A stretch of 64,000 nucleotides of DNA from Candidatus Poseidoniales archaeon (GTDB lineage Archaea; Thermoplasmatota; Poseidoniia; Poseidoniales; Poseidoniaceae), in assembly GCA_003602415.1 (NCBI GenBank), contig QQSK01000003.1, positions 201,469 to 265,468 on the forward strand, in the 5' to 3' direction. Positions within the stretch are counted from its first letter, which is position 1. Every line of letters starts with the position of its first letter. Of the stretch, positions 1 to 64,000 are shown piece after piece. The notes under the pieces are model-generated. The model ran no database searches. It worked only from the letters and a program-made list of their open reading frames with translations, and was not told where the DNA came from. The position numbers and the translations under genes were made by a program.

Positions 1-62
1 CTTCCCCAGGCATATTGGCATGCCCGGGTGCATAAGCAACCCCCCGACCTACCTCCCCTATA
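1..62 (-). ncRNA. Possible 5' part of SRP (7S) RNA, cut by the window edge
   Basis: Read on the minus strand, this GC-rich block in an AT-rich genome begins near base 60 with a G-rich run and the string TAGGTCGGGGGGTT, which I recall as close to the 5' domain of haloarchaeal 7S RNA. A second segment with AATATGCC and GGGG follows. Bases 5-13 pair with 20-28 as a nine-pair stem (one G-U in RNA) closing a six-base loop. A TATA-like TTCATATCA at 79-87 is at promoter distance. Against it: the conserved UGUAAY motif of SRP Alu domains is not visible, and the rest of the RNA lies outside the window. Another structured RNA, or a short reading frame starting at base 32, cannot be excluded. Confidence 0.33.
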
Positions 63-201
63 TCAAGCCATCGTACTATGATATGAAGTGAGGGGGGTGT
101 GAGCACACACAAAATAGCCGCTCAGTACATCGATTTAATATCTCCGATTATACGGTGAAAAATGCCAGTAAATACCAGTATTACAGTGAGCGGGAGTATG
201 G
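63..201. other. Intergenic segment with a possible minus-strand promoter
   Basis: The 139 bases between the zinc-ribbon/TPR gene and the left-edge RNA candidate show no credible gene. On the minus strand there is a short T-run at about 158-162, just after the stop of the TPR gene, that could act in termination. TATA-like stretches occur at about 133-142 and 79-87, the latter about 25 bases before the G-rich block. A short plus-strand reading frame starting at 162 runs into the TPR gene antisense and has no homologue I recognise. Confidence 0.3.
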
Positions 202-1485
202 TCACAAAAGCGCAAGATTTCCGGAAACAATCGCATCTGAAGAATATGGAATCAAAATCTTTTGAGCCTCTTCATCTCTTCCTAGTTGAATCAAACATGC
301 ACCAAATGCATTCTCTATCTCAATATTTGCCTTCTCTCGGTCACGTAAAACATTGAGAACTCCAAATGCCTTTTCTGCACGACCGCTGACCAATAATGCG
401 TGTGCCAAATTTAGTAGAATTGTGTTATTATTTGGATCTAATTTGGCGCTTTGTCTCAAGGCCATAATAGAGGCTTCATATTGTGAAGATGACATCGGGT
501 CACCACTAGAATCCAAATCTAAAGCTGATTGCAATAATGCGAGGCCCAAATTGTTCAAAATCTCAGGGTCATTTGTTCGATTTGATGAAGCCGTTGATAG
601 AATTTGAGCGGCTTCAACCCATGCTGATTCACCCATGTAATCAAATGCGGAATTTATCATCGATGCTAGTTCAGGCTCTCCAGATGCATCAACTGCTAAT
701 GCCTTGGCAGGATGTAGCCCCGGAGCATCATCATCTGAAGCCATTGAATCTTCGACTGGAGAGTGATGGAAATCATCGAAACTAACCTCGACATCACCGC
801 TACTCAAATCGTCATCGAAACTAACCTCAATTATTTGCTCATCTTGTGAATAAATTTCATCCATATCCACTTCTGCAGCATCGATACGCCACATATCTGG
901 TACATCTTCGACAATATCTACAGGATTTAATTCAATACTCTTGATTTCAACTGTCTCAGGAACTTGAGCCTCTACATATTCAGGGGATGCATTCAACCTG
1001 ACAACTTCGCTTCCAGGTGCCGATACCGTTTCAATTTGGGCTGCTTGTTCCTCTACATCAGATTCTACATCCTCAGTTACTGAATCAATGTCTTGTGGAA
1101 CTATTTCTTCAGGTAACTCTACGATTATTGGCTCGACTTCATCTGGTTCAACAGCAACTTCAATTTCTGATGATTCATCGAGTTCTGGACTCTCATAACT
1201 AGGAGTTATCACTTCAGTTATTTCATCACTAAACGAACCAACTCCGAAAGGAAGTGAAGATTGCAATACCTCCGCTTTAGCTCCCATTCCGAATGGTAAC
1301 ACATTCGAATTTTCTTCCTCTTCGCCATCCACACCGATAGCAGCAACAACATCATCTAATCCAGGAATAGATTCGTCATCCATCACAATATCATCAGTAT
1401 TGACATCGGTTGCGACTTGAGACCCACAAGAAGGACATGCGCCCCCTCCGAGGAACAACAATCCGCATACTCGACACTCTTGCAT
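202..1485 (-). CDS. Zinc-ribbon protein with acidic linker and TPR repeats
   Basis: A 427-residue protein of unknown function. Residues 4-20 carry a CxxC...CxxC zinc ribbon right at the N-terminus. Residues 27-265 are a very acidic, low-complexity linker rich in Glu, Asp and Val. Residues from about 270 to the end form helical tetratricopeptide-like repeats, with the typical pattern of a small residue, a Leu-Ala pair and a turn with Pro-Asn or Asp-Pro. No signal peptide or membrane segment is visible, so it is probably cytoplasmic. TPR regions bind other proteins, so an adaptor role is likely but the partner is unknown. The start is the first ATG; a TATA-like GCATATTA about 50 bases upstream suggests its own promoter. 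Confidence 0.85.
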   Translation of the reverse strand: MQECRVCGLLFLGGGACPSCGSQVATDVNTDDIVMDDESIPGLDDVVAAIGVDGEEEENSNVLPFGMGAKAEVLQSSLPFGVGSFSDEITEVITPSYESPELDESSEIEVAVEPDEVEPIIVELPEEIVPQDIDSVTEDVESDVEEQAAQIETVSAPGSEVVRLNASPEYVEAQVPETVEIKSIELNPVDIVEDVPDMWRIDAAEVDMDEIYSQDEQIIEVSFDDDLSSGDVEVSFDDFHHSPVEDSMASDDDAPGLHPAKALAVDASGEPELASMINSAFDYMGESAWVEAAQILSTASSNRTNDPEILNNLGLALLQSALDLDSSGDPMSSSQYEASIMALRQSAKLDPNNNTILLNLAHALLVSGRAEKAFGVLNVLRDREKANIEIENAFGACLIQLGRDEEAQKILIPYSSDAIVSGNLALL

Positions 1486-1549
1486 GATATCGGCCTAATC
1501 ACGTACGGACGCGCCAGACCTTTCAACACACCGCTAATATGCGTTAAAT

Positions 1550-3256
1550 TCACTCTTCTTCGGTGCTTGAAGATGGTAGCGCATTAATTGTGATATCAAT
1601 AATGGATTCATCATCAACCAAGGCTTCAGCCCAGTTTTTACCCTTACTCTTGCCATTGTAATATTGCCAGACAATTCCTAATAGAGCAATTCCTAAGAAA
1701 ATCCACTTCCAAACCTCGTCTACCCAATAGACCATCACAACATATGCTGTGATTATTGAAACTGTCATCAACATCACAGGGAAACCTGCTTTGAAGAATT
1801 CATTGAATGAAATTGGGTAGCCTGCCTCTTCACTCATCCCAGCTGTAACAACATTCGCAGATGCACCGATCAATGTACCATTTCCACCGAGACATGCACC
1901 GAATGCAAGTGCCCAAATCAGTGGACCCAAATCGATTCCCAAGGAGTCGGATATTTGCAACACCACGGGTATCATTGTAATTGTGTAAGGAATGTTATCG
2001 ATGAATGCAGAAGCAATAGCACTGACCCAGAGGACGATTACAAGGGCTGCAACAAATCGATATTCTTCATCAAAGTAAATGATTGCAGATTCGACTTGGT
2101 CACCAATCCAAGATATTACCCCAAGATGCTGTAGAGAATGGATTAGTACAAACAGACCAGCAAAGAAGATTAAGGTCGTCCACTCAACCTTTTCAAGAGG
2201 TTCTTCAAGATCATGGCGGTCTGTTACTAGAAGCATAACAACTGCACCAACTAGTGCGACCCATGATACTGGAATGTGTAGTATTGGATTTAGGAAGAAA
2301 CCAAGAATTACAAGCATCAAGATGGTACCTGATGACTTTAGCATCTTTGCATCCTTAACACCATACTTTGCTTCCAATTCTTCGACATCACGAATTCTTT
2401 CTCCGGAGAATTCATCCGCATACATCCACTTTAGCATCATGAATGTAGGAACGATTGTTAACATAATTCCGGGTGCTAACTCGATTATGAAATCGTTGAA
2501 AGACACACCGTCGCTAGCAAGATTCGAATAGCCTGCGCTCTCAATCGCAGATTCGCTCATCATGGAACCGATAATGATGTTTGGTGGGTCGCCAATCATC
2601 GTTGCTGCACCACCGATATTGGAGAACAAAACCTCAGCAATTAGCAATGGAATTGGGTTCAAATCTAGAACTCTAGCCAATTGAATTGTGACCGGGGTTA
2701 GAAGAAGCATTGTAGTAACATTGTCCAAAAATGCTGACAAAACAGCAGTTACTGAACACAGAATGACAACTAATGTCCAAACGTTGCCGTTACTCTTTTT
2801 GTAAGCCTGAACTGCAAACCACTCAAAGACTCCAGTATGCGAAATAACGCCAACCATGACCATCATTCCCAGAAGTAAACCAATGGTCTCCCACTCGATC
2901 AGTGTGGTTGTTTCAGCGAGAGTAAGTGCACCTCCCATCTTGTAGTAGTTCAAAGCAACAATTGCTGCTAGACCACCAATTGCGGCAGCAAGAGTACGGT
3001 GAACGACCTCGGTGATAATCAGCGCATAAACGAATAATAAGATTCCCAAACCAACCCAAACAGGTTCGTTACCTAATCCTTCTTTCAGAGAAATTCCTAT
3101 GTCAACTGCAGCCCCTCCTCCTGCATTGGAGGAAGTGATGAAGGCCATCAGACCAGCACCTACCAAAGCAAGCAAAGAAACCCATTGAGATGGATGACGA
3201 TTCAGTATTCGGTTGGTACGCATGTCACGTCCGAGTGAAAAGTCCTCTATGAGCAT
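1550..3256 (-). CDS. ArsB/NhaD-type ion transporter (SLC13/P-protein superfamily)
   Basis: A membrane protein of about 568 residues with about a dozen hydrophobic segments. It carries two family hallmarks: DNVTTM around residues 178-183 followed by a Leu/Thr/Pro-rich segment, and SNIGGAATMIGDPPN ending near residue 226. An inverted second half repeats the pattern with DNIPYT. These identify the ArsB/NhaD branch of the ion transporter superfamily, which contains Na+/H+ antiporters, arsenite pumps and the eukaryotic P protein; the ion cannot be read from sequence. I place the start at the ATG at 3256 because the upstream in-frame start at 3307 would overlap the preceding gene by 44 bases. In a marine archaeon Na+/H+ exchange is the simplest guess. 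Confidence 0.85.
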   Translation of the reverse strand: MLIEDFSLGRDMRTNRILNRHPSQWVSLLALVGAGLMAFITSSNAGGGAAVDIGISLKEGLGNEPVWVGLGILLFVYALIITEVVHRTLAAAIGGLAAIVALNYYKMGGALTLAETTTLIEWETIGLLLGMMVMVGVISHTGVFEWFAVQAYKKSNGNVWTLVVILCSVTAVLSAFLDNVTTMLLLTPVTIQLARVLDLNPIPLLIAEVLFSNIGGAATMIGDPPNIIIGSMMSESAIESAGYSNLASDGVSFNDFIIELAPGIMLTIVPTFMMLKWMYADEFSGERIRDVEELEAKYGVKDAKMLKSSGTILMLVILGFFLNPILHIPVSWVALVGAVVMLLVTDRHDLEEPLEKVEWTTLIFFAGLFVLIHSLQHLGVISWIGDQVESAIIYFDEEYRFVAALVIVLWVSAIASAFIDNIPYTITMIPVVLQISDSLGIDLGPLIWALAFGACLGGNGTLIGASANVVTAGMSEEAGYPISFNEFFKAGFPVMLMTVSIITAYVVMVYWVDEVWKWIFLGIALLGIVWQYYNGKSKGKNWAEALVDDESIIDITINALPSSSTEEE

Positions 3257-3263
3257 TGGGTCC

Positions 3264-3530
3264 TCAATTGGAGTACAAAACGCCAACATTACCCCTTGAT
3301 AAAACAATCAAGGAAGAGGTTTCTTCAGCTAAATATTGCCAAACTTGTCCACGATCTTCACGGTCGTAAATGCCTTTGTTGATTTTGATTTTTACCAGCT
3401 TTCTCTTGCTCAATTGGCCACGGATTTCTTCTACAATACTAGGAGTAATTCCTGTTTTACCAATGCGCACACTAGGCTTGAAATTTCGGTCCATAGCCTG
3501 TTTCTTGATGCTTTGAGGAATATCAGACAT
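3264..3530 (-). CDS. YhbY/CRM-domain RNA-binding protein
   Basis: An 88-residue protein consisting of one CRS1-YhbY (CRM) domain: an N-terminal helix, the typical RIGKTGIT segment around residues 22-29 (equivalent to the GxxG loop region of the family) and a C-terminal beta strand rich in Val and Leu. Members bind pre-ribosomal or other structured RNA; the E. coli homologue associates with the large ribosomal subunit precursor. The gene overlaps the end of the upstream RNase P subunit gene by 8 bases and is followed after about 7 bases by the transporter gene, so the three are probably cotranscribed. The length matches the family. Confidence 0.85.
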   Translation of the reverse strand: MSDIPQSIKKQAMDRNFKPSVRIGKTGITPSIVEEIRGQLSKRKLVKIKINKGIYDREDRGQVWQYLAEETSSLIVLSRGNVGVLYSN

Positions 3531-3867
3531 TCATATTCCTCCTGTGCGATTTGGGACCGCCGCCAAAGCGCCTAACTCGTTGGCAGTTCAAGCAAGTGGT
3601 AATTCTTTGACCCTCTCTGATTCTTACTCTAGCAGAAATTCCTGGAATCAATAATTCCTTGCAACCACGACAAATCCAATGTTTGTTGTTAATCGGTAAA
3701 GGCAACCGATTTCTAGTCGATGTTTTTACAAGATGTTTAGCTGCATTTCTGCGAGCAATCATAGGCATAGATACATCCGAAATGACTGACCCCAGATGAC
3801 TTTGGGCATTGAGAGCGTTTTTTCTGCGTTGGCTTTTGGCCTTTGCACGAACACTCTTTTTTGACAT
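3523..3867 (-). CDS. rnp4: RNase P protein component 4 (Rpp21/Rpr2 family)
   Basis: A 114-residue basic protein. The N-terminus is a Lys/Arg-rich helix. Four cysteines in two CxxC pairs, one in CRGC around residues 66-69 and one in CLNC around residues 93-96, form the zinc ribbon typical of archaeal Rpp21. With Rpp29 it binds the specificity domain of RNase P RNA and helps process the 5' end of precursor tRNA. The arrangement adenylate kinase, Rpp21 and YhbY-like protein on one strand, with a 9-base gap and an 8-base overlap, looks like one operon of RNA and nucleotide functions. Confidence 0.85.
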   Translation of the reverse strand: MSKKSVRAKAKSQRRKNALNAQSHLGSVISDVSMPMIARRNAAKHLVKTSTRNRLPLPINNKHWICRGCKELLIPGISARVRIREGQRITTCLNCQRVRRFGGGPKSHRRNMNV

Positions 3868-3876
3868 AACTTCAAC

Positions 3877-4509
3877 TCACTTTAGTGCTTCAATAATGTC
3901 TTTAGAAATTTCATCAATATCTCTGTCACCATCAATTACGTGGAAAATACCCTTTGACAGATACCAATCTGCAAGAGGTGAAGTTTGTTCATGGTAAGCG
4001 GTTAATCTACTCATGACTGTGCTTTCATTATCATCTGCTCGCCTTTTGAAATCCTTGGAATCACAATTGTCACATTGCCCAGCAACTTTAGTCGGGTTGA
4101 AAGTATCATGATACACTGAACCACATTCGTTACAGGTAAATCTTCCACATATTCTTTCAACAATTCTCTCATCAGGAACGTCTATTGCTATTACATGAGA
4201 AACCTCAGTGATGCTTGCTAATGCTTCTGCTTGAGGAATGGTGCGAGGAAAACCATCAAACATTACGCCATTTTGAGCATCGCTTTCTTTGATACGATCT
4301 TTAATCAAATTGATGATTACTTCATCAGGTACCAATTGACCTGCATCCATGTATTTCTTAGCCTCTAAACCAGTAGGTGTACCTGCAGCAACTGCTGCTC
4401 GTAACATATCTCCTGTACTCACTTGTGGAAGTCCAGTTGATTCCATGATTCGTTGGGCTTGAGTGCCCTTTCCGGCACCAGGTGGACCAAACAATACTAT
4501 GCTCTGCAT
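3877..4509 (-). CDS. adk: Adenylate kinase, zinc-LID type
   Basis: A 210-residue enzyme that interconverts ATP plus AMP and two ADP. It has the P-loop GPPGAGKGT at residues 8-16, the AMP-site segment STGDMLR around 31-37, DGFPRT around 85-90 and a long LID domain whose cysteines 126, 129, 146 and 149 bind zinc. This is the adenylate kinase class common in bacteria and eukaryotes, unlike the short AdkA of methanogens, so the gene was probably acquired by an ancestor of the lineage; this is inference. It lies 25 bases after the subtilase gene and 9 bases before the RNase P subunit gene. Confidence 0.95.
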   Translation of the reverse strand: MQSIVLFGPPGAGKGTQAQRIMESTGLPQVSTGDMLRAAVAAGTPTGLEAKKYMDAGQLVPDEVIINLIKDRIKESDAQNGVMFDGFPRTIPQAEALASITEVSHVIAIDVPDERIVERICGRFTCNECGSVYHDTFNPTKVAGQCDNCDSKDFKRRADDNESTVMSRLTAYHEQTSPLADWYLSKGIFHVIDGDRDIDEISKDIIEALK

Positions 4510-4534
4510 GGTACGGCGTGAGGACTACCAGTTT

Positions 4535-7500
4535 TCACTGTTGGCCTTGCTGTGCTAACCATTGATGACCATAATGCTGCCATTGTTCCATAGTCCAACC
4601 AGCAGGTAATCCAGTAGGAGGAAGTGGTGGACCAACTGGTACCTGTGGCTGCGGCGGAGTAGCTGCTGGTGGCCTTCCTGCTGGAACAATAGCTGGCGGG
4701 CGGCCTGCTGGCACTGCCACTGGAGGTCTTCCCATAGGTACAACCGGTGCAGCAGGTGTTGGTAGAGTCGGCATAGATTGGGTCAATGCAGATGCTATTT
4801 CCTCTGCGGTAACGCCACCACTAGCCAGAGATTCTTGGCCGACGACCGAATCCATAACCGCCTGCATTCTTACACCATCATCTGGAATTGAATGCGCATC
4901 AGGAGCAACCAATTCTTCTCCAGAGAGATCTTTTGGTGCAGATTTCTTGATTTTTCTTGCTACTATCGCTACAACAAGAACCAATGCACCAATAATTGAG
5001 TAAGCAACTGTAGGAGAAACTAGTCCAAACAATCCACCTTGTGTTTTAGTATTACTAACACTAATCTCCAAAGTCACTGAAGATTCGACACAAGTTATTC
5101 TCAATTCTTCAATCCCGGACTTTGTAACATCATTAGATTCTACCGTTATTATTACATCAATACTTTCACCGACACCCAACTGTGTTATCGATTCTTCAGA
5201 CATAGAAATAGACCAATCACTCCCATAATTATACCCTCCTGATAATTCTACCGGCTGCAGTGACGCATCCAACGGAAGATTTCCAATGTTGCGAATGGTT
5301 AGAGTTTGCGAGGATTTCCCACCTCTTTCTATTCCTAATAATGGCTTTTCATCCACATTATATTCGAAGGCACAATATGAGCCAGCCAATACCTCAACAG
5401 GATATGTTGCCGATATCTGTGATGTGTCAAAGCCATTGCTTATTGTGGCATAAATGCCCAAGTCAAATGTAGATTCAGAAGCAGGTTGGTTGATTGGAGC
5501 CTTTATCCCGATTCTTAGTTCAGCATTTTCTCTAGGTGATAAATAACTAGGAGGGTCGGCGAAACCAACTTCCCAACCATCAGGTGCAAGAGATGACGAC
5601 CACTCTACACTGATACCTGAATTACCTGTATTTTCGACCATCAAAGTTGTGTAAGTAAAATCGCCATTAGATTTAGCCGTTAATGAAAAATCATCAGATG
5701 GCGTGATTTCTAATCCAATCTCATCCTTAACAATCAAAGTAGTTTCATTGATTATGAAGTTGGAAGGATCTTGGCTAGCCTTAATCACCAAATGATTTTC
5801 ATCATTTCTTGCAGCCACTGGAGAAACTAGAATTTCAAATCGTACTTCAGCAGATTCGCCAGGCTGTATACTAACATCAACCTCTCTATTCTCAGTTTGA
5901 GAACCATGGTTAACTTGTATGGTCCAAGTAGTCAATTCAGGATTGATTCTAACTGTCAAATCAAGTGGGGTATTTCCAGTGTTCTCAATTTCGAGAGTAA
6001 GATTCAATCGCTCGCCAGTATCCACATTGATGTCCTTTGCATAAGCTGCAGGGCCAACATCAATTCCTGTATCATCCAACAAATTCGTATCGAATGATTC
6101 TAGAGATTTAACTGTCAAAGTAACTGTTTCACTGATATTTAGAGAAGGGTCTGTTTCACTCGTAACCGAACATGTTACTGAATCTGTACTTCCTGCAGCA
6201 GGTAAGCCATCTGCCACTGGAGGTACATACAGCCGAACCTGCATTGGAAGATATTCCAATATATCCAACGGTTCAAAGGAATAAGATGAGGAATTAGATT
6301 GTCCCAATTGAACCTGCCATCGGTTTTCAGAGTAACAATCTAAATCGTATACAGCAGGAGAATTCCCAGTATTTCTTACCGATATGGAAAATGCAGTACT
6401 ACCACCAGGGATTGCTTCTAGACCATCTGTTCCAGCAGGTGCCACTTGAACATCCTTAACCTCTTCAACAACCAAACGTAATCTGATCGTATGCTTAACA
6501 GATGGATTGTTTGAATACTTGGCAGTTAAGTCCATCACATATGTTCCTGCCATGGCATATCTATCTGTAGCTCCAGAAAGATCTGCATCATCATCATTCA
6601 TTGTAATATTGAGATGAAGCGAATCACCACCTTGCCCCATTGCAGATAATGTGAATGGCCCTGACAAATCTGAACTGCGAGACCAATCATCATCTGTAGG
6701 AAGTAATACATCATCTCGAATTGGACTAGGTGTTTGTACCTGTGATAAGTGCAATTTTACAGATTGTTGCTCTGTACCTTCATGCTTGAGAATTACAGGC
6801 CAGGTGTATCCTTCTGCAACTGAGGGGTCCAAAGTTCTGTTAACCATAGTTGGGTCCTCTAATCCATTGGAATCCAATGTGACAAGCCTTACACCCAATG
6901 CTGCAACATTGATTGTCATTTCCTCAATATTGTTATTCACACCATTTGTCTCATCATTAACTTCAGAAACTGAAGATTCTGTATCAACTGATAGCCTCAT
7001 GTCGTGGTCTCCAGTGGTTGAGAATGTGTGGTAAAGTGTTAGTGAATCCATTGTTCCTGCTGTCAAACTTGACCTTACTCCATCATAGAGGGTTGTTCCC
7101 TCTGTCAAATCTTCAAGTGTGACTCGAAATTGTCCTGAATCCGCCGTACCTTGATTGAGCCAAGAGATACGTAAAGTGATCAAATCATTCACTAAAGGAG
7201 ATTCAGAAGATGGGAAAATTGAACCATCAAATGCAACCAAATCCGCTTTTTCATCTAGAGTTGCATTTCCAGTCAAAACAAGGGAATATGATTGGTCAAG
7301 GCCACCGGTATGTGAAACCATAACTTGCCATTTTCCAGAAGGAAGGACTGATGATGGTGCTATGTTTATTCTTTCAACATTGTTCACAGAATCATGAACA
7401 CCATTAGGCACTGAGAATCCATTTACAATTACGTTTCCTTTGTAGGTAACTCCATTTGGAGATAACAATAACAAATCAAGGTCGTTGACCAATCGAGATT

Positions 7501-9313
7501 CGTTCTGAGCAGTATTTGCACTTCCAGCTACATCAGTCCATGCTAAAGTTAGGTCTATGCCTTGAGAAGGGTCTATGTCAAACTGATATAATGTTGAAAA
7601 ACCGGCTGATAATGTTCTTGAATTATCATGGAATGTTGACAAATCATTTCCTTCATGAGTTGGAATAATTGTGTTGGAAACTGAAATTTGACCCCATCCT
7701 TCTTGTGCATTAGGAATGTCAGGTTGGCCTAAATCAATTGCTCCGTTTATGGTTGCAGCCTTCAAAAGGGAAGCCGAAGGAGAAGAAATTCCAATTTCTT
7801 CTCTAATAAATTCACGAATCAAAGAAACTGAACCGCCTGCTACCGCAGTAGCCTGACTAGAACCAGATAATGACATGTACATATCAGCGCCATTTGCGTG
7901 AGTTCCGGTACCACAATTGTATCCAACAGGGATAGAAGCCTCTTGAGCCCTACCTGAGCATATTGAGACACCTGGTGCCAATAAATCCGGTTTTACCCTA
8001 CTATCCAATGAAGGTCCTAAAGCCGAGAAATTTGCAGCATTCCCACTTGGATTTGTTGTAGATGCCCCAATCGATAACACATTCTTGGCTGTTGAGGGAG
8101 CCATGACTTTGGAAGCGTTTTGATTAGGATCATCGCCAGCAGAAAAGATTGGTAAAAACTCTGGATTATCATGAACGAACACATCCAATGATCGTGAATC
8201 TGCGGTATATGCGCCATAGTTCCCATTTAGGCCCCAAGCATTGACTGCGACTCTGGAACCTTCTTGTTCCGCATGATTGAGCATATCATAGATGGAGCCT
8301 ATTCTTCCAAAGACTCCTGTTGGGTCATGCTCTAAAGCGTAAGCAACTATCAATGCTTCAGGTGCAATTCCTGTTGTGCTAGAATCACCAGTTCCATCTC
8401 CTGCAATTGTTAATGCTACGTGAGTTCCATGGCCTCCATTAGAATCTGCAGGACTTGGGTCAAGTCCGTATTGTGTGTATACTCCCGCAATTCTTCCAAT
8501 AATGTCAGGGTGGTCTTGGTCAATTCCAGTATCTGTGAAAGAGATTTTCTCGCCCGAACCATCCAATCCAAGACTCGAGTTGGACAACTCAGGTATTCCC
8601 ACAATGGCTCCAGCTACTGCATTTGTCAAACGCAATTCATGAGCGACATCTGACCAAATTATTCGACCATCTCTTGCTAACTGCTCTAAATTAACTGAGC
8701 CTTTGACTTCACACAAATGCAAACCACACCATGCCTCATCAGCACCCATGATTACCAAATCATGAGCAAGGCCCTCGAGAGATTCTGGCTTCAAATCAAC
8801 GGCAGGTATTGCAGAAATGTAAGTTGTATCCGAATCGAGATTAGGTGAAACTCTCCAACCTGGCATCATGGAATCTGCCCATCTAACATTGTCATCAGTT
8901 TGGATATTTTGAAGATCATTTGGATGTGATAGTCTGACTAACCAAGAGGATGAACCTAGATTGTCCAAGATAAAAATATTGTATTTGTCAACCAGTTCGT
9001 ATAGAGATTCTCCAGTATGGTGATGCAATTGGACTACAGCCATACCTGTGCTTCGATAATCATTGGAATCATCCAAACGTGACTTAGGTATTTCATCGTG
9101 CAATGGGTCGAATGAACCAATGGCTAGATGTAATTGATAATCAAGCACTTTCAGAGCAGATGACTTGGTTTCAACCGGTTCGATTGCAAACCAATTAGAT
9201 GCTGCTTGTTGCAGAATATTTTCCTCAGTCTCGTCACTGATGTCAATTGCGCTAGCTAGCGGAGATAGAAGAAGCACTGCGAGCACAAACAAAGTCCGTA
9301 GTGATGTCATCAT
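4535..9313 (-). CDS. Giant membrane-anchored subtilisin-like protease (S8)
   Basis: A 1592-residue exported protease. A signal peptide covers residues 1-22. The S8 domain spans roughly 245-545 with catalytic Asp261 (FTDTGID), His295 (GGHGTH) and Ser486 (SGSSQAT). The oxyanion position, usually Asn in SAGN, reads SAGD with Asp394. A beta-rich P-domain-like part follows, then about five or six repeats of CARDB/NEW3-type surface modules with NTGN turns. A transmembrane helix lies near residue 1430, followed by a charged stretch, a Pro-rich linker and the tail GLPAGWTMEQWQHYGHQW. Known subtilases of this type degrade extracellular protein. A second ATG codon directly follows the first, so the start is uncertain by one residue. 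Confidence 0.92.
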   Translation of the reverse strand: MMTSLRTLFVLAVLLLSPLASAIDISDETEENILQQAASNWFAIEPVETKSSALKVLDYQLHLAIGSFDPLHDEIPKSRLDDSNDYRSTGMAVVQLHHHTGESLYELVDKYNIFILDNLGSSSWLVRLSHPNDLQNIQTDDNVRWADSMMPGWRVSPNLDSDTTYISAIPAVDLKPESLEGLAHDLVIMGADEAWCGLHLCEVKGSVNLEQLARDGRIIWSDVAHELRLTNAVAGAIVGIPELSNSSLGLDGSGEKISFTDTGIDQDHPDIIGRIAGVYTQYGLDPSPADSNGGHGTHVALTIAGDGTGDSSTTGIAPEALIVAYALEHDPTGVFGRIGSIYDMLNHAEQEGSRVAVNAWGLNGNYGAYTADSRSLDVFVHDNPEFLPIFSAGDDPNQNASKVMAPSTAKNVLSIGASTTNPSGNAANFSALGPSLDSRVKPDLLAPGVSICSGRAQEASIPVGYNCGTGTHANGADMYMSLSGSSQATAVAGGSVSLIREFIREEIGISSPSASLLKAATINGAIDLGQPDIPNAQEGWGQISVSNTIIPTHEGNDLSTFHDNSRTLSAGFSTLYQFDIDPSQGIDLTLAWTDVAGSANTAQNESRLVNDLDLLLLSPNGVTYKGNVIVNGFSVPNGVHDSVNNVERINIAPSSVLPSGKWQVMVSHTGGLDQSYSLVLTGNATLDEKADLVAFDGSIFPSSESPLVNDLITLRISWLNQGTADSGQFRVTLEDLTEGTTLYDGVRSSLTAGTMDSLTLYHTFSTTGDHDMRLSVDTESSVSEVNDETNGVNNNIEEMTINVAALGVRLVTLDSNGLEDPTMVNRTLDPSVAEGYTWPVILKHEGTEQQSVKLHLSQVQTPSPIRDDVLLPTDDDWSRSSDLSGPFTLSAMGQGGDSLHLNITMNDDDADLSGATDRYAMAGTYVMDLTAKYSNNPSVKHTIRLRLVVEEVKDVQVAPAGTDGLEAIPGGSTAFSISVRNTGNSPAVYDLDCYSENRWQVQLGQSNSSSYSFEPLDILEYLPMQVRLYVPPVADGLPAAGSTDSVTCSVTSETDPSLNISETVTLTVKSLESFDTNLLDDTGIDVGPAAYAKDINVDTGERLNLTLEIENTGNTPLDLTVRINPELTTWTIQVNHGSQTENREVDVSIQPGESAEVRFEILVSPVAARNDENHLVIKASQDPSNFIINETTLIVKDEIGLEITPSDDFSLTAKSNGDFTYTTLMVENTGNSGISVEWSSSLAPDGWEVGFADPPSYLSPRENAELRIGIKAPINQPASESTFDLGIYATISNGFDTSQISATYPVEVLAGSYCAFEYNVDEKPLLGIERGGKSSQTLTIRNIGNLPLDASLQPVELSGGYNYGSDWSISMSEESITQLGVGESIDVIITVESNDVTKSGIEELRITCVESSVTLEISVSNTKTQGGLFGLVSPTVAYSIIGALVLVVAIVARKIKKSAPKDLSGEELVAPDAHSIPDDGVRMQAVMDSVVGQESLASGGVTAEEIASALTQSMPTLPTPAAPVVPMGRPPVAVPAGRPPAIVPAGRPPAATPPQPQVPVGPPLPPTGLPAGWTMEQWQHYGHQWLAQQGQQ
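4538..4630 (-). other. C-terminal GWTMEQWxHYG tail of the subtilase
   Basis: The last 31 residues consist of PPLPPTGLP followed by GWTMEQWQHYGHQW and a Gln-rich end. The same block closes the unrelated 1781-residue surface protein encoded at 35727-41072. In both cases it sits on the predicted cytoplasmic side, after a transmembrane helix and a Pro-rich linker. I recognise no named domain; it resembles short C-terminal helical motifs of the SHOCT kind only in its length and position. A docking or sorting role is inference. Confidence 0.7.
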
Positions 9314-9355
9314 TATGGTCCGACTATGAATCCGTACTTGAATACAAGCCTAAAT

Positions 9356-9372
9356 TGAGCCCATAGGGCTCA
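9356..9372 (-). terminator. Hairpin TGAGCCC-TAT-GGGCTCA containing the gap stop codon
   Basis: A perfect seven-pair inverted repeat with a three-base loop. Its first three bases on the minus strand are the TGA stop codon of the GAPDH gene. The same palindrome, with loop TTTA, sits in the same relation to the stop codons at 22108 and 47856. No long T-run follows, so a role in termination, RNA stability or 3' end processing is possible but not shown. Confidence 0.6.
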
Positions 9373-10404
9373 TTCGAAAAGGGCTGCGATTGCTGCATCG
9401 GTTTTAGCAACAGATGCTTGCCAATCTTCCTCGGTACCCATCAATGCTCTAATGGCATCAACATTTTCGGGAATGACATCAGATTCTTGATGAATCGCTT
9501 GGAAATAATACAAATTATTTCCAACCAACTTTACTCCATCTTCCCAAACGAAAATTTCGTGCAAATCACCCCAAGTTCTGCCCATATCTCTTGCGAATTC
9601 CATTACTTCAGCTGTTGTGGTTATACCTGTCTCTGCACCATTCATAATAACAACACGAGGTGAATCAGACCACAATTTCAACACACTTTCTGTCGTAAGC
9701 CCATGGCCTTCAGGTAATGTTGCAACAATCGAGTGCAAATGCATGATGGTTGTTGGTACAGCAACTGCTAATGAATTGATATTGATTTCTGGTTTTACGG
9801 TCATAACGTCAGGACCATGATGACTAGGAACCTTGAGAACTGGCTTAATCGCATTTATTGGTCCCTTCTTTGAATCGCCTGGATCTGCTGCTCGACGGAT
9901 CATTGTACATTCAACCGATAACTCACCACAGTGTTCGTAAAGTGGAACTAAAGTTCTTGACAATCCGGTAGTATTGCATGAAACTACTCTTGTTCCCTCG
10001 GCGTTAAGATTTGCAGCATGGTTAGCGCATGAAGTGTAAGACATACCCGTCATTGCATGTTTTTCTCCGCCTTGGAATATCCACTTGACACCAGCAGCCT
10101 GATACTTTGATTTGTTATCAGCACCCATTTTTCCAGGTGAGCAATCTACTACAACATCTGCAGCCGCAAGAAGATCTGAAAGTCCACCATGGCATTCATA
10201 GCCTGCATCTGCGAATGCTGCAATCCTATTTTCATCATCGAAGGTGCAGTATAGAGGGTAACCCTTGCGTACTGCAAGGTCACAGCCAAAGGCTGGCCTA
10301 GTCTTTGTTACTCCAATGATTTCCATGTCATCTTGACATGCAACTGCATCGGCTACTCTCTTACCTATTGTTCCGTAACCATTGATTGCGACTTTGATAG
10401 TCAT
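9370..10404 (-). CDS. gap: Glyceraldehyde-3-phosphate dehydrogenase, archaeal type II
   Basis: A 344-residue enzyme of glycolysis/gluconeogenesis that oxidises and phosphorylates glyceraldehyde-3-phosphate using NAD(P)+. The N-terminus is the Rossmann motif VAINGYGTIGKRVADAV, and the catalytic cysteine is Cys143 in VVSCNTTGLSRT, as in archaeal type II GAPDH rather than the bacterial form. The start is the ATG at 10404, because the Rossmann strand begins directly after it; the longer in-frame start at 10440 adds 12 residues without family similarity. The gene is divergent from the GltB-like gene. Its TGA stop is part of a hairpin. Confidence 0.95.
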   Translation of the reverse strand: MTIKVAINGYGTIGKRVADAVACQDDMEIIGVTKTRPAFGCDLAVRKGYPLYCTFDDENRIAAFADAGYECHGGLSDLLAAADVVVDCSPGKMGADNKSKYQAAGVKWIFQGGEKHAMTGMSYTSCANHAANLNAEGTRVVSCNTTGLSRTLVPLYEHCGELSVECTMIRRAADPGDSKKGPINAIKPVLKVPSHHGPDVMTVKPEININSLAVAVPTTIMHLHSIVATLPEGHGLTTESVLKLWSDSPRVVIMNGAETGITTTAEVMEFARDMGRTWGDLHEIFVWEDGVKLVGNNLYYFQAIHQESDVIPENVDAIRALMGTEEDWQASVAKTDAAIAALFE

Positions 10405-10513
10405 GTGGCTCCCTAATGTGTGTGCCTTCGCGGACCTCACATGAACCTTGCTTCGCGCAAAAACTCATCGAATTAGCAAACTGTTGAAGAAAGAGAACAC
10501 ACCCGAGGGGCTG

Positions 10514-12025
10514 ATGGCAAGCATTGACGAGGTTGTTGCGAGCTCGATGAGCATCAATTCACGATTGCCGGCTCAGCTTGAAAAAGCGCTAGAAAGAAAC
10601 ATCGTTCTGCGCATCGGTTGGACTACTCAAGGAGAGCCTGTTCCTAAAGACGGAGAACTAGGCCTTTGTCCAAATCTTCCGGATGGGTCCAAGGTCAGAA
10701 GTTTAGGCAATTTGGGACCTTTTACCGCAGCATTTGGTCAAGGAGGGACCTACACTCATCAAGGAGATGTTGGTTCATATTTGGGTGCTGGCAATAATGG
10801 TAACAGGATTACTTGTGAAAGAAATGCTGGAGCATGTGCAGGATTTGGTCAGAAGTCTGGCCGTATCACAATTCTAGATGGTGTAGGAGACGATGCAGGG
10901 GCGAAAATGAGTGGTGGATTACTAATTGTTCGTGGAGATGCCGGAATAAGAATCGGCGGAGGAATGTCCGGTGGAGACATTGTTGTCCACGGAGATGTAG
11001 GTGGCGACCCTGGTGCGGGCATGACCGGTGGAAGAATCATCATCAATGGAAGATGCCCATCGCCACCACCCGGTGTTTTACTTAGAACTCTAGAAAAGAC
11101 TGAAGTTACAAAGATCAACAAGTTGCTTGGAGAAGATGATCTACAAATTCCTGCTGATGCTGTTTGTTTGGTACCAGAAGGTGATGTAACTGAAGGCATA
11201 ATGGCTAGTTGCCGAGAAGACCTCTCTGGAATTTCATTAATTCCAACAACATCTAATCATAATCCATCATATTCGACATGTGACACTGTGTCATTGATTG
11301 GAGACGAGGATGCTCTTGCACTTCCAATCCCACTTCTACCATATGTTCCTAAAGGAGTTGAGGATGATTTATTCCATCCATGTCTAGTCAGGGAAAACCC
11401 TAGAGATTGCGACATTGTCATTATTGACGCTGACAATATCGCTGAGGCTGCAAAGTTAGTTCAATTGGCCGCAGGATTTGCAATCGATATGGATTCAATG
11501 CCTCGTCTTGATGGAGCATCCATCGATGGAATGCTGGTTGCTTTACGCTGTATTGCTGGACCAATTGCAAAGGTGTTGATGATACGAGGAGTAGGGCAAT
11601 CTGTTTCGCTACATTCTGATGCACAACACCATGGTTCAAATGCTGCTATCAGCGTATTGAATGATGGAAGTGGAATAAGTGCGGCTGCTGCACTACCTAT
11701 GGTTGGAAGGTCGGCTTCATCAAATCTAGAGGATGATTGCCAAGCTTCGATGTGGTTGCCTTGGTCAGCGACTAGTGAAGATTTGGCAATTCTTTGTGCT
11801 TCTAACATTGCATTCACAATCTGTCCTGCACCTGATGAAAATATCGCAGGATGGATAGCTCAAGTCACAGCAGGACTTTCTGCACATCTTAACCGATTAG
11901 GATTGGCCTCAATCGATTCTCTAACAAGAGCAAACTTGCGTGCTTGTGACCAAGACACTGCCGCAGTTAGCGGGCTGAGACTTGCAGGATATGACCGCCC
12001 AATGCCACACTGGTTTGCAAGGTGA
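10514..12025 (+). CDS. GltB-like protein: GXGXG domain plus degenerate synthase domain
   Basis: About 503 residues from the ATG at 10514; a TTG at 10448 is an alternative start. Residues of roughly 75-185 carry many glycine repeats with GDVG, GAGM and SGGDIVVHGD, the right-handed helix of glutamate synthase domain 3, also found in formylmethanofuran dehydrogenase subunit C. The second half loosely resembles the glutamate synthase FMN region: it has an HHGSNAA stretch, and its last 60 residues (HLNRLGLASIDSL, then a LRACDQDTAAVSGL segment) match the usual GltB ending. The Fe-S cysteine cluster of true glutamate synthases is not visible and there is no amidotransferase domain. Whether it makes glutamate is doubtful; it may be a scaffold or a new enzyme. 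It precedes pheT by 5 bases. Confidence 0.7.
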   Translation: MASIDEVVASSMSINSRLPAQLEKALERNIVLRIGWTTQGEPVPKDGELGLCPNLPDGSKVRSLGNLGPFTAAFGQGGTYTHQGDVGSYLGAGNNGNRITCERNAGACAGFGQKSGRITILDGVGDDAGAKMSGGLLIVRGDAGIRIGGGMSGGDIVVHGDVGGDPGAGMTGGRIIINGRCPSPPPGVLLRTLEKTEVTKINKLLGEDDLQIPADAVCLVPEGDVTEGIMASCREDLSGISLIPTTSNHNPSYSTCDTVSLIGDEDALALPIPLLPYVPKGVEDDLFHPCLVRENPRDCDIVIIDADNIAEAAKLVQLAAGFAIDMDSMPRLDGASIDGMLVALRCIAGPIAKVLMIRGVGQSVSLHSDAQHHGSNAAISVLNDGSGISAAAALPMVGRSASSNLEDDCQASMWLPWSATSEDLAILCASNIAFTICPAPDENIAGWIAQVTAGLSAHLNRLGLASIDSLTRANLRACDQDTAAVSGLRLAGYDRPMPHWFAR

Positions 12026-12030
12026 TTATC

Positions 12031-13698
12031 ATGCCAACCATTAGTGTTGATCAAGACCTGTTAAGGAGATTTGTCGAGCAACGTGGTCGTAAGCACGACG
12101 TTGAAGATCTTGCATTTAGACTGCCTTTGATGGGTACTGATATCGATACTTGTAATGAAGATGTTCTGGACATTGAAATATTTCCTGACAGACCAGATTT
12201 ACTTTCCCCCGAAACTCTGTTTCATGGTATGATGCCCTTCCTTCATGATTCTCCACCTAACCCTCGTTTGTTAGTAAATCCAGGAACGATTTCTATGCGT
12301 GTTTCTCCAGAATTAGCTAATATCAGGCCTGTGATTTTGGGTGCTGTTGTTAGAGGAGTTGACATTGATGAAGAAGTCATCAAGCGACTGATGGAACATC
12401 AAGAGAAGTTGCACTTTGCCTTGGGAAGAGGACGGAAGAGGGCATCGATTGGAGTCCATGACCTTGCAACAATATCTCCACCATTCAGAGTAGAAGCGGT
12501 TGATAGAAACCATTCTTTTATTCCATTGGCAATGGAGGATGAAATGACGATTGATGAGATATTAGCCGAACATCCAAAAGGAGTAGATTATGCTCATCTA
12601 TTAGATGGCATGGACAAAGTTCCGATTATTTTTGATTCCAAAGATGCTGTTCTCTCATTCCCACCAATTATCAACGGAGACCACACAACTGTAACTACCA
12701 ACACTAGAGACATATTCATCGATGTTACTGGCCTTGACATTCGTGCTTGTGAATCTGCACTAATGCTAATTTGTTTGCAACTATCAGTGCTTGGAGGAAA
12801 GATTGAATCTGTAAGAGTAAACACATGTGAAGGAAAGGAATGGACCCTAATCGGCAGTCCTATCGAACACAAAGTTGAGAGAAGTCTAGTTGAGGGAATA
12901 CTAGGAAATCCATTCACTGATGACCAAATCGAGGATTCCATTCGGCGCATGGGTGGAATTTACAATGGAGACACATCAGGCATTCTTTCAATTTCAATGC
13001 CCAGATGGAGATTCGATATATTGCATCCAATTGATTTGGTCGAAGAAGTCGCTATTGGGCATGGCTATGATGATTTGTCTCATGATGTGCCTAAAGCACC
13101 GCTAACAGCAATTCCAAGAAAAGATGGACACTTGAGAAGAAGAATTCGAGAAGCACTTCAGGGATTAGGGTTAATTCAAATCCAATCACTAACACTTTCC
13201 AATGATGATGATCAATTCAACTCGGTTAGATGGAAGCCTGACGGAGCAATCACCCGAATGACAAACCCCATCACCACTGAACACACAATTCTACGCCAAA
13301 ATATTCTCCCTGGTCTTCTAAGACTTCTTGCTGCGAATCGTCATCACGATTTGCCACAGGGTGTTTACGAATTAGGCACAGTAGTAATCAATCACTCGAA
13401 CACAGACAGATTTGCTTTCCTCGTCGCAGAAAACTCAGGCGGCTTTGCATCCCTTAGAGGTCGCATTCAAGCACTCATGCGAGATTTAGGATGTGAAGAT
13501 TGGAATCTAGAGCCTGTTGAACAGGGCCCGTGGCTTGCAGGCAGGGCTGCATCAATTGTTATTGATGGAACCGTGATTGGCGAATGTGGAGAAATTGACC
13601 CTCATGTATCTGCTTCTTTCGAGCTTAATGTGCCAATGAGTGGCGCCCAAATTGACATAGCTTCGCTTTCGAAGATATTGCAAGATCCAGTACATTAA
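12031..13698 (+). CDS. pheT: Phenylalanyl-tRNA synthetase beta subunit, archaeal type
   Basis: A 555-residue subunit of the alpha2-beta2 synthetase that charges tRNA-Phe. The N-terminus MPTISVDQDLLRR and the segment DIEIFPDRPDLLSPE match archaeal/eukaryotic PheT; the B3/B4 domain and the B5 domain (VERSLVEGILGNPFTDDQI region) follow, and the end carries the catalytic-like core GLIQIQSLTLSND. The start is the ATG at 12031, because AAGGTGAT at 12019-12026 is a ribosome site at correct spacing; a GTG at 12022 would lie inside it. The end overlaps the convergent gene at 13695 by 4 bases. The alpha subunit gene is not in the window. Confidence 0.95.
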   Translation: MPTISVDQDLLRRFVEQRGRKHDVEDLAFRLPLMGTDIDTCNEDVLDIEIFPDRPDLLSPETLFHGMMPFLHDSPPNPRLLVNPGTISMRVSPELANIRPVILGAVVRGVDIDEEVIKRLMEHQEKLHFALGRGRKRASIGVHDLATISPPFRVEAVDRNHSFIPLAMEDEMTIDEILAEHPKGVDYAHLLDGMDKVPIIFDSKDAVLSFPPIINGDHTTVTTNTRDIFIDVTGLDIRACESALMLICLQLSVLGGKIESVRVNTCEGKEWTLIGSPIEHKVERSLVEGILGNPFTDDQIEDSIRRMGGIYNGDTSGILSISMPRWRFDILHPIDLVEEVAIGHGYDDLSHDVPKAPLTAIPRKDGHLRRRIREALQGLGLIQIQSLTLSNDDDQFNSVRWKPDGAITRMTNPITTEHTILRQNILPGLLRLLAANRHHDLPQGVYELGTVVINHSNTDRFAFLVAENSGGFASLRGRIQALMRDLGCEDWNLEPVEQGPWLAGRAASIVIDGTVIGECGEIDPHVSASFELNVPMSGAQIDIASLSKILQDPVH

Positions 13699-14624
13699 AC
13701 CAAACTGAATTCTGGACTATTGATTTTGACATCGATTGTTTCGAATTTAATTTGTAATTCCAATGTGCATTCAGCACTACAGATATTTATTCCGTTTTCC
13801 ACCAGAATTATTGTCTCATTTGAATTCCAATTGTCAAAGTCGTTGTCCCCATGAACTATTTTGCATGGAGAAGGGACAACCAAATCTGGATTTTCCAATG
13901 CAGGGAACGAGGTGTTGCCCAATGCAGCAATCTGTAATGTTGGATGACGGCTTTCATCATCTGAGTTGTAGTAAGTGAGGAATTTAATTTTGAACCAAGA
14001 ACCATTGTTTTCGATCAAATATGTACCATCGTTTGGATTTACTCGATGAACCGATAAATCGTATTCATACCATTCGAGGCGGTTTTCTGTATCGTTTGAC
14101 AATTCTGATTCGGGTACAATATCAACATCGGAAAAGTCATTTCCTTCAATGAATTTCCATTTTATTCCATCTCCAAAGAATACATCCGTAGAAGAAAATT
14201 TCATCCAAAAATCGGATTCATTAGATTCGAGTTGTTGAGCAACATCAAGGTAGGTAAAGGATTCTGCATCCGTTGAATCGACCTCTGTTGTGAATGTCAA
14301 CCCATCCGCACTAAGTTTTGAACTAATCTTGCCTGAGGATTCGCCTTCAACAGATTGTGAACCAAACGAGCACGAATTTGATTTACTATCGACTAGTAAC
14401 GAAATTTCCATAGAAGACCAAAGTAAATCTTCAGCTTCGCTTTCGAAAGTCAATTCTGCCAATTGGTTATCAGTTCCTGAATTTGAAATTGAACTCGAAT
14501 AATCGATTTCAACAACATTTGAGGTTCCTAATTCAGACTCGTAACTCTGAACAAGATAGAGCCAGAAGGCCGCTACAACCACGATTAATATCACAATTGT
14601 AGCGGCCAACTTCTTCCAATTCAC
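13695..14624 (-). CDS. N-terminally anchored exported protein, unknown
   Basis: A protein of about 309 residues. A short basic N-terminus (NWKK) is followed by one hydrophobic helix (ATIVILIVVVAAFWLYL), then an acidic, Ser-rich extracellular domain with several Asn-linked glycosylation-like NxS/T sites and cysteines near the end. I recognise no family. I prefer the GTG at 14624, just after the stop of the FAS1 gene, over the GTG at 14645, which would overlap that gene by 17 bases. Both starts keep the membrane helix. The close coupling suggests cotranscription with the fasciclin-cupredoxin gene. Confidence 0.75.
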   Translation of the reverse strand: MNWKKLAATIVILIVVVAAFWLYLVQSYESELGTSNVVEIDYSSSISNSGTDNQLAELTFESEAEDLLWSSMEISLLVDSKSNSCSFGSQSVEGESSGKISSKLSADGLTFTTEVDSTDAESFTYLDVAQQLESNESDFWMKFSSTDVFFGDGIKWKFIEGNDFSDVDIVPESELSNDTENRLEWYEYDLSVHRVNPNDGTYLIENNGSWFKIKFLTYYNSDDESRHPTLQIAALGNTSFPALENPDLVVPSPCKIVHGDNDFDNWNSNETIILVENGINICSAECTLELQIKFETIDVKINSPEFSLV

Positions 14625-14628
14625 CAGA

Positions 14629-16611
14629 TCACATCTCTTGGTCACGGTTCGACCTAGCGTACAGGACTGCTCCTAGTGTGGCTAGTATCATTGTGACTCC
14701 GAGGAATCCAGGCGTATTATCTTCTTCCTTGTCCTCATCATCATTGGTAGTAGGTTCTACTCCTCCGTCTCCTACGGTAACCTTACCAAACATATCTAGA
14801 GAGATATGTGGTTCACAAGCATAGTAGAAGATCGTGTCTTCTGTAAAGGTGTAATGGAAATCAACTGTAGTTTCAGCCGCACCGGAAGTAATTCCACCAT
14901 CAACATAGGTTGAAGACTTCATTCCATCTACTTCTTTCACATTGTGAGCCATTTCAGAATTCGTCCATTTCCAGCATACTGTTTGATTTACATCAATTGT
15001 TACTGATGCTGGAGAGAAGGCATAGCCATCGGAAGAGATTCCGATTGTAACATCACAGGTTACTTCATCGGTAACATCGTCAACAACCTCATCTGCTGGA
15101 GGCATTATTACCTTGTCAATCACGTGGATGACACCGTTACTTGCAGGAACATCAGCAAGGGTTACCATTGCCATTTCTGCTCCAACCATAACTCCTGAGT
15201 CGGTAACATGAACCATCAATGTATCACCATTTGCTGCAGTCACATTTGTCATACCCATAGCTAGATCTGAAGACATGATTTTACCAGGAACTACATGGTA
15301 CAGAAGGATATTAGCAAGGGCTGAAATCTCTTCATCGGTGGTAAAGGTAGACAAATCAATTCCTGCTGCTGCAAATGCTTCGTCAGTAGGTGCGAAAACC
15401 GTGTAGTTTTCTACTCCAGAAAGTGTTGCTACAAGATCTGCTTGAGTTAATGCCGCAACCAAAGAGTTGTGAATTGTAGTCGCAGCTGCTGTCATTGCTA
15501 TGCTTACAGATGGAGTCCACATGTATCCACCACAAACTGCAGAACTCACATTGGAAACCTGATGAGTTACAGCATTGTAACATCCGGTGATGTTCTGACC
15601 TTGCATTTCGTAATTTTCAACATACATGTAAGATTCACAAGTTGATTGGTCTGCACCTGCAACTATTGAGTGTGTGACTACATTGTAGCAAATTTCTCCT
15701 TCAGGGCCCATAGCTGGCATCAAAACCTTATCGATTACATGGACTACACCATTACTCGCCATTACATCAGCGGTTGTGACATGAGCATCATTAATCATGA
15801 CGTTAGAACCAATAGTAACTGTTGTTTCTTCCTGATTTAACATAGTAACTGACATACCGTCGGTCAGTGCGTCTGAAGTGACAACACCCATTGTGACGTG
15901 GTAAGCAAGTATGTTAGCTAATGCTGCTGCTCCTTCATCGCCGTCAAAGTCTGCCAGGTCTACTCCTGCATCAGCAAATGCTTGGTCGGTTGGAGCGAAA
16001 ACTGTGAATGGTCCGTCTCCTTGAAGAGTTTCAAGCAATCCTGCTTGAACAATTGCTGCCACTAATGATGTGTGTACACCAGTGCCAGATGCCACAGTTG
16101 GAATGTCTGGGATTGCTGGTTCAACCGGTGGCATAAGTACAGTGTCGATAACATGAATGACACCGTTGCTTGCCAGAACATCTGTTGAAGTTACAGTTGC
16201 TGATTCAATCATTACTGTTCCATTAGAAACTGAGAAACTAGCATCGTCGCCGTTCATCATTTCAACGGTCAATCCGTCAGTGACATCAGCAGCCATAACT
16301 GCAGATCCTGAATAGACGTGGTAAAGCAATATGTCGGTTAATGTAGCATTCAACTCTGTTGTATTGAACGCTGCCAAGTCAATACCAGCATTGGCAAATG
16401 CATCATCTGTTGGGGCAAATACTGTGAAAGGGCCATCGCCTTCCAGAGCAGTTACCAAATCTGCATGTGCTAATGCCGCTACAAGAGAGTTGTGAATCCC
16501 AGTTGCTGCTGCATTTGCAGGTATGTTTTCAGTCTCATCAGCAGATACGCTAAGAGGTATTGCTGACAACATTAGTAAGGCTACTAGTAGGCTAACGCTT
16601 TTTCTTTGCAT
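14629..16611 (-). CDS. Secreted protein with three FAS1 domains and a cupredoxin
   Basis: A 660-residue cell-surface protein. The signal peptide is residues 1-24. FAS1 domains lie at about 36-162, 177-300 and 377-505, each with the FTVFAPTD or YTVFAPTD and ASNGV(I/V)HVID hallmarks. Between domains 2 and 3 is a cysteine-containing spacer with a twice-repeated CYNxVTH unit. A plastocyanin-like domain at about 517-613 has all four type 1 copper ligands: His556, Cys599, His602 and Met607. A TPGF motif at 633-636 followed by a hydrophobic helix and Arg resembles a PGF-CTERM archaeosortase signal. FAS1 domains mediate adhesion; the cupredoxin suggests electron transfer or copper binding outside the cell. 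Confidence 0.92.
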   Translation of the reverse strand: MQRKSVSLLVALLMLSAIPLSVSADETENIPANAAATGIHNSLVAALAHADLVTALEGDGPFTVFAPTDDAFANAGIDLAAFNTTELNATLTDILLYHVYSGSAVMAADVTDGLTVEMMNGDDASFSVSNGTVMIESATVTSTDVLASNGVIHVIDTVLMPPVEPAIPDIPTVASGTGVHTSLVAAIVQAGLLETLQGDGPFTVFAPTDQAFADAGVDLADFDGDEGAAALANILAYHVTMGVVTSDALTDGMSVTMLNQEETTVTIGSNVMINDAHVTTADVMASNGVVHVIDKVLMPAMGPEGEICYNVVTHSIVAGADQSTCESYMYVENYEMQGQNITGCYNAVTHQVSNVSSAVCGGYMWTPSVSIAMTAAATTIHNSLVAALTQADLVATLSGVENYTVFAPTDEAFAAAGIDLSTFTTDEEISALANILLYHVVPGKIMSSDLAMGMTNVTAANGDTLMVHVTDSGVMVGAEMAMVTLADVPASNGVIHVIDKVIMPPADEVVDDVTDEVTCDVTIGISSDGYAFSPASVTIDVNQTVCWKWTNSEMAHNVKEVDGMKSSTYVDGGITSGAAETTVDFHYTFTEDTIFYYACEPHISLDMFGKVTVGDGGVEPTTNDDEDKEEDNTPGFLGVTMILATLGAVLYARSNRDQEM

Positions 16612-16630
16612 TGGCCTAACGCTCTTGGCT

Positions 16631-16640
16631 TAGTATATAC
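16631..16640. promoter_or_regulatory. TATA box between two divergent surface-protein genes
   Basis: The sequence TAGTATATAC is nearly symmetrical. On the minus strand its centre lies about 25 bases before the ATG of the fasciclin-cupredoxin gene, the distance expected for a leaderless archaeal transcript; no ribosome site precedes that ATG. On the plus strand it could serve the gene starting at 16722 with a leader of about 60 bases. Confidence 0.55.
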
Positions 16641-16721
16641 GATTTTGTTTCTACACATAACGAGTTTTAGTTCCGAACAATTGTTCCGTGCTATTGAAAG
16701 GTGGAACCGATTGCAGTAATT

Positions 16722-19094
16722 ATGCGCCGATTGATTCTTGGACTGGTCATCTTAATGATGATGCCACAGATTCATGTAAGTGCAAACGAAACACCTTTTG
16801 ATTTTTTTATCGATGAAGAAGTGGTAATTCATCCCGACGAAACTGTCCAGTTTAGGATAGCATGGCACAATATTGTAGGTGATGAAAGACACTTCCAAAT
16901 TAGTGTCAATCAAACCGATTCTAACCTAACCATCGAAGACTTGCCCCCCGAATGGACAAGAGTAGCATCTGGAAGATTAGGTGAAATGAACATAAATGTC
17001 TCTGTTCTTCCAAACTCAAATTTTGAAACAATAAATTTCTCCTTGGATATAATTTGCGAAGAAATACCTGATTGGAAAATGACTCACGATGTTGATGTTT
17101 TGGTTTCTCGATGGTCTAGTTTACAATTTGGAGCAAATGACGGGTCATCATTCTATGTACAACAAAACGTCAATACGAGCCTAGCTGTAAACATATCCAA
17201 TAGTGCAGGAGTGAATGATTTTGTCAAAGTTAGAATGGATACTAATTCAAACTGGCAATACGGATTCGCCGATGATCAAAATGGTGATGGAGAAGTGCAT
17301 CTTGACCTATCTGATGGTGAAGATGTTTTCATCAATTTTTGGATTATCACTCCGGTAGTACAGGACGGAGCACCGCTCGCTGGAACTGGTCCAACATTCA
17401 TCTTAGAAGCTGAATCTGGACTGGACAGACGTATTGCTAGTTGGTCGTTTGAATTGGAAATGCAAACATTTCATAACATGACAATCGATTTTGTTGATGC
17501 GAATTTAAGTCTGGACCCTGGCGATAATGGAAGATTAGAAGTCACTGTCAGGAATAATGGTAATGTCGACACATACCTAGATGCTTCTCTGAAACTTGGT
17601 TCATTTGTAAGCGACAGAATAGAAGATGATGGTTGGACTGTCGCATTGTTCAATGCATTTGAATTTGAAGTTCTATCTCCAAATGAATCACGAACTATCG
17701 AAATTGGTTTTGAAGCACCCAATATCAATCAGAATATGATTGAATTACAACTGGAAATCAAACCTCAGGCATTCCCTCAAAGAACTAGTTCTGTTACCAT
17801 CTCCTCAGATATTGATTGGCAAAGAAACGGTAAATTGTCAAAAGTTGGAAATAATTGTTATTCTGTTGAATGGAACAATACTTGTCAGGAGTTCTTTGTT
17901 GTAGAAAACACAGGTAACTTCTATGAAGAGTATTACTTGGAAATAATTGATGATTCTGGTATGGAATTTGAAGTTACTTCAGATTATATTGGATTGTCCA
18001 AAGGTGAAACTAGTTCTGAAATCGCATTGAACATGACCCCATTTGAAGGGGCTGAAGGTTTCTTGCAATCATTTGCGACCATTGAATTGAAGAGAAATGA
18101 TGGCGTTTTGATAGATTCAATTTCAATCTCATCATCTACTGAGCCGTTCGTCAATTGGATTTGGGATAGCGCATTGAGTGATGTTAATAATGGCAGATTG
18201 GAAGTTGTTGTAACCATGCGCAATGATGGCAATGTTGCTGACGGTCTTGTGGTAAGAATGAGTTCTTCGTATTATACGGACTTAAGTTTCATACCTCCAA
18301 GTGACGCAATATTTGAGGATGAGGCGAAAAATATTCGCTCATTTGAAATCGTAGATATTGCAAAAGGAGAAAATTTCACTTTCAGAGCATGGGCAGATAT
18401 TCCAGATGACCAAGGTTCTGATGATGATTTTTATCTCAATATAACCGCACATAGTAGGTTAGCAGAAGAGAATCCGTTTACTTATTCAGCCAATGCATCT
18501 TTTGATGCCATGAAGCAAGATAACGAAGAAAGCGATTCTGTGATTTCTACATTTACAGATATTGTTGCTACAATTTTTACAACGATTTGGGCATGGAAAT
18601 GGATCATTATGGCTGCATTAATTAGTGGTTTGATGATTAACAAATCATTGAGAGATAGACAAGCTAGGCTTGAAGAAATCGCATTAAACACTCCGCCAGA
18701 ATTAGAAAATAATGAACCTGAAGATTGGATGGCAGAGTTTGCAAATAAGAAACAACCTGTTCCTGAACCGGCACCTTCTCCGCAAATACCTTCAGAGGTA
18801 TTTACAGGAATGTTCCAGGCGGTTGGTGGACCGAAGAAACCTACTGCAGAACCTGTTGATTCTCAGTTAGTTGGAGCCGCAAGTACAGTTTTAGACCATC
18901 ATGACACTTCAGTGGTTAAATCCAAAATGGATGATTTAGTGAGTGAGATTGCAGAAGGTGAAATTAGCAAACCTCACGAAGCAAATGTAGCACTACCCGA
19001 TGATATTGTTCCTGTTACAGATAGGACCGTGCCAAAACCTCGTCCATCTTCTAACGTCCCTGTTATGCTAGACTTAGACGACCTAGATTTGTAA
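16722..19094 (+). CDS. Large exported protein with C-terminal membrane anchor
   Basis: A 790-residue protein. The signal peptide MRRLILGLVILMMMPQ runs to about residue 22. The outer part is beta-rich with repeated NNGNVDTY, NTGNFYEEYY and NDGNVADG motifs, typical of CARDB/NEW3-like Ig-fold modules in archaeal surface proteins. One hydrophobic helix near residue 625 (ATIFTTIWAWKWIIMAALISG) is followed by an acidic, Pro-rich cytoplasmic tail of about 150 residues. The function is unknown; there are no catalytic motifs. I choose the ATG at 16722, since the GTG at 16701 puts extra residues before the signal peptide. It is followed after 8 bases by the RNase HII gene. Confidence 0.85.
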   Translation: MRRLILGLVILMMMPQIHVSANETPFDFFIDEEVVIHPDETVQFRIAWHNIVGDERHFQISVNQTDSNLTIEDLPPEWTRVASGRLGEMNINVSVLPNSNFETINFSLDIICEEIPDWKMTHDVDVLVSRWSSLQFGANDGSSFYVQQNVNTSLAVNISNSAGVNDFVKVRMDTNSNWQYGFADDQNGDGEVHLDLSDGEDVFINFWIITPVVQDGAPLAGTGPTFILEAESGLDRRIASWSFELEMQTFHNMTIDFVDANLSLDPGDNGRLEVTVRNNGNVDTYLDASLKLGSFVSDRIEDDGWTVALFNAFEFEVLSPNESRTIEIGFEAPNINQNMIELQLEIKPQAFPQRTSSVTISSDIDWQRNGKLSKVGNNCYSVEWNNTCQEFFVVENTGNFYEEYYLEIIDDSGMEFEVTSDYIGLSKGETSSEIALNMTPFEGAEGFLQSFATIELKRNDGVLIDSISISSSTEPFVNWIWDSALSDVNNGRLEVVVTMRNDGNVADGLVVRMSSSYYTDLSFIPPSDAIFEDEAKNIRSFEIVDIAKGENFTFRAWADIPDDQGSDDDFYLNITAHSRLAEENPFTYSANASFDAMKQDNEESDSVISTFTDIVATIFTTIWAWKWIIMAALISGLMINKSLRDRQARLEEIALNTPPELENNEPEDWMAEFANKKQPVPEPAPSPQIPSEVFTGMFQAVGGPKKPTAEPVDSQLVGAASTVLDHHDTSVVKSKMDDLVSEIAEGEISKPHEANVALPDDIVPVTDRTVPKPRPSSNVPVMLDLDDLDL

Positions 19095-19102
19095 GTGATT
19101 TT

Positions 19103-19738
19103 ATGAAGATCGGAGTCGATGAAGCAGGAAGAGGGCCAGTTATCGGTCCATTGGTTGTTTGTGCCTTCGCATCTGTTTCGCAATCTGATTTGCTAGAATT
19201 GGGCGTGAAGGATTCCAAAGATTTGAGTGTCAAAAAGCGAGAAGAATTGTATGACATACTTTCAAAAATGCCTCACAGCGTTGTGATTTGCCCCCCAGAA
19301 AGAATCGATAACTCAAATAATCTAAACACATTGGAGACCATACTATTCGCTGAAGCATTATCCACTATGCCAGATGGTGAAATTATGCTTGATGCATGTG
19401 ATGTCGATGCTGAAAGATTTGCGAGAAATGTTTCAAAATTGTCGAATAAACAATGCCAAGCCGAGCACAAAGCTGATGAGAATCATCCTGAAGTAAGTGC
19501 TGCAAGTATAATTGCAAAAGTAACTAGAGACCGAATAATCCAACAGTTATCGGATGAAATCGGAATTGAATTGGGAAGTGGATATCCCTCCGACCCAAAA
19601 ACCAAATTGGCAGTCAAGGAGTTGGTTAAAGGAGAAAAACCACATGAATGTTTGAGATGGTCTTGGAAAACTGTTCACAATGCATGGGGAGGAACTCCAC
19701 CACCAAGGCCAAATGCAAAGCAACAAACCTTGTTTTGA
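19103..19738 (+). CDS. rnhB: Ribonuclease HII
   Basis: A 211-residue endonuclease that cuts RNA in RNA-DNA hybrids and removes misincorporated ribonucleotides. The active-site signature VDEAGRG gives Asp6 and Glu7, with further acidic residues at Asp97 (MLDACD) and in the ADENHPEVSAAS segment around residue 135. The ASIIAKVTRDR motif is the usual HII helix. The C-terminal QQTLF resembles a PCNA-interacting peptide (Qxx-hydrophobic-xx-aromatic, shortened), as in many archaeal HII enzymes. It sits 8 bases after the upstream gene, so the two may be cotranscribed. Confidence 0.95.
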   Translation: MKIGVDEAGRGPVIGPLVVCAFASVSQSDLLELGVKDSKDLSVKKREELYDILSKMPHSVVICPPERIDNSNNLNTLETILFAEALSTMPDGEIMLDACDVDAERFARNVSKLSNKQCQAEHKADENHPEVSAASIIAKVTRDRIIQQLSDEIGIELGSGYPSDPKTKLAVKELVKGEKPHECLRWSWKTVHNAWGGTPPPRPNAKQQTLF

Positions 19739-19763
19739 ATAACTAAGAGCCCCACGGCTATAC

Positions 19764-21434
19764 ATGGAGTGGCAACCAGACCAAGCGACTGTCGATTTGA
19801 TTCGTCACCTTGCTCTGCAAAACAGTCTTCAGTATGACGGCAAGGGTCAAGCCGGTTCTGTGATTAGTAGAATCATGGGTAGTCGTGCAGATCTTAGACA
19901 GCATGGAAAGCACATCGCTCCTCTTGTAGCAAAGGCTGTTGCAGAAGCAAATGCATTAGCTCAAAGCGATGGATTAGATAGTATTTCATCGATTTTGGAA
20001 ACAGAAGCACCAGAATTATTGGAAAGAAAGGTGCAAACAAGGAGAGAAGGATTACCAGAACTACCGAACCTTGATGGGCGAAAACCAGTTCTGAGATTTG
20101 CTCCTAATCCAAATGGACCACTATCATTTGGACACTCACGAGGATTGGTAATCAATGGCCAATATGCTAAAGATTTAGATGGAGAATTAATTCTAAGGTT
20201 TGATGATACTGACACCACTGTCAAGCCACCAATGCTAGAAGCATATGAATCGATACCTGAACAACAAGAGTGGTTGTGTGGATTCTCTGCACACCGCATA
20301 GTAATCGCTAGTGAAAGAATGGAGCATTACCATGACCATGCTCGAATGATGCTCGAGAGAGGATTCGGATATGTTTGTACTTGCTCTGGTGAAGAATTCA
20401 AGGCATTCAGAGTTTCAATGACTGAGTGTCCTTGTAGAAACAATGAAGATAGCAATAATTTGCAACTCTGGGAGAAAATGAATGATCCTGATGGTTTCCA
20501 ACCAGGTGATGCTGTTCTACGTGTCAAGACAGATATGACCCTGAAAAATCCAGCTCTTCGAGATTGGCCTGCTGCTCGTATCCAAACAAATTCACACCCA
20601 AGAGTTGGAAACAAATGGCGAGTTTGGCCATTGCTCGATTTTCAATCTGCTGTGGAAGACCATTTGCAAGAGGTTACACACATCATTCGAGGTAAAGATT
20701 TGATGGATTCCACTAGAAAGCAGACCCTACTCTACGAACACTTTGGATGGAAATATCCAGAAACAATTTACTGGGGACGAGTTAAAGTCCATGAGTTTGG
20801 TTCATTTTCCACTTCACAGATGAAGAGAGATATCGCTGAAGGCAAATTTAGTGGATGGGATGATGCAAGACTACCTACTCTTTCGGCTCTATCTCGTAGA
20901 GGAATCAGACCAGATTCCCTGCGCTCATTTTGGATTGAACTGGGATTGACACAAAAGGACATAGCAGTGCCACTTTCTACACTTTATTCTCACAATACCA
21001 AAATCATAGACCCTGATGCTCCAAGATTAGCTTTCGTTCGAAACGCATTCCCAATTGTACTCAATGGAGAATATCCTAAGTCGGGGAAGATTCAATCTCA
21101 TTCAGATACCGAAATGCCACCTCGGAATTATTCCATTGAAGAAGGAGTTTGGATTGAGCAAGAAGATTCTGGGAAATCCATTCGATTGAAAGATTTGTGC
21201 GACATAGATGTTGATGGAAATGTTGAGAGTATTGACCGTAGTGATAAGAGACCTGTTGTTCATTGGGTTGCAGGTGGAAAGCCATCAACTCTTACCATTG
21301 CAGACGGACAAGATTTGAAAATCGTCGAAGGGATTCTAGAAGACCATTCATACCCTGTTGGAACTATTGTACAACTGGAACGAATAGGGTATGCGATTAT
21401 TGAAAATGATGGCTTACTCATGACCCACGACTGA
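19764..21434 (+). CDS. gltX: Glutamyl-tRNA synthetase, archaeal type
   Basis: A 556-residue class I synthetase that charges tRNA-Glu (and, if nondiscriminating, tRNA-Gln). The first 100 residues form the archaeal/eukaryotic N-terminal extension. The HIGH-type motif is FGHSRG at 122-127, preceded by RFAPNPNGPL; the KMSKS-type loop is FSTSQMK near residue 355, followed by SGWDDARLPTL as in other archaeal enzymes. Two Cys pairs near residues 208-222 may bind zinc. The C-terminal part is beta-barrel anticodon-binding sequence. The 3' end overlaps a convergent small gene by 17 bases. Confidence 0.95.
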   Translation: MEWQPDQATVDLIRHLALQNSLQYDGKGQAGSVISRIMGSRADLRQHGKHIAPLVAKAVAEANALAQSDGLDSISSILETEAPELLERKVQTRREGLPELPNLDGRKPVLRFAPNPNGPLSFGHSRGLVINGQYAKDLDGELILRFDDTDTTVKPPMLEAYESIPEQQEWLCGFSAHRIVIASERMEHYHDHARMMLERGFGYVCTCSGEEFKAFRVSMTECPCRNNEDSNNLQLWEKMNDPDGFQPGDAVLRVKTDMTLKNPALRDWPAARIQTNSHPRVGNKWRVWPLLDFQSAVEDHLQEVTHIIRGKDLMDSTRKQTLLYEHFGWKYPETIYWGRVKVHEFGSFSTSQMKRDIAEGKFSGWDDARLPTLSALSRRGIRPDSLRSFWIELGLTQKDIAVPLSTLYSHNTKIIDPDAPRLAFVRNAFPIVLNGEYPKSGKIQSHSDTEMPPRNYSIEEGVWIEQEDSGKSIRLKDLCDIDVDGNVESIDRSDKRPVVHWVAGGKPSTLTIADGQDLKIVEGILEDHSYPVGTIVQLERIGYAIIENDGLLMTHD

Positions 21435-21699
21435 GGATCACAGGTTCACCATCATCGGTAACGATGATGAACTTAGGTTTCCAAATCATGTTTAATTCGG
21501 GATTTGGGTCTACCAAGACATCTAATTCACATGCTGAACCACAGTTTCCAGATTTTGCAAGATGTTCATTTGTCAAAACTCCGAGGATGTTTGAACTACC
21601 CCAAACAATCAACGCATCCACTGATTCAAGGCGTGCTTTGGCTTCTTCCAATGAATCTTCAGCACCGATTGTAGAGAACTCCATGCACCTAACTTTCAT
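21418..21699 (-). CDS. Small conserved-looking protein, unknown
   Basis: A 93-residue protein I do not recognise. It contains an alternating Val/Leu/Ile strand (DALIVWGSSNILGVL), two close cysteines in GNCGSACEL around residues 52-56 and a Pro-rich stretch ending in strand-like sequence. No signal peptide or membrane segment is visible. The coding case rests on composition, an ATG with a plausible promoter region shared with the divergent gene at 21760, and the small (17-base) tail overlap with gltX, common between convergent genes here. It may also start at an internal ATG six codons in. Confidence 0.55.
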   Translation of the reverse strand: MKVRCMEFSTIGAEDSLEEAKARLESVDALIVWGSSNILGVLTNEHLAKSGNCGSACELDVLVDPNPELNMIWKPKFIIVTDDGEPVILSRGS

Positions 21700-21710
21700 G
21701 TTTGGTACTT

Positions 21711-21719
21711 CAATTATAC
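21711..21719 (+). promoter_or_regulatory. TATA-like element upstream of the helical protein gene
   Basis: CAATTATAC lies about 45 bases before the ATG at 21760, giving an expected transcript start near 21740 and a leader long enough for the GGGGGGTG ribosome site at 21749-21756. Confidence 0.4.
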
Positions 21720-21759
21720 GATAGATGGATTCAAAATGTTTGGAGTATGGGGGGTGTAT

Positions 21760-22110
21760 ATGGCAATCGAGCGGTTACTCACAGGCAACCTCGGCTCACA
21801 AGTGAAAGAGTTACTTGCAACTGAAGACATAATGCTAGAAGCAGTTCGTGATTTGGTCAAGGATGAAATCAAATCATATGTGCGACAAAAAGTCGACGCT
21901 GATGAAGAACTGAAAGAAGAATTAAAGGAAGCTATTTCTTACTATTTCAACGCAAAGGCACGCTCGGTTTATGCAGAATTGAAAGCGAGTAGAGCCGCTG
22001 CTAAACTTGGACTTAGAATTTTACCAGATGATCTCCAGGGAGAAGTTGGCGAAGCATTGGTCGGGTTGTTCGAGAAAGAGTTGGGCAACCTACTAGAGAA
22101 GGCGCTTTGA
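21760..22110 (+). CDS. Small all-helical protein, unknown
   Basis: A 116-residue charged protein that is probably helical throughout, with Glu/Lys/Leu heptads in the centre (DEELKEELKEAISYYF) that could form a coiled coil. No cysteines, signal peptide or membrane segment. I recognise no family. I choose the ATG at 21760, because a strong G-rich ribosome site immediately precedes it; the track of in-frame sequence from 21736 lacks one. The TGA stop is the first three bases of a perfect 18-base palindrome. Confidence 0.75.
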   Translation: MAIERLLTGNLGSQVKELLATEDIMLEAVRDLVKDEIKSYVRQKVDADEELKEELKEAISYYFNAKARSVYAELKASRAAAKLGLRILPDDLQGEVGEALVGLFEKELGNLLEKAL

Positions 22111-22125
22111 GCCCTTTAGGGCTCA
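22108..22125 (+). terminator. Hairpin TGAGCCC-TTTA-GGGCTCA containing a stop codon
   Basis: A perfect 7-pair stem with a four-base loop, starting with the TGA stop of the helical protein gene. It is identical over all 18 bases to the palindrome at 47856-47873 and has the same stem as that at 9356-9372. It is followed by a weak T-run at 22126-22128 and another at 22137-22140. Confidence 0.6.
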
Positions 22126-22181
22126 TTTGAACAGAGTTTTCAATAGGGTAATGCTCACCCAGTCTCATAGTGAATCCACCT

Positions 22182-24200
22182 ATGCGTACAATCAAGCCGG
22201 TATTTTTGTGCGCAATTCTATTGCTTTCATGTCTTGCTTCAATTCCATCATCTGCTGAAACTGTTGAAGTTTGTTGTGATTCCGGACCGGTTGAACTTCA
22301 CCTCTTAGGCCCTGCAGCATCAGGCACAATGTCACCATTCGAGGAAGCATTATCTGAAGATTCAGAGGAGATTACAATCTCAGATGCCATTGCACAACAA
22401 CGTGAAATCGCCACATGGTCAATCAATCCAGCTTGGACTGGTAGTTATCCATCATCAACATGGGATTTGTCAATTGATTATGAAGTTGCAAATGCTGGAG
22501 GAGCACAAATCAATGCTTCAGTAAGCGTGGAAATTGGAGGTGAGACTTATGTTGGCACTACTGATCAATCTAATTCATTCCTTCCTTCAGGTTCTGGAAA
22601 ATTGAGTATTGGGGTTAATGTTGATGCTGGGTCCATACCTTCTTCAACAAAAATCAGTGTGACATTAGAGGCTCAAACTGTGGTATTCAGCGTTCCAGGT
22701 GCTGATGCAGGTTTGACTTTCAAGTGGGGAGGGGTTGATGATGATTCGACAATATCCGCAGACCTTCCACTAGTGGATTTACTATTGGATGAACCGGTCA
22801 CTGAAGGCATGGATGTTTATGTTTCAATGATTGTTGCTTCACCATTTGGTCAGATGACTGCTGCACATGCTAACAGTTTGGTAATCCGAGTGAACAATGC
22901 AGATGTTTCAGGCGACCCTATTCAAACAAGTAGTGGAGAATATGTCAGACTAACTTGGACTTGGACGGCCACATCAGAGGGCGAACAAGCAATTGTAGTC
23001 GAGGCTAGTATACAGATACAATCTGGCACTCCAACCCTAAGTGGTTCATCAGAATTCATCATCAATACTTACGATGATGGCGAAGGAAGTGGCGGAGGAT
23101 TTTATCCAACCGAAGAGCCATTGCGAACTGATGGCGCCGGTTCACCACTTGTAGTAAAAATGGATTTATCATTGAATTCAACCGATGGATTCCTTACCCT
23201 TGAGAGAACTATTACCCTAGCAATTGACCAAGAAATGGCATATTGGATGCGATGGGGAATGGATAATATTGGTAGTGAAGAACCGGGTCTATCACAACCA
23301 CTGAGAATTTTCAAAGAAGGATTGGTTGGTGAAGAAGAAAGAAGAAATCGTATGATCGATGGCGTCGAGAAAAATGAATTCGAGAATCAAATGGTGAATC
23401 TTGCTGTAACTTACATGAATGATGGAATGGCTCTAGAGTTAGAAGAGTTGATTGGAAATGATGTTCAGAATTTAGAGCGTATATCTTTCTCAGTTGACCT
23501 TCAGAATGAGTATAGAGTCACCCCTCACCCTCTAACATTGAAGATTACAACCATGGAGATTTTGGACAAAAATAAGGTTACAACATTACTTCGAAATTTC
23601 ATCATTGTTCAACCCTCACCAATTTGGTCTGGAGTGGACCTTAGTATCTCGATTGAAACATCTATGATGGCTAGTTTAACCGGTGCGACAATCAAAGGCG
23701 AGGATTCATTAGAACTGACACATAGAAGAACAATTTTTGGAGAATCTATCGAAATTGAAGCAACCGGTTTAAGCCCTAGTGCCACATTCACATTTACTGC
23801 TATGCCTACCGATAATATTCTGAATGCACCTCTGAGCCTATCACTGGTAACACTCTTGATTCTATTAGGCGGTGTTTGGCTTTCTCTCAGTATAACTAAG
23901 AACAAACGCCGAGGTGCGATTTGGATAGAATTGATACTGATTCCAGTCGTACTGCTAGCTCTATACTTGGCATATCCTCCATACACGGTAGGAATAATCG
24001 CAGCGATTGCTGCCACAATATGGATTATTACCGCAGTAGCCAGCCCGAAAAGGAAGGGAATGACTTCCGAATTACAATCGGTAAATTATCCAATTATTGA
24101 TTGCCCTGCATGTAGCACTCCAAATCCAATTACAACAGATGAACGCCCATTCAGAATGCCTTGTGGAGGCTGTGGAAGAGTTCTCAAAATTGTTGAATGA
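22182..24200 (+). CDS. Exported multipass protein with cytoplasmic zinc ribbon
   Basis: A 672-residue protein. The N-terminal signal sequence (PVFLCAILLLSCLASIPSSA) is followed by a beta-rich outer part, one segment of which is helical (GLVGEEERRNRMIDGVEKNE). Three hydrophobic helices lie near residues 545-620. The last 45 residues are a zinc ribbon with CPAC and CGGC pairs, similar to zinc ribbons on other membrane proteins of this window. The function is unknown. I use the ATG at 22182; a GTG at 22170 in the same frame is possible, and no clear ribosome site decides. Its stop is 2 bases from the convergent gene at 24202. Confidence 0.8.
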   Translation: MRTIKPVFLCAILLLSCLASIPSSAETVEVCCDSGPVELHLLGPAASGTMSPFEEALSEDSEEITISDAIAQQREIATWSINPAWTGSYPSSTWDLSIDYEVANAGGAQINASVSVEIGGETYVGTTDQSNSFLPSGSGKLSIGVNVDAGSIPSSTKISVTLEAQTVVFSVPGADAGLTFKWGGVDDDSTISADLPLVDLLLDEPVTEGMDVYVSMIVASPFGQMTAAHANSLVIRVNNADVSGDPIQTSSGEYVRLTWTWTATSEGEQAIVVEASIQIQSGTPTLSGSSEFIINTYDDGEGSGGGFYPTEEPLRTDGAGSPLVVKMDLSLNSTDGFLTLERTITLAIDQEMAYWMRWGMDNIGSEEPGLSQPLRIFKEGLVGEEERRNRMIDGVEKNEFENQMVNLAVTYMNDGMALELEELIGNDVQNLERISFSVDLQNEYRVTPHPLTLKITTMEILDKNKVTTLLRNFIIVQPSPIWSGVDLSISIETSMMASLTGATIKGEDSLELTHRRTIFGESIEIEATGLSPSATFTFTAMPTDNILNAPLSLSLVTLLILLGGVWLSLSITKNKRRGAIWIELILIPVVLLALYLAYPPYTVGIIAAIAATIWIITAVASPKRKGMTSELQSVNYPIIDCPACSTPNPITTDERPFRMPCGGCGRVLKIVE

Positions 24201-24201
24201 G

Positions 24202-25095
24202 TCAAAGATGGCCGTTGATGATCAGTTCATCTGCGATACTACTTGCATGAACCCTTGCTGCATCAAGGTCTTCTGGCCAATTTACATTAGCGGCATGCAA
24301 TTGACTGGCTATATCTACATCAACACCAGGAATCATACAACGGTGCCAAATCAGTTCTTCTAAGCGCATAGTCGAGATTCCTTCAGAACGCAATGTGGGT
24401 AGAACTAGTTCACTAATTGCTGAACTTCTTTGTTCTACATCCATTTGGACCCAAGCCTTCGATAATCTCTTCAACATTCGCTCAGGGAAATTAGGAATCA
24501 TTTCCACCACAGGGTTAGGCACTTCAGGTAGCGGGCAAATATCGATTGAACCTTCTCTGTCCAAGTGATCCCTGAGCAACGACATTACAGGGTCATAGTT
24601 GCTATCGATACCTTGTCGTAGCCAGCATCCAGTAGCAGCCAAAGAGCGTTGCTTACGAACCCTTGAACCATCTGGAGCCAGTAGAGAAGCTATTGCAGCA
24701 CATATTGCTACACAATCCACGGCACCATGGTGTTCTTTTTTCGATGATTCAAAATGAATTTGCACCAACAAAGGAAATACATGTATATGATTCTCTTCCA
24801 TTTCAAATGTAGATTGAGACTCAAAAAATGGGTCGATGTGAATGATTAGCCCATCAACATCCGGTAATTCGTGGATGTGATCACGGCTGACGTGCTTGCG
24901 AGGAGGCAATACTCTTCTGCGATAATGTAGATTGATGTCTAAAAAAGCGGCTTCTAATTGAGCGAGGGCAAGCACTCCTTCTAAATCAGCAGGAGCCATT
25001 AGTTGGACCAACTTTGCGGTTTTAATTTGGTCTGCAATCGCCATTAATTGCTCTTCAATCGAAGAGAAAATCGGAGATTGAAGCAGGTTATTCAC
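24202..25095 (-). CDS. Unknown protein downstream of S15, possibly a degenerate RecJ/GAN relative
   Basis: About 297 residues from the GTG at 25095, which has the ribosome site AGGTGA 4 bases before it; a GTG at 25119 is an alternative. No motif is certain. The order of a Val/Leu strand (AKLVQLMAPADLEGVLALAQLEAAF), a Asp-containing strand (DVDGLIIHIDPFF) and a helix with CVAICAAIASLL loosely recalls DHH-family RecJ proteins, but the DHH and HDxD catalytic motifs are not present. In many euryarchaea the gene next to rps15 encodes such a nuclease (GAN), as I recall. A catalytically dead replication-complex subunit is therefore a hypothesis only. Confidence 0.7.
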   Translation of the reverse strand: MNNLLQSPIFSSIEEQLMAIADQIKTAKLVQLMAPADLEGVLALAQLEAAFLDINLHYRRRVLPPRKHVSRDHIHELPDVDGLIIHIDPFFESQSTFEMEENHIHVFPLLVQIHFESSKKEHHGAVDCVAICAAIASLLAPDGSRVRKQRSLAATGCWLRQGIDSNYDPVMSLLRDHLDREGSIDICPLPEVPNPVVEMIPNFPERMLKRLSKAWVQMDVEQRSSAISELVLPTLRSEGISTMRLEELIWHRCMIPGVDVDIASQLHAANVNWPEDLDAARVHASSIADELIINGHL

Positions 25096-25148
25096 TGACT
25101 CACCTATGCTACACACCAAACAGGTGGTTCATCAAGTTGAGTACGGAA

Positions 25149-25610
25149 TCACTCAACCATCAAGCGTAGTTCATCACGCTTATACTTCCAATCGGAAGAA
25201 AGGCGTCCTTCGCTGATGTAATATTTTGCAAGACGGCGAATCTTTGCCTCTGTTAATTCTAGAGAACGCTTGTTATGGAGATCTTTGTGGTTTCCTGAAC
25301 CAAGGTGTTCGATGATTCCTACAGCTTTACGCATCAAGTTCATCATATCTTCTGGATAATTACCACCGATTTCATTTTCGGATAGTATTGCTCCGATTCT
25401 CTTACCACCTAGAACAGCACGAACGTCTGGAACTGCGTGTTGGTCACGTAGGATTGTACCTATTGAAGCAGATGAATGTCCAGCCTTACCCAACTCGATG
25501 ATAAGAGCAGTTACTGCTGCAGAATCTGTGTTTGACCACTCTGGTGTTGATTCATTGTGTGGCTTTGTGGAACCGGATTTACCTTTCCTCTTAGCGTACA
25601 TACGTGCCAT
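25149..25610 (-). CDS. rps15: 30S ribosomal protein S15, archaeal type
   Basis: A 153-residue ribosomal protein. The start MARMYAKRKGKSGS matches archaeal/eukaryotic S15 (eukaryotic uS15), so I place it at 25610 rather than 13 codons upstream. The N-terminal basic extension is followed by the helical domain that binds 16S rRNA helices, ending with the LGSGNHKDLHNKRSLELTEAKI block conserved in uS15. It is located 53 bases from the downstream unknown gene and 72 bases after arcS, on the same strand, compatible with one operon. Confidence 0.95.
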   Translation of the reverse strand: MARMYAKRKGKSGSTKPHNESTPEWSNTDSAAVTALIIELGKAGHSSASIGTILRDQHAVPDVRAVLGGKRIGAILSENEIGGNYPEDMMNLMRKAVGIIEHLGSGNHKDLHNKRSLELTEAKIRRLAKYYISEGRLSSDWKYKRDELRLMVE

Positions 25611-25682
25611 ATCACATGCCTCCGAGCATTCCGCCGACCTATCACCCATTCTTAACCGCTACGCATGATGCGAAATTGGAAA

Positions 25683-27419
25683 TTAGAGTCTTTGATGCAT
25701 TTTTGCCAACCGTCCAGGAGTTCCATTCCACTCCCAAGCCGGGGCTGAAGCCCTCGCAGAACCGATGCACTGAAAGCCTTGCATGACCAACACATCTTCT
25801 CCTGCTCTAATCGATTTGTCGTAAGATTCTAGATTTGCAAGGTTAACATCGCCTTTCCACTTTACATCCGGCCTCAGGCTTATCCGCTTCAGCGAATCAA
25901 GTGAATCTAAGAATGGGACACATGCTTTGGATATCGAAAATCCACCTCTTTCTGGAGCCCACATTGCAATCTGTTCTCCATCCTTCAACACCTTCCATCT
26001 TGGGAATCTTCCCCTCACTTGGATACTATCTAACCATGAGTCGTTCAAGTGATGTAGTCTGGCAACGGAACGGAAGTTATCGATATTGATTTTTTCTCCA
26101 CTTCTTCTCTTCTTTCTCATGTTATCATGAACTGCCTGAGTCAGTTGTTCCAAGGCCTCGTGACTAGTAGCCCTGAGTCCTTTTCTGGTATCTACAACCG
26201 GAATATCGCACTGCAAATCTATACCTGCATGATTGATCACAATGCGATAATTGTTTCTTGATATCAATTTTGAAACCATTTGGTGAACTCGATTTAGTTC
26301 ATCCTGAGTCCAATCTCCAGTTACCGGGATATCGTAATGTCCTGCCGGCCATACTTCTTCGAGGTCTCTAGGAACCAATCCTAAGGGAGATGTCACCATC
26401 ACTTCATGTGCTGCATTGTGATTAATCGACCTCCTGAATGCTTTATGACTTCTAGAAGCGGAGTAGGGTTTGCGTGCTGAACATGGCAAAAGAATCAGGA
26501 CATCATCCAGATCTTTAGGCCGTGAATATGAATTGGAAATGAAGTCGACCCAATCAAGAATTATTGGGTCATCATGAGATTCAAGATTGTTGACCCTTAA
26601 GGCGCTTTTTTGGTTCACAATCTGTGATAGAACACCCTCTGAATTTGCAATTATCTTGTCATTGTTCCTCATGTGCTCAATCAATCTTGGACTATTCAAT
26701 GACTGTGCTTGAGCTAATTCTCTGAGAGAATTATTTTCAATCGCTGAACGTACTTCGGAAAGGGCATGCTCCCAATGATTGAAATCCGGTTCAAACTCAG
26801 ATTTCATTCTAGGCCCGTTCCAGGTTAAAACTGCACCATGGGCTTCAGCTTGATGTGTCCTAGTGGTGTCAAACAAATCTATACCGAACCATGACAAAAC
26901 TGCACAATTATCCGGCCCCCCAATACCCGGTGCCCATAGTAAGGCCCCTGGAAATCTAGTTTTGATTACATGAATGGCCTCTACCAATCTCCCTGGCCGG
27001 TTTGCAAGTTGTAGAGCATCGGTCATTACGACAACATGTGGATTCAGATTTTCATCTAACAACTCCGAATCGTGATTCATTGATTGCCATGAAACAGGTA
27101 ACAATTCGCCTTTGGAAGCCACTTCTCCAGCATCTGCCTCATCGAGTGATGGAGGTAGTACATGACCAATGCTTGCCGATAAACTCGGACCATTTTCTTC
27201 GCTTTCCCAAGGAGCAAATGGTGCTCTTGATTCAAGAGTTATCGAGCGAGGTATTGCCCCATCTCCTGTAGTTACAAATGGAGCCCAAATAACATCATAT
27301 TCGTCTTTGGGAGATAATACCAACCCCGGTGCCATTGAGGATGGGCTAGACCTATCCCCTAGACCCCATAATCTTGACATTCGATGGCGGGCTAAAACCG
27401 TCCGACCCAAACCCGCCAT
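25683..27419 (-). CDS. arcS: Archaeosine synthase ArcS with PUA domain
   Basis: About 578 residues from the ATG at 27419. The signature PCSARKPYSASRSH around residues 312-325 matches the conserved core of ArcS, the enzyme that converts preQ0 at position 15 of tRNA into archaeosine (through a lysine adduct in part of the group). The N-terminal half is a TGT-like barrel without the usual catalytic Asp context. The last 75 residues are a PUA domain, with VMQGFQCIGSARAS. The longer in-frame starts up to 27512 would overlap the divergent gene's signal peptide region; 27419 leaves a 64-base shared promoter region. Confidence 0.88.
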   Translation of the reverse strand: MAGLGRTVLARHRMSRLWGLGDRSSPSSMAPGLVLSPKDEYDVIWAPFVTTGDGAIPRSITLESRAPFAPWESEENGPSLSASIGHVLPPSLDEADAGEVASKGELLPVSWQSMNHDSELLDENLNPHVVVMTDALQLANRPGRLVEAIHVIKTRFPGALLWAPGIGGPDNCAVLSWFGIDLFDTTRTHQAEAHGAVLTWNGPRMKSEFEPDFNHWEHALSEVRSAIENNSLRELAQAQSLNSPRLIEHMRNNDKIIANSEGVLSQIVNQKSALRVNNLESHDDPIILDWVDFISNSYSRPKDLDDVLILLPCSARKPYSASRSHKAFRRSINHNAAHEVMVTSPLGLVPRDLEEVWPAGHYDIPVTGDWTQDELNRVHQMVSKLISRNNYRIVINHAGIDLQCDIPVVDTRKGLRATSHEALEQLTQAVHDNMRKKRRSGEKINIDNFRSVARLHHLNDSWLDSIQVRGRFPRWKVLKDGEQIAMWAPERGGFSISKACVPFLDSLDSLKRISLRPDVKWKGDVNLANLESYDKSIRAGEDVLVMQGFQCIGSARASAPAWEWNGTPGRLAKMHQRL

Positions 27420-27483
27420 GAATAGGGCGTGAAGTGTGCTGGTCTTGAATGATTTGAAGGCAGATGAGTTCATCGCACGAACC

Positions 27484-29514
27484 ATGGGAAGACCTGTTCT
27501 ATGGCTCGCCACTATCTTGATGGTCTTGCCTGTTGCGAATGCTGGTTATTCTAGCACTCAAGACACTGCAGATGGAAGTGCTTGGTTTGATTGTGAAAAT
27601 TCTTGGGCCAGCATCCATGATTCTCAGGGAAATGAAATAGCAAACGGAAGTGACATCACAGAAATCTTAGTGGCTGGAACTCATTCATTCTACATTGATG
27701 ATGAAGAGAAATGTCAATTCGTAATTCCTGTTACAGATGAATTGCCAAATCTAAAGCCAGCACCCAACGCTGAATTTTACACGATTGATTCCAATGTCAT
27801 AAACACATGTGAAACAAGTTGTGAGCCAACATATACATCGGGTGATATGACTGACCAAAACGATGATGTCTTCGCAATAGATGTTAATGCAAATCAGATT
27901 TTGGTTCTTTCATTAGAAGCTTCATCATCTTCGATTGATATCGAGTTGCACTTCCAAAACAATACTGACCAGGTGAAATTAGATCAGAGCATATCACTTG
28001 CATTGAACACATCGATTGCCGGTCATCATGTCGAGTACATTCCAATTAGCGAAGAGGGGAGGATTATCGTATCGGTTTCGAGTCCAAGTCTTGATGCTAT
28101 ATGGTCAATAAAAACAGAATTATATGCAACTGATGTCATGCAAGAGATTACACAATTTGATGAGATATCAGGTGTTGGTTCTGCACCATTTAAGGCAACT
28201 ATAGGTGCTCATGAATCCCTAACCATCACCGAATCTATCAATCATGAAGGAACACAGAATATTCCTCTAGAATATAGGTATGTATATTCTGAAAACTCGA
28301 TGTCTGAATGGAAAGGTGCATCGTTGGGAAGTCGAATAATTGGCATGGATGATTTACTACACATTGAGTTCAGGTGGGATTGCAATTGTACTTGGTTTTC
28401 CTCGATGTCATTGCATCAGCATTTCGATGCAGGATGGGGACTTGACGCACCCGGTTTCAAACCACTAACTGCATCTAGCGACAATTCATCTTATCCCTTG
28501 ATCACAATGGATGGTCAAATCAATGAGGGGGAGTTAACTCTTCACATGGGTGATTATCAGGATATTTTGAGAGTCGAAACAACCGGTTGGAATGATTCAG
28601 TGCATCTTGTGGATGTTATTGTTGAAGGCGATATTTATGATTTGCAAGTCACTATTTGGGAAATGGACCAAGAAACCTGGGACATTGTAAATGAAAAAAC
28701 TGCAACCTATTCGATGAACAAGATTTCTGTTAATCTTGATGTTGGAAAGGGTACACATTTCATTAGAATACTGCATATCAATGGCTCGGATTCAATATCT
28801 GAGAATTCGAATGAAGTCGAATGGAAAATAAGAGTCAATACCGCTGTTCTAGAAGAGGGAGAGGAACCTTGGTTCCCAGCATCAGAGGCTGTTAAAGATG
28901 CAGCAGATATCTTTTATTGGATAATTGGAATACTGCTAATCGCTCCATTCCTTATTTTCTACATCAATGTGAATAAAGAAAAAAAATATGCTGAAGAATT
29001 CTCTAGTCGAAAAGATAGGCTCGAATGGTTAACCACAAAACTTTCGCAAAGTGATTTCTCGAATCAGGATTTGTCCAGAGCCCTAAGAGCTGTGTCTTCT
29101 CTCGAATGGGAAAAGGCGCTCGAAGTATGGGGAGAGCCTGAATTGAGACACTACACCATGGGTGTCGACATGGCGGTTTGGTCATTGGATAGTTCCAAGG
29201 ATGCAGTTGGGAATTGGCCCCTATTGATTGGACTAAGGCCTCTGGATTGTGAATGGAGTGTAGCCGCACTCAGATTTGAATCTCCAGAAGGTGAATCGTG
29301 GGAGATTTCCAAAGTTGAGCCTAAATTATTGACCAGAGGATATGAGATGTTCTTGGATACGATTCATAACAACACAAGAATATTCATTCAAGTCGATCTT
29401 CAAGGAAATGCTAATTCGATAGACATCCATCTTTCTGGAATGGTTGATGGCGAGCCAATGGCATCGAAACCAGCCAATACTATTTATCGTGACAAAAATC
29501 AATCTGAAGAATGA
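27484..29514 (+). CDS. Exported single-pass protein with large cytoplasmic domain
   Basis: A 676-residue protein with signal peptide MGRPVLWLATILMVLPVANA. The outer part of about 460 residues is beta-rich; a CETSCEPTY segment lies near residue 100. A transmembrane helix (YWIIGILLIAPFLIFYI) near 480 is followed by a cytoplasmic domain of about 180 residues rich in Trp and Glu. I recognise no family. The start is the ATG at 27484, since the GTG at 27436 places 16 residues ahead of the signal peptide. Its stop TGA and the stop of the convergent dnaJ abut to form TGATCA. Confidence 0.82.
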   Translation: MGRPVLWLATILMVLPVANAGYSSTQDTADGSAWFDCENSWASIHDSQGNEIANGSDITEILVAGTHSFYIDDEEKCQFVIPVTDELPNLKPAPNAEFYTIDSNVINTCETSCEPTYTSGDMTDQNDDVFAIDVNANQILVLSLEASSSSIDIELHFQNNTDQVKLDQSISLALNTSIAGHHVEYIPISEEGRIIVSVSSPSLDAIWSIKTELYATDVMQEITQFDEISGVGSAPFKATIGAHESLTITESINHEGTQNIPLEYRYVYSENSMSEWKGASLGSRIIGMDDLLHIEFRWDCNCTWFSSMSLHQHFDAGWGLDAPGFKPLTASSDNSSYPLITMDGQINEGELTLHMGDYQDILRVETTGWNDSVHLVDVIVEGDIYDLQVTIWEMDQETWDIVNEKTATYSMNKISVNLDVGKGTHFIRILHINGSDSISENSNEVEWKIRVNTAVLEEGEEPWFPASEAVKDAADIFYWIIGILLIAPFLIFYINVNKEKKYAEEFSSRKDRLEWLTTKLSQSDFSNQDLSRALRAVSSLEWEKALEVWGEPELRHYTMGVDMAVWSLDSSKDAVGNWPLLIGLRPLDCEWSVAALRFESPEGESWEISKVEPKLLTRGYEMFLDTIHNNTRIFIQVDLQGNANSIDIHLSGMVDGEPMASKPANTIYRDKNQSEE

Positions 29515-30639
29515 TCAATTTCTTCGTTCTTCAGCATCGTCAAGTATTCTATCGATGATGTCAGAAGCTCCTGAGAGTTGTTCTCTTATTTCTTCCAAAG
29601 ATTTCTTGACACTCTTGTCGAATTTCTTTGGCATATGAAGTTTGCAAAGTACTACAACGTCTCCCCTGCCTATGCCTCGACTTGATGGCACACCTCGTGA
29701 ATGAATTGTGATTGTATCTCCTGAGTTGGTGCCTGCAGGGACTTTGATTGTCAGGTCTTTGTCATCGATGTGTGGAATTTTAATTGTGGCACCTAAGGCC
29801 AAGTCACTATATCCCAGCGGTAATGACATAATCAAATCCATTCCGTTTCTTTCAAACCAAGGGTGTTCTTCAATAATCAATTCAATGAATAAATCACCAG
29901 ATATTCCCTTACCATAAGGGGCGGGTTGACCTTTACCACGCATTCGCAACCTTGTACCATCTTGGGCACCGATTGGAATATCAAATCTCAGAACCTGTGA
30001 TTCTGAGCGAAGACCATCTCCAGAACATGATTTACACTTCGAGGTGAATTTTCTTCCTGAGCCGCCACATTGCTGACATGCTCTAATTGAATCTTGAACA
30101 AAAGGACCGATCTGTTGCCTAACTCGAACCTGTCCTGCACCATCACAATCCGTGCATTGAGAGGTAACTCCGTCTTTTGCACCAGTCCCTTCACAGTCTT
30201 GACATGTAACTGGTAAATCCAGTTCAATCTCATCTTTTCCACCATTCAAAACTGATTTCAAACTAATTTCATGTCGAACTAAAATATCGTTGCCTTGACT
30301 CTGTGCTGAACGGCGACGACCTCCTCCAAAGAAACTTGAGAAAAAATCTCCTCCAAGAATATCATCCAGATTGATATTGAATCCTTGGAAACCACCTGGA
30401 CCAAACGGAGATCCCCCTGGAGAATTATGACCGAATCTGTCATAGTTCCTGCGCTTTTCAGAATCGGAAAGAACTGCATATGCCTCTTGTATCTCTTTGA
30501 ATTTTTCATCAGCATCAGGTGCATCGTTTTTGTCAGGATGGTACTTCCTAGCAAGAGAGCGAAAGGCCTTTTTCAATTCCTTTTCATCGGAGTCTTTGGA
30601 AACGCCTAGTACCTCATAGTAGTCTCTCTTATCAGACAT
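29515..30639 (-). CDS. dnaJ: Chaperone DnaJ
   Basis: A 374-residue type I J-protein. The J domain has [10 protein letters not shown] and the HPD motif (KYHPDKND) that stimulates Hsp70 ATPase; a Gly/Phe-rich linker follows ([13 protein letters not shown]). Four CxxCxGxG-type repeats ([32 protein letters not shown]) bind two zinc ions, and the C-terminal substrate domains complete it. The start is the ATG at 30639, directly before the J domain, 53 bases after the preceding gene. DnaK and GrpE are not in the window. DnaJ is a bacterial-type chaperone known in several euryarchaea. Confidence 0.96.
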
Positions 30640-30692
30640 ATCAGCACCTCGGACAAAACATCGTGAACGGTCGGGGTTATTCAGTACAACGC

Positions 30693-31616
30693 CTAGATAT
30701 CGCTCCCACAATTAGAACAAAATCGTTCGCCAACCGGGTTGGAGGCTCCACAGACTCTGCATGTAGGTTGTGGGGAAAAACCGGATTGTGATGGGGTTTT
30801 TGTGGATGTAGGCACAGATGTACCAAATGCCATTTCTTCTATTGACATCTCGCGAATCACCGGTTCACTAATTTGATTTGTTTCTTCATCGATAATCACA
30901 GATTCCTCTCCAGAATCTGTAATAGAAACCATTTCCATTGGTCTTGGTCTCTTAGCCTCCGACTCAATAGGCTGGATTGGAGCAATTGGTCGTTGAGCAA
31001 TTACTGGTGCCTCTGCACTTCTGGCTTGTAAAGCTGCATTTTTGCTAGCGTCTCTTTCGGCTTTTCGATCTCTACCACGTAACGAGAAAATCCAATCTAG
31101 CAGATTGTCCATAGGAGAATTTTTGCGAACTGCCCCAATTGTGGAGTTTACATTTGTATCATCGAATTGTTCATCTCCTGAAACTCTCGCTTGAGCACGA
31201 CGAACATGGTCTGCGTCAATCAGCATTTGAACTTCAACTTCGGAATCAATTTCTGAGTTTTCTGCAACAGAAGCAACTCCAACTGCACCCCCAACCTGTC
31301 CTTTGAGATTGGCTTCTGCTTCTACTGAAAGTTGAGTATCCATTACGATATCTTTCTCCCAAACTCCGCTATCTTCTGCCTTGAAATGCCCACCTACTGA
31401 TTTGACCGCCTTACTGCGTTGCCATTCGTGGTCACGTACTACTCTTGTTTTCTTGAATAGGACAAATCCAATAACTAAACAGATTATGTGCAATCCAATA
31501 TCCAGGTAACTAGAAACAGACATCATATCTCCTAATGGAGTTACGATGAAACGTAAAGCATTGAGAACTAACACTGGCGTTAGTAGAAGAACCACTGAGG
31601 TTAGTTGCCTTGCCAT
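30693..31616 (-). CDS. Two-helix membrane protein with C-terminal zinc ribbon
   Basis: A 307-residue protein. Two hydrophobic helices at about 5-30 and 40-55 are followed by a long polar cytoplasmic region ([20 protein letters not shown] is Gly/Ala-rich), an acidic segment and a final zinc ribbon with [19 protein letters not shown]. The ribbon is the short zinc-ribbon_2 type found in many archaeal regulatory and membrane proteins. The function is unknown. It is 53 bases from dnaJ and about 40 bases from the glycosyltransferase gene, all on the minus strand. Confidence 0.78.
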
Positions 31617-31657
31617 CTAATCATTCCTTTTGCATTTCACCAATGAAGGTTTGCGCA

Positions 31658-32632
31658 TTATGTCCGGTCATTTGGCGGTCTACCTGTACGAACCAATCCA
31701 TCGAATAACCCTAATGTAAACGCAGTATGTAACATCATCAGGCATAATGGGATTCCTAAAATCGAGCTGATTTTGGAGTTTTTTAACCCGTATAAAATCC
31801 CCATTAGTAAAAGTGTGATTCCATAAACCGCAGGTGCCCACCACCACTGAGGCAATGCGAAAATCAAAACTAATCCAAAAATAGGTAAAAACTCCCTTGG
31901 ATCAATTCTTTTTGGATGTTTCAGCAAAACTTTGGTTCGCCAAAATCCATAGCGGTGACCCATCTTCCACCAATTTCTAAGAGAGGCTCTTTTGTGCATG
32001 TAAACACATGAAACGTCTGAGCGCCACAATTGCCATCCTTGGTTGATCATGCGCATAGACAAATCACTGTCTTGGCTAGTGATGAAGCGTTCATCCCAAC
32101 CACCGACCGATTTCAATGCCTCAACACGATGTAAACAAAACGCTGGCACTTTGGTTTTCTCACGCCCGTTGAATTTCTTGAATTGACCTCCCCCCGAACC
32201 GATTGGAGAAGAAAGAGCACCTTCGATCCAATCTGAAACTGAACCCTGTGACTCACCGGGCATTGTACAACAACCGATTGCACCGATCTTTGCTCCCAAT
32301 TCTGATTCTAGGGATAACAAATCTCGGACTCGCACTTCAACATGGTCTGTATCAATCCATGAATGGCCTATTATCTCAAAACAATGAGTAATATCCTCAC
32401 CGATTAACTCGAGAGCTAAATTCCTAGCTTGTGAGACGCGCTTTCCGGGATTGTTTACAACCTTGATTGCGTCACCATAACCAGCCAGAATTTCAAGGGT
32501 TTTATCTGTGGAACCACCATCCAAAACTAGGATGTCAATTGGCATCGTTTGAGAAACTAAGCTATCGATGCATTTTGAGATGAATCTCTCTTCATTTAGA
32601 ACGGGTACAACTGCACACACCCGAACTTCCAT
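31658..32632 (-). CDS. Family 2 glycosyltransferase
   Basis: A 324-residue enzyme. The GT-A fold begins at residue 6 with VVPVLNEERFI and continues with the nucleotide-binding VLDGGSTDKT and a DxD-like TSQDSDLSMRM segment near residue 180. Two or three hydrophobic segments near the C-terminus (FLPIFGLVLIFALP and the following ones) attach it to the membrane. Such enzymes add sugars to lipid carriers or exopolymers; the donor and acceptor cannot be read. It is a possible supplier of glycans for the many NxS/T-containing surface proteins in this region, which is inference. Divergent from the UPF0201 gene at 32706. Confidence 0.9.
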   Translation of the reverse strand: MEVRVCAVVPVLNEERFISKCIDSLVSQTMPIDILVLDGGSTDKTLEILAGYGDAIKVVNNPGKRVSQARNLALELIGEDITHCFEIIGHSWIDTDHVEVRVRDLLSLESELGAKIGAIGCCTMPGESQGSVSDWIEGALSSPIGSGGGQFKKFNGREKTKVPAFCLHRVEALKSVGGWDERFITSQDSDLSMRMINQGWQLWRSDVSCVYMHKRASLRNWWKMGHRYGFWRTKVLLKHPKRIDPREFLPIFGLVLIFALPQWWWAPAVYGITLLLMGILYGLKNSKISSILGIPLCLMMLHTAFTLGLFDGLVRTGRPPNDRT

Positions 32633-32705
32633 GACCCTCCCATTTCAATTCAGAATGTCAAGGTTGGCCTTCAAGTTCATGTTATATGTCGTTCTGGAGG
32701 GTAAC

Positions 32706-33212
32706 ATGGCGAGACTAAACCTAACTGGTGTAGACGAAGGTTTGTCCGTGGTAGTTTCTTCAAAATTAACGGGAGCGGATGACCCAGAAATTATTCTTGA
32801 CTCTATTTTGAAATTGTTTCCAGATTTCACTTGCGGTCTACCCGAAAAGCCGATTTTTCCAAGTTCACAAAATGACATCATCGCTTCACAAGATGTTCGC
32901 TTGGATGTATTCCTTCAAGCCCTGCATAAGCAATCCATTCTGGATACATCTCTAGATTTTATGTCTGCTAATCTAGATGAAACCGGTACTGTATTCCACA
33001 TTTCAAGACAGGCCGCAATGGCGGGCAAGGTAGCATTCCCCTTACAGGGAATTGAGCCATTAGGCGGCGTCATTACAATCGAAATAGATGGTCAAAATCT
33101 TGGTGATTGGTTGGAAGCTGCCACATGGCATAATGGAAGAGAAAATATCCCACGCCGAATAGGTGATGAGTTCACTATGGATGATTCTGGTGAAGCGGTA
33201 ACCTGGCACTAA
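32706..33212 (+). CDS. UPF0201 family RNA-binding-fold protein
   Basis: A 168-residue protein matching the archaeal UPF0201 (DUF54) pattern: an N-terminal strand with SVVVSSKLTGADDPEIILDSILKLFPDF, the helix QALHKQSILDTSLDFM and the segment FHISRQAAMAGKVAF ending with LGGVITIEIDG. The family fold resembles ribosomal protein L5 and is thought to bind RNA; its role is unknown. I choose the ATG at 32706, as GGAGGG lies a few bases before it and the family similarity begins there; the longer frame from 32568 is not supported. The tail overlaps the convergent peptidase/Nudix gene by 38 bases. Confidence 0.82.
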   Translation: MARLNLTGVDEGLSVVVSSKLTGADDPEIILDSILKLFPDFTCGLPEKPIFPSSQNDIIASQDVRLDVFLQALHKQSILDTSLDFMSANLDETGTVFHISRQAAMAGKVAFPLQGIEPLGGVITIEIDGQNLGDWLEAATWHNGRENIPRRIGDEFTMDDSGEAVTWH

Positions 33213-34122
33213 TCGCTTCTGCAATCTCTTGATCAGGTCCAAGCCAATCAACCTCGTTTGGTCCTTCGCACCAATGTACTCTATCGTGAACATGTAATTT
33301 CATTTCTCCACTTAGGATGAAACATTCCATCACATGTAATCGAACAACAACATCACCATGGTCAAAAATCCATTTGCCAACACTCTTACCGGTTGAAACA
33401 TCGAGTTCCAATTCCTCTTTGATTTCACGAATCAAGCATTGAGATGTGTCCTCACCCTCTTCGAATTTACCTCCTGGAAATTCCCACCAGCCTGCATGCT
33501 TTTCGGAAGGTGATCGGCGAGCAGCAAGAAATTTGCCTTCATGAATAATCGCTCCAGCACCTACGTCTAAGCAAGACGGCCTAAGCATTCTATCAATGCA
33601 CTGCAAGACTAAACCTTTGGCATCAGCCTGTTGTAATGGTAAATGCAGGAAGAAACAGGGAGTCTCATCATTGATTACCGATAGAGTACGATATAGTGTT
33701 TCATTGCAAATGTATTCTCCAGCATCATTACTAATCACAGGAGAATCTATCATTCTCTCAATATCCCAATCATCAACATTGATTGTGGAAAATAAATCCC
33801 CATTTCCACTGATTGTTTTGTTTGATATCATTCTACCAGAATTATCTGGTATTCGAAAGTCTAGGATGTCTTTTGCTCGTAATTCGATTCTTGGATGGGT
33901 TGAGTTTTCAGCTAGACCAATGTGGACAATTGCATCATAACTCTTTGTCTCCAACAGATTGGAGGTTTTCATAGCACCTTCTTTGTCGACAGATAATACA
34001 AGGGATTCAATTTGATGTCCACGCACCACACTTTGTTCAACTGAAAGTGCGACATCGCCTGAAACATTGGTTGTGTGCGTGCCGAATGGCTCGAAACCAG
34101 TAACGAGAACTCGACCTCCCAT
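33175..34122 (-). CDS. Pyroglutamyl-peptidase I fused to a Nudix hydrolase
   Basis: A 315-residue fusion. Residues 1-185 are a C15 peptidase that removes N-terminal pyroglutamate: VLVTGFEPFG at the start, catalytic Glu80, Cys139 (AGEYICNET) and His160 (FFLHLPL) all present, plus the family's RIPDN. Residues 186-315 form a MutT-like Nudix domain (GAIIHEGKFLAARR, WWEFPGGKFEEGE) with a complete box from Gly218 to Glu237 (REIKEE). Nudix enzymes hydrolyse nucleoside diphosphates; MutT-like ones clean 8-oxo-dGTP. The two reactions are unrelated, and I know no common fusion. The start is the ATG at 34122. The reading frame is continuous through the junction. Confidence 0.88.
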   Translation of the reverse strand: MGGRVLVTGFEPFGTHTTNVSGDVALSVEQSVVRGHQIESLVLSVDKEGAMKTSNLLETKSYDAIVHIGLAENSTHPRIELRAKDILDFRIPDNSGRMISNKTISGNGDLFSTINVDDWDIERMIDSPVISNDAGEYICNETLYRTLSVINDETPCFFLHLPLQQADAKGLVLQCIDRMLRPSCLDVGAGAIIHEGKFLAARRSPSEKHAGWWEFPGGKFEEGEDTSQCLIREIKEELELDVSTGKSVGKWIFDHGDVVVRLHVMECFILSGEMKLHVHDRVHWCEGPNEVDWLGPDQEIAEAISARLPLHQNHP

Positions 34123-34176
34123 ATTCCCCCTCTAGAACTACAATCCAATGAGCATTTGCGTCGCCACATTGACAAG

Positions 34177-34182
34177 TATAAA
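34177..34182 (+). promoter_or_regulatory. TATA box for the small membrane protein gene
   Basis: TATAAA is located 17 bases before the ATG at 34199, matching a leaderless archaeal promoter; there is no ribosome site before that ATG. This supports 34199 over the upstream in-frame start at 34148. Confidence 0.5.
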
Positions 34183-34198
34183 CCGATACGACCTATTG

Positions 34199-34528
34199 AT
34201 GGAAGACGAAGATTCAGTCATCGAGGTAGTCGTTCCTACCGAAGAAGATGATATCGATTCTTTCGCTTTGACAAAGACGATTTGGGAAGAAATCACCGCT
34301 GGTGTGGGGATTTGGGGCGCATTTCGTCCAATCATTGCCGTTGCATTATCCTTGATTCCATTCTTATACTTGGGACAACATTTCAATCGCAAGCACCAAA
34401 GAGGATTTGATTGGTTCATGCTACAAATCCCACTTGCATTTACTCTTGTGCTATGGGTTCTACTTTATGCCTGGTCGATTTTTGATGCATGGAGAGATGC
34501 AAGTATTCAAGTCTCGGAATCATCATGA
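34199..34528 (+). CDS. Small two-helix membrane protein, unknown
   Basis: A 109-residue protein with an acidic N-terminus and two hydrophobic helices, PIIAVALSLIPFLYLG and the AFTLVLWVLLYAW segment, joined by a basic, aromatic loop (HFNRKHQRGFDWF). I recognise no family. The TATA box at 34177-34182 sets the start. The tail overlaps the convergent metalloprotease gene by 6 bases. Confidence 0.7.
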   Translation: MEDEDSVIEVVVPTEEDDIDSFALTKTIWEEITAGVGIWGAFRPIIAVALSLIPFLYLGQHFNRKHQRGFDWFMLQIPLAFTLVLWVLLYAWSIFDAWRDASIQVSESS

Positions 34529-35281
34529 CCAAATTTGGAAACTGCACTCTAGTTCGCCACTAGCCATTTGTTCTAGGTCAGATTTGTCATCAGCATCAAA
34601 TTCATCAGGAATATTTCCACTTATGAAATTGCCAACAGTATTACTTTCAATTGCCCAATACATTACTGAATCATCATTGCTTGAATGACCAGGATGATCT
34701 GGGTCCTCGTGGTCAATTGGTGATTGGTACACAAGATTCACTAAACCTAGAAGATGCCCTGCTTCATGAATAGTGACCGCACGTTCTACCTCTTCACTAG
34801 AAGGTCTGCCCAAGAAACCTTCAGCATCTTCAACAGAGTCCTTGAACACTGCTACAGTAGATGCATCTACCGCCACTCCCAGTACGGAATCATCATTGTA
34901 TGTACCCTTAGGGAATAGGAAGTACCAGTGTAGTGTATCGGAACCCATGGCATCACCGCCATGCTTCCACCTAGCATCCCTTACATCATCTGAAGACCAT
35001 ATTGAGTCAATAGAAAAATCGGTTTCATCTGCTCTAATTGTAATTCCATCTGGTTTGTCACAGACTTCCAATAATCGTGTTCTTACCAAATCCATTGCAA
35101 TTGGGTCGTAACCACTTTCATACAAAAAATGGATTTCCATCTTTTCGAATTTATCGTCTTGAAGACAGGCTAAAGTAAGCCCTCCAGGTATTCCTCTTTC
35201 TTCAGCAAAAATACTGTCTTCTCCAAAACATCCTGAGAATCCTGAAGTCAGCAACAAAATTACTACCAATGAAAATCTCAT
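34523..35281 (-). CDS. Lipoprotein metalloprotease (metzincin-like)
   Basis: A 252-residue exported protein. The signal peptide ends in a lipobox-like FSGC, so Cys18 is probably lipid-linked. The zinc motif IHEAGHLLGLVN gives His172, Glu173 and His176; the usual third metzincin ligand position is Asn182 instead of His or Asp. A His/Asp-rich loop (DHEDPDHPGHSS, about 190-201) follows and then the Met-turn SVMYW with Met207. The fold is therefore metzincin-like, with the third ligand perhaps from the loop. It would hydrolyse proteins at the outer surface. Likely cotranscribed with the two genes upstream (35290-35712 and the giant gene). Confidence 0.85.
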   Translation of the reverse strand: MRFSLVVILLLTSGFSGCFGEDSIFAEERGIPGGLTLACLQDDKFEKMEIHFLYESGYDPIAMDLVRTRLLEVCDKPDGITIRADETDFSIDSIWSSDDVRDARWKHGGDAMGSDTLHWYFLFPKGTYNDDSVLGVAVDASTVAVFKDSVEDAEGFLGRPSSEEVERAVTIHEAGHLLGLVNLVYQSPIDHEDPDHPGHSSNDDSVMYWAIESNTVGNFISGNIPDEFDADDKSDLEQMASGELECSFQIWS

Positions 35282-35289
35282 AATCTCAC

Positions 35290-35712
35290 CTAAAAATCAT
35301 CTGGAATATCTGTTGGGCTAAACAGTTGACCTGGCCCTGCAGCCTGTGAAAGCTGTCCTCTGACCAGGTGTTCCCATGAACGCATTACTCCCAATGCATC
35401 ACTAACTAACATTTGTTCTTCTTCAAGAGTCACTCTAATCAAAGTATCAAGAATGTCCATTCTGTCACGGTCAACTAAAGAAAGCGCCTTGTCCAATTCA
35501 AAAGTTGATTCACTCTCAACAGGTTCAACGTCTAAGGGCCATGGAGTAGAAAGATTGGTTGGAATGTTTTGTGAATGGTCTTGCAACTGCTTCAGAAGTC
35601 GGTTCGTCCATCTTGATATAACCAAACTAGTCTCCAAAACTGGCATGTTGAGTTGGTTGATTAGATTGACTAACCTCTCTTGGAGAGTAACCATTGAATC
35701 AGTTCCGCTCAT
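35290..35712 (-). CDS. Small helical cytoplasmic protein, unknown
   Basis: A 140-residue protein, probably all helical, with an amphipathic N-terminal half and an acidic middle. No signal peptide or membrane helix. I recognise no family. The start is the ATG at 35712, 15 bases after the stop of the giant upstream gene; the longer frame from 35796 would overlap that gene. Because the upstream product ends in a cytoplasmic tail, a partner role for this protein is conceivable but unsupported. Confidence 0.68.
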   Translation of the reverse strand: MSGTDSMVTLQERLVNLINQLNMPVLETSLVISRWTNRLLKQLQDHSQNIPTNLSTPWPLDVEPVESESTFELDKALSLVDRDRMDILDTLIRVTLEEEQMLVSDALGVMRSWEHLVRGQLSQAAGPGQLFSPTDIPDDF

Positions 35713-35726
35713 ATGAGAACCTCTGA

Positions 35727-38700
35727 CTAATTTTTTGGACCACTCAAAGTTTGCATGTATTGGTGACCATAATGGCCCCATTGTTCCATAGTCCATCCCT
35801 CAGGCAAACCAGTTGGTGGTAGAGGAGGGCCAGAATTAACAGGTGTTGGAGTGACGGATGGCTCGGTATTGGCGATATCTGGAATTACTTTACCAGACAT
35901 TTCGTCGACAACTTCTGCCGTTTGATCCGATTCATCAACCTCATCTTCACTTCGAATCTTTCGTATTTGCACCATAGTCCAAACCGCATATGACATTGCG
36001 CCCAAAGCAATCAGGTACATCACAACAGATAATTGCGAATCAGCAACTTGATTTGCCAATGCAGTTCCATCTCTGTCAACCTCTTGTTTAATCAATAGAG
36101 GAGATATTGAAATCCTTTCTTTATCGACACCTGAATCTAATAGCACAATTCTATGTTCGATAGTTTCTCCAACTGAACCATCAGCGATAGTTTCCAATTT
36201 GACTTGGATTAACTTACCACTAGAAACTTCTATCGAAGAACTATCCAATGTCTGCCAATTGTCTCCTGAGACCAAGCGTTGAAGTACAAATGTGACATTG
36301 CCCGAAGCCCCATTATTTCTAGCCTGAATAAATAATGAAACAGCATCTCCAGGTCCTGGTGTTGGATTGGACCAAGACCAAGTCGTATCGGGGGCACGTA
36401 GACTTACATCTGGGCCATTGAGAGCCAATGGCCAAGACGCTAATGGCTCAGAAATTGTATTACCATCACTACCGTATGGATTACCTGAATTATCCGAACC
36501 GGTCACCCACACATCAATTGTGTATGACGGCAATAACATGGTGGCTCCACCATCTGTCAAATCGATATAACCCGTCCAGAAGAACTGGTCTTCGAATGGA
36601 GTAGTTTCTGGAAGAGGAGCGGACCCACGACTGATTTCTGCCTCTCCTGCCCGAACCAAATAATGCAAAACTGCAGGATTATCCAATGAAAATCCTTGGT
36701 CATCTCTAGTCTCTAACATCACTTGCAAATTGTTTGCAAGAGAAATTGGTATGTCTTCACCAGGGGCAATACCCGATAGATGGACTGCATGAATAGTTGG
36801 TCTTTCGCTATCTACCGCTAATCGCAATCTAGGTTTGAATTCTGATTGATCTTCAGCCAGACCTGGTAAATCGACAAGTTTTGCCCTCAAGTCTAGATGG
36901 CCACTCCTTACATCAGGAACCAATAAGTCGATACTGAAATATCCGCCTTCACGGCTAGTTGTAGTCCACTCATTTTCATAATCTCCTAACGAGATAGTAA
37001 ATGCGCCAGAAGGTGCAGGAGTTTCATCCTCAGCGAATAAAACACGACCGCTGAAGCGGAGTGCCTGTCCAGCACCAATCAATGTCTCTTCAAATTCAGG
37101 ATTGTAATGATTTGTACCATCTCGCAACTCGATTGCAAGTATGTGTCCTGATTGAGTATCGAATCTCAAATCATTATCCAAGCTCCAAAGATCATTTCCT
37201 AAACCAGCCTTGTGTATGTTACAAGGAAGTACTTGTTCGATACCACATGGTTTGTCTTCTATCCACACCTTAGGAATGAAATGGGTTTGTCCATCTGTGT
37301 CCCAGATTTCAGGGAAATTCCAAGTTAACTGGAACTTAATTGAAACTATCATTCTTGATTCGTTTTCTGGGTCAATAATAATTGAAGAATAAAGGTTTGA
37401 TACCGCAAGTCCTGAGCCTCCACTTTCCAAATGAAGTTGAGGCTGCCCATCTTCAGACTGAGAAATGAATGCAAAAATAGAGGTTTCATCATCATCAAAG
37501 TCACCGCCAAGTGCTAACTGAATAAATTCAACATCCCACCATCCGTTGATATCTGAAACCATGAAAGTCGAAGTGTATGAAATTCCTGGATGAAGAGGCT
37601 CCATGTCGTCGTGTCCCATGATTGTGGAGTTGTCAATATCCATTACTGGTTCGAACTCTTCACGAATCTTATACCATGATAGAGAATTTTCCCAAATTGG
37701 AGTAACATCCCCCGGTCTTTCGCCACAGAATTCATCCGGTTCCATTTCACATACAGGGGACCCGCCCATCGCAATGACATTTCCTTGACCATCTTGGCCT
37801 GTTACATAGAACGCAACCTTGTCACCATGAACCAGCATTGAATCATCGATTAGTCCATTGAAGATATTCAATCCACCAGAAATGATTTCAGGTGTTGTCA
37901 ATGTTTTTGAACGATATTCGATAGGTTCAGGAAGGCCATTAAAGTTTGAATCGTCGCATTTTTCATGTTCTCCAGCTTCACATCCAACCCAATAGTGAAG
38001 GTCGATTGTTTGAGGTGGGTCGACTGAATCCTGCACCACGATTTCAATAGCTTGACCACCAGGAGATGGAGGTCCTTTCTGCATTTCAATACTCATTTCT
38101 GGACTGGCAAATAATACCAATGGAGCATTACCATCGAAAATCAACTTGATAGTATTATATCCTGGGTTGACATAAGTTGAACCATTAGCCAAATTGATCG
38201 CTTCAACATACAATACCATTCCACCAGCAGAAGATTCTATCGGCGAAGTGAATGTCAAATTGTATTGACCAAACGCTGGATTACCTTCTGAATGAAGTAT
38301 AGATGGCTCGCCTATTGGGTCCCCATCATAGGTTACATTTTGACCAATGACACGAAGAGTAAACTCTCCAGCTTTTGGTGAGAATGCTGAGTTTTCGAAG
38401 TTTATTGCACCACTTATTGAAAGATTGAAACCTCCTCTAACCCAGTCCCCAGGGTACAATTCTCTTCCAGTTTCTTCCCATACTCTCATGCCGTCTAATT
38501 GAATGTCGTTTTCAACATTTAGTGAAAGTGTATCTGTAGTCCATGAATTGATTTGTGGACCCAAGTCATCACTTACGGAAACAATAGCCTCCATTTTCCT
38601 CTCATCGTCCCATGTCCAATTTACTCGCAACGGCATTTTCACCGCTACTACACCATCGGAGTCTGTTGTTGAAGTACAGTTACCTACATCGAAATCAACG

Positions 38701-41072
38701 ATTCCACCAGCATCATCTACTACACTGCATGAATCTCCTCTCAACCACTTGAATGCAGGATCTCCTCCATTTGAATTGTTCAATCCAATAGTGGCCTCTG
38801 TAACCTTGTCGACTAAATCTCCATGAGCTAATCTTACAACCAGATTTCTGTAAACACCATCTGGAGCAACTAATCCACCTTCTAGGCTAGCATCAAGCAC
38901 TCTTGTGTTCAAGCGATACTCGATATCTAAATCTGTTAATTTGACTCTACCAGGAGTATTTGCCTTTACGGCAATAGGAATCTCAACAGTCCCCACTCCG
39001 TTTTCAGGAATGTGGTCATTGAATGCATCAACTAGACCAGGAGCCTCAGAAACTACTGAGCCTACCGGAGAATCATCAGAGGCTACGACTGAACTTTCAT
39101 TCAAGAACAGAATTGATTTCCAATCCCAGTTACCATCATCTCCAACATCCAATTGAGGCCCATCTGGATATCCTTCTTCATACCAAAGAATGAATGAATC
39201 AATCATTGGAGTTTGGGAATCATCGCTAGTACCCATCAATACCGAGTAAAGTAATTCGTTACCTCCTCCTTGAGTTGAGAAGGAAACTTCCACATTATTT
39301 GTAGCATCTTCCCAAGTTGAACCATTGTCGTTTGAAACCTTGACTGTTATCGAGGAGACACTAGGAACATCTGCTGACCAAACAGCCCTGACCTTACCTA
39401 CATTGGTGCCTGTCGAAATAGTCTGACTTGTCCAATCACCAGTGACCTCATACGAGGTAGCATATTCCATTGAAATCCACCATGAAACGGCTGAGGAGCC
39501 AATTAACTGCATCTTCCAAACCAATTCATTTCCAGGATGTGCAAAGTGAATTGTTTGATTCTTCTCCACAGTCTCCCAATGTGTTCCATTATCTGCACTA
39601 ACCCAATAATCGACTCTATCTCCTTGTGTAGGAGCGGACCAATGATTCTGAACATTTACTGCAAGAACATCATCCTCGGTAACGATTGTTTCACCAATCC
39701 AAGTAGTTGTTCCTGGTGCAGGATTGGTAGGGAATGTGATACCCATTCCAAATTCTCTGTAGTAAAGAGTTGTAGAACTCCATGTCGAATATCCAGTATC
39801 TACTGTGATCAATCTCTGGCCATCATAAAACAATCCATATCCCTTTACTGTGATGTCCTTGATTCCAGATTGAGGAACTAATGAAGATGAAGTTCCAGAA
39901 ATAGCCCAAACGCTCAGTTGGTCAGTGTTCTGATAGTAGGAACCTTTCATACATCGCATGTAGAAGAAACCTGCATACACAGTTAGCCCATGCACGTTAC
40001 TGGTTGACTTACCACATTCTGTTGAAGAGGAAGAACCTGAACTGAAGGAATACATATCTTGGCCTCTAGTGAATTGTCCATTATCTCCAAAGTCATAGGA
40101 AACGATTCTTCGTTGTTGTCCATGAACTACCCATACACTATCGGATTCCCGGTCGTATGAAATTCCGTTGTATTCACCATACTGAGGTGATATGTCGTAT
40201 GAATCAACACATTTCCATACCCAATCATCTGACACATCAATTGCCAATACTCTCAGATTTTGTGTTGGAGTAGTTGAAGAATAAGCGTACTTGTAAGTGG
40301 AGAAAATACCATACAGCATTTCATCATCGGTTATTGTCCAATCTTTGAATCCATAAGACTTGTAGTAGGTTGAACTTGGATCTTGTGGCAAATTACAACC
40401 GGATTCACGCTGCAAATCAACTGTGATGTCTTTTGTTATGTTATTAGGGTGCATTCGATTTACAACTTTGTCAAAAGAGGTACCCGAGAATGTAGACATG
40501 AATAGCCAGTCGTGATTTCTCAATATTGCACCTTGTCCCAAAACCATGAAGTTCGTGCTGGTTACTTTGACCTGGTTACTGAACCTAGTTTCGGTCGAAT
40601 TAGAAGTGTGGGGTTGTCTAACTGCAAAACTTCCATTATCCAACCATGCAGTAGAACCAGGCAGAATTTCATCATCGGTAGAATGCATAGAATCCGCATC
40701 CTCTGATTCATCAAACCCAAGAGTCAAGTCGCTGCTTCTAGCATCTGCACGATTAGATGTTCCATCCATCCATTCATCGTAAGTATCGGTGGTGACTTGT
40801 GACCAACCAGTGGATGATGCTCCAGATAATGTCACTTGTACATCCAACACTTCTGCACCCTTAGGAATGGCTACCATTGTTGTTTTGTCTGCCCCACCTT
40901 GGTATAGAGCAATGTTCTCTACACTTCCATCTGAAAAAGTGTAGATATGGCGAGAAGCACCATTTGCTTCAGCTTCACTGATGAAGGTTTCAGATAGTGG
41001 ACTGAGCGGAGTCAATACCAATATGAAAATCATGATTGATAGAGCAGCCCGAGATGAAAATTTCTGCGACAT
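35727..41072 (-). CDS. Giant surface protein with GWTMEQW cytoplasmic tail
   Basis: A protein of about 1781 residues. The ATG at 41072 precedes a signal peptide (AALSIMIFILVLTPLSPLS). The outer part has beta-propeller-like stretches in its first 500 residues, then many beta-sandwich modules with Trp and Asn-Gly turns, and over a dozen NxS/T sites. One transmembrane helix (VVMYLIALGAMSYAVWTMV) near residue 1690 is followed by an acidic stretch, a Pro-rich linker and the tail GLPEGWTMEQWGHYGHQY. No catalytic motif is seen; a structural or binding role at the cell surface is likely. A GGTGA ribosome site lies about 9 bases before the start, inside a hairpin. Confidence 0.85.
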   Translation of the reverse strand: MSQKFSSRAALSIMIFILVLTPLSPLSETFISEAEANGASRHIYTFSDGSVENIALYQGGADKTTMVAIPKGAEVLDVQVTLSGASSTGWSQVTTDTYDEWMDGTSNRADARSSDLTLGFDESEDADSMHSTDDEILPGSTAWLDNGSFAVRQPHTSNSTETRFSNQVKVTSTNFMVLGQGAILRNHDWLFMSTFSGTSFDKVVNRMHPNNITKDITVDLQRESGCNLPQDPSSTYYKSYGFKDWTITDDEMLYGIFSTYKYAYSSTTPTQNLRVLAIDVSDDWVWKCVDSYDISPQYGEYNGISYDRESDSVWVVHGQQRRIVSYDFGDNGQFTRGQDMYSFSSGSSSSTECGKSTSNVHGLTVYAGFFYMRCMKGSYYQNTDQLSVWAISGTSSSLVPQSGIKDITVKGYGLFYDGQRLITVDTGYSTWSSTTLYYREFGMGITFPTNPAPGTTTWIGETIVTEDDVLAVNVQNHWSAPTQGDRVDYWVSADNGTHWETVEKNQTIHFAHPGNELVWKMQLIGSSAVSWWISMEYATSYEVTGDWTSQTISTGTNVGKVRAVWSADVPSVSSITVKVSNDNGSTWEDATNNVEVSFSTQGGGNELLYSVLMGTSDDSQTPMIDSFILWYEEGYPDGPQLDVGDDGNWDWKSILFLNESSVVASDDSPVGSVVSEAPGLVDAFNDHIPENGVGTVEIPIAVKANTPGRVKLTDLDIEYRLNTRVLDASLEGGLVAPDGVYRNLVVRLAHGDLVDKVTEATIGLNNSNGGDPAFKWLRGDSCSVVDDAGGIVDFDVGNCTSTTDSDGVVAVKMPLRVNWTWDDERKMEAIVSVSDDLGPQINSWTTDTLSLNVENDIQLDGMRVWEETGRELYPGDWVRGGFNLSISGAINFENSAFSPKAGEFTLRVIGQNVTYDGDPIGEPSILHSEGNPAFGQYNLTFTSPIESSAGGMVLYVEAINLANGSTYVNPGYNTIKLIFDGNAPLVLFASPEMSIEMQKGPPSPGGQAIEIVVQDSVDPPQTIDLHYWVGCEAGEHEKCDDSNFNGLPEPIEYRSKTLTTPEIISGGLNIFNGLIDDSMLVHGDKVAFYVTGQDGQGNVIAMGGSPVCEMEPDEFCGERPGDVTPIWENSLSWYKIREEFEPVMDIDNSTIMGHDDMEPLHPGISYTSTFMVSDINGWWDVEFIQLALGGDFDDDETSIFAFISQSEDGQPQLHLESGGSGLAVSNLYSSIIIDPENESRMIVSIKFQLTWNFPEIWDTDGQTHFIPKVWIEDKPCGIEQVLPCNIHKAGLGNDLWSLDNDLRFDTQSGHILAIELRDGTNHYNPEFEETLIGAGQALRFSGRVLFAEDETPAPSGAFTISLGDYENEWTTTSREGGYFSIDLLVPDVRSGHLDLRAKLVDLPGLAEDQSEFKPRLRLAVDSERPTIHAVHLSGIAPGEDIPISLANNLQVMLETRDDQGFSLDNPAVLHYLVRAGEAEISRGSAPLPETTPFEDQFFWTGYIDLTDGGATMLLPSYTIDVWVTGSDNSGNPYGSDGNTISEPLASWPLALNGPDVSLRAPDTTWSWSNPTPGPGDAVSLFIQARNNGASGNVTFVLQRLVSGDNWQTLDSSSIEVSSGKLIQVKLETIADGSVGETIEHRIVLLDSGVDKERISISPLLIKQEVDRDGTALANQVADSQLSVVMYLIALGAMSYAVWTMVQIRKIRSEDEVDESDQTAEVVDEMSGKVIPDIANTEPSVTPTPVNSGPPLPPTGLPEGWTMEQWGHYGHQYMQTLSGPKN
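35730..35828 (-). other. C-terminal GWTMEQWxHYG tail of the giant protein
   Basis: The last 33 residues begin PPLPPTGLP, then GWTMEQWGHYGHQY, matching the tail of the subtilase at 4538-4630 in 19 of the first 22 residues or so by eye, while the rest of the two proteins has no obvious similarity. Position after a membrane helix and Pro-rich linker is the same in both. Confidence 0.7.
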
Positions 41073-41080
41073 CAACAATT

Positions 41081-41095
41081 CACCGACTTTCGGTG
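41081..41095 (-). promoter_or_regulatory. Hairpin covering the ribosome site of the giant gene
   Basis: On the minus strand CACCGA-AAG-TCGGTG is a perfect six-pair hairpin. Its last bases are GGTG of the GGTGA ribosome site, which lies about 9 bases before the ATG at 41072. Pairing would hide the ribosome site, so the hairpin could tune translation. Confidence 0.45.
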
Positions 41096-41141
41096 TAAGC
41101 CATAACTCTTGAACTAACCGGCGACAGGTCACTTGCAATTT

Positions 41142-41159
41142 TTCCCCCTAAAGGGGGAA
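41142..41159. terminator. Seven-pair hairpin between the two giant genes
   Basis: TTCCCCC-TAAA-GGGGGAA is a perfect inverted repeat, 11 bases after the stop of the 1892-residue gene. On the minus strand it is followed by five A and then TT, so it is not a classical T-tract terminator; on the plus strand a T-run precedes it. It may separate the transcripts or stabilise a processed 3' end. Confidence 0.45.
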
Positions 41160-41170
41160 TATTGAACGAT

Positions 41171-44100
41171 TCAGGCTGTATTCCTACTATCGTATCTGAT
41201 AGGAGATGAATCTCCTCTCAAACCGTCTTCTTCATCATCCTTGACTTCGAACCAATCGACCAACCAATCTCCATCAGTGTCCCAATTCAATGGATCACTT
41301 CCCTCTGCGATGTGGTCATCGTCCAAATCTAGTAGATACCAACCATATTCATGCTCTCCCAAATCAACAGCAGGCGCTCTGTTTGTATTGCCAACATAGT
41401 AAAGGTCCCAATCATCTGTTAGATCTCCTGAACACATGACAATGTCGTCACCCGAGTCTAATACAAGGAAATCAGTATCCATATCATTAATGATTAACAC
41501 ATAACTTTCATCGTCGAGATTTTTCTTATTCATACCAAGATAATTGGTTGAGTCTTCAGTAACTTCACCTAGACCTAAAGTAAAGGCACGGAATTGCCAC
41601 CATTCTGTAATTGGAGAACCGTCCCAGGTTTCACCAGAAAGCCTGACAGAATCAGGGGAATCCAGATTTGGATTTGCAATAGCATAAAACTCCATGAAAT
41701 TGGTGTAAGCAGTATATTCACAAGTCGCCCCACTGCAGTCCCAGTTTCCATCTTGGTCAGGATCTTCGTTAGCGTCAAGAGGATTTGCTGGGTTAAATGA
41801 TGCCCAAGCCCATCCAAGATTAGGTCTTGAAAGATTACCTGAATTTTGAGACAGAGGTCGGCAAGAAGCAGTAGATGATGTGCAAGAACCACCAGTAGCA
41901 GGGTCGATCCATTGTACTTCAATATTCAATCTTGAAGAATAATTGTCATTGCTTTCATTCCAGCCCTTCTCATACTCATACCAATCAGGTAGCATATCGC
42001 CATCGGTATCGTTATCCATCGGATTTATTCCATACTTGAACACTTCACGGCCATCAGATAAATTCCAATCTCTGTCATGTGAAATTACTACACCTGCATT
42101 TACCACCGTATTGAAAGTAATAGCATCACCATCTGAATCATTTGCATCCGGTCGAGTTCCGTTTAGATATTCCATATAGTTGGTAAACGGAAGGTCACCA
42201 ATTCCGCTCTGAATCACATCACCAGATGGAGTAAATTGTCTATTTTCCCATGTTCCTTGAACAGCAGGCACATCAAAGGAAGTTCTACCATACCATCCGT
42301 CGCTATCAGGGTCATAATTTACATCGAATGGATTAACTGGATTTGTAGCCCAATGATTCTGAGTAGTTGGATCTGGCATGCCATAAACAGCATAACAGAA
42401 TTCCCAACCATCATCGATTCCATCTAAATCCGAATCAGTATTTGTGGGGTCACTAATTCCGAATAATGTTCGATTGAAAGTGTTGGGGTCTTCCATATTT
42501 ATCATATTCATTCTAGCTGTGGATGTTGCATCTTTGCCACTGAATGTATTGAAAATTGCCCTTCGTGCTTCCGCCTCTGTACTTCCTTCTTCGACATAAG
42601 CATCAACTGCATCATCACCGAATCCAATCAATCCACTACCTGTGCTTAATCTTTCAGAATACTTTCCGTAAACCCTTGATTCATATTCGCGTTTATTTGT
42701 GAATTGTTCATCGAGAGAAATATTTCCATCACGGTCACAATCGACTGAATCCATATCGCTATCTAGCCATTGGTCAGAATCAATTAATGGATTCATTGAC
42801 CAACGATTATTCTCTAAATCCCAACTTGTGAACCAATACTCGAAACCATCGATCATTCCATCATCATCGGTATCTGAGATTGTTGGGTCAGTGATGCCCA
42901 TCAATGTCGAGATGAATGTGTTAGCAATTCCAGTCGATTGCCACTCTTGGAATTGATCTAGATGCCTCTTACCACGCTGACCTTTATCCAAAATTATGGT
43001 GTACACTCGTTGTGCTTTTTGAGTAGGGTCATTCAGATCACCATCTATATGCATTAGTGGGGCATCGAGAGGATGTTGCTCTCCGTTTTCAGGATTGGTA
43101 GTTACCAAGGAAAACTCTTGAGCATCGGTTAGAGCATCATTGTCTGCATCAAATGAACCATCTCCAGGGACCAATGGATTGAGAGTCCATGTTTGTGCAG
43201 TGTCATTCCATGCAGTGAACATCAATTCTAATCCATCAAGGAAACCGTCGCCATCAGTATCTGGGTTTGTAGGGTCTGTAGTCCAACCTGATACGTTAAT
43301 CAAATCCTGACCAACAAATGAACCAAATGACTCAGTGTTTGTAATTCCAGACCATTGCTGTAAGGTGAATCCACTACCAACAGTTGTCACATACCATTGT
43401 GGACTAGTTCTGTTGCTATTGGTCTCAGAAAGTGATGGGTCAATACTATTGTATTCTTCCCAGTTACTCATACCATCATCATCTGAATCATCCCATCTAT
43501 CGGTTGAATCAAGAGGATCTAGTGACCATTCAGCATCGAGAAGATGCCATCTAGCATACCATATCTCCCATCCATCAGGCATACCGTCTGAATCACTATC
43601 GGAATCGGTTGGGTCTCCAGTTGCAACACCATCTCCAAATGTGCTTTCTGGGTCAGCCCAATCTGATATATTTCTAAACAAGTCTGTTGAGAAATTGTTT
43701 GGAATCATTTCACCATCAAGAGTCATGTTGCCATCGAATAAATCATCTCGAATATGATATTCTAGCCAATTGACAAGTGCTTCATTATCTTCTATTACAC
43801 CATTGTGATTGATATCATATCCATCACCATCTGGGTTTTGGAATGCATCACTACCGTTTAGAGGATTGATGCCAACCCTGCTAACATCCCATGTACATGC
43901 ACCTCTGGCTTCCCATCCATCAGGTAATCCATCACCGTCTGAATCTACATTATTTGGATCTGAATCTGCCCACTTAGCGGCCTCAGACTCTGATTCGAGA
44001 TGGCTCTCAAGTAAATCTCCTGCAATACCTGCAGCTTTGATTAATGTCCATTGATACTCACACAGATTTGTCAATCCATCTCCATCTGCATCCCAATTTG

Positions 44101-46849
44101 CATCATCAGGATTCATAGGATCCATTGTCCAATTGTTTGAACCTGTGAATGTAGAACCAATCCATCTACGATTCTCAATTTCCCAACCATCTGGCATACC
44201 ATCACCATCAGAATCTGGGTTTGTGGCATCTGTACCAGAATCAATTCCCAAAGAACTCAGGTAAGTAGCATTTGCAGCCTGACCTGCAGCATCATCACAT
44301 ACATGCTCATGGTCATACTGATTCGTGTAATGACACCACAAAGGTGTGAATTCATGGAAGAGACCGAAGTACTCAGCACCATCACCAACGCCATCATTAT
44401 CAGAATCAACAGAACGTGGGTCCGTAGCATTGTATCCATTAGCAGTTCGAGCAGTATATCTGAATTCGTCAAGGTTTCTCCATAGCCTTTCATTGATAGG
44501 GTCTGAGTCTAAGTTAACGCCATCTCCATCAGCATCCAGTAAAGCATCCCATGGGTCTGTTGGGTCTAGGCCATATCGAACTTCCCAACCATCGAGCATT
44601 CCATCGGAATCTGAATCATTTGCCATAGGATCCATCAACTCCAAATTGGAATACATACCAGGGCCAATGCCCAAAAATATAGTTTCAATTCCTGAAACAT
44701 CATGCACTGCAATAGCAGAAATCATTCCTGGAACCCATTCTTGATTTGTCATCCCATACACTGCTGAATATCCACCGTTGAGAGACCACATACCCCATGC
44801 TGAGCCGATAATAATTTCATTTCCTGTTGAATGAATGGAGTGTATTTCATTAGCTGAACTAACCGTTACTCCATCAACTCCTTGATGCTCATAATCTCCT
44901 CCATGGATAAGTAGGCCAGTCAACAAATCTAGTCTGTGTAAGCCTGAAGGTGTTCCAATCCACAACACCTGTGATTGCCCTCCATCTGGGCCATCTGCTT
45001 CAAGAGCATTGACCGTTGCAGGATTATCTCCGCCTTGTGCCCCAATCGCTCTCAAATCATCAATGTTAGATGCGATTGAAGTTGGTTCGAGAGAATAATA
45101 AAATTTCCAATTTGGAGTTGCAGCATCTCTTGCTGTTGCTGTTTCTACTGAAAATAGTCCAACATCTGTACCCACAAATAGTGTTAGAGAACCAGAAGAC
45201 ACATCTGCATGTACTATTGATGTGGCAGTGGCATTACCTAAAGTCATAGAATCTGAAATTCCACTACCAACACTAAATTCTGTTATTGAGAACTCATTGA
45301 TTTGGAAAACTGAACCGAATCCAGCAAACCCTAATGCGATTACATAATCATCGCCACCATCAGTAATCAGCTGAGCGCCTGCAGTGTACCTGCCAGGGAA
45401 ATACGTCCAAGCAGATATGTCGTCGATTACGCCTGAATCTCTACCTGCTATCCAAACTCCATTTTCAGTAACCATGACTACATGGTTTTCGAGTAATATC
45501 ATGTCATGTAAGTCATGACCTTGAGGTAAATGATGGTCTGAACTGGTGGAATCTTCGAAATCAATAACTGTAATTCCCAACTTTGTGCCCACCCATAGAT
45601 GTGCATCATCGTCTTGCATTGAACGGATATCATGATGAATTATCGATACTTCATCACCAGTAACTTCCGGCGTCAGCAGATATTCGGCGTAAGTTCCTTC
45701 ACTCTCACCCAAACTTACAGACCTCATTCCCGATTTGACGGTATTATCATCATCAAGATGCACGAAATATTCCTCTAAAGTGGAAAGTTGTTCCCCAACT
45801 ACTAATGCTTCTTGAGAACGTGCGGCATCAGCACTAATTATTCCGTCTCTGTTAGAATCCCAACCATCATTATCCAAATCAATCAGTGCGTTGGAACGAT
45901 TCAGAGGGTCCAATCCAAAGTGGATTTCCCAACCGTCACTTATTCCGTCTCCATTGGATGGGAATAATCTACGATGCTTAACCCCATCATAGTTGAATCT
46001 GTCACTGTCCTCTGAAATTGGATTAGTACCTAACCACACATATTCGTCGATGGTATTTTCAGTTCCGTTTCTTGCACAAGCAGAAAGGATGTTTTCAAAA
46101 ACAGTATAATTGGAATTTTCACTGATGAATGGCCAGTCATAAAGAACTGATGAACCAGGATTAGGTGAATAACACCTCAAACCATCTAACTCATTTGTCC
46201 AGTTTGAAGGTGCGCCGTAATTGTATTCTTCGGGTGAAGTCAACAATTCGTTAACAGTCATGAAACCATTTCTGTCCACATCGAAACCATCTTCATCGGG
46301 ATCGTAATCTGCATCGCTAGCATTGAGAGGGTCGAAATACTCACACTCAAACCGCTTCTCTTCGTTATCAAATCCACCCAATTTTTCGCACATGTGAGCT
46401 TCGAAACCATCGGGCATTCCATCTCCATCTGTATCAGCAACACGAGGGTCGAGATACCAACGTTCTCCAGATTCATTGATTACTCCGGTCAAACCTCTGG
46501 TAAAACTAGGTTCAACACATTCGGCAGGATATGGCCAACAATATTCTTCAGTTGCATTCAAACCATCAATATCGATGTCAATAAGAGCATCTGAGGCATT
46601 ATCTCGGTCCATTCCCTTCATGATAACCGCACGATTATCGGGAGAGGAGAAGTTTATCCATTCACTGAACAAATTTTCATGGACGTCGGGAATTTTGTCG
46701 CCATCTGAATCAGTAGCAGGAGGGCGTTCTCCTTCGGTAAGATTTGGGTTAGTAGTTGCAACATTGGAGATTGCGGGCAACTGCGAAACGAAAAATAGAC
46801 CTGAAACCACTAGAATTGTCATCAAAAGCGTTGACTGTGAGCGTCGCAT
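41171..46849 (-). CDS. Giant secreted protein with calcium-type DxDxDG repeats
   Basis: A protein of about 1892 residues with signal peptide MRRSQSTLLMTILVVSGLFF. More than a dozen acidic repeats such as DSDGDGMPDGWE and DADGDGVN, spread along the chain, match thrombospondin type 3-like calcium loops, each often followed by a large aromatic module with N(P/D)xx turns. Residues around 410-740 hold repeats like a beta-propeller (LWVGTKLGITVID, ILWIGTPSGLHRLD) of the Reg_prop kind. There is no C-terminal membrane helix, so it may be released or held by other means. The GGTGAT site at 46853-46858 sets the start at 46849. Calcium-dependent adhesion or binding is likely by family analogy. Confidence 0.85.
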   Translation of the reverse strand: MRRSQSTLLMTILVVSGLFFVSQLPAISNVATTNPNLTEGERPPATDSDGDKIPDVHENLFSEWINFSSPDNRAVIMKGMDRDNASDALIDIDIDGLNATEEYCWPYPAECVEPSFTRGLTGVINESGERWYLDPRVADTDGDGMPDGFEAHMCEKLGGFDNEEKRFECEYFDPLNASDADYDPDEDGFDVDRNGFMTVNELLTSPEEYNYGAPSNWTNELDGLRCYSPNPGSSVLYDWPFISENSNYTVFENILSACARNGTENTIDEYVWLGTNPISEDSDRFNYDGVKHRRLFPSNGDGISDGWEIHFGLDPLNRSNALIDLDNDGWDSNRDGIISADAARSQEALVVGEQLSTLEEYFVHLDDDNTVKSGMRSVSLGESEGTYAEYLLTPEVTGDEVSIIHHDIRSMQDDDAHLWVGTKLGITVIDFEDSTSSDHHLPQGHDLHDMILLENHVVMVTENGVWIAGRDSGVIDDISAWTYFPGRYTAGAQLITDGGDDYVIALGFAGFGSVFQINEFSITEFSVGSGISDSMTLGNATATSIVHADVSSGSLTLFVGTDVGLFSVETATARDAATPNWKFYYSLEPTSIASNIDDLRAIGAQGGDNPATVNALEADGPDGGQSQVLWIGTPSGLHRLDLLTGLLIHGGDYEHQGVDGVTVSSANEIHSIHSTGNEIIIGSAWGMWSLNGGYSAVYGMTNQEWVPGMISAIAVHDVSGIETIFLGIGPGMYSNLELMDPMANDSDSDGMLDGWEVRYGLDPTDPWDALLDADGDGVNLDSDPINERLWRNLDEFRYTARTANGYNATDPRSVDSDNDGVGDGAEYFGLFHEFTPLWCHYTNQYDHEHVCDDAAGQAANATYLSSLGIDSGTDATNPDSDGDGMPDGWEIENRRWIGSTFTGSNNWTMDPMNPDDANWDADGDGLTNLCEYQWTLIKAAGIAGDLLESHLESESEAAKWADSDPNNVDSDGDGLPDGWEARGACTWDVSRVGINPLNGSDAFQNPDGDGYDINHNGVIEDNEALVNWLEYHIRDDLFDGNMTLDGEMIPNNFSTDLFRNISDWADPESTFGDGVATGDPTDSDSDSDGMPDGWEIWYARWHLLDAEWSLDPLDSTDRWDDSDDDGMSNWEEYNSIDPSLSETNSNRTSPQWYVTTVGSGFTLQQWSGITNTESFGSFVGQDLINVSGWTTDPTNPDTDGDGFLDGLELMFTAWNDTAQTWTLNPLVPGDGSFDADNDALTDAQEFSLVTTNPENGEQHPLDAPLMHIDGDLNDPTQKAQRVYTIILDKGQRGKRHLDQFQEWQSTGIANTFISTLMGITDPTISDTDDDGMIDGFEYWFTSWDLENNRWSMNPLIDSDQWLDSDMDSVDCDRDGNISLDEQFTNKREYESRVYGKYSERLSTGSGLIGFGDDAVDAYVEEGSTEAEARRAIFNTFSGKDATSTARMNMINMEDPNTFNRTLFGISDPTNTDSDLDGIDDGWEFCYAVYGMPDPTTQNHWATNPVNPFDVNYDPDSDGWYGRTSFDVPAVQGTWENRQFTPSGDVIQSGIGDLPFTNYMEYLNGTRPDANDSDGDAITFNTVVNAGVVISHDRDWNLSDGREVFKYGINPMDNDTDGDMLPDWYEYEKGWNESNDNYSSRLNIEVQWIDPATGGSCTSSTASCRPLSQNSGNLSRPNLGWAWASFNPANPLDANEDPDQDGNWDCSGATCEYTAYTNFMEFYAIANPNLDSPDSVRLSGETWDGSPITEWWQFRAFTLGLGEVTEDSTNYLGMNKKNLDDESYVLIINDMDTDFLVLDSGDDIVMCSGDLTDDWDLYYVGNTNRAPAVDLGEHEYGWYLLDLDDDHIAEGSDPLNWDTDGDWLVDWFEVKDDEEDGLRGDSSPIRYDSRNTA

Positions 46850-46859
46850 CGGTATCACC

Positions 46860-46881
46860 ATTGGGCGCGGTAGCACCCAAT
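46860..46881 (-). promoter_or_regulatory. 5' leader hairpin abutting the ribosome site
   Basis: The inverted repeat ATTGGG-(C)-GC-GGTA-GC-(A)-CCCAAT forms an eight-pair stem with one mismatch and a four-base loop. On the minus strand it ends one base before the GGTGAT ribosome site of the 1892-residue gene. The neighbouring giant gene also has a hairpin at its ribosome site. Confidence 0.4.
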
Positions 46882-46937
46882 CAGACTCAAACCATTGAAC
46901 CAGCCTTAATAGAGTGATGGAGCATTGTTCAGACTCA

Positions 46938-46954
46938 GATTACCTACGGTAATC
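46938..46954. promoter_or_regulatory. Perfect palindrome GATTACC-TAC-GGTAATC
   Basis: A 17-base perfect inverted repeat located in the 190-base space between the giant gene (minus) and the metallo-hydrolase gene (plus). Its symmetry and position between divergent starts fit an operator for a dimeric regulator. A hairpin in a leader is the alternative. No second copy was seen in the window. Confidence 0.4.
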
Positions 46955-47039
46955 CTGAATTGTTGCAAAAAACGGTCTCGAAACCATCAATTTTAGGGGT
47001 GAGTTCAAGGGCTCAACGCGATGCCCTCCCTAAGTTCGC

Positions 47040-47858
47040 ATGTCTCTAGCTTTCACGCATCTCGGAACCGGAAGTCGCGGGAATGCGACATTGGTTGAGA
47101 GCGGAGATGCAAAGGTTTTGATCGACCAAGGATTCAGTGGTAAACAACTGGAGAAAAGATTGGCAAGGATGGAGATACTGCCAACAGAAATAGACGCAAT
47201 TGTTCTCACACATCACCACGGAGACCATGGAGGTGGTGCATCGATTGCCCAACGGAGATGGAACATCCCGATTTACTGCAATGACAGAACTGCAACTGCA
47301 CTCAATCTCGATTTGCGTGGAGTTCATTTGTTTGAAAGTCTGGATGCTCTGAATTTCGCAGATGATTTGGCATTACTCCCAGTGCCAGTGCCGCATAGCG
47401 GAGCTGATAATGTTGCATTTATTGCTAGCCACAAAGGGGAGAGAGGTGCTGTCATTACAGACCTGGGTTCATGGACTGATGAATTGGTAAATCACGTTGC
47501 AGGATGTCAACATATTTCCATAGAAGCGAACTATGATCACAACCGCTTGTGGAATGGACCTTACCCGATGAAATTGAAAGATAGAATTGCAGGACGTGGG
47601 GGTCACTTATCCAATGACCAAACAGGACAATTTCTTTCCCAAGTTATCGACAAAAATACAAGATCGGTAGTTCTAACTCATTTATCTGAAAAGAACAATG
47701 CACCACATATTGCTGAATCTACAGTCCTGTATCATGTTGATGAGGTGTTTGAAGGAGATATTCGAATCTCACTTCAGGATGGCCCTGAATTCACCCACCA
47801 CATAGGTCAGAGCGAATCTGAACGAGTGGCGAGTGAAGGAATTACCCTGCGAGGATGA
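47040..47858 (+). CDS. Metallo-beta-lactamase-fold hydrolase, YycJ/WalJ-like
   Basis: A 272-residue hydrolase. The start (THLGTGSRGNATLVESGDAK) and LIDQGFSGKQLEKRL are typical of the YycJ/WalJ branch, and the zinc motif THHHGDHGGG is near residues 58-67. The middle shows a PHSGADNVAF ligand region, TDLGSW and ANYDHNRLW, and the segment GRGGHLSND is also family-like. WalJ-type enzymes have been linked to DNA end processing and cell wall control in bacteria; the archaeal role is unknown. The start is the ATG at 47040. Its TGA stop forms part of an 18-base palindrome that separates it from the pilin operon. Confidence 0.88.
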   Translation: MSLAFTHLGTGSRGNATLVESGDAKVLIDQGFSGKQLEKRLARMEILPTEIDAIVLTHHHGDHGGGASIAQRRWNIPIYCNDRTATALNLDLRGVHLFESLDALNFADDLALLPVPVPHSGADNVAFIASHKGERGAVITDLGSWTDELVNHVAGCQHISIEANYDHNRLWNGPYPMKLKDRIAGRGGHLSNDQTGQFLSQVIDKNTRSVVLTHLSEKNNAPHIAESTVLYHVDEVFEGDIRISLQDGPEFTHHIGQSESERVASEGITLRG

Positions 47859-47873
47859 GCCCTTTAGGGCTCA
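47856..47873 (+). terminator. Hairpin TGAGCCC-TTTA-GGGCTCA containing a stop codon
   Basis: The 18 bases are identical to those at 22108-22125 and begin with the TGA of the metallo-hydrolase gene. It lies 44 bases before the first pilin-like gene, so it could separate the two transcripts. Confidence 0.6.
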
Positions 47874-47916
47874 CACTTGGTGAAACCATAAGAGGGGAGT
47901 TACCTCTGCCAGATTG

Positions 47917-48957
47917 ATGAGGTCTGACCGCAAGCCGAATGAAGACCTCGCCGTCAGCGAAGTCATCGGCGTAGTAATGCTTCTAGCCATGGTCATTACG
48001 ATGATGGGTGGAGTGTTTCTGTTCCTGACACCTTATGTCAATGATTTCCAGGATAATACAGCATGGTCGAATGCTAACGGAATTGCTGAAAGGTTGGACG
48101 GCCGAATAGATGTTGTAGCAGGTGCAAGTGCAGATACGGGGATACGCACCACTGTTTCGACAATTACAAGTTCTGTATCCCCTCTAGCAAACACGGAAGT
48201 TTGGACTGTTTCCGCAGATTTAACTGCGCTTGATACCGTGACTGTAACATATCTAAACCAGACTTCATTCAGTATTTTTTCACTAAATGAAACGGCTACA
48301 AGCATCAGTATCTGGACCCAAAGTGGGGAACAAAGTTTCAATTTTGACGCCACAAATGAAGAAGTGATAATCGATCACGAACTCAATACTGCAAGCCTAT
48401 ACATTGTGACCGTATTCAATGAGGACCTAGAAAAAATCCATAGGCATGCTAAAGTTTCAATTTCTGGACTACTAATCAAAACCAAAGTACAAACTGGAGA
48501 GCACTCAATTGCATTGGTCAACGATGCACGTTATGACAAGTTCTCAGATTCAACATGGGACATATCTACCTCTCCAGATATGAATATTGAAGAATTGTTT
48601 GATGGTACAATGCGAGCAAGTTTGTCACTTAGAACTATCAATACGGTTGGAGCCATACCTGATGGAAGAAACGCTGTTTTTGACATTAGTTCTGCAGGAC
48701 CAGTCAGCTTGTTTAGTGGGGATGCATGGAATTTTAGATTCACTTATGATTCATCATTGGGGCCAACAATCACGCCTCAGATGAATGAAGGTTGGTTAAC
48801 TGATTACACACTACATCGTGCTTCGGATACTCTGGACCAGCATCGTGGAATTAGCCCTTGGCTAAGAACCAGTGGAGCAGATGGAATGACAATCGACAAG
48901 GGTTACTCTATGATTGACCTTGAAGTCGATCTTCAAATTGTGGAGGTCAGTAAATGA
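47917..48957 (+). CDS. Type IV pilin-like protein 1 (archaeal pilin N-terminus)
   Basis: A 346-residue protein. The N-terminus has a short charged leader (MRSDRKPNEDLA) followed by VSEVIGVVMLLAMVITMMGG, the hallmark of archaeal type IV pilins cleaved by a PibD/EppA-like prepilin peptidase near LA-VSE. The rest is a beta-rich head of about 300 residues. Pilins of this kind assemble surface filaments for adhesion. The start is the ATG at 47917, since the TTG before it adds one residue. Its last codons overlap the next gene by 4 bases (ATGA). Confidence 0.85.
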   Translation: MRSDRKPNEDLAVSEVIGVVMLLAMVITMMGGVFLFLTPYVNDFQDNTAWSNANGIAERLDGRIDVVAGASADTGIRTTVSTITSSVSPLANTEVWTVSADLTALDTVTVTYLNQTSFSIFSLNETATSISIWTQSGEQSFNFDATNEEVIIDHELNTASLYIVTVFNEDLEKIHRHAKVSISGLLIKTKVQTGEHSIALVNDARYDKFSDSTWDISTSPDMNIEELFDGTMRASLSLRTINTVGAIPDGRNAVFDISSAGPVSLFSGDAWNFRFTYDSSLGPTITPQMNEGWLTDYTLHRASDTLDQHRGISPWLRTSGADGMTIDKGYSMIDLEVDLQIVEVSK

Positions 48958-51002
48958 TTCCTGGAGATTTCCGTAGAGACGAGGAGGCTGTCAGTGCGGC
49001 AGTTGCAACCGTTTTGTTATTTGGTGGAGTCATTACAATCATCGGAATTATGCTTCTATCTATGATGCCAGTTATTCAAGAACTGGAGGGCTCATTGAAG
49101 AGAAATGACATGCAAGCACAGATGGAAATAATGGGGCATGAAATCACCATGCTCTCTGAATCAGGAGTTCCAGGAGATTCGTCCGAGGTCGAACTCATTC
49201 CAGTAGATGGTGAATTGCGATGGGATAGATTACGAGGGGGAATGTGGTATTCTGCTTCTTGGTATGAGGATGATACATTCAGAATCCGAGGAGCATTAGA
49301 CTTGGATCGAAATATCGATATTCGTCATGCTGAAAGTAATGTACAAGCTGTATGCTATGAAGACATGCGATTAGGTCCAGATAGGCCATTCATATTCACT
49401 CCTAGTAGCCAAGCAGATTCCGTCTTAGTTACTCCAAAACATGGACTTACTATTCCGTTGGGACCTGTAATGATTGAACAAGCAGGTGAAGATTATTCTC
49501 TCTCGATAGGAGAAGTGATTCGATTAGATTCTGATTCACAAATAAAGTCTAGTCACGACCTGACAGGAATACAAACCAAAGGTGATTCTGGTTCGATAAT
49601 TGCGCCACCAACAAAGACCAACCCTGCAACTGGACAAGGTCAGCATTGGGCAATTCCACTTCCAGCTGGAGAAAATCATATCGAAGTTTTCGCTGATGAT
49701 GACCTGTTAGTTCAATGGGAAATTGGAACTGAGTCAGGTGATGAAGCCGTAGTCCAATCATCTGCAGTAAGGCTTGCAAATTCATGGAAGAAAACCATCA
49801 ATCTGACCCAAGATAGTTTGTTAGAAGTCATAACAGATGTGGACGCACATCTTTTGATAAACACAAACGGCCAAGGTAAGGTTTCATTATTGGGTAATGA
49901 AGGAAGTTATCTCTCTAAATATTTCATCGCCCCACATAGTGAAGGCAATCTTACTATTTCTAATCCAAACGAAAATGCTGCTACAATAACATGGAGAAAT
50001 GGAGGAGTATCGGTTCCAGCAAATCAAGTGTTATCTGTACCATGGCCTCCTACGAATATGGAAAGTGCAGCGAACATTGAGAGTAGTGAAAATGTATTGC
50101 TTCAATGGGAAACCGGAGATAATGGAATGGTAATGATTCCAGCAATAGATACTGGGCAAAGCACTGGATTGGAATTCATAGAAGATAATTCAGATGAAAT
50201 AATTAATTTCACCTCAGAGTTCGAAGATTATTCTACAAAATTAGGAGTTAGTGGAAATACTGGTAGCCTGAATTTTGAAGATGATGGAGCCATGAGATGT
50301 ATTACAATCAATCAAACCGCTTCAGGTTGGATTTCTACTACTTTACCATGGAAATCGATGACTGGCTTGCCAGAGGGTCAAATAATCACATCGTGGAGAG
50401 ATGGCGATCATCCTGCAAGTATCGAAATCAGATTGATTGGAGTTGAAGGAGAGGCCACGCATGCAAACCTTGCAACAGCATGGGCATTCCACATCTCAAG
50501 ACTGACTTACGAATTTGACACATCGATAACGGGATTAGAAGTTGCATGGAGTGCAGGTGCAATAGTAACTAACCATCCTGAATTGAACCCTGTAATTCTC
50601 GAAGGTCCAACAGATAGACAAGGACCTGGGCCAAGATTCAGTGCTACTGTTCCATCATTGCATCCAACTAAAACATCGGTCACAGGTTCGGGAACAATGA
50701 ATCTTGATATTGAATTGACGATGCGTGAAAGTCTCGCATCAACAACCGCTTACGATGTTCGCAGAGGATGGGTTGGCCCATACGGAGATGCTATTGCATC
50801 TTGGTCAAGCACTGATTTAGAGAATTCCGAAGACTGGATAGTAAACCCTGCAAATCTTGACATGTTGAAGGACTATGTTGGTTGGGTCCCAATCCCATCT
50901 CATGGTCCAAGTGAAGCAGTGTGGCATACCGGTGGCCAACCGATTCAATTTAATTTACAGATTAGTAGTCTAGATGTTCACTTATCGGAGGTGTCATCAT
51001 GA
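48954..51002 (+). CDS. Very large pilin-like protein 2
   Basis: A 682-residue protein with the same plan: charged leader (GDFRRDEEA), then VSAAVATVLLFGGVITIIGIMLL and a long outer part with beta-rich modules and many NxS/T sites. Cleavage is expected near EA-VSA. Ordinary archaeal pilins have roughly 120-350 residues, so this is exceptionally large and could be a filament tip or adhesin. The ATGA overlap with pilin 1 and the GGAGG site 7-11 bases before the start support translation coupling. Confidence 0.82.
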   Translation: MIPGDFRRDEEAVSAAVATVLLFGGVITIIGIMLLSMMPVIQELEGSLKRNDMQAQMEIMGHEITMLSESGVPGDSSEVELIPVDGELRWDRLRGGMWYSASWYEDDTFRIRGALDLDRNIDIRHAESNVQAVCYEDMRLGPDRPFIFTPSSQADSVLVTPKHGLTIPLGPVMIEQAGEDYSLSIGEVIRLDSDSQIKSSHDLTGIQTKGDSGSIIAPPTKTNPATGQGQHWAIPLPAGENHIEVFADDDLLVQWEIGTESGDEAVVQSSAVRLANSWKKTINLTQDSLLEVITDVDAHLLINTNGQGKVSLLGNEGSYLSKYFIAPHSEGNLTISNPNENAATITWRNGGVSVPANQVLSVPWPPTNMESAANIESSENVLLQWETGDNGMVMIPAIDTGQSTGLEFIEDNSDEIINFTSEFEDYSTKLGVSGNTGSLNFEDDGAMRCITINQTASGWISTTLPWKSMTGLPEGQIITSWRDGDHPASIEIRLIGVEGEATHANLATAWAFHISRLTYEFDTSITGLEVAWSAGAIVTNHPELNPVILEGPTDRQGPGPRFSATVPSLHPTKTSVTGSGTMNLDIELTMRESLASTTAYDVRRGWVGPYGDAIASWSSTDLENSEDWIVNPANLDMLKDYVGWVPIPSHGPSEAVWHTGGQPIQFNLQISSLDVHLSEVSS

Positions 51003-51469
51003 ATGGTAAACTAAAGCGTGATGAGTCTGCAGCAAGTACAGAATTGGGATACATTTTCACATTCCTTCTTGGTGTTCTATTCCTCTCGATGTTCAGCGTT
51101 TGGGCATTTGGATTGGAAACATCAACCCGTGAAAATTGGAATACTACTGCAGTTGATGTGAATATGGCTGACATCGCTGCTGCTGTTGAGCGAGCTGATT
51201 TAGCCAGCCGTGAAGATAGTAGTATCAGGTATGCAGAAGTGGTCGAATGGAGATTGACTGAAGCTGATGAATCACAATTCGTCCTTACTTTGGATGACCA
51301 AGGCATACATCTTGATCATCCCGAAAATGAATTGGACAGAGATGTTTCTATTTCTGCAACTGGTTCTGGTACATATGATGGAAGAATAACACTATCCGGC
51401 ATTACAGAGATTTGGGTTGTATACGATGACGGAGTAACTTATCTGTCAAATAAGAGACCTGATTTCTAA
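50999..51469 (+). CDS. Minor pilin-like protein 3
   Basis: A 156-residue protein that begins NGKLKRDESA and continues ASTELGYIFTFLLGVLFLSM, a pilin-type N-terminal helix with the Glu at position 5 after the expected cleavage (SA-AST E), as in many type IV pilins. The remainder is a small beta-rich head. It overlaps pilin 2 by the ATGA quartet; GGAGGTG lies 8 bases before the start. The stop codon TAA directly abuts the convergent regulator gene. Confidence 0.8.
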   Translation: MNGKLKRDESAASTELGYIFTFLLGVLFLSMFSVWAFGLETSTRENWNTTAVDVNMADIAAAVERADLASREDSSIRYAEVVEWRLTEADESQFVLTLDDQGIHLDHPENELDRDVSISATGSGTYDGRITLSGITEIWVVYDDGVTYLSNKRPDF

Positions 51470-53995
51470 TCAGCGTCCCATAACTGCAGTATGGACCATC
51501 ATTTGCACTTCTCTCATTCTAGTTTGTGCACCGAGTTCTCTGAACACTGAAAGTGCTCTTTGTAAATATTCCATGCGCCTTTGCCTATCAGGAGCAACTC
51601 CTCCTAATCTAGCCAATAACTCACCAATTTGCATACGCAAATCGTTTGCCTCTGAAATAATCAATGCCTCACGATACCTTTCCAAGGCTTCCTCAATTCT
51701 ACCACTATCTTGCAGAACTTCACCTAGTAAAATCGAGACCTCGACTAGAGCGAGAGGATCACCTGCTTCACCCATAGTGGAAAGCGCATCAGTGTAATGA
51801 TGTAGAGCCAAGTCAGCATCACCGGATTTTGCATAATATCGTCCCAAAACAGCTCTTGCTCTAGCGTGCAAGATTGGGTCATCAGAAGATTCTGAACGTT
51901 CGTATGATGATAGAGCATGGTCACGAGCACGATCATTTTCTCCTAAGTCGAGAAGAGCCCTTGCCAATACGATTTGAGCAGGAATTAGTGAATCTGAGTC
52001 ATCACCAGAGAGAATATTTTCAACTTCTGCATACGCTTCTAATGCCTTGGTATTATCTCCGCTTCTTCTGAGAATGTAGCCCATATTGTTGTATGACCTA
52101 GCAGCACCAATTGCATCACCTAATGATATGAATAATTCCAATGCTTTGCTGTGCATTTTCAAACTCGATTCTGAATCTCCTCTTTTCAATGCTATATCTG
52201 CCAAACTGGAAAGAATATCGGCAATGACATCATCTAATCCAGCAGCTTCTGCAGGAGGTCTTGCTTGGCTAAACGCTTCTTCGGCTTCATCGAAACGACC
52301 CAACAATGCAAGTACTTCACCACGCAGCCTATCAATCCTGCAAGCACTTTCGGCAGCTACTGATTTGGTATCAACAGTTTCCAATAGACCAAGCAATTCA
52401 ATGTGTCCTTCTTTAATCAGGTCCCTTCCTTGACGCACAATGATTTCGGTTGCATCCTCGTGACGAGATGATGAAATCAAATGGTAAATCAGTTCCAATG
52501 CGATTTGACTTCCAGAAGATTGCTTCTCATACCAAGATACAGCCTTGTTATGGAGTTCTTCTTTGGACTGCTTGTCCAGACTTTGTAGCAAAAACTCACG
52601 GATTAAATCGTGAACATCGTATGTATCAGAATCAGCTTGTCTTGCTAATCCTGACTCAACTAAGGAATCGAGTTCATCAATTTTCAAACCCTGTTCAGTA
52701 ATCGCTTCTAATTGGATTGGTTCACGGAAAACAGATAGGGCTCCCAACAATCTTTTTTGTTCACCTGAAAGTTTTGAAAATATTTCGATATTAACATAGT
52801 TCTCAAGAGACTCGTGGAAAGCACCTGCAGATGCACCACGATTGATTAATTCTAGGACAAGTGGATGTCCTCGACTCAGAGAGTGAATGTAAAGCAACTT
52901 TTCTTGATCCAAGTCATCAAACGCAGATAGCAGAGAGCGTGTAGAATCTTGGTCTAGACCTTCCAATGGTAATACCAATGAAACGATTCTTCCATCTGCA
53001 TCCTTTAGCGGAACTACTTCTTTGAAAGAGCGTGAGAAGATAACTAAACCTATGTCCGCCTCACATTCCACCAAACCTCTAGATATGGCCTGAATGGTTT
53101 GATGAAGCGCTTTGTCGCTCACCTTGTGATAATCATCAATCACAATCAATGCAGGAGAATTTGAAAGTGCGTCGATAATTATTCTCGAAGCATCAGAAGA
53201 TTGTGGTACCGGTGTTGCTGAAATATAATCGGCAAGCATCGAGTCTCCAATGCTCGAAAGCCAATCTGCAATGCTTTCAAAGAAAGCTCTACTTCCATCC
53301 CAATCTTGGCATCGATGATAGAGCAAGTTCCTTCTATGCATGAAGGATTCAATCACTTTTGCTGCCATTGAAGTCTTTCCAATTCCGGCAATACCTGGAA
53401 CCATCAGAGTTGTAGAACGTGCTTCTAGCAAGTTAACCATATTTTCTAATTCGGTTGAACGGCCATAGAAGTGTCTTAATCTTGGCAAATCTCCCAAACT
53501 TGTGACCAACTGCTTTTCCACATGCTTGGACAAGTCTCTTTCAACTAAATCAGCAGACAAAGATCGAACATCAAGTACGCCATTATCATCCAAATAACGA
53601 ATTACATCTACCGGTCTCATAGTGAAAGGTAACTTATCTTGGATTTCACCTAGGGTTGAGGATATTGAATTACCTCCGGGTAAAATGGCTCGTAATGGGA
53701 ATTCTCGTAACCTTTTCCAAGTCTCTTCAGCTAGTTTCATACCGGAATCTGTTAGGAAATATGCCTTCCTTTTTCGACTAACACCTTGTACGTGGGCTTG
53801 TCTTTCGACCAATAAACCCTGATCTTTCAATCCCGCAATAGCTCTCGGTACATTTGACCTAGCAATCGCAACTGCATTTGCAATACCCATTTGTGATAGT
53901 GAAAATGGTACTTCGACCGAGTTCATGAAGTCTGCAAAATCGGATAAATGTAACAATATCCTCTCTTGTACACCCGGTTTCGGATTCCCAACCAT
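51470..53995 (-). CDS. Winged-helix STAND-ATPase regulator with TPR repeats
   Basis: An 841-residue protein. Residues 10-95 form a winged helix-turn-helix (SLSQMGIANAVAIARSNVPRAIAGLKDQG) of the kind seen in MarR/IclR-like regulators. The ATPase begins with FYGRSTELE near 176, the Walker A GIAGIGKTS at 201-209 and a Walker B LIVIDDYHK near 285. From about 470 to the end there are TPR repeats (ALxxxG and DP-type turns). This MalT/AfsR-like plan fits a signal-driven transcription switch: a ligand or partner binds the TPR sensor, and nucleotide-driven assembly follows. It faces the pilin operon with no gap; control of that operon is inference. Confidence 0.88.
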   Translation of the reverse strand: MVGNPKPGVQERILLHLSDFADFMNSVEVPFSLSQMGIANAVAIARSNVPRAIAGLKDQGLLVERQAHVQGVSRKRKAYFLTDSGMKLAEETWKRLREFPLRAILPGGNSISSTLGEIQDKLPFTMRPVDVIRYLDDNGVLDVRSLSADLVERDLSKHVEKQLVTSLGDLPRLRHFYGRSTELENMVNLLEARSTTLMVPGIAGIGKTSMAAKVIESFMHRRNLLYHRCQDWDGSRAFFESIADWLSSIGDSMLADYISATPVPQSSDASRIIIDALSNSPALIVIDDYHKVSDKALHQTIQAISRGLVECEADIGLVIFSRSFKEVVPLKDADGRIVSLVLPLEGLDQDSTRSLLSAFDDLDQEKLLYIHSLSRGHPLVLELINRGASAGAFHESLENYVNIEIFSKLSGEQKRLLGALSVFREPIQLEAITEQGLKIDELDSLVESGLARQADSDTYDVHDLIREFLLQSLDKQSKEELHNKAVSWYEKQSSGSQIALELIYHLISSSRHEDATEIIVRQGRDLIKEGHIELLGLLETVDTKSVAAESACRIDRLRGEVLALLGRFDEAEEAFSQARPPAEAAGLDDVIADILSSLADIALKRGDSESSLKMHSKALELFISLGDAIGAARSYNNMGYILRRSGDNTKALEAYAEVENILSGDDSDSLIPAQIVLARALLDLGENDRARDHALSSYERSESSDDPILHARARAVLGRYYAKSGDADLALHHYTDALSTMGEAGDPLALVEVSILLGEVLQDSGRIEEALERYREALIISEANDLRMQIGELLARLGGVAPDRQRRMEYLQRALSVFRELGAQTRMREVQMMVHTAVMGR

Positions 53996-54034
53996 AACTC
54001 TCCCTATTCCCCAGTCCTCTTAGAGTGTTGTGTA

Positions 54035-54048
54035 ATTCCGTGCGGAAT
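54035..54048. terminator. Hairpin ATTCCG-TG-CGGAAT overlapping a stop codon
   Basis: A perfect six-pair inverted repeat whose last base is part of the TGA of the beta-helix gene on the minus strand (54048-54050). It differs in sequence from the GAGCCC family but shares the overlap with a stop codon. The remaining space up to the regulator gene (53996-54034) has no other visible element. Confidence 0.4.
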
Positions 54049-57000
54049 CACTGTTGTGGTGGCTGATAATTTGGATCTGCTACCCATTGATTGGATTGTG
54101 CATCCCAAATCCATCCTGGATGTTGAGGTTGCGCAGCAGGAACAGGCGCTGGCGCTGGTGCCAATTCACCGGCAGCTGTTTCTGCTGCACGCGCCTTGGC
54201 CCACGCATATGGGTCCTCTTCCTTTTGCTGTTGCATAACTGCATCAGGATCGTCATCTTCGAATTCTTCAAACTCAAGGAAGAAGAAAGCACCAACACCA
54301 AGCAATACTGCGATTGCTATTACTGCAATGACAATCCAAATCCAAGTTGGTAGACCATCGGACAAGGTTTCTCCACTCTGGAGAGTAATCTCTGAGTTGT
54401 CATCCTTACCAATGAACTGTCCATCCTGAGCGAAGTAAATCTGGTAATCTCCATCATCGCCTAATTGCGAAGATGATATTTCCATAGACCAAGTTCCGTC
54501 TGCGCCGACAACTGAAGTGTTCAGTAAGGTATCACCTTTCAACAATCGAGCCTTGACCTGAGAGTTAGGTAGTCCAGTTCCCTCAAACTGTGCAGAATCA
54601 CCAAATACGACTGAACCTGTGTCAGTTCTTTGAGCTGTAAATTCAACTCCCTTAACAATGAAATTGACTTGATAAGAGTACACTACCGAATCATGAATAT
54701 CTCTTCCTTCAAACATTACATTCAGCATGGACCAATCTTCATCCTCACTGGAGGTTTGGTACATTGAATCCATTGGATTGTAAATTGCCTTGCCTTCAGG
54801 AGTAATTCGAATGTGGTAAGCATAAGCATCATCGATTAATGTTGATGGGTCATCATAAATATCGAAAATCATGTGACTTGATTCCGGACCTACACCATCT
54901 GGATCGTTGAAGAAATCAAGCAGATTAATTTCTACTCCTTCTCCACACTTATCGAATGCTGTTGACTTTTCATCACAGAATATGGTAACTGTGTCAGACC
55001 ATCCAGATGCATTGAATGTCGGTGCGATGTTATCTGCATCTGTTGGATTGTCGATGACAATTCGTACAGTTTCAATCATTGAGTAATCTACACCATCGTA
55101 TGCACGTACATTGACCTCATACTGCTGGTCATGAATCAAATCGCTAGTGTCCCAATAAGTCATCCAAGCACCATTTGGTAGGAAGGATGTTACTGGATCT
55201 GGTCCATTGTTCAATTCAATGCCACTAGCCAAATCAACTATTGTGATTTCAACTCTAGTTACTTGGCCATCGTTATCTCTGGCTACTCCACTGATCAGTG
55301 TTTCTTCAGATGCACGAACACTTTCCATTGGTAGAGGTTCACTGACCTGAACAATAGGAATTCTGTTATCGTTGTCAATAATGATAGTAACCACATCTGG
55401 AGTGCAGACATCTATTGCTTCATGACAGTAATTTGAATCGCTAGCCCAAACAGTGAATGTGTATGAACCACTTGGAAGGGATGAGAAGTTCCAAGAATCC
55501 GCCCATGTAGTTCCACCGCCACTATTTGCAGGATAGTTTGCAGAGTAGTTGTTAGGACCAACTACACTGAACCAAATATCCCTGATATCATTTCCTTGCA
55601 CTCCTTGGTAATCATCAGAGGCTGTACCACTGAACATCACTTCTTGCCCATCATGGGTTGAGGCATCCAAAGGAGCTTCAAGGTTGATTGAAGGTGGATT
55701 GATGTTTAACTTGAAAATTCTAGTTGTAGTGATAGATTCATCCAGTCCATCGTGGGAACGAATACGGAAAGTAACATCCTCTTCGAAGTGGTTTGCCATG
55801 TCCCAATCAAAACTCCAGGTCTTGAATGGCCAGTTGGTCATTGTGACCTCTCCATTGGCTCCTGAAGTATCAGTTGCAAGGTACCAATCTAGGCTACCAT
55901 GAGGCTGAATCTCAATTCTCTTGACTTCACCGAATTGCTTCAACCAAGAGTCATAATCGTTGAAGTAAGGACCTTCTACACCGTCGAATGCAGAACCTGT
56001 CAGAGAGATTGTTCTAGCAAAGGAAGTACCATCATTTTGATCAACGCTAACCGAAGGTGCAGTATTTGTTAAACTGATTACTTCGTCAACCATTCCTGTT
56101 AGAGTGAATACGTGTTCTGAAGTACCCTTACCGAATTTCTTACCTTCGACTGAATAAGTAGGCATTTCACGGTTACCGTTTTGACAATCAGGGTCTTGAC
56201 CATCTTTCAAAGTGTCACCATCATTGTCTGCACCATCACCACAGGAATCTTCTCCTGGGTCGGTCGCAACGTGATTCCAGTTAGTATCGATGTGGAAATT
56301 AGACGGCAGTGTTACCCATGGAGTGTATCCATAGGAATCTGTAGTCATGTTGTAGAGCGACTTGCCGTTAGCATCCTTGATTGTAACCAAAGCATCCGAG
56401 ACTTGTGAATTGTCTGCTTTAACCTGGTAACGCACTAACTCACCTTGCTCGACTTGAACACCCCATGCAGTGTTTTGATTCTGAATGTGAATCTTTGAGC
56501 GGTCGAAATTCTGAATATCAGAATATGTGAAAGTGGTAGCATTTTGGTTAACTTCCATCGATAATGGCATGAAACGAGGAGGCCAATCTGCAGTCAGTGG
56601 GGCCTTGATACATTCATCAGCATCCCAAGGACACTCAGCACCAAGCCATGATAGGGATACTGGATACATTTCTCCTGCCCCTGGGTCTGGCATAAATTCG
56701 CTCTGAACAGCAACACGAGATTCTGTTACATTGTAAATCTGAGAAGCGTTAGAGTATGTGTTCTCTGAGAAATATGCGATTGAACCGTACTTGTTACCAT
56801 AATTATCATCGTAAAGTGAGATGTTGGCAGCAAACCCTCCAACTTCGATGTTGTTTCCTTGAGCGTTTACTATACCGCCTTTGATTCTAAATCCATCACC
56901 GATATTGTTGGTGACTGTATTGTCGATGAATGTAGCAGAAGACATGTAGACGTGGAATGCTGGACAAGGGAAATCTCCCCCGTACATGTAAACAGAGTTA

Positions 57001-58334
57001 CATGTTCCTGTGTTGTTAGAAATTACATTGTTTGCGAAATATAGGCGAGCTTTAGTGGGAGCAGGAACGTTCCATCCCTGGTCTTTATGGTGATATTCTC
57101 CAATCAGTACAGGCTCTTTTGCGGTATTCAAGATTGTGTTGTTTTCTGCAGAAACATCGGATTCACCGTAAATCCAGATTCCATTCCATCCACCAATAGG
57201 ACCGATTGTATTTTCGTTTGCAGTAACCATTGAGGAACGAATTCCAAATCCTGAACCTTCAGCAGAGCCCGATATGACATTTCTTTCAGCAACAACAATT
57301 GCACCATCATAGGCAGTAATTCCTGCACCGTCGGTTGGAGTGATTGCATTGTCCGAGATTACGAAAGTGTAGTCTTGGTCATTTGCAGAAAGATGTGAGT
57401 TGGTATCTATAGCGTTACACTTGGTGGTGATTGTGGAATTGGTCAGGTAACCACTGCTTGCTCTTAGGAATGCTCCATATGAGTTTTCTGTGATTGAAAT
57501 TTGATCCATTCTTACGAATGAATTCTCCAGGTAAATTGCAGAGCGTCCTCCTCCTTGAGAACCACAATCGGTTTCTTCACCAGAAAACGCCGAATTAATC
57601 ACTTGCATTACAACTAATCCTGCACCTGCTCCGTAAGCCTGTATTGCTGCGCCGTGGTATCCTTGCTCATCTATTCCAACTTCAAAGGTACCACCGTCAA
57701 GTGTAGGAGATGCCCCACCAAATGCCAATACATTTGTTGTATTGATATCCTTGAATGTGGGGTTGGTTACCGAAAGACTTGCACCATCGAAAATCATTGC
57801 ACCGTATTTGATTGAACCTTGGCCATCGATATCGACTGGGATTCCATAAGCACCATCAAGTGTTACGTGGTTCATCTTGGTTAATGATTGGTCAATAGTG
57901 GATGCTAGATAAATTCCTGAACCACATGACATATCTGGATTGAATACCCCAGTTACATAGCATCGTCCAGTTTGGTTAGGAGCAGGTTCTGCAGCAGTTC
58001 CCCAAATGAATCTGATAGGAGAGCCTGTGCTTGCTTGAGTAGCACCACATGAGGAATCACCAGCACAGATTGAGCCTTGAATCTGGATGTTCTTGTCAGC
58101 TGGTACATTGATAGTTGTTCCAGCGTTGATAATCAACTTCGCACCACCTGCAACCAGTAGATCACCATCAAGGTTCATTACTCCAGTCCATGTTTCAGTT
58201 CCGGTAATGGTTCCAGATGTTGTATCATTTACTGCGACTGCTGATGGAGCAGTAGATACCATTGCTACGAATAGCGATAACATGAATAAACTGACCAGAC
58301 CAATGCTCTTACTTCTTTGAACGTTCAACGACAT
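54048..58334 (-). CDS. Surface protein with beta-helix, Ig-like modules and anchor
   Basis: A 1428-residue protein. The signal peptide ends near residue 35 (VSTAPSAVAVN). Residues of about 45-600 contain right-handed parallel beta-helix repeats (NVISNNTG, NTITNN-like). A segment near residue 690, CGDGADNDGDTLKDGQDPDC, is an acidic Cys-flanked loop. Several Ig/cadherin-like modules (GTASDDYQG, GVARDNDGQV) follow, then a transmembrane helix (TWIWIVIAVIAIAVLLGVGAF) and a Pro/Ala-rich tail ending GWIWDAQSNQWVADP. Beta-helix proteins often bind or cut polysaccharides; no active site is evident. GAGGGTG is the ribosome site before the ATG at 58334. Confidence 0.85.
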   Translation of the reverse strand: MSLNVQRSKSIGLVSLFMLSLFVAMVSTAPSAVAVNDTTSGTITGTETWTGVMNLDGDLLVAGGAKLIINAGTTINVPADKNIQIQGSICAGDSSCGATQASTGSPIRFIWGTAAEPAPNQTGRCYVTGVFNPDMSCGSGIYLASTIDQSLTKMNHVTLDGAYGIPVDIDGQGSIKYGAMIFDGASLSVTNPTFKDINTTNVLAFGGASPTLDGGTFEVGIDEQGYHGAAIQAYGAGAGLVVMQVINSAFSGEETDCGSQGGGRSAIYLENSFVRMDQISITENSYGAFLRASSGYLTNSTITTKCNAIDTNSHLSANDQDYTFVISDNAITPTDGAGITAYDGAIVVAERNVISGSAEGSGFGIRSSMVTANENTIGPIGGWNGIWIYGESDVSAENNTILNTAKEPVLIGEYHHKDQGWNVPAPTKARLYFANNVISNNTGTCNSVYMYGGDFPCPAFHVYMSSATFIDNTVTNNIGDGFRIKGGIVNAQGNNIEVGGFAANISLYDDNYGNKYGSIAYFSENTYSNASQIYNVTESRVAVQSEFMPDPGAGEMYPVSLSWLGAECPWDADECIKAPLTADWPPRFMPLSMEVNQNATTFTYSDIQNFDRSKIHIQNQNTAWGVQVEQGELVRYQVKADNSQVSDALVTIKDANGKSLYNMTTDSYGYTPWVTLPSNFHIDTNWNHVATDPGEDSCGDGADNDGDTLKDGQDPDCQNGNREMPTYSVEGKKFGKGTSEHVFTLTGMVDEVISLTNTAPSVSVDQNDGTSFARTISLTGSAFDGVEGPYFNDYDSWLKQFGEVKRIEIQPHGSLDWYLATDTSGANGEVTMTNWPFKTWSFDWDMANHFEEDVTFRIRSHDGLDESITTTRIFKLNINPPSINLEAPLDASTHDGQEVMFSGTASDDYQGVQGNDIRDIWFSVVGPNNYSANYPANSGGGTTWADSWNFSSLPSGSYTFTVWASDSNYCHEAIDVCTPDVVTIIIDNDNRIPIVQVSEPLPMESVRASEETLISGVARDNDGQVTRVEITIVDLASGIELNNGPDPVTSFLPNGAWMTYWDTSDLIHDQQYEVNVRAYDGVDYSMIETVRIVIDNPTDADNIAPTFNASGWSDTVTIFCDEKSTAFDKCGEGVEINLLDFFNDPDGVGPESSHMIFDIYDDPSTLIDDAYAYHIRITPEGKAIYNPMDSMYQTSSEDEDWSMLNVMFEGRDIHDSVVYSYQVNFIVKGVEFTAQRTDTGSVVFGDSAQFEGTGLPNSQVKARLLKGDTLLNTSVVGADGTWSMEISSSQLGDDGDYQIYFAQDGQFIGKDDNSEITLQSGETLSDGLPTWIWIVIAVIAIAVLLGVGAFFFLEFEEFEDDDPDAVMQQQKEEDPYAWAKARAAETAAGELAPAPAPVPAAQPQHPGWIWDAQSNQWVADPNYQPPQQ

Positions 58335-58404
58335 TTGACACCCTCAACATGTTCCCCAACATAAAGTCCAACTTAACACATTGGGCTAGATTTCAATTGG
58401 ATAG

Positions 58405-58481
58405 TATCAATTTTAGCAATAAATATCACATTTTTTGGCTCAATAAAATATCAAAGTATCAAATAATTAATTTTCGTATCA
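58405..58481. repeat. Five TATCA (TGATA) boxes upstream of the beta-helix gene
   Basis: In an AT-rich 195-base gap, the pentamer TATCA occurs at 58405, 58424, 58449, 58457 and 58477, all in the same direction. Four spacings are 19, 25, 8 and 20 bases. On the minus strand these are TGATA boxes 70-150 bases before the start of the beta-helix gene. A regulator-binding region is possible; chance in AT-rich DNA is the alternative. Confidence 0.35.
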
Positions 58482-58529
58482 TATTTCTCGGCGCTTAGAC
58501 AATAGGACGCAGTAGAGCGATTAACACGA

Positions 58530-59750
58530 TTAACAGACGACATTATCTCTGATTTGACTCAACCATTCTGGACCGTCAATGGCACCATATCCCCATCTGG
58601 CATCATGTGAAACACCTTCCTCGAGAGGTTGTGCAGATTGCATCAAAGCCGTTTTTACTTGGCTAATACAATCTAAATCAACGCCGTTTTGTAGGCTAGG
58701 TTCTGCTTCTAGAATCAATGCTAATATTCCCGAAACAAACACAGTAGCATCGCTGGTTCCCGTCGAAGAGTAATACTCTCCATAATATGCAGTAGATACT
58801 ACACCGACACCTGGTGCTGATATCTCAGGTTTGAGATTAGGATTTGTTCTTGATTCTCCGTCTGCATCTGTTGAGTCACCCAATGATGAGCCGCTCCAAA
58901 TATCTCCATTATCATCTAGAGCAGCTACTGAAATTACTTCTTTAACATCGGAAGGAGTTGCTACACGGCCATCATCATCTTCTCCACCATCGTTACCTGC
59001 TGCTGCAATTACGAACACGCCGTTTGCCATCGCTAGTCTTACGGCATTCGTGGTAGGCCCATCTCTATCTGCATCAGGATCGCTTTCGCCACCTAATGAA
59101 AGGGAAATAATGTCAGCATCAAATGTCTTCCAGCACCATTCAATTGCACTAGCGACCACATTTTGGTCACCACTATTGCCACCATCTCCATCATCACCTA
59201 ATGCAGCAGCCATTCCTAATGTCACATCAGGAGCGATGCCTTGGAGATAACCATCTGCGACCAGAATTCCTGCCATCATGGTACCATGAGCAAGAGAACC
59301 TCTCTCTGTTGGCTCACTTGAGCCTGTGATGAAATCTTTGAACACTAAATCTACGCCTGTTAAATCCGGATGTGAAACATCAATACCAGTATCGACCATA
59401 CACAATCGAACACCTTCTCCCGTGTAGCCCATGTCCTGCAAATCTCTCACTCCTGAATCTTCATATGCCCATTCAGAGGTAGGGGGCGGTATTTCGATGA
59501 TGAGTAATTGAGTGCGCCAAATAGCCCATAAAATCAGCACAATCAACATGAAAATTCCTACGTTTGCAACTCGTTGTGCATTCCTTCTTGGGCGTGAAAC
59601 AACAGGCACTGGGTGTGGGTTCCAACCAATCACTTCACTACGCCATCCATCTTGGTGGCCACGTGTTGTAGTATCCGCTGCAGACAGTATTCGAGAGTCG
59701 CTTGGTTCCGGGATGAAATCAACTCCATTGAGTTCATTTTCATCCCACAT
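58530..59750 (-). CDS. Membrane-anchored subtilisin-like protease (S8)
   Basis: A 406-residue protease. A cytoplasmic N-terminus of about 60 residues is followed by a transmembrane helix (FMLIVLILWAIWR, about 65-80) with the catalytic domain outside. Asp120 (MVDTGIDVSHPDL), His155 (LAHGTMMAG) and Ser333 (GTSDATVFVSG) make the triad; Asn253 (AAAGNDGG) completes the oxyanion hole, unlike the larger subtilase of this window. An Asp/Gly-rich loop (GDDGDGGNSGD) could bind calcium. There is no obvious propeptide beyond the anchor region. It may act in surface protein turnover or processing of neighbouring exported proteins. Confidence 0.92.
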   Translation of the reverse strand: MWDENELNGVDFIPEPSDSRILSAADTTTRGHQDGWRSEVIGWNPHPVPVVSRPRRNAQRVANVGIFMLIVLILWAIWRTQLLIIEIPPPTSEWAYEDSGVRDLQDMGYTGEGVRLCMVDTGIDVSHPDLTGVDLVFKDFITGSSEPTERGSLAHGTMMAGILVADGYLQGIAPDVTLGMAAALGDDGDGGNSGDQNVVASAIEWCWKTFDADIISLSLGGESDPDADRDGPTTNAVRLAMANGVFVIAAAGNDGGEDDDGRVATPSDVKEVISVAALDDNGDIWSGSSLGDSTDADGESRTNPNLKPEISAPGVGVVSTAYYGEYYSSTGTSDATVFVSGILALILEAEPSLQNGVDLDCISQVKTALMQSAQPLEEGVSHDARWGYGAIDGPEWLSQIRDNVVC

Positions 59751-59839
59751 AGTACAAGGCTGACGCCTTCAACCCTTGAAGATATGTCTCAAACCAATTA
59801 CGAAGTAAGCCTATTTCTAGAGCACTTCAAAGTTGGATA

Positions 59840-62800
59840 TCAGAATCTTCCAGATGAGCCCTTTTTGGCAGTCTTGTATCCACCATACAATACCAAGATG
59901 GTCAATGTGACGATTACGAACATCAAGACCGGAGATTCGTCATCATCTGCCATGTTAGAGAAGGTGGTAGTGAAGATCTCACTCTCTGCGCTATCAGGAT
60001 GTACTGGTGTTCCAATAACATCTACAGTTACCTTCAGTCTTGCTGGGCCTGGTGGTAAGTCTGCGTATGGGAATTCAGCATATGCTACTCCATTAGCAGG
60101 TACAACAATTGTGACTTGCTTCTGTGAGTAATCCGTATTTCCTAATTCATCAGCCTCAAGGTATACAATAACATCACTTGCGGTCAGGAATCCATCATTT
60201 CGAATAGGTATTCGGAAGATTCCATCAGCGTTAGCCTCAGCGTCTGCATCTCTTGGTTCGATTGCTGACTTATCGATTACAATCTTTGCAACTGAAATCA
60301 ATGCTTCAGTAGATGCAGATTGTGTTTCGAAGTCGCCTTCACTGTCTGCTGTGAATTCAATGTCGCACGAGTCAACTGTTGAATTGGTGGCAGCGTAAAT
60401 TGTGAAAGATTGGCTTCTATCATCATCAGCAGCAACTGTTAGGTTGGAAATTGCTGGAGCGACTTGCCATCCTGCGTCAATACACGATTGCTCAAGACTG
60501 GATTGAACCGAAATTGTGTCATCACCGTTACCGTGGTTGTCAATTCTCAAAGTAACAATTGTTTCTCCGCCATCGCCCACTCCAATTGAATCTGGTGCAT
60601 CGTTAAGCGAAATGTTGTACTGTTGAGGTACATTCACTCTGACGCTAGCTTCGCTGATTCCACCATCTGCTACGAATCTCATGTTGACTGCATGACCGTC
60701 ATCATAGGTCTGAGTCTGATTCTGCAATGGCAGAGTGATTCTTACATCAACTTCAGTGTATAGGATTTGATTTTCATCAGAATTGTTCTGTCCGATTCCT
60801 AATCCAACATCCATCATTTCAGTCCATTCGCCATCTCCTGAAGAGTTGAGGAACTCAATTGTCCAGAAATCTGCATCTTGAGTAACTGCTAGTGAAGAAG
60901 AAGCTGTAAACTCATCTGAGATTTCAGTTCCACCATATGTTAAGGCTAACTTCATTTCAATTACCTTGTAACCATCATCATCTTCAATCGCTGTTAGTTC
61001 TGTCAAATCCTCGCTAGAGAATTCTGCAACACCCTCAGTAATCGAAATTACCTCAATAGTTAGATCTGAGTTAACTCTTCTTGAGTATTCCATGGTCTTG
61101 TCTTCTGCAGTATCTTGTACAACTTCAACAGACAATCCAGCATTGTATTCCATTGTTAGATTCATATCGTGCTGAACAGTATCGAATTGACTGTCCAAAC
61201 CAACACTTCCAGCTGGTAGAACCATTACCAATTCACCATTGGAGTCAAACTCTTCGTTCCAAGAGACACCATCTCCCAAATCGATTTCAACTTCAACGCC
61301 TTCAGAAACATCTCCTGCATGATATTCTATGCTATCGATTGTAGCCCAGGATGTTGAGATGGAAAGAAGTCCACCTCTCTCCATAACCAAATCAAGTGAA
61401 GCTCCATCTTGAACTGATGCTTCTAGCAATCCAATTGCAATTCCTCCACCGTTCTCGTTGGAATCTGTTCCTTCAACAACTACTATCCAGTTTCCTGGCT
61501 CAATACTTCCTGACCATGACAGAGTGTCGTTTTCATAGGAAGTTTGTGTAATAGTAACACTGTCACGAACAATTCCGCTAACCGGGTATAGGGTAATTGT
61601 TGAACCTTCAAGTCTTGTACTCTCACCTGTTACGTCGGTAACATTTCCTGAAACCTGAACTACTCCTGCACTCATCTCAAAGTCTCTACTTTCATGAGTG
61701 TCGTTTACAGTATAGAAGGAATTGTTTCCATCAGCGTAGTTCACTGTAGCGAATCCTGCTTTCTGTGCAACAATCGTGTAATTATCACGGATAGGTACGA
61801 ACAGAGTCCATACACCTTCTTCGTCAGTTGATACATTCTGGTCTAATCCTGATTCACTAGTAATTGATATGTTTACACCTTCAATACCTTCACTAGATGA
61901 AGGTAAGTCGTTATCATCTAAGTCCCAGAATACCTTTCCACCAATAAGTACCGATTTGTCGATAGAAACTACACCTGCTTCCCAGGTATTGTTGACCATG
62001 GAATCAGCAGAGTTGAAGATGCCCTCTTCAAGGGTCCACATCTCAAGATTCTCGGTTCTGTTAAGTGCTAGAGTCCAGTTTCCTGGCATCAGAACTTCAC
62101 TGATCATTCCTTCATTATCGGATGGACCAAGGCTGACATTGCCAAGTCCATCAAGACTGACTGCAGTAATTCTGGTCGCAGTGATATTGACTTCTGTCAA
62201 TGCTTCTTGCAACTGCATATTGACAACCATCGCTGTCTTCGTCTTCCAAACAATTCCAGTGACCGCACCATCTACAGTGATTACATCACGAAGAATTTCG
62301 GTCTCATTGCTGTCTGCTTCATAATCAGCTACTTCAACAAACCATTCTCCGTGAGGGACGTACTCAGCAAAGGTACCATTCTCATCGGTAACCAATGGAT
62401 AGAAGTCGTCTCCTGCTTCATTTCTTAGCCATACAGTTGAGTTGTCCATTGGGAATCCACTTTCCATGAGAACTGTACCGCTAACCAGATATTCTGGAGA
62501 AATCATGATTTCAACAGGCTCTCCTGAAGGTGCCAAACCAATATCGATGGTCGGCAATCCACTAGAGAATAGTCTGTAATCACTAGCATTTTCATCACGA
62601 GGGTCATCCTCTGTCATATCAATAATGTAAGTTCCAATCGATAGTTCGACCATCAATTCCCCTGTTGTTTCATCATACATGTCTTCAGTAACTTCAAGAT
62701 TCATACCGAAATCATTCACTGAAGTGATATTGAACATAGGTGAAATCGCAGTACCGTTTTCCCAAACAGCATCATCATTTGTATCTAGGTAAACTCTCAT

Positions 62801-64000
62801 TGTCAGAGAAACGTTTGCTGGGTCAGCTACCAGAATCACTTGGTCGCTTTGGTTTTCAGTATCGATTGTTACTGGAGCTACATTCATTTCAGAGTTTGAA
62901 ACCGACATAGTCCAATTTCCATCACTTAGGTGCATCAAGAATGTTCCTACTGTGTCGATTTCGTCTCTCCACTCTAGTCCATTTTCATCGGTCGCAATAA
63001 CTTCTGCACCCATTGCTCCAGAGATTCCTTCTCCCCATGCGACACCAGAGCCGTTAGTTGGTGAATCTCTCAACCAAACAGTTCCTTGAATCACGTTTGA
63101 ACTCACTAGGAATAGGTCTGCATCAACAATTTCAGATGCATTGTCAACCAGCATTCCTGCAGTTAGAGTGTTACTACTTCCTTGAGCAAAACTCTGTGCA
63201 GTAATATGGAAGACCAAATCCTCAGGCAATCTGAATGAGTATGTACCATTGCTATCAGAAGTTGATTCAAGAACGATCAAACCAGAACGTGCTTCGATTC
63301 CAACATTTGATGCTGCTTCTCGAAGTTCAACAGGAACATCTGCTGGAGTGTTGTTGAATTGAGGGTCTTGTAAGATTTCTTCATCAAAGGCCCAAATGGT
63401 TCCGTTGACCCAAACGCTCACTGAGTAGTTCAAATTCAATTCGACATCATCAGTTGTAACCTCTACTTCGTGCCACAAGACGTAATTTTCGTCGGTTTCA
63501 TCAGAGATGATCCACTGACCCATAGCAACTTCAGCATGAACTACTCCGTTTTCATCCGATACTGCTGTAACTGAATAATCATTCAAATCAGTGCTTTCAG
63601 TATTTCTGAAAGTGATTGTACGGTTGGCCAAATCAAATCCACTATCTGCTGCACCCAAATTGATGGCAACATCTCTCTTTGTTGGAACTGAGATTGCTAG
63701 TGTAACATTTTCAGAATCTAGACCTACAGTGAAGTTCTCTTCGACTTCATACCATCCGTCTTGGTCAATATCAACTCTCCACTGGTAGAATCCAGTTGCT
63801 AAAGGACCATAACTGAATGAACCGTTTTCATCGGTCATTATGGAAACTGGAGCAACATCATCAGCCAGATCATAATCGATTAATTCGATTGTTGCATTTG
63901 GCAATGGAGTTGGGTTTCCATCTGTCATATAATCGGCGTATAGGATGTCTTCAAATATTGAACCTGGCATTGTCATATCCAATCCAGAAGAAGGCTCGAT
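59840..64000 (-). CDS. Large surface protein with repeated Ig-like modules, 5' end cut off
   Basis: At least 1386 residues; the frame stays open to base 64000, so the true start and any signal peptide are outside the window. The chain is made of many repeated modules, each with an acidic turn (DENGSFSYG, DENGTFAEYV, DEEGVWTLFV), typical of carboxypeptidase regulatory-like or SdrD B-like domains. CARDB-like modules with NHGNGDDT turns follow in the last third. A C-terminal membrane helix (VLMFVIVTLTILVLYGGY) ends in TAKKGSSGRF. No catalytic motif is seen. Such modules usually form rigid stalks that carry other domains, so an active part may lie upstream. Confidence 0.85.
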   Translation of the reverse strand: MEPSSGLDMTMPGSIFEDILYADYMTDGNPTPLPNATIELIDYDLADDVAPVSIMTDENGSFSYGPLATGFYQWRVDIDQDGWYEVEENFTVGLDSENVTLAISVPTKRDVAINLGAADSGFDLANRTITFRNTESTDLNDYSVTAVSDENGVVHAEVAMGQWIISDETDENYVLWHEVEVTTDDVELNLNYSVSVWVNGTIWAFDEEILQDPQFNNTPADVPVELREAASNVGIEARSGLIVLESTSDSNGTYSFRLPEDLVFHITAQSFAQGSSNTLTAGMLVDNASEIVDADLFLVSSNVIQGTVWLRDSPTNGSGVAWGEGISGAMGAEVIATDENGLEWRDEIDTVGTFLMHLSDGNWTMSVSNSEMNVAPVTIDTENQSDQVILVADPANVSLTMRVYLDTNDDAVWENGTAISPMFNITSVNDFGMNLEVTEDMYDETTGELMVELSIGTYIIDMTEDDPRDENASDYRLFSSGLPTIDIGLAPSGEPVEIMISPEYLVSGTVLMESGFPMDNSTVWLRNEAGDDFYPLVTDENGTFAEYVPHGEWFVEVADYEADSNETEILRDVITVDGAVTGIVWKTKTAMVVNMQLQEALTEVNITATRITAVSLDGLGNVSLGPSDNEGMISEVLMPGNWTLALNRTENLEMWTLEEGIFNSADSMVNNTWEAGVVSIDKSVLIGGKVFWDLDDNDLPSSSEGIEGVNISITSESGLDQNVSTDEEGVWTLFVPIRDNYTIVAQKAGFATVNYADGNNSFYTVNDTHESRDFEMSAGVVQVSGNVTDVTGESTRLEGSTITLYPVSGIVRDSVTITQTSYENDTLSWSGSIEPGNWIVVVEGTDSNENGGGIAIGLLEASVQDGASLDLVMERGGLLSISTSWATIDSIEYHAGDVSEGVEVEIDLGDGVSWNEEFDSNGELVMVLPAGSVGLDSQFDTVQHDMNLTMEYNAGLSVEVVQDTAEDKTMEYSRRVNSDLTIEVISITEGVAEFSSEDLTELTAIEDDDGYKVIEMKLALTYGGTEISDEFTASSSLAVTQDADFWTIEFLNSSGDGEWTEMMDVGLGIGQNNSDENQILYTEVDVRITLPLQNQTQTYDDGHAVNMRFVADGGISEASVRVNVPQQYNISLNDAPDSIGVGDGGETIVTLRIDNHGNGDDTISVQSSLEQSCIDAGWQVAPAISNLTVAADDDRSQSFTIYAATNSTVDSCDIEFTADSEGDFETQSASTEALISVAKIVIDKSAIEPRDADAEANADGIFRIPIRNDGFLTASDVIVYLEADELGNTDYSQKQVTIVVPANGVAYAEFPYADLPPGPARLKVTVDVIGTPVHPDSAESEIFTTTFSNMADDDESPVLMFVIVTLTILVLYGGYKTAKKGSSGRF

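Follow-up and report, generated by a model that had tools for sequence, protein, structure and literature searches.

Three overlapping genes of a Marine Group II archaeon (Candidatus Poseidoniales), P1, P2 and P3, very probably encode prepilins that belong to a single archaeal type IV pilus, the assembly machine of which is encoded on contig C5 of the same genome. We propose that they form a minor-pilin set in which the giant middle protein, P2, serves attachment. The type of filament is known; the giant subunit has been seen so far only in this order and probably gives the filament its grip.

The trio lies at 47917-51469 of the window, the 64,000-nt stretch of DNA that was analysed, and its features are listed in Table 1. 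The start of P1 was taken as the ATG at 47917; the program-made ORF list begins one codon upstream, at the TTG at 47914. The original prediction described three overlapping pilin-like genes with ATGA joints and a 682-aa middle member, and the three prepilin-like ORFs and both joints were verified. The joints were then compared in 33 named relatives, picked out of 80 loci. The start codon of P2 overlapped the stop codon of P1 in 33/33 (ATGA in 31, GTGA and TTGA in one each), and the P2/P3 joint was ATGA in 26, TTGA in four, GTGA in two and TAATG in one. Since the overlaps were kept across all 33 relatives examined, they are not due to chance. The genes flanking the trio encode large predicted surface proteins. 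No archaellum gene (archaellin, FlaF/G/H/I/J) was seen adjoining the trio among the ORFs of the window searched with Pfam.

Table 1. Positions of the trio and its features in the window.
Feature	Position	Strand	Basis
P1, DUF7289-family type IV pilin-like protein, 346 aa	47917..48957	+	ORF; DUF7289 28.3 bits (cut-off 27)
P1 predicted leader, aa 1-12	47917-47952	+	sequence, alignment
P2, giant pilin-like protein, 682 aa	48954..51002	+	ORF; DUF7289 23.8 bits (below cut-off 27)
P2 predicted leader, aa 1-12	48954-48989	+	sequence, alignment
P2 Cys134 codon, conserved	49353..49355	+	34/34 rows
P2 aa 141-444, containing the least conserved stretch; proposed grafted module	49374..50285	+	alignment, model
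P2 Cys449 codon, conserved	50298..50300	+	34/34 rows
P3, DUF7266-family type IV pilin-like protein, 156 aa	50999..51469	+	ORF; DUF7266 28.0 bits (cut-off 27.6)
P3 charged N-terminus, then conserved T-E-L/I-G-Y helix start	within 50999..51469	+	alignment

P1 and P3 each exceeded the curated Pfam cut-off of their family by little, and P1 also gave a weak match to Pilin_N. The score of P2 fell under the DUF7289 cut-off and its match was confined to the N-terminus; we therefore call P2 DUF7289-like at the N-terminus and not a member of the family. The resemblance between P2 and P1 covered only 46 N-terminal columns, so that a DUF7289 origin of the P2 body is unsupported. We found no literature mentioning DUF7289 or DUF7266. 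Judged from sequence, all three proteins carry a class III prepilin signal, made up of a charged leader, a small residue ahead of the cleavage site and then a hydrophobic helix, and cleavage of the leaders is predicted at a near-canonical site in P1 and P2 and a less canonical one in P3. The charged leaders and pilin-type helices of the original prediction recurred as conserved motifs in relatives: V-S-E in 29/29 rows of P1; R8 (34/34), A12 (32/34) and V13-S14 (34/34) in P2; and D8, A12, T14-E15 and G17-Y18 in 12/12 rows of P3. The trio was conserved as a unit, leader motifs included, and neither of the conditions that would have refuted the original prediction, cleavage sites missing in relatives or a trio that does not stay together, appeared. 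In the P1 model, a helix at aa 10-68 is followed by beta strands, and aa 105-180 showed an Ig/FN3-like strand arrangement, a weak match in structure comparison. Mean pLDDT ranged from 81.5 to 63.8 among five P1 models, and Foldseek returned nothing for P1 at E<=0.001.

As had been noted for the surroundings of the trio, its contig, C16 (335,668 bases), had no match to T2SSE, T2SSF or Peptidase_A24. Matches to these families sit on C5, C12, C20, C18 and C2. The C5 locus comprises a PilB ATPase, two TadC proteins and a pair of small pilin-like genes. None of the small genes that follow TadC2 matched a pilin family above cut-off. The C5 PilB scored 21.4 bits against PilB3_C, below the cut-off of 27, and its counterpart in L183, a genome of another family of the class (f3), scored 39.1, above it. 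C12 carries a Tad-type ATPase/TadB/TadC locus and C20 an archaellum-like locus. The one Peptidase_A24 match, on C2, reached 23.7 bits, under the cut-off of 26.5; its ORF contains D-H-K-E-R-R-V-P-N and G-G-A-D-C-K, which we take to resemble the aspartate motifs of PibD.

The search for assembly genes elsewhere in the genome, suggested with the original prediction, thus led to C5, and gene order in f3 ties that locus to the trio. In the three f3 genomes having a P3 match (3/3), P1-type and P3-type genes directly precede PilB, TadC1, TadC2 and two small pilin-like genes in one run. The PilB adjoining P1/P3-type genes in L183, L185 and L186 shared 56-60% identity with the C5 PilB and only 32-36% with FlaI and the Tad-type ATPase of the host; among f3 genomes, identity to C5 was tested in two of the three, L183 among them, and was 56%. 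TadC1 and TadC2 of these kin matched the C5 TadC pair one to one. In L188, a P3-type gene directly precedes PilB (51% to C5) and TadC, and a Halobaculum halophilum plasmid holds PilB-PilC-DUF7287-DUF7288-DUF7261-like-DUF7266-DUF7289 in one run. P1 of the trio matched f3 P1 over 268 columns (E 2.4e-7), and the likeness of P3 to the f3 P3-type protein spans 32 columns only. Against DUF7289 (cut-off 27), f3 P1 scored just below in L183 (25.6) and above in L185 (37.6); against DUF7266 (cut-off 27.6), the P3-type protein of L185 scored 21.3 and that of L183 gave no match, so neither passes. Because kin join P1/P3-type genes to a PilB that is closest to that of C5, the trio is most likely the detached pilin set of the C5 machine.

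The trio might instead be assembled by one of the cell's other machines, either the archaellum (C20) or the Tad-type locus (C12). Both are encoded in the genome, and in archaea a PilB/TadC module can work with different sets of pilins (partial texts of PMC4858521 and PMC6491452). However, the PilB beside P1/P3-type genes in kin is nearest to C5, and the archaellum differs from the trio in distribution. With C5 TadC2 and archaellum FlaJ as order-wide markers, counted present at E<1e-20, 16 genomes had FlaJ but not P3 and 13 had P3 but not FlaJ, the latter including 3/3 of genus g7. We consider assembly by another machine improbable. Haloferax PilB3-C3 is able to serve more than one pilin set (partial text of PMC6491452), and the pairing of C5 with the trio may therefore not be exclusive.

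Full-length P2 was found only in the order Poseidoniales among 391 genomes of the phylum. Its model shows a helix at aa 10-70 and then a mostly beta body. Both ends are strongly conserved, the last 180 residues included, and the least conserved stretch, aa 181-440, lies in the middle. The conserved Cys134 and Cys449 are proposed to form a disulfide. Since the ends and the two Cys residues are conserved and the middle is variable, we read P2 as a modular, probably adhesive subunit. Residues 205-306 are jelly-roll-like in the model, with best structural matches (Z 7.4, rmsd 3.6, 85 aligned) at the level of a common arrangement. The extra part matched no Pfam family. Foldseek gave 11 matches to the P2 model at E<=0.001, all with low TM-score and rmsd >14, and VIA-align gave none with Z>=8; neither search produced a convincing whole-protein match for P1 or P2. 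Archaeal pilins were absent among the 50 structural matches listed, which is no proof of absence. An internal repeat in the middle of P2 was not accepted (hhalign of sub-blocks, best E 0.0025, probability 11.8%).

Alternatively, P2 may not be an adhesin. It could be a minor pilin with a structural or priming role, or a large piston for secretion that resembles a pseudopilin, its size reflecting contacts with other subunits and not ligand binding. The conserved ends, again with the last 180 residues, would fit contacts with P1 and P3, and large minor pilins with an inserted domain, such as GspK, have been proposed at pseudopilus tips (partial text of PMC8179133). Nevertheless, the variable region in mid-protein is as expected of an exposed module, the machinery found is PilB/TadC only, and a priming role is compatible with adhesion. 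We regard a non-adhesive P2 as possible but less likely than not. The original prediction offered either a filament with a large adhesive tip or a pseudopilin complex for secretion. The three proteins most likely belong to a type IV filament, and the idea of a large adhesive tip, still a proposal, fits P2, which is variable and mostly beta behind a pilin helix. The latter gained nothing specific, the machinery being of the archaeal PilB/TadC pilus type.

For the attachment pilus that we favour, P1 and P3 would be old partners of the C5 type of machine. Kin still keep them next to it, and in Poseidoniales they stand apart from it, with the giant prepilin P2 between them. A PibD-type peptidase would cut off the short charged leaders. 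PilB and TadC would insert the three helices, and the trio would act as minor pilins, starting the filament or decorating it; the shaft itself is probably built from stand-alone PilA-type pilins. P2 would bear the large, variable beta module, the base of which may be stapled by a Cys134-Cys449 disulfide, and exposure of the module, perhaps at the tip, would let the filament attach to particles or cells.

Euryarchaeal clade-2 type IV pili (PilB3/PilB4-like) share with this system TadC proteins and several pilins, and their PilB3-like ATPase may have its counterpart in the C5 PilB, which scored below the PilB3_C cut-off (Makarova et al. 2016; partial text of PMC4858521). They have a duplication-prone minor pilin of variable length, arCOG02911 (~250-550 aa), beside which DUF7289 can be set by that paper's description only, and pilins encoded apart from the machinery are on record. 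Unlike them, the present system has detached P1 and P3, TadC as two separate proteins and an extra 682-aa pilin. P2 resembles the modular pilin PilB of Streptococcus sanguinis in joining a pilin helix to a bulky part that the filament could present (partial text of PMC8179133). It differs in being archaeal, in an extra part that is apparently internal and not C-terminal, and in the lack of a Pfam match; the word 'archaea' is absent from the main text of that paper. The trio is also like the tip of the pseudopilus in bacterial type II secretion, GspK-GspI-GspJ (PMC8179133), where one of three prepilins is larger and has an extra domain, but the machinery is different and the likeness is drawn from descriptions, not sequence kinship.

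Marine Group II is said to outnumber all other planktonic archaea in surface waters and to have no cultured members, and its attachment has been ascribed to the archaellum, thrombospondins and flotillin (partial texts of PMC6461757 and PMC6336850). Our searches found no description of this pilus in Marine Group II in the main texts consulted. 'Type IV pili' was confined to the reference list in PMC8821943 and PMC12413366, the sole occurrence of 'pili' in the part of PMC6461757 shown was a reference, and 'pili', 'pilus' and 'pilin' were absent from the main text of PMC6336850. A type IV pilus of its own, with a giant subunit peculiar to the lineage, would give this group a concrete means of attachment that can be tested. 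More tentatively, P2 might be an archaeal modular pilin restricted to the order, similar to GspK/PilB-type tip pilins by convergence, its disulfide-stapled variable module binding ligands, and Marine Group II might attach to phytoplankton-derived particles by this type IV pilus, a structure separate from the archaellum.

Of the 22 genera of the order, 14 had the trio, and these were also the 14 with the C5 machinery. Among 164 genomes, P3 and C5 TadC2 occurred together in 97, TadC2 alone in one, P3 alone in eight and neither in 58. In seven genera without the trio, 16/16 loci had the MBL gene right next to the regulator gene at the place of the trio, and the sampled trio-less genera formed one clade (support 100/100). 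The simplest reading is a single later loss that removed all three genes as one clean block, in genera that also lack the C5 machinery; the trio exemplifies a pilin set apart from its machinery. As the tree gives one clade of absence, the co-occurrence counts as about one evolutionary event, and a Fisher test on the 164 genomes, being pseudo-replicated, was left out of the support. PibD-type signals occur on non-pilus proteins too, and P1-P3 could be membrane-anchored surface proteins that retain a pilin-like signal and never polymerise, as genes for large predicted surface proteins on both flanks might suggest. The linkage of P1/P3-type genes to PilB/TadC in kin and the absence of the trio from the same genera as the C5 machinery argue against this, and we hold it to be very unlikely. 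Weak matches in four genomes of trio-less genera (E 0.001-0.004, ~30 residues, ORFs >1000 aa) were read as spurious. Three genomes of family f1 scored as trio-less (G057, G081, G124) were also without the neighbouring regulator (51470-53995), so that absence of the trio there may reflect contig gaps. A tie between the trio and this regulator was rejected, as the regulator (E<=1e-100) was found in 160/164 genomes, trio or no trio.

Three overlapping genes, the second of 682 residues, had been predicted to be coupled by ATGA overlaps. The ORF coordinates (47917-51469) confirmed this, with ATGA at both the P1/P2 and the P2/P3 joint. Pfam assigned P1 to DUF7289 and P3 to DUF7266, with 28.3 and 28.0 bits against cut-offs of 27 and 27.6, respectively. 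The DUF7289 match of P2 (23.8 bits) was confined to the N-terminus and stayed under the cut-off. A P2 scan of the genome collection gave 185 relatives, of which 80 were retained. From these 80 loci, 33 named loci that were complete and free of unknown residues, thinned for variety, were taken as rows of the P2 alignment. The P2 start codon overlapped the P1 stop in all 33 (ATGA 31, GTGA 1, TTGA 1), and the P2/P3 joint was ATGA in 26, TTGA in 4, GTGA in 2 and TAATG in 1. Wide flanks were compared in 13 relatives (L050-L053 and L055-L063; L054, a short contig, was left out). Within the reach of each locus, all 13 had the order TSP3-repeat giant, metallo-beta-lactamase-fold (MBL) gene, P1, P2, P3, regulator and beta-helix protein, so the trio is kept as a unit in related genomes. 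Alignments of relatives showed a conserved charged leader and first helix residues in P1, P2 and P3 alike.

Coordinates of the trio, its flanking genes and other loci of the same genome
Feature	Location	Strand	Size	Remark
P1	window 47917-48957	+	346 residues	
P2	window 48954-51002	+	682 residues	
P3	window 50999-51469	+	156 residues	
Regulator, HTH-AAA-TPR (MalT/AfsR-like)	window 51470-53995	-		tail-to-tail with P3
Giant TSP3-repeat protein	window 41171-46876	-	1901 aa	flanks the locus
Beta-helix protein	window 54048-58334	-	1428 aa	C-terminal hydrophobic stretch; flanks the locus
Second TadB/TadC/ATPase locus	C12, L044:6442-8987			no pilin gene immediately adjoining; PilA-type gene about 6 kb on
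VirB11/PilT-like ATPase	C18, L047:8164-9519			no T2SSF match on C18
Surface-protein frame	C2 116032-119421 (L048:16033-19422)	-	4690 aa, stop to stop	Ig-type domain

Assembly genes were sought elsewhere in the genome (1.89 Mb, 22 contigs, about 89% completeness; the window lies on contig C16). T2SSE and T2SSF matches fell on C5, C12 and C20, with only an ATPase on C18; machinery names past the Pfam matches are readings of the sequence. On C5 lies a PilB-TadC-TadC set; behind it stand two small pilin-like genes, neither of which matched a pilin family above the Pfam cut-off. By gene order C20 reads as an archaellum, and C12 carries a TadB/TadC/ATPase group. The C18 ATPase is probably not a pilus motor. 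The one Peptidase_A24 match, on C2, was below the cut-off; we take the aspartate motifs of its ORF to resemble those of PibD. The large C2 surface-protein frame ends in an apparent membrane helix and then an in-frame PilA-type pilin, possibly a fusion or an in-frame second start.

The P3 alignment was searched against 391 genomes of the phylum. Outside the order it gave six weak matches (E 1.6e-4 to 0.008), and all six loci were inspected. L183, L184 and L185, from another family of the same class, carry P1-type, P3-type, PilB, TadC1, TadC2 and two small pilin-like genes. The P1 of L185 is DUF7289 (37.6) and that of L183 is just under the cut-off (25.6). The P3 of L185 scored 21.3 against DUF7266, below the cut-off of 27.6, and the P3-type protein of L183 had no DUF7266 match in Pfam. 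The L183 PilB passed PilB3_C (39.1). In L186, a P3-type gene that stays under the cut-off (25.9) is accompanied by a 278-aa gene, PilB, TadC, a fused TadC and one small gene. In L188, PilB and TadC directly follow the P3-type gene, and L187 has P1 (DUF7289, 29.4) and P3 types with no PilB within the fetched stretch. PilB identity was compared for L183, L185, L186 and L188 (L184 was left out): the C5 PilB shared 56%, 56%, 60% and 51%, respectively, whereas these four shared 33-36% with our genome's FlaI and 30-34% with the C12 ATPase. The C5 TadC1 and TadC2 shared 37-51% with their counterparts in L183, L185 and L186. A Halobaculum halophilum plasmid has PilB-PilC-DUF7287-DUF7288-DUF7261-like-DUF7266-DUF7289 in a single run, and DUF7266 is downstream of PilC in haloarchaeal plasmids L196 and L197 as well. 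The order's P1 aligned with that of the other family over 268 columns (E 2.4e-7), and P3 over 32 columns only (E 9.4e-7); no giant gene lay between P1 and P3 in that family's loci. Because gene order in kin joins P1 and P3 types with PilB and TadC, it is strongly supported that the trio would be the pilin set of the C5 pilus.

Co-occurrence was examined in 164 genomes of the order that were at least 80% complete. P3 was found in 105 and the C5 TadC2 (E<1e-20) in 98; 15 TadC2 matches between 1e-6 and 1e-3 were set aside as probable cross-matches to other T2SSF proteins. Both were present in 97 genomes, TadC2 only in 1 (G057), P3 only in 8 and neither in 58, and at genus level they occupied the identical 14 of 22 genera. 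FlaJ (E<1e-20; one weak match set aside) was found in 108, together with P3 in 92 and without it in 16; P3 without FlaJ was found in 13, and neither in 43. The distributions of the archaellum and the C5 pilus differ. Genus g7 (3/3 genomes) has the trio without a FlaJ match, and g4 and g22 include genomes with FlaJ without the trio.

The regulator was present in 160/164 genomes, with or without the trio. In 16/16 loci from the seven trio-less genera of family f2 it adjoined the MBL gene, either overlapping it or separated by no more than 30 bp, and the TSP3 giant followed further out. In a regulator tree of 35 rows, the 16 trio-less rows formed a single clade (support 100/100). Since these genes abut and the trio-less rows form one clade, the pattern is most simply explained by a single loss of the trio as one block; the 164 genomes are therefore not 164 independent tests. 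These trio-less genera lack the C5 machinery as well. The absence in g18, represented by one incomplete genome also without the regulator, was left out. A TSP3-type gene still adjoins the MBL gene in all 16 trio-less loci.

The P2 profile had strong matches (E 1.2e-63 or better) in 95 of the 391 phylum genomes, all within the order, and three short, weak matches outside it (G234, G292 and G186), in a search whose sensitivity was limited by the scoring of at most two candidate places per genome. The P2 model (mean pLDDT 82, pTM 0.82) has a helix at 10-70 and then mostly beta strands, with poor prediction at aa 621-650. Residues 205-306 matched jelly-roll domains at Z of at most 7.4, the level of a common arrangement. 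Mean column identity was about 0.7-0.9 at aa 1-100 and 501-680, and 0.39-0.62 at aa 181-440. Cysteines 134 and 449 aligned in 34/34 rows, with sporadic extra cysteines in 3. P2 and P1 profiles were alignable over 46 N-terminal columns only. We infer that in P2 the stretch from Cys 134 to Cys 449 forms a large variable module, set on a pilin helix and base; an adhesive or tip module is plausible. Of the original suggestion of a filament with a large adhesive tip, the filament is strongly supported, through kin gene order, as the C5 pilus, and the adhesive tip is plausible.

A clade-2 minor pilin whose length varies is described by Makarova et al. 2016 (PMC4858521), who also suggest that an ATPase/TadC module can serve pilins encoded elsewhere; the trio and C5 share this arrangement of module and remote pilins. 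Excerpts of Legerme and Pohlschroder 2019 report rescue of a pilB1-C1 mutant by PilB3-C3 (PMC6491452), and those of an S. sanguinis PilB paper define modular pilins and discuss GspK (PMC8179133). The available portions of two papers on Marine Group II genomes (PMC6461757, PMC6336850) discuss archaella and flotillin, and the former thrombospondins; no type IV pilus was found in those portions. The trio ranges over f1 and the f2 genera outside the single trio-less clade. As a lead only, this may parallel the glycoside hydrolases for oligosaccharide degradation, which the PMC6336850 excerpt confines to MGIIa plus three basal subclades of MGIIb.
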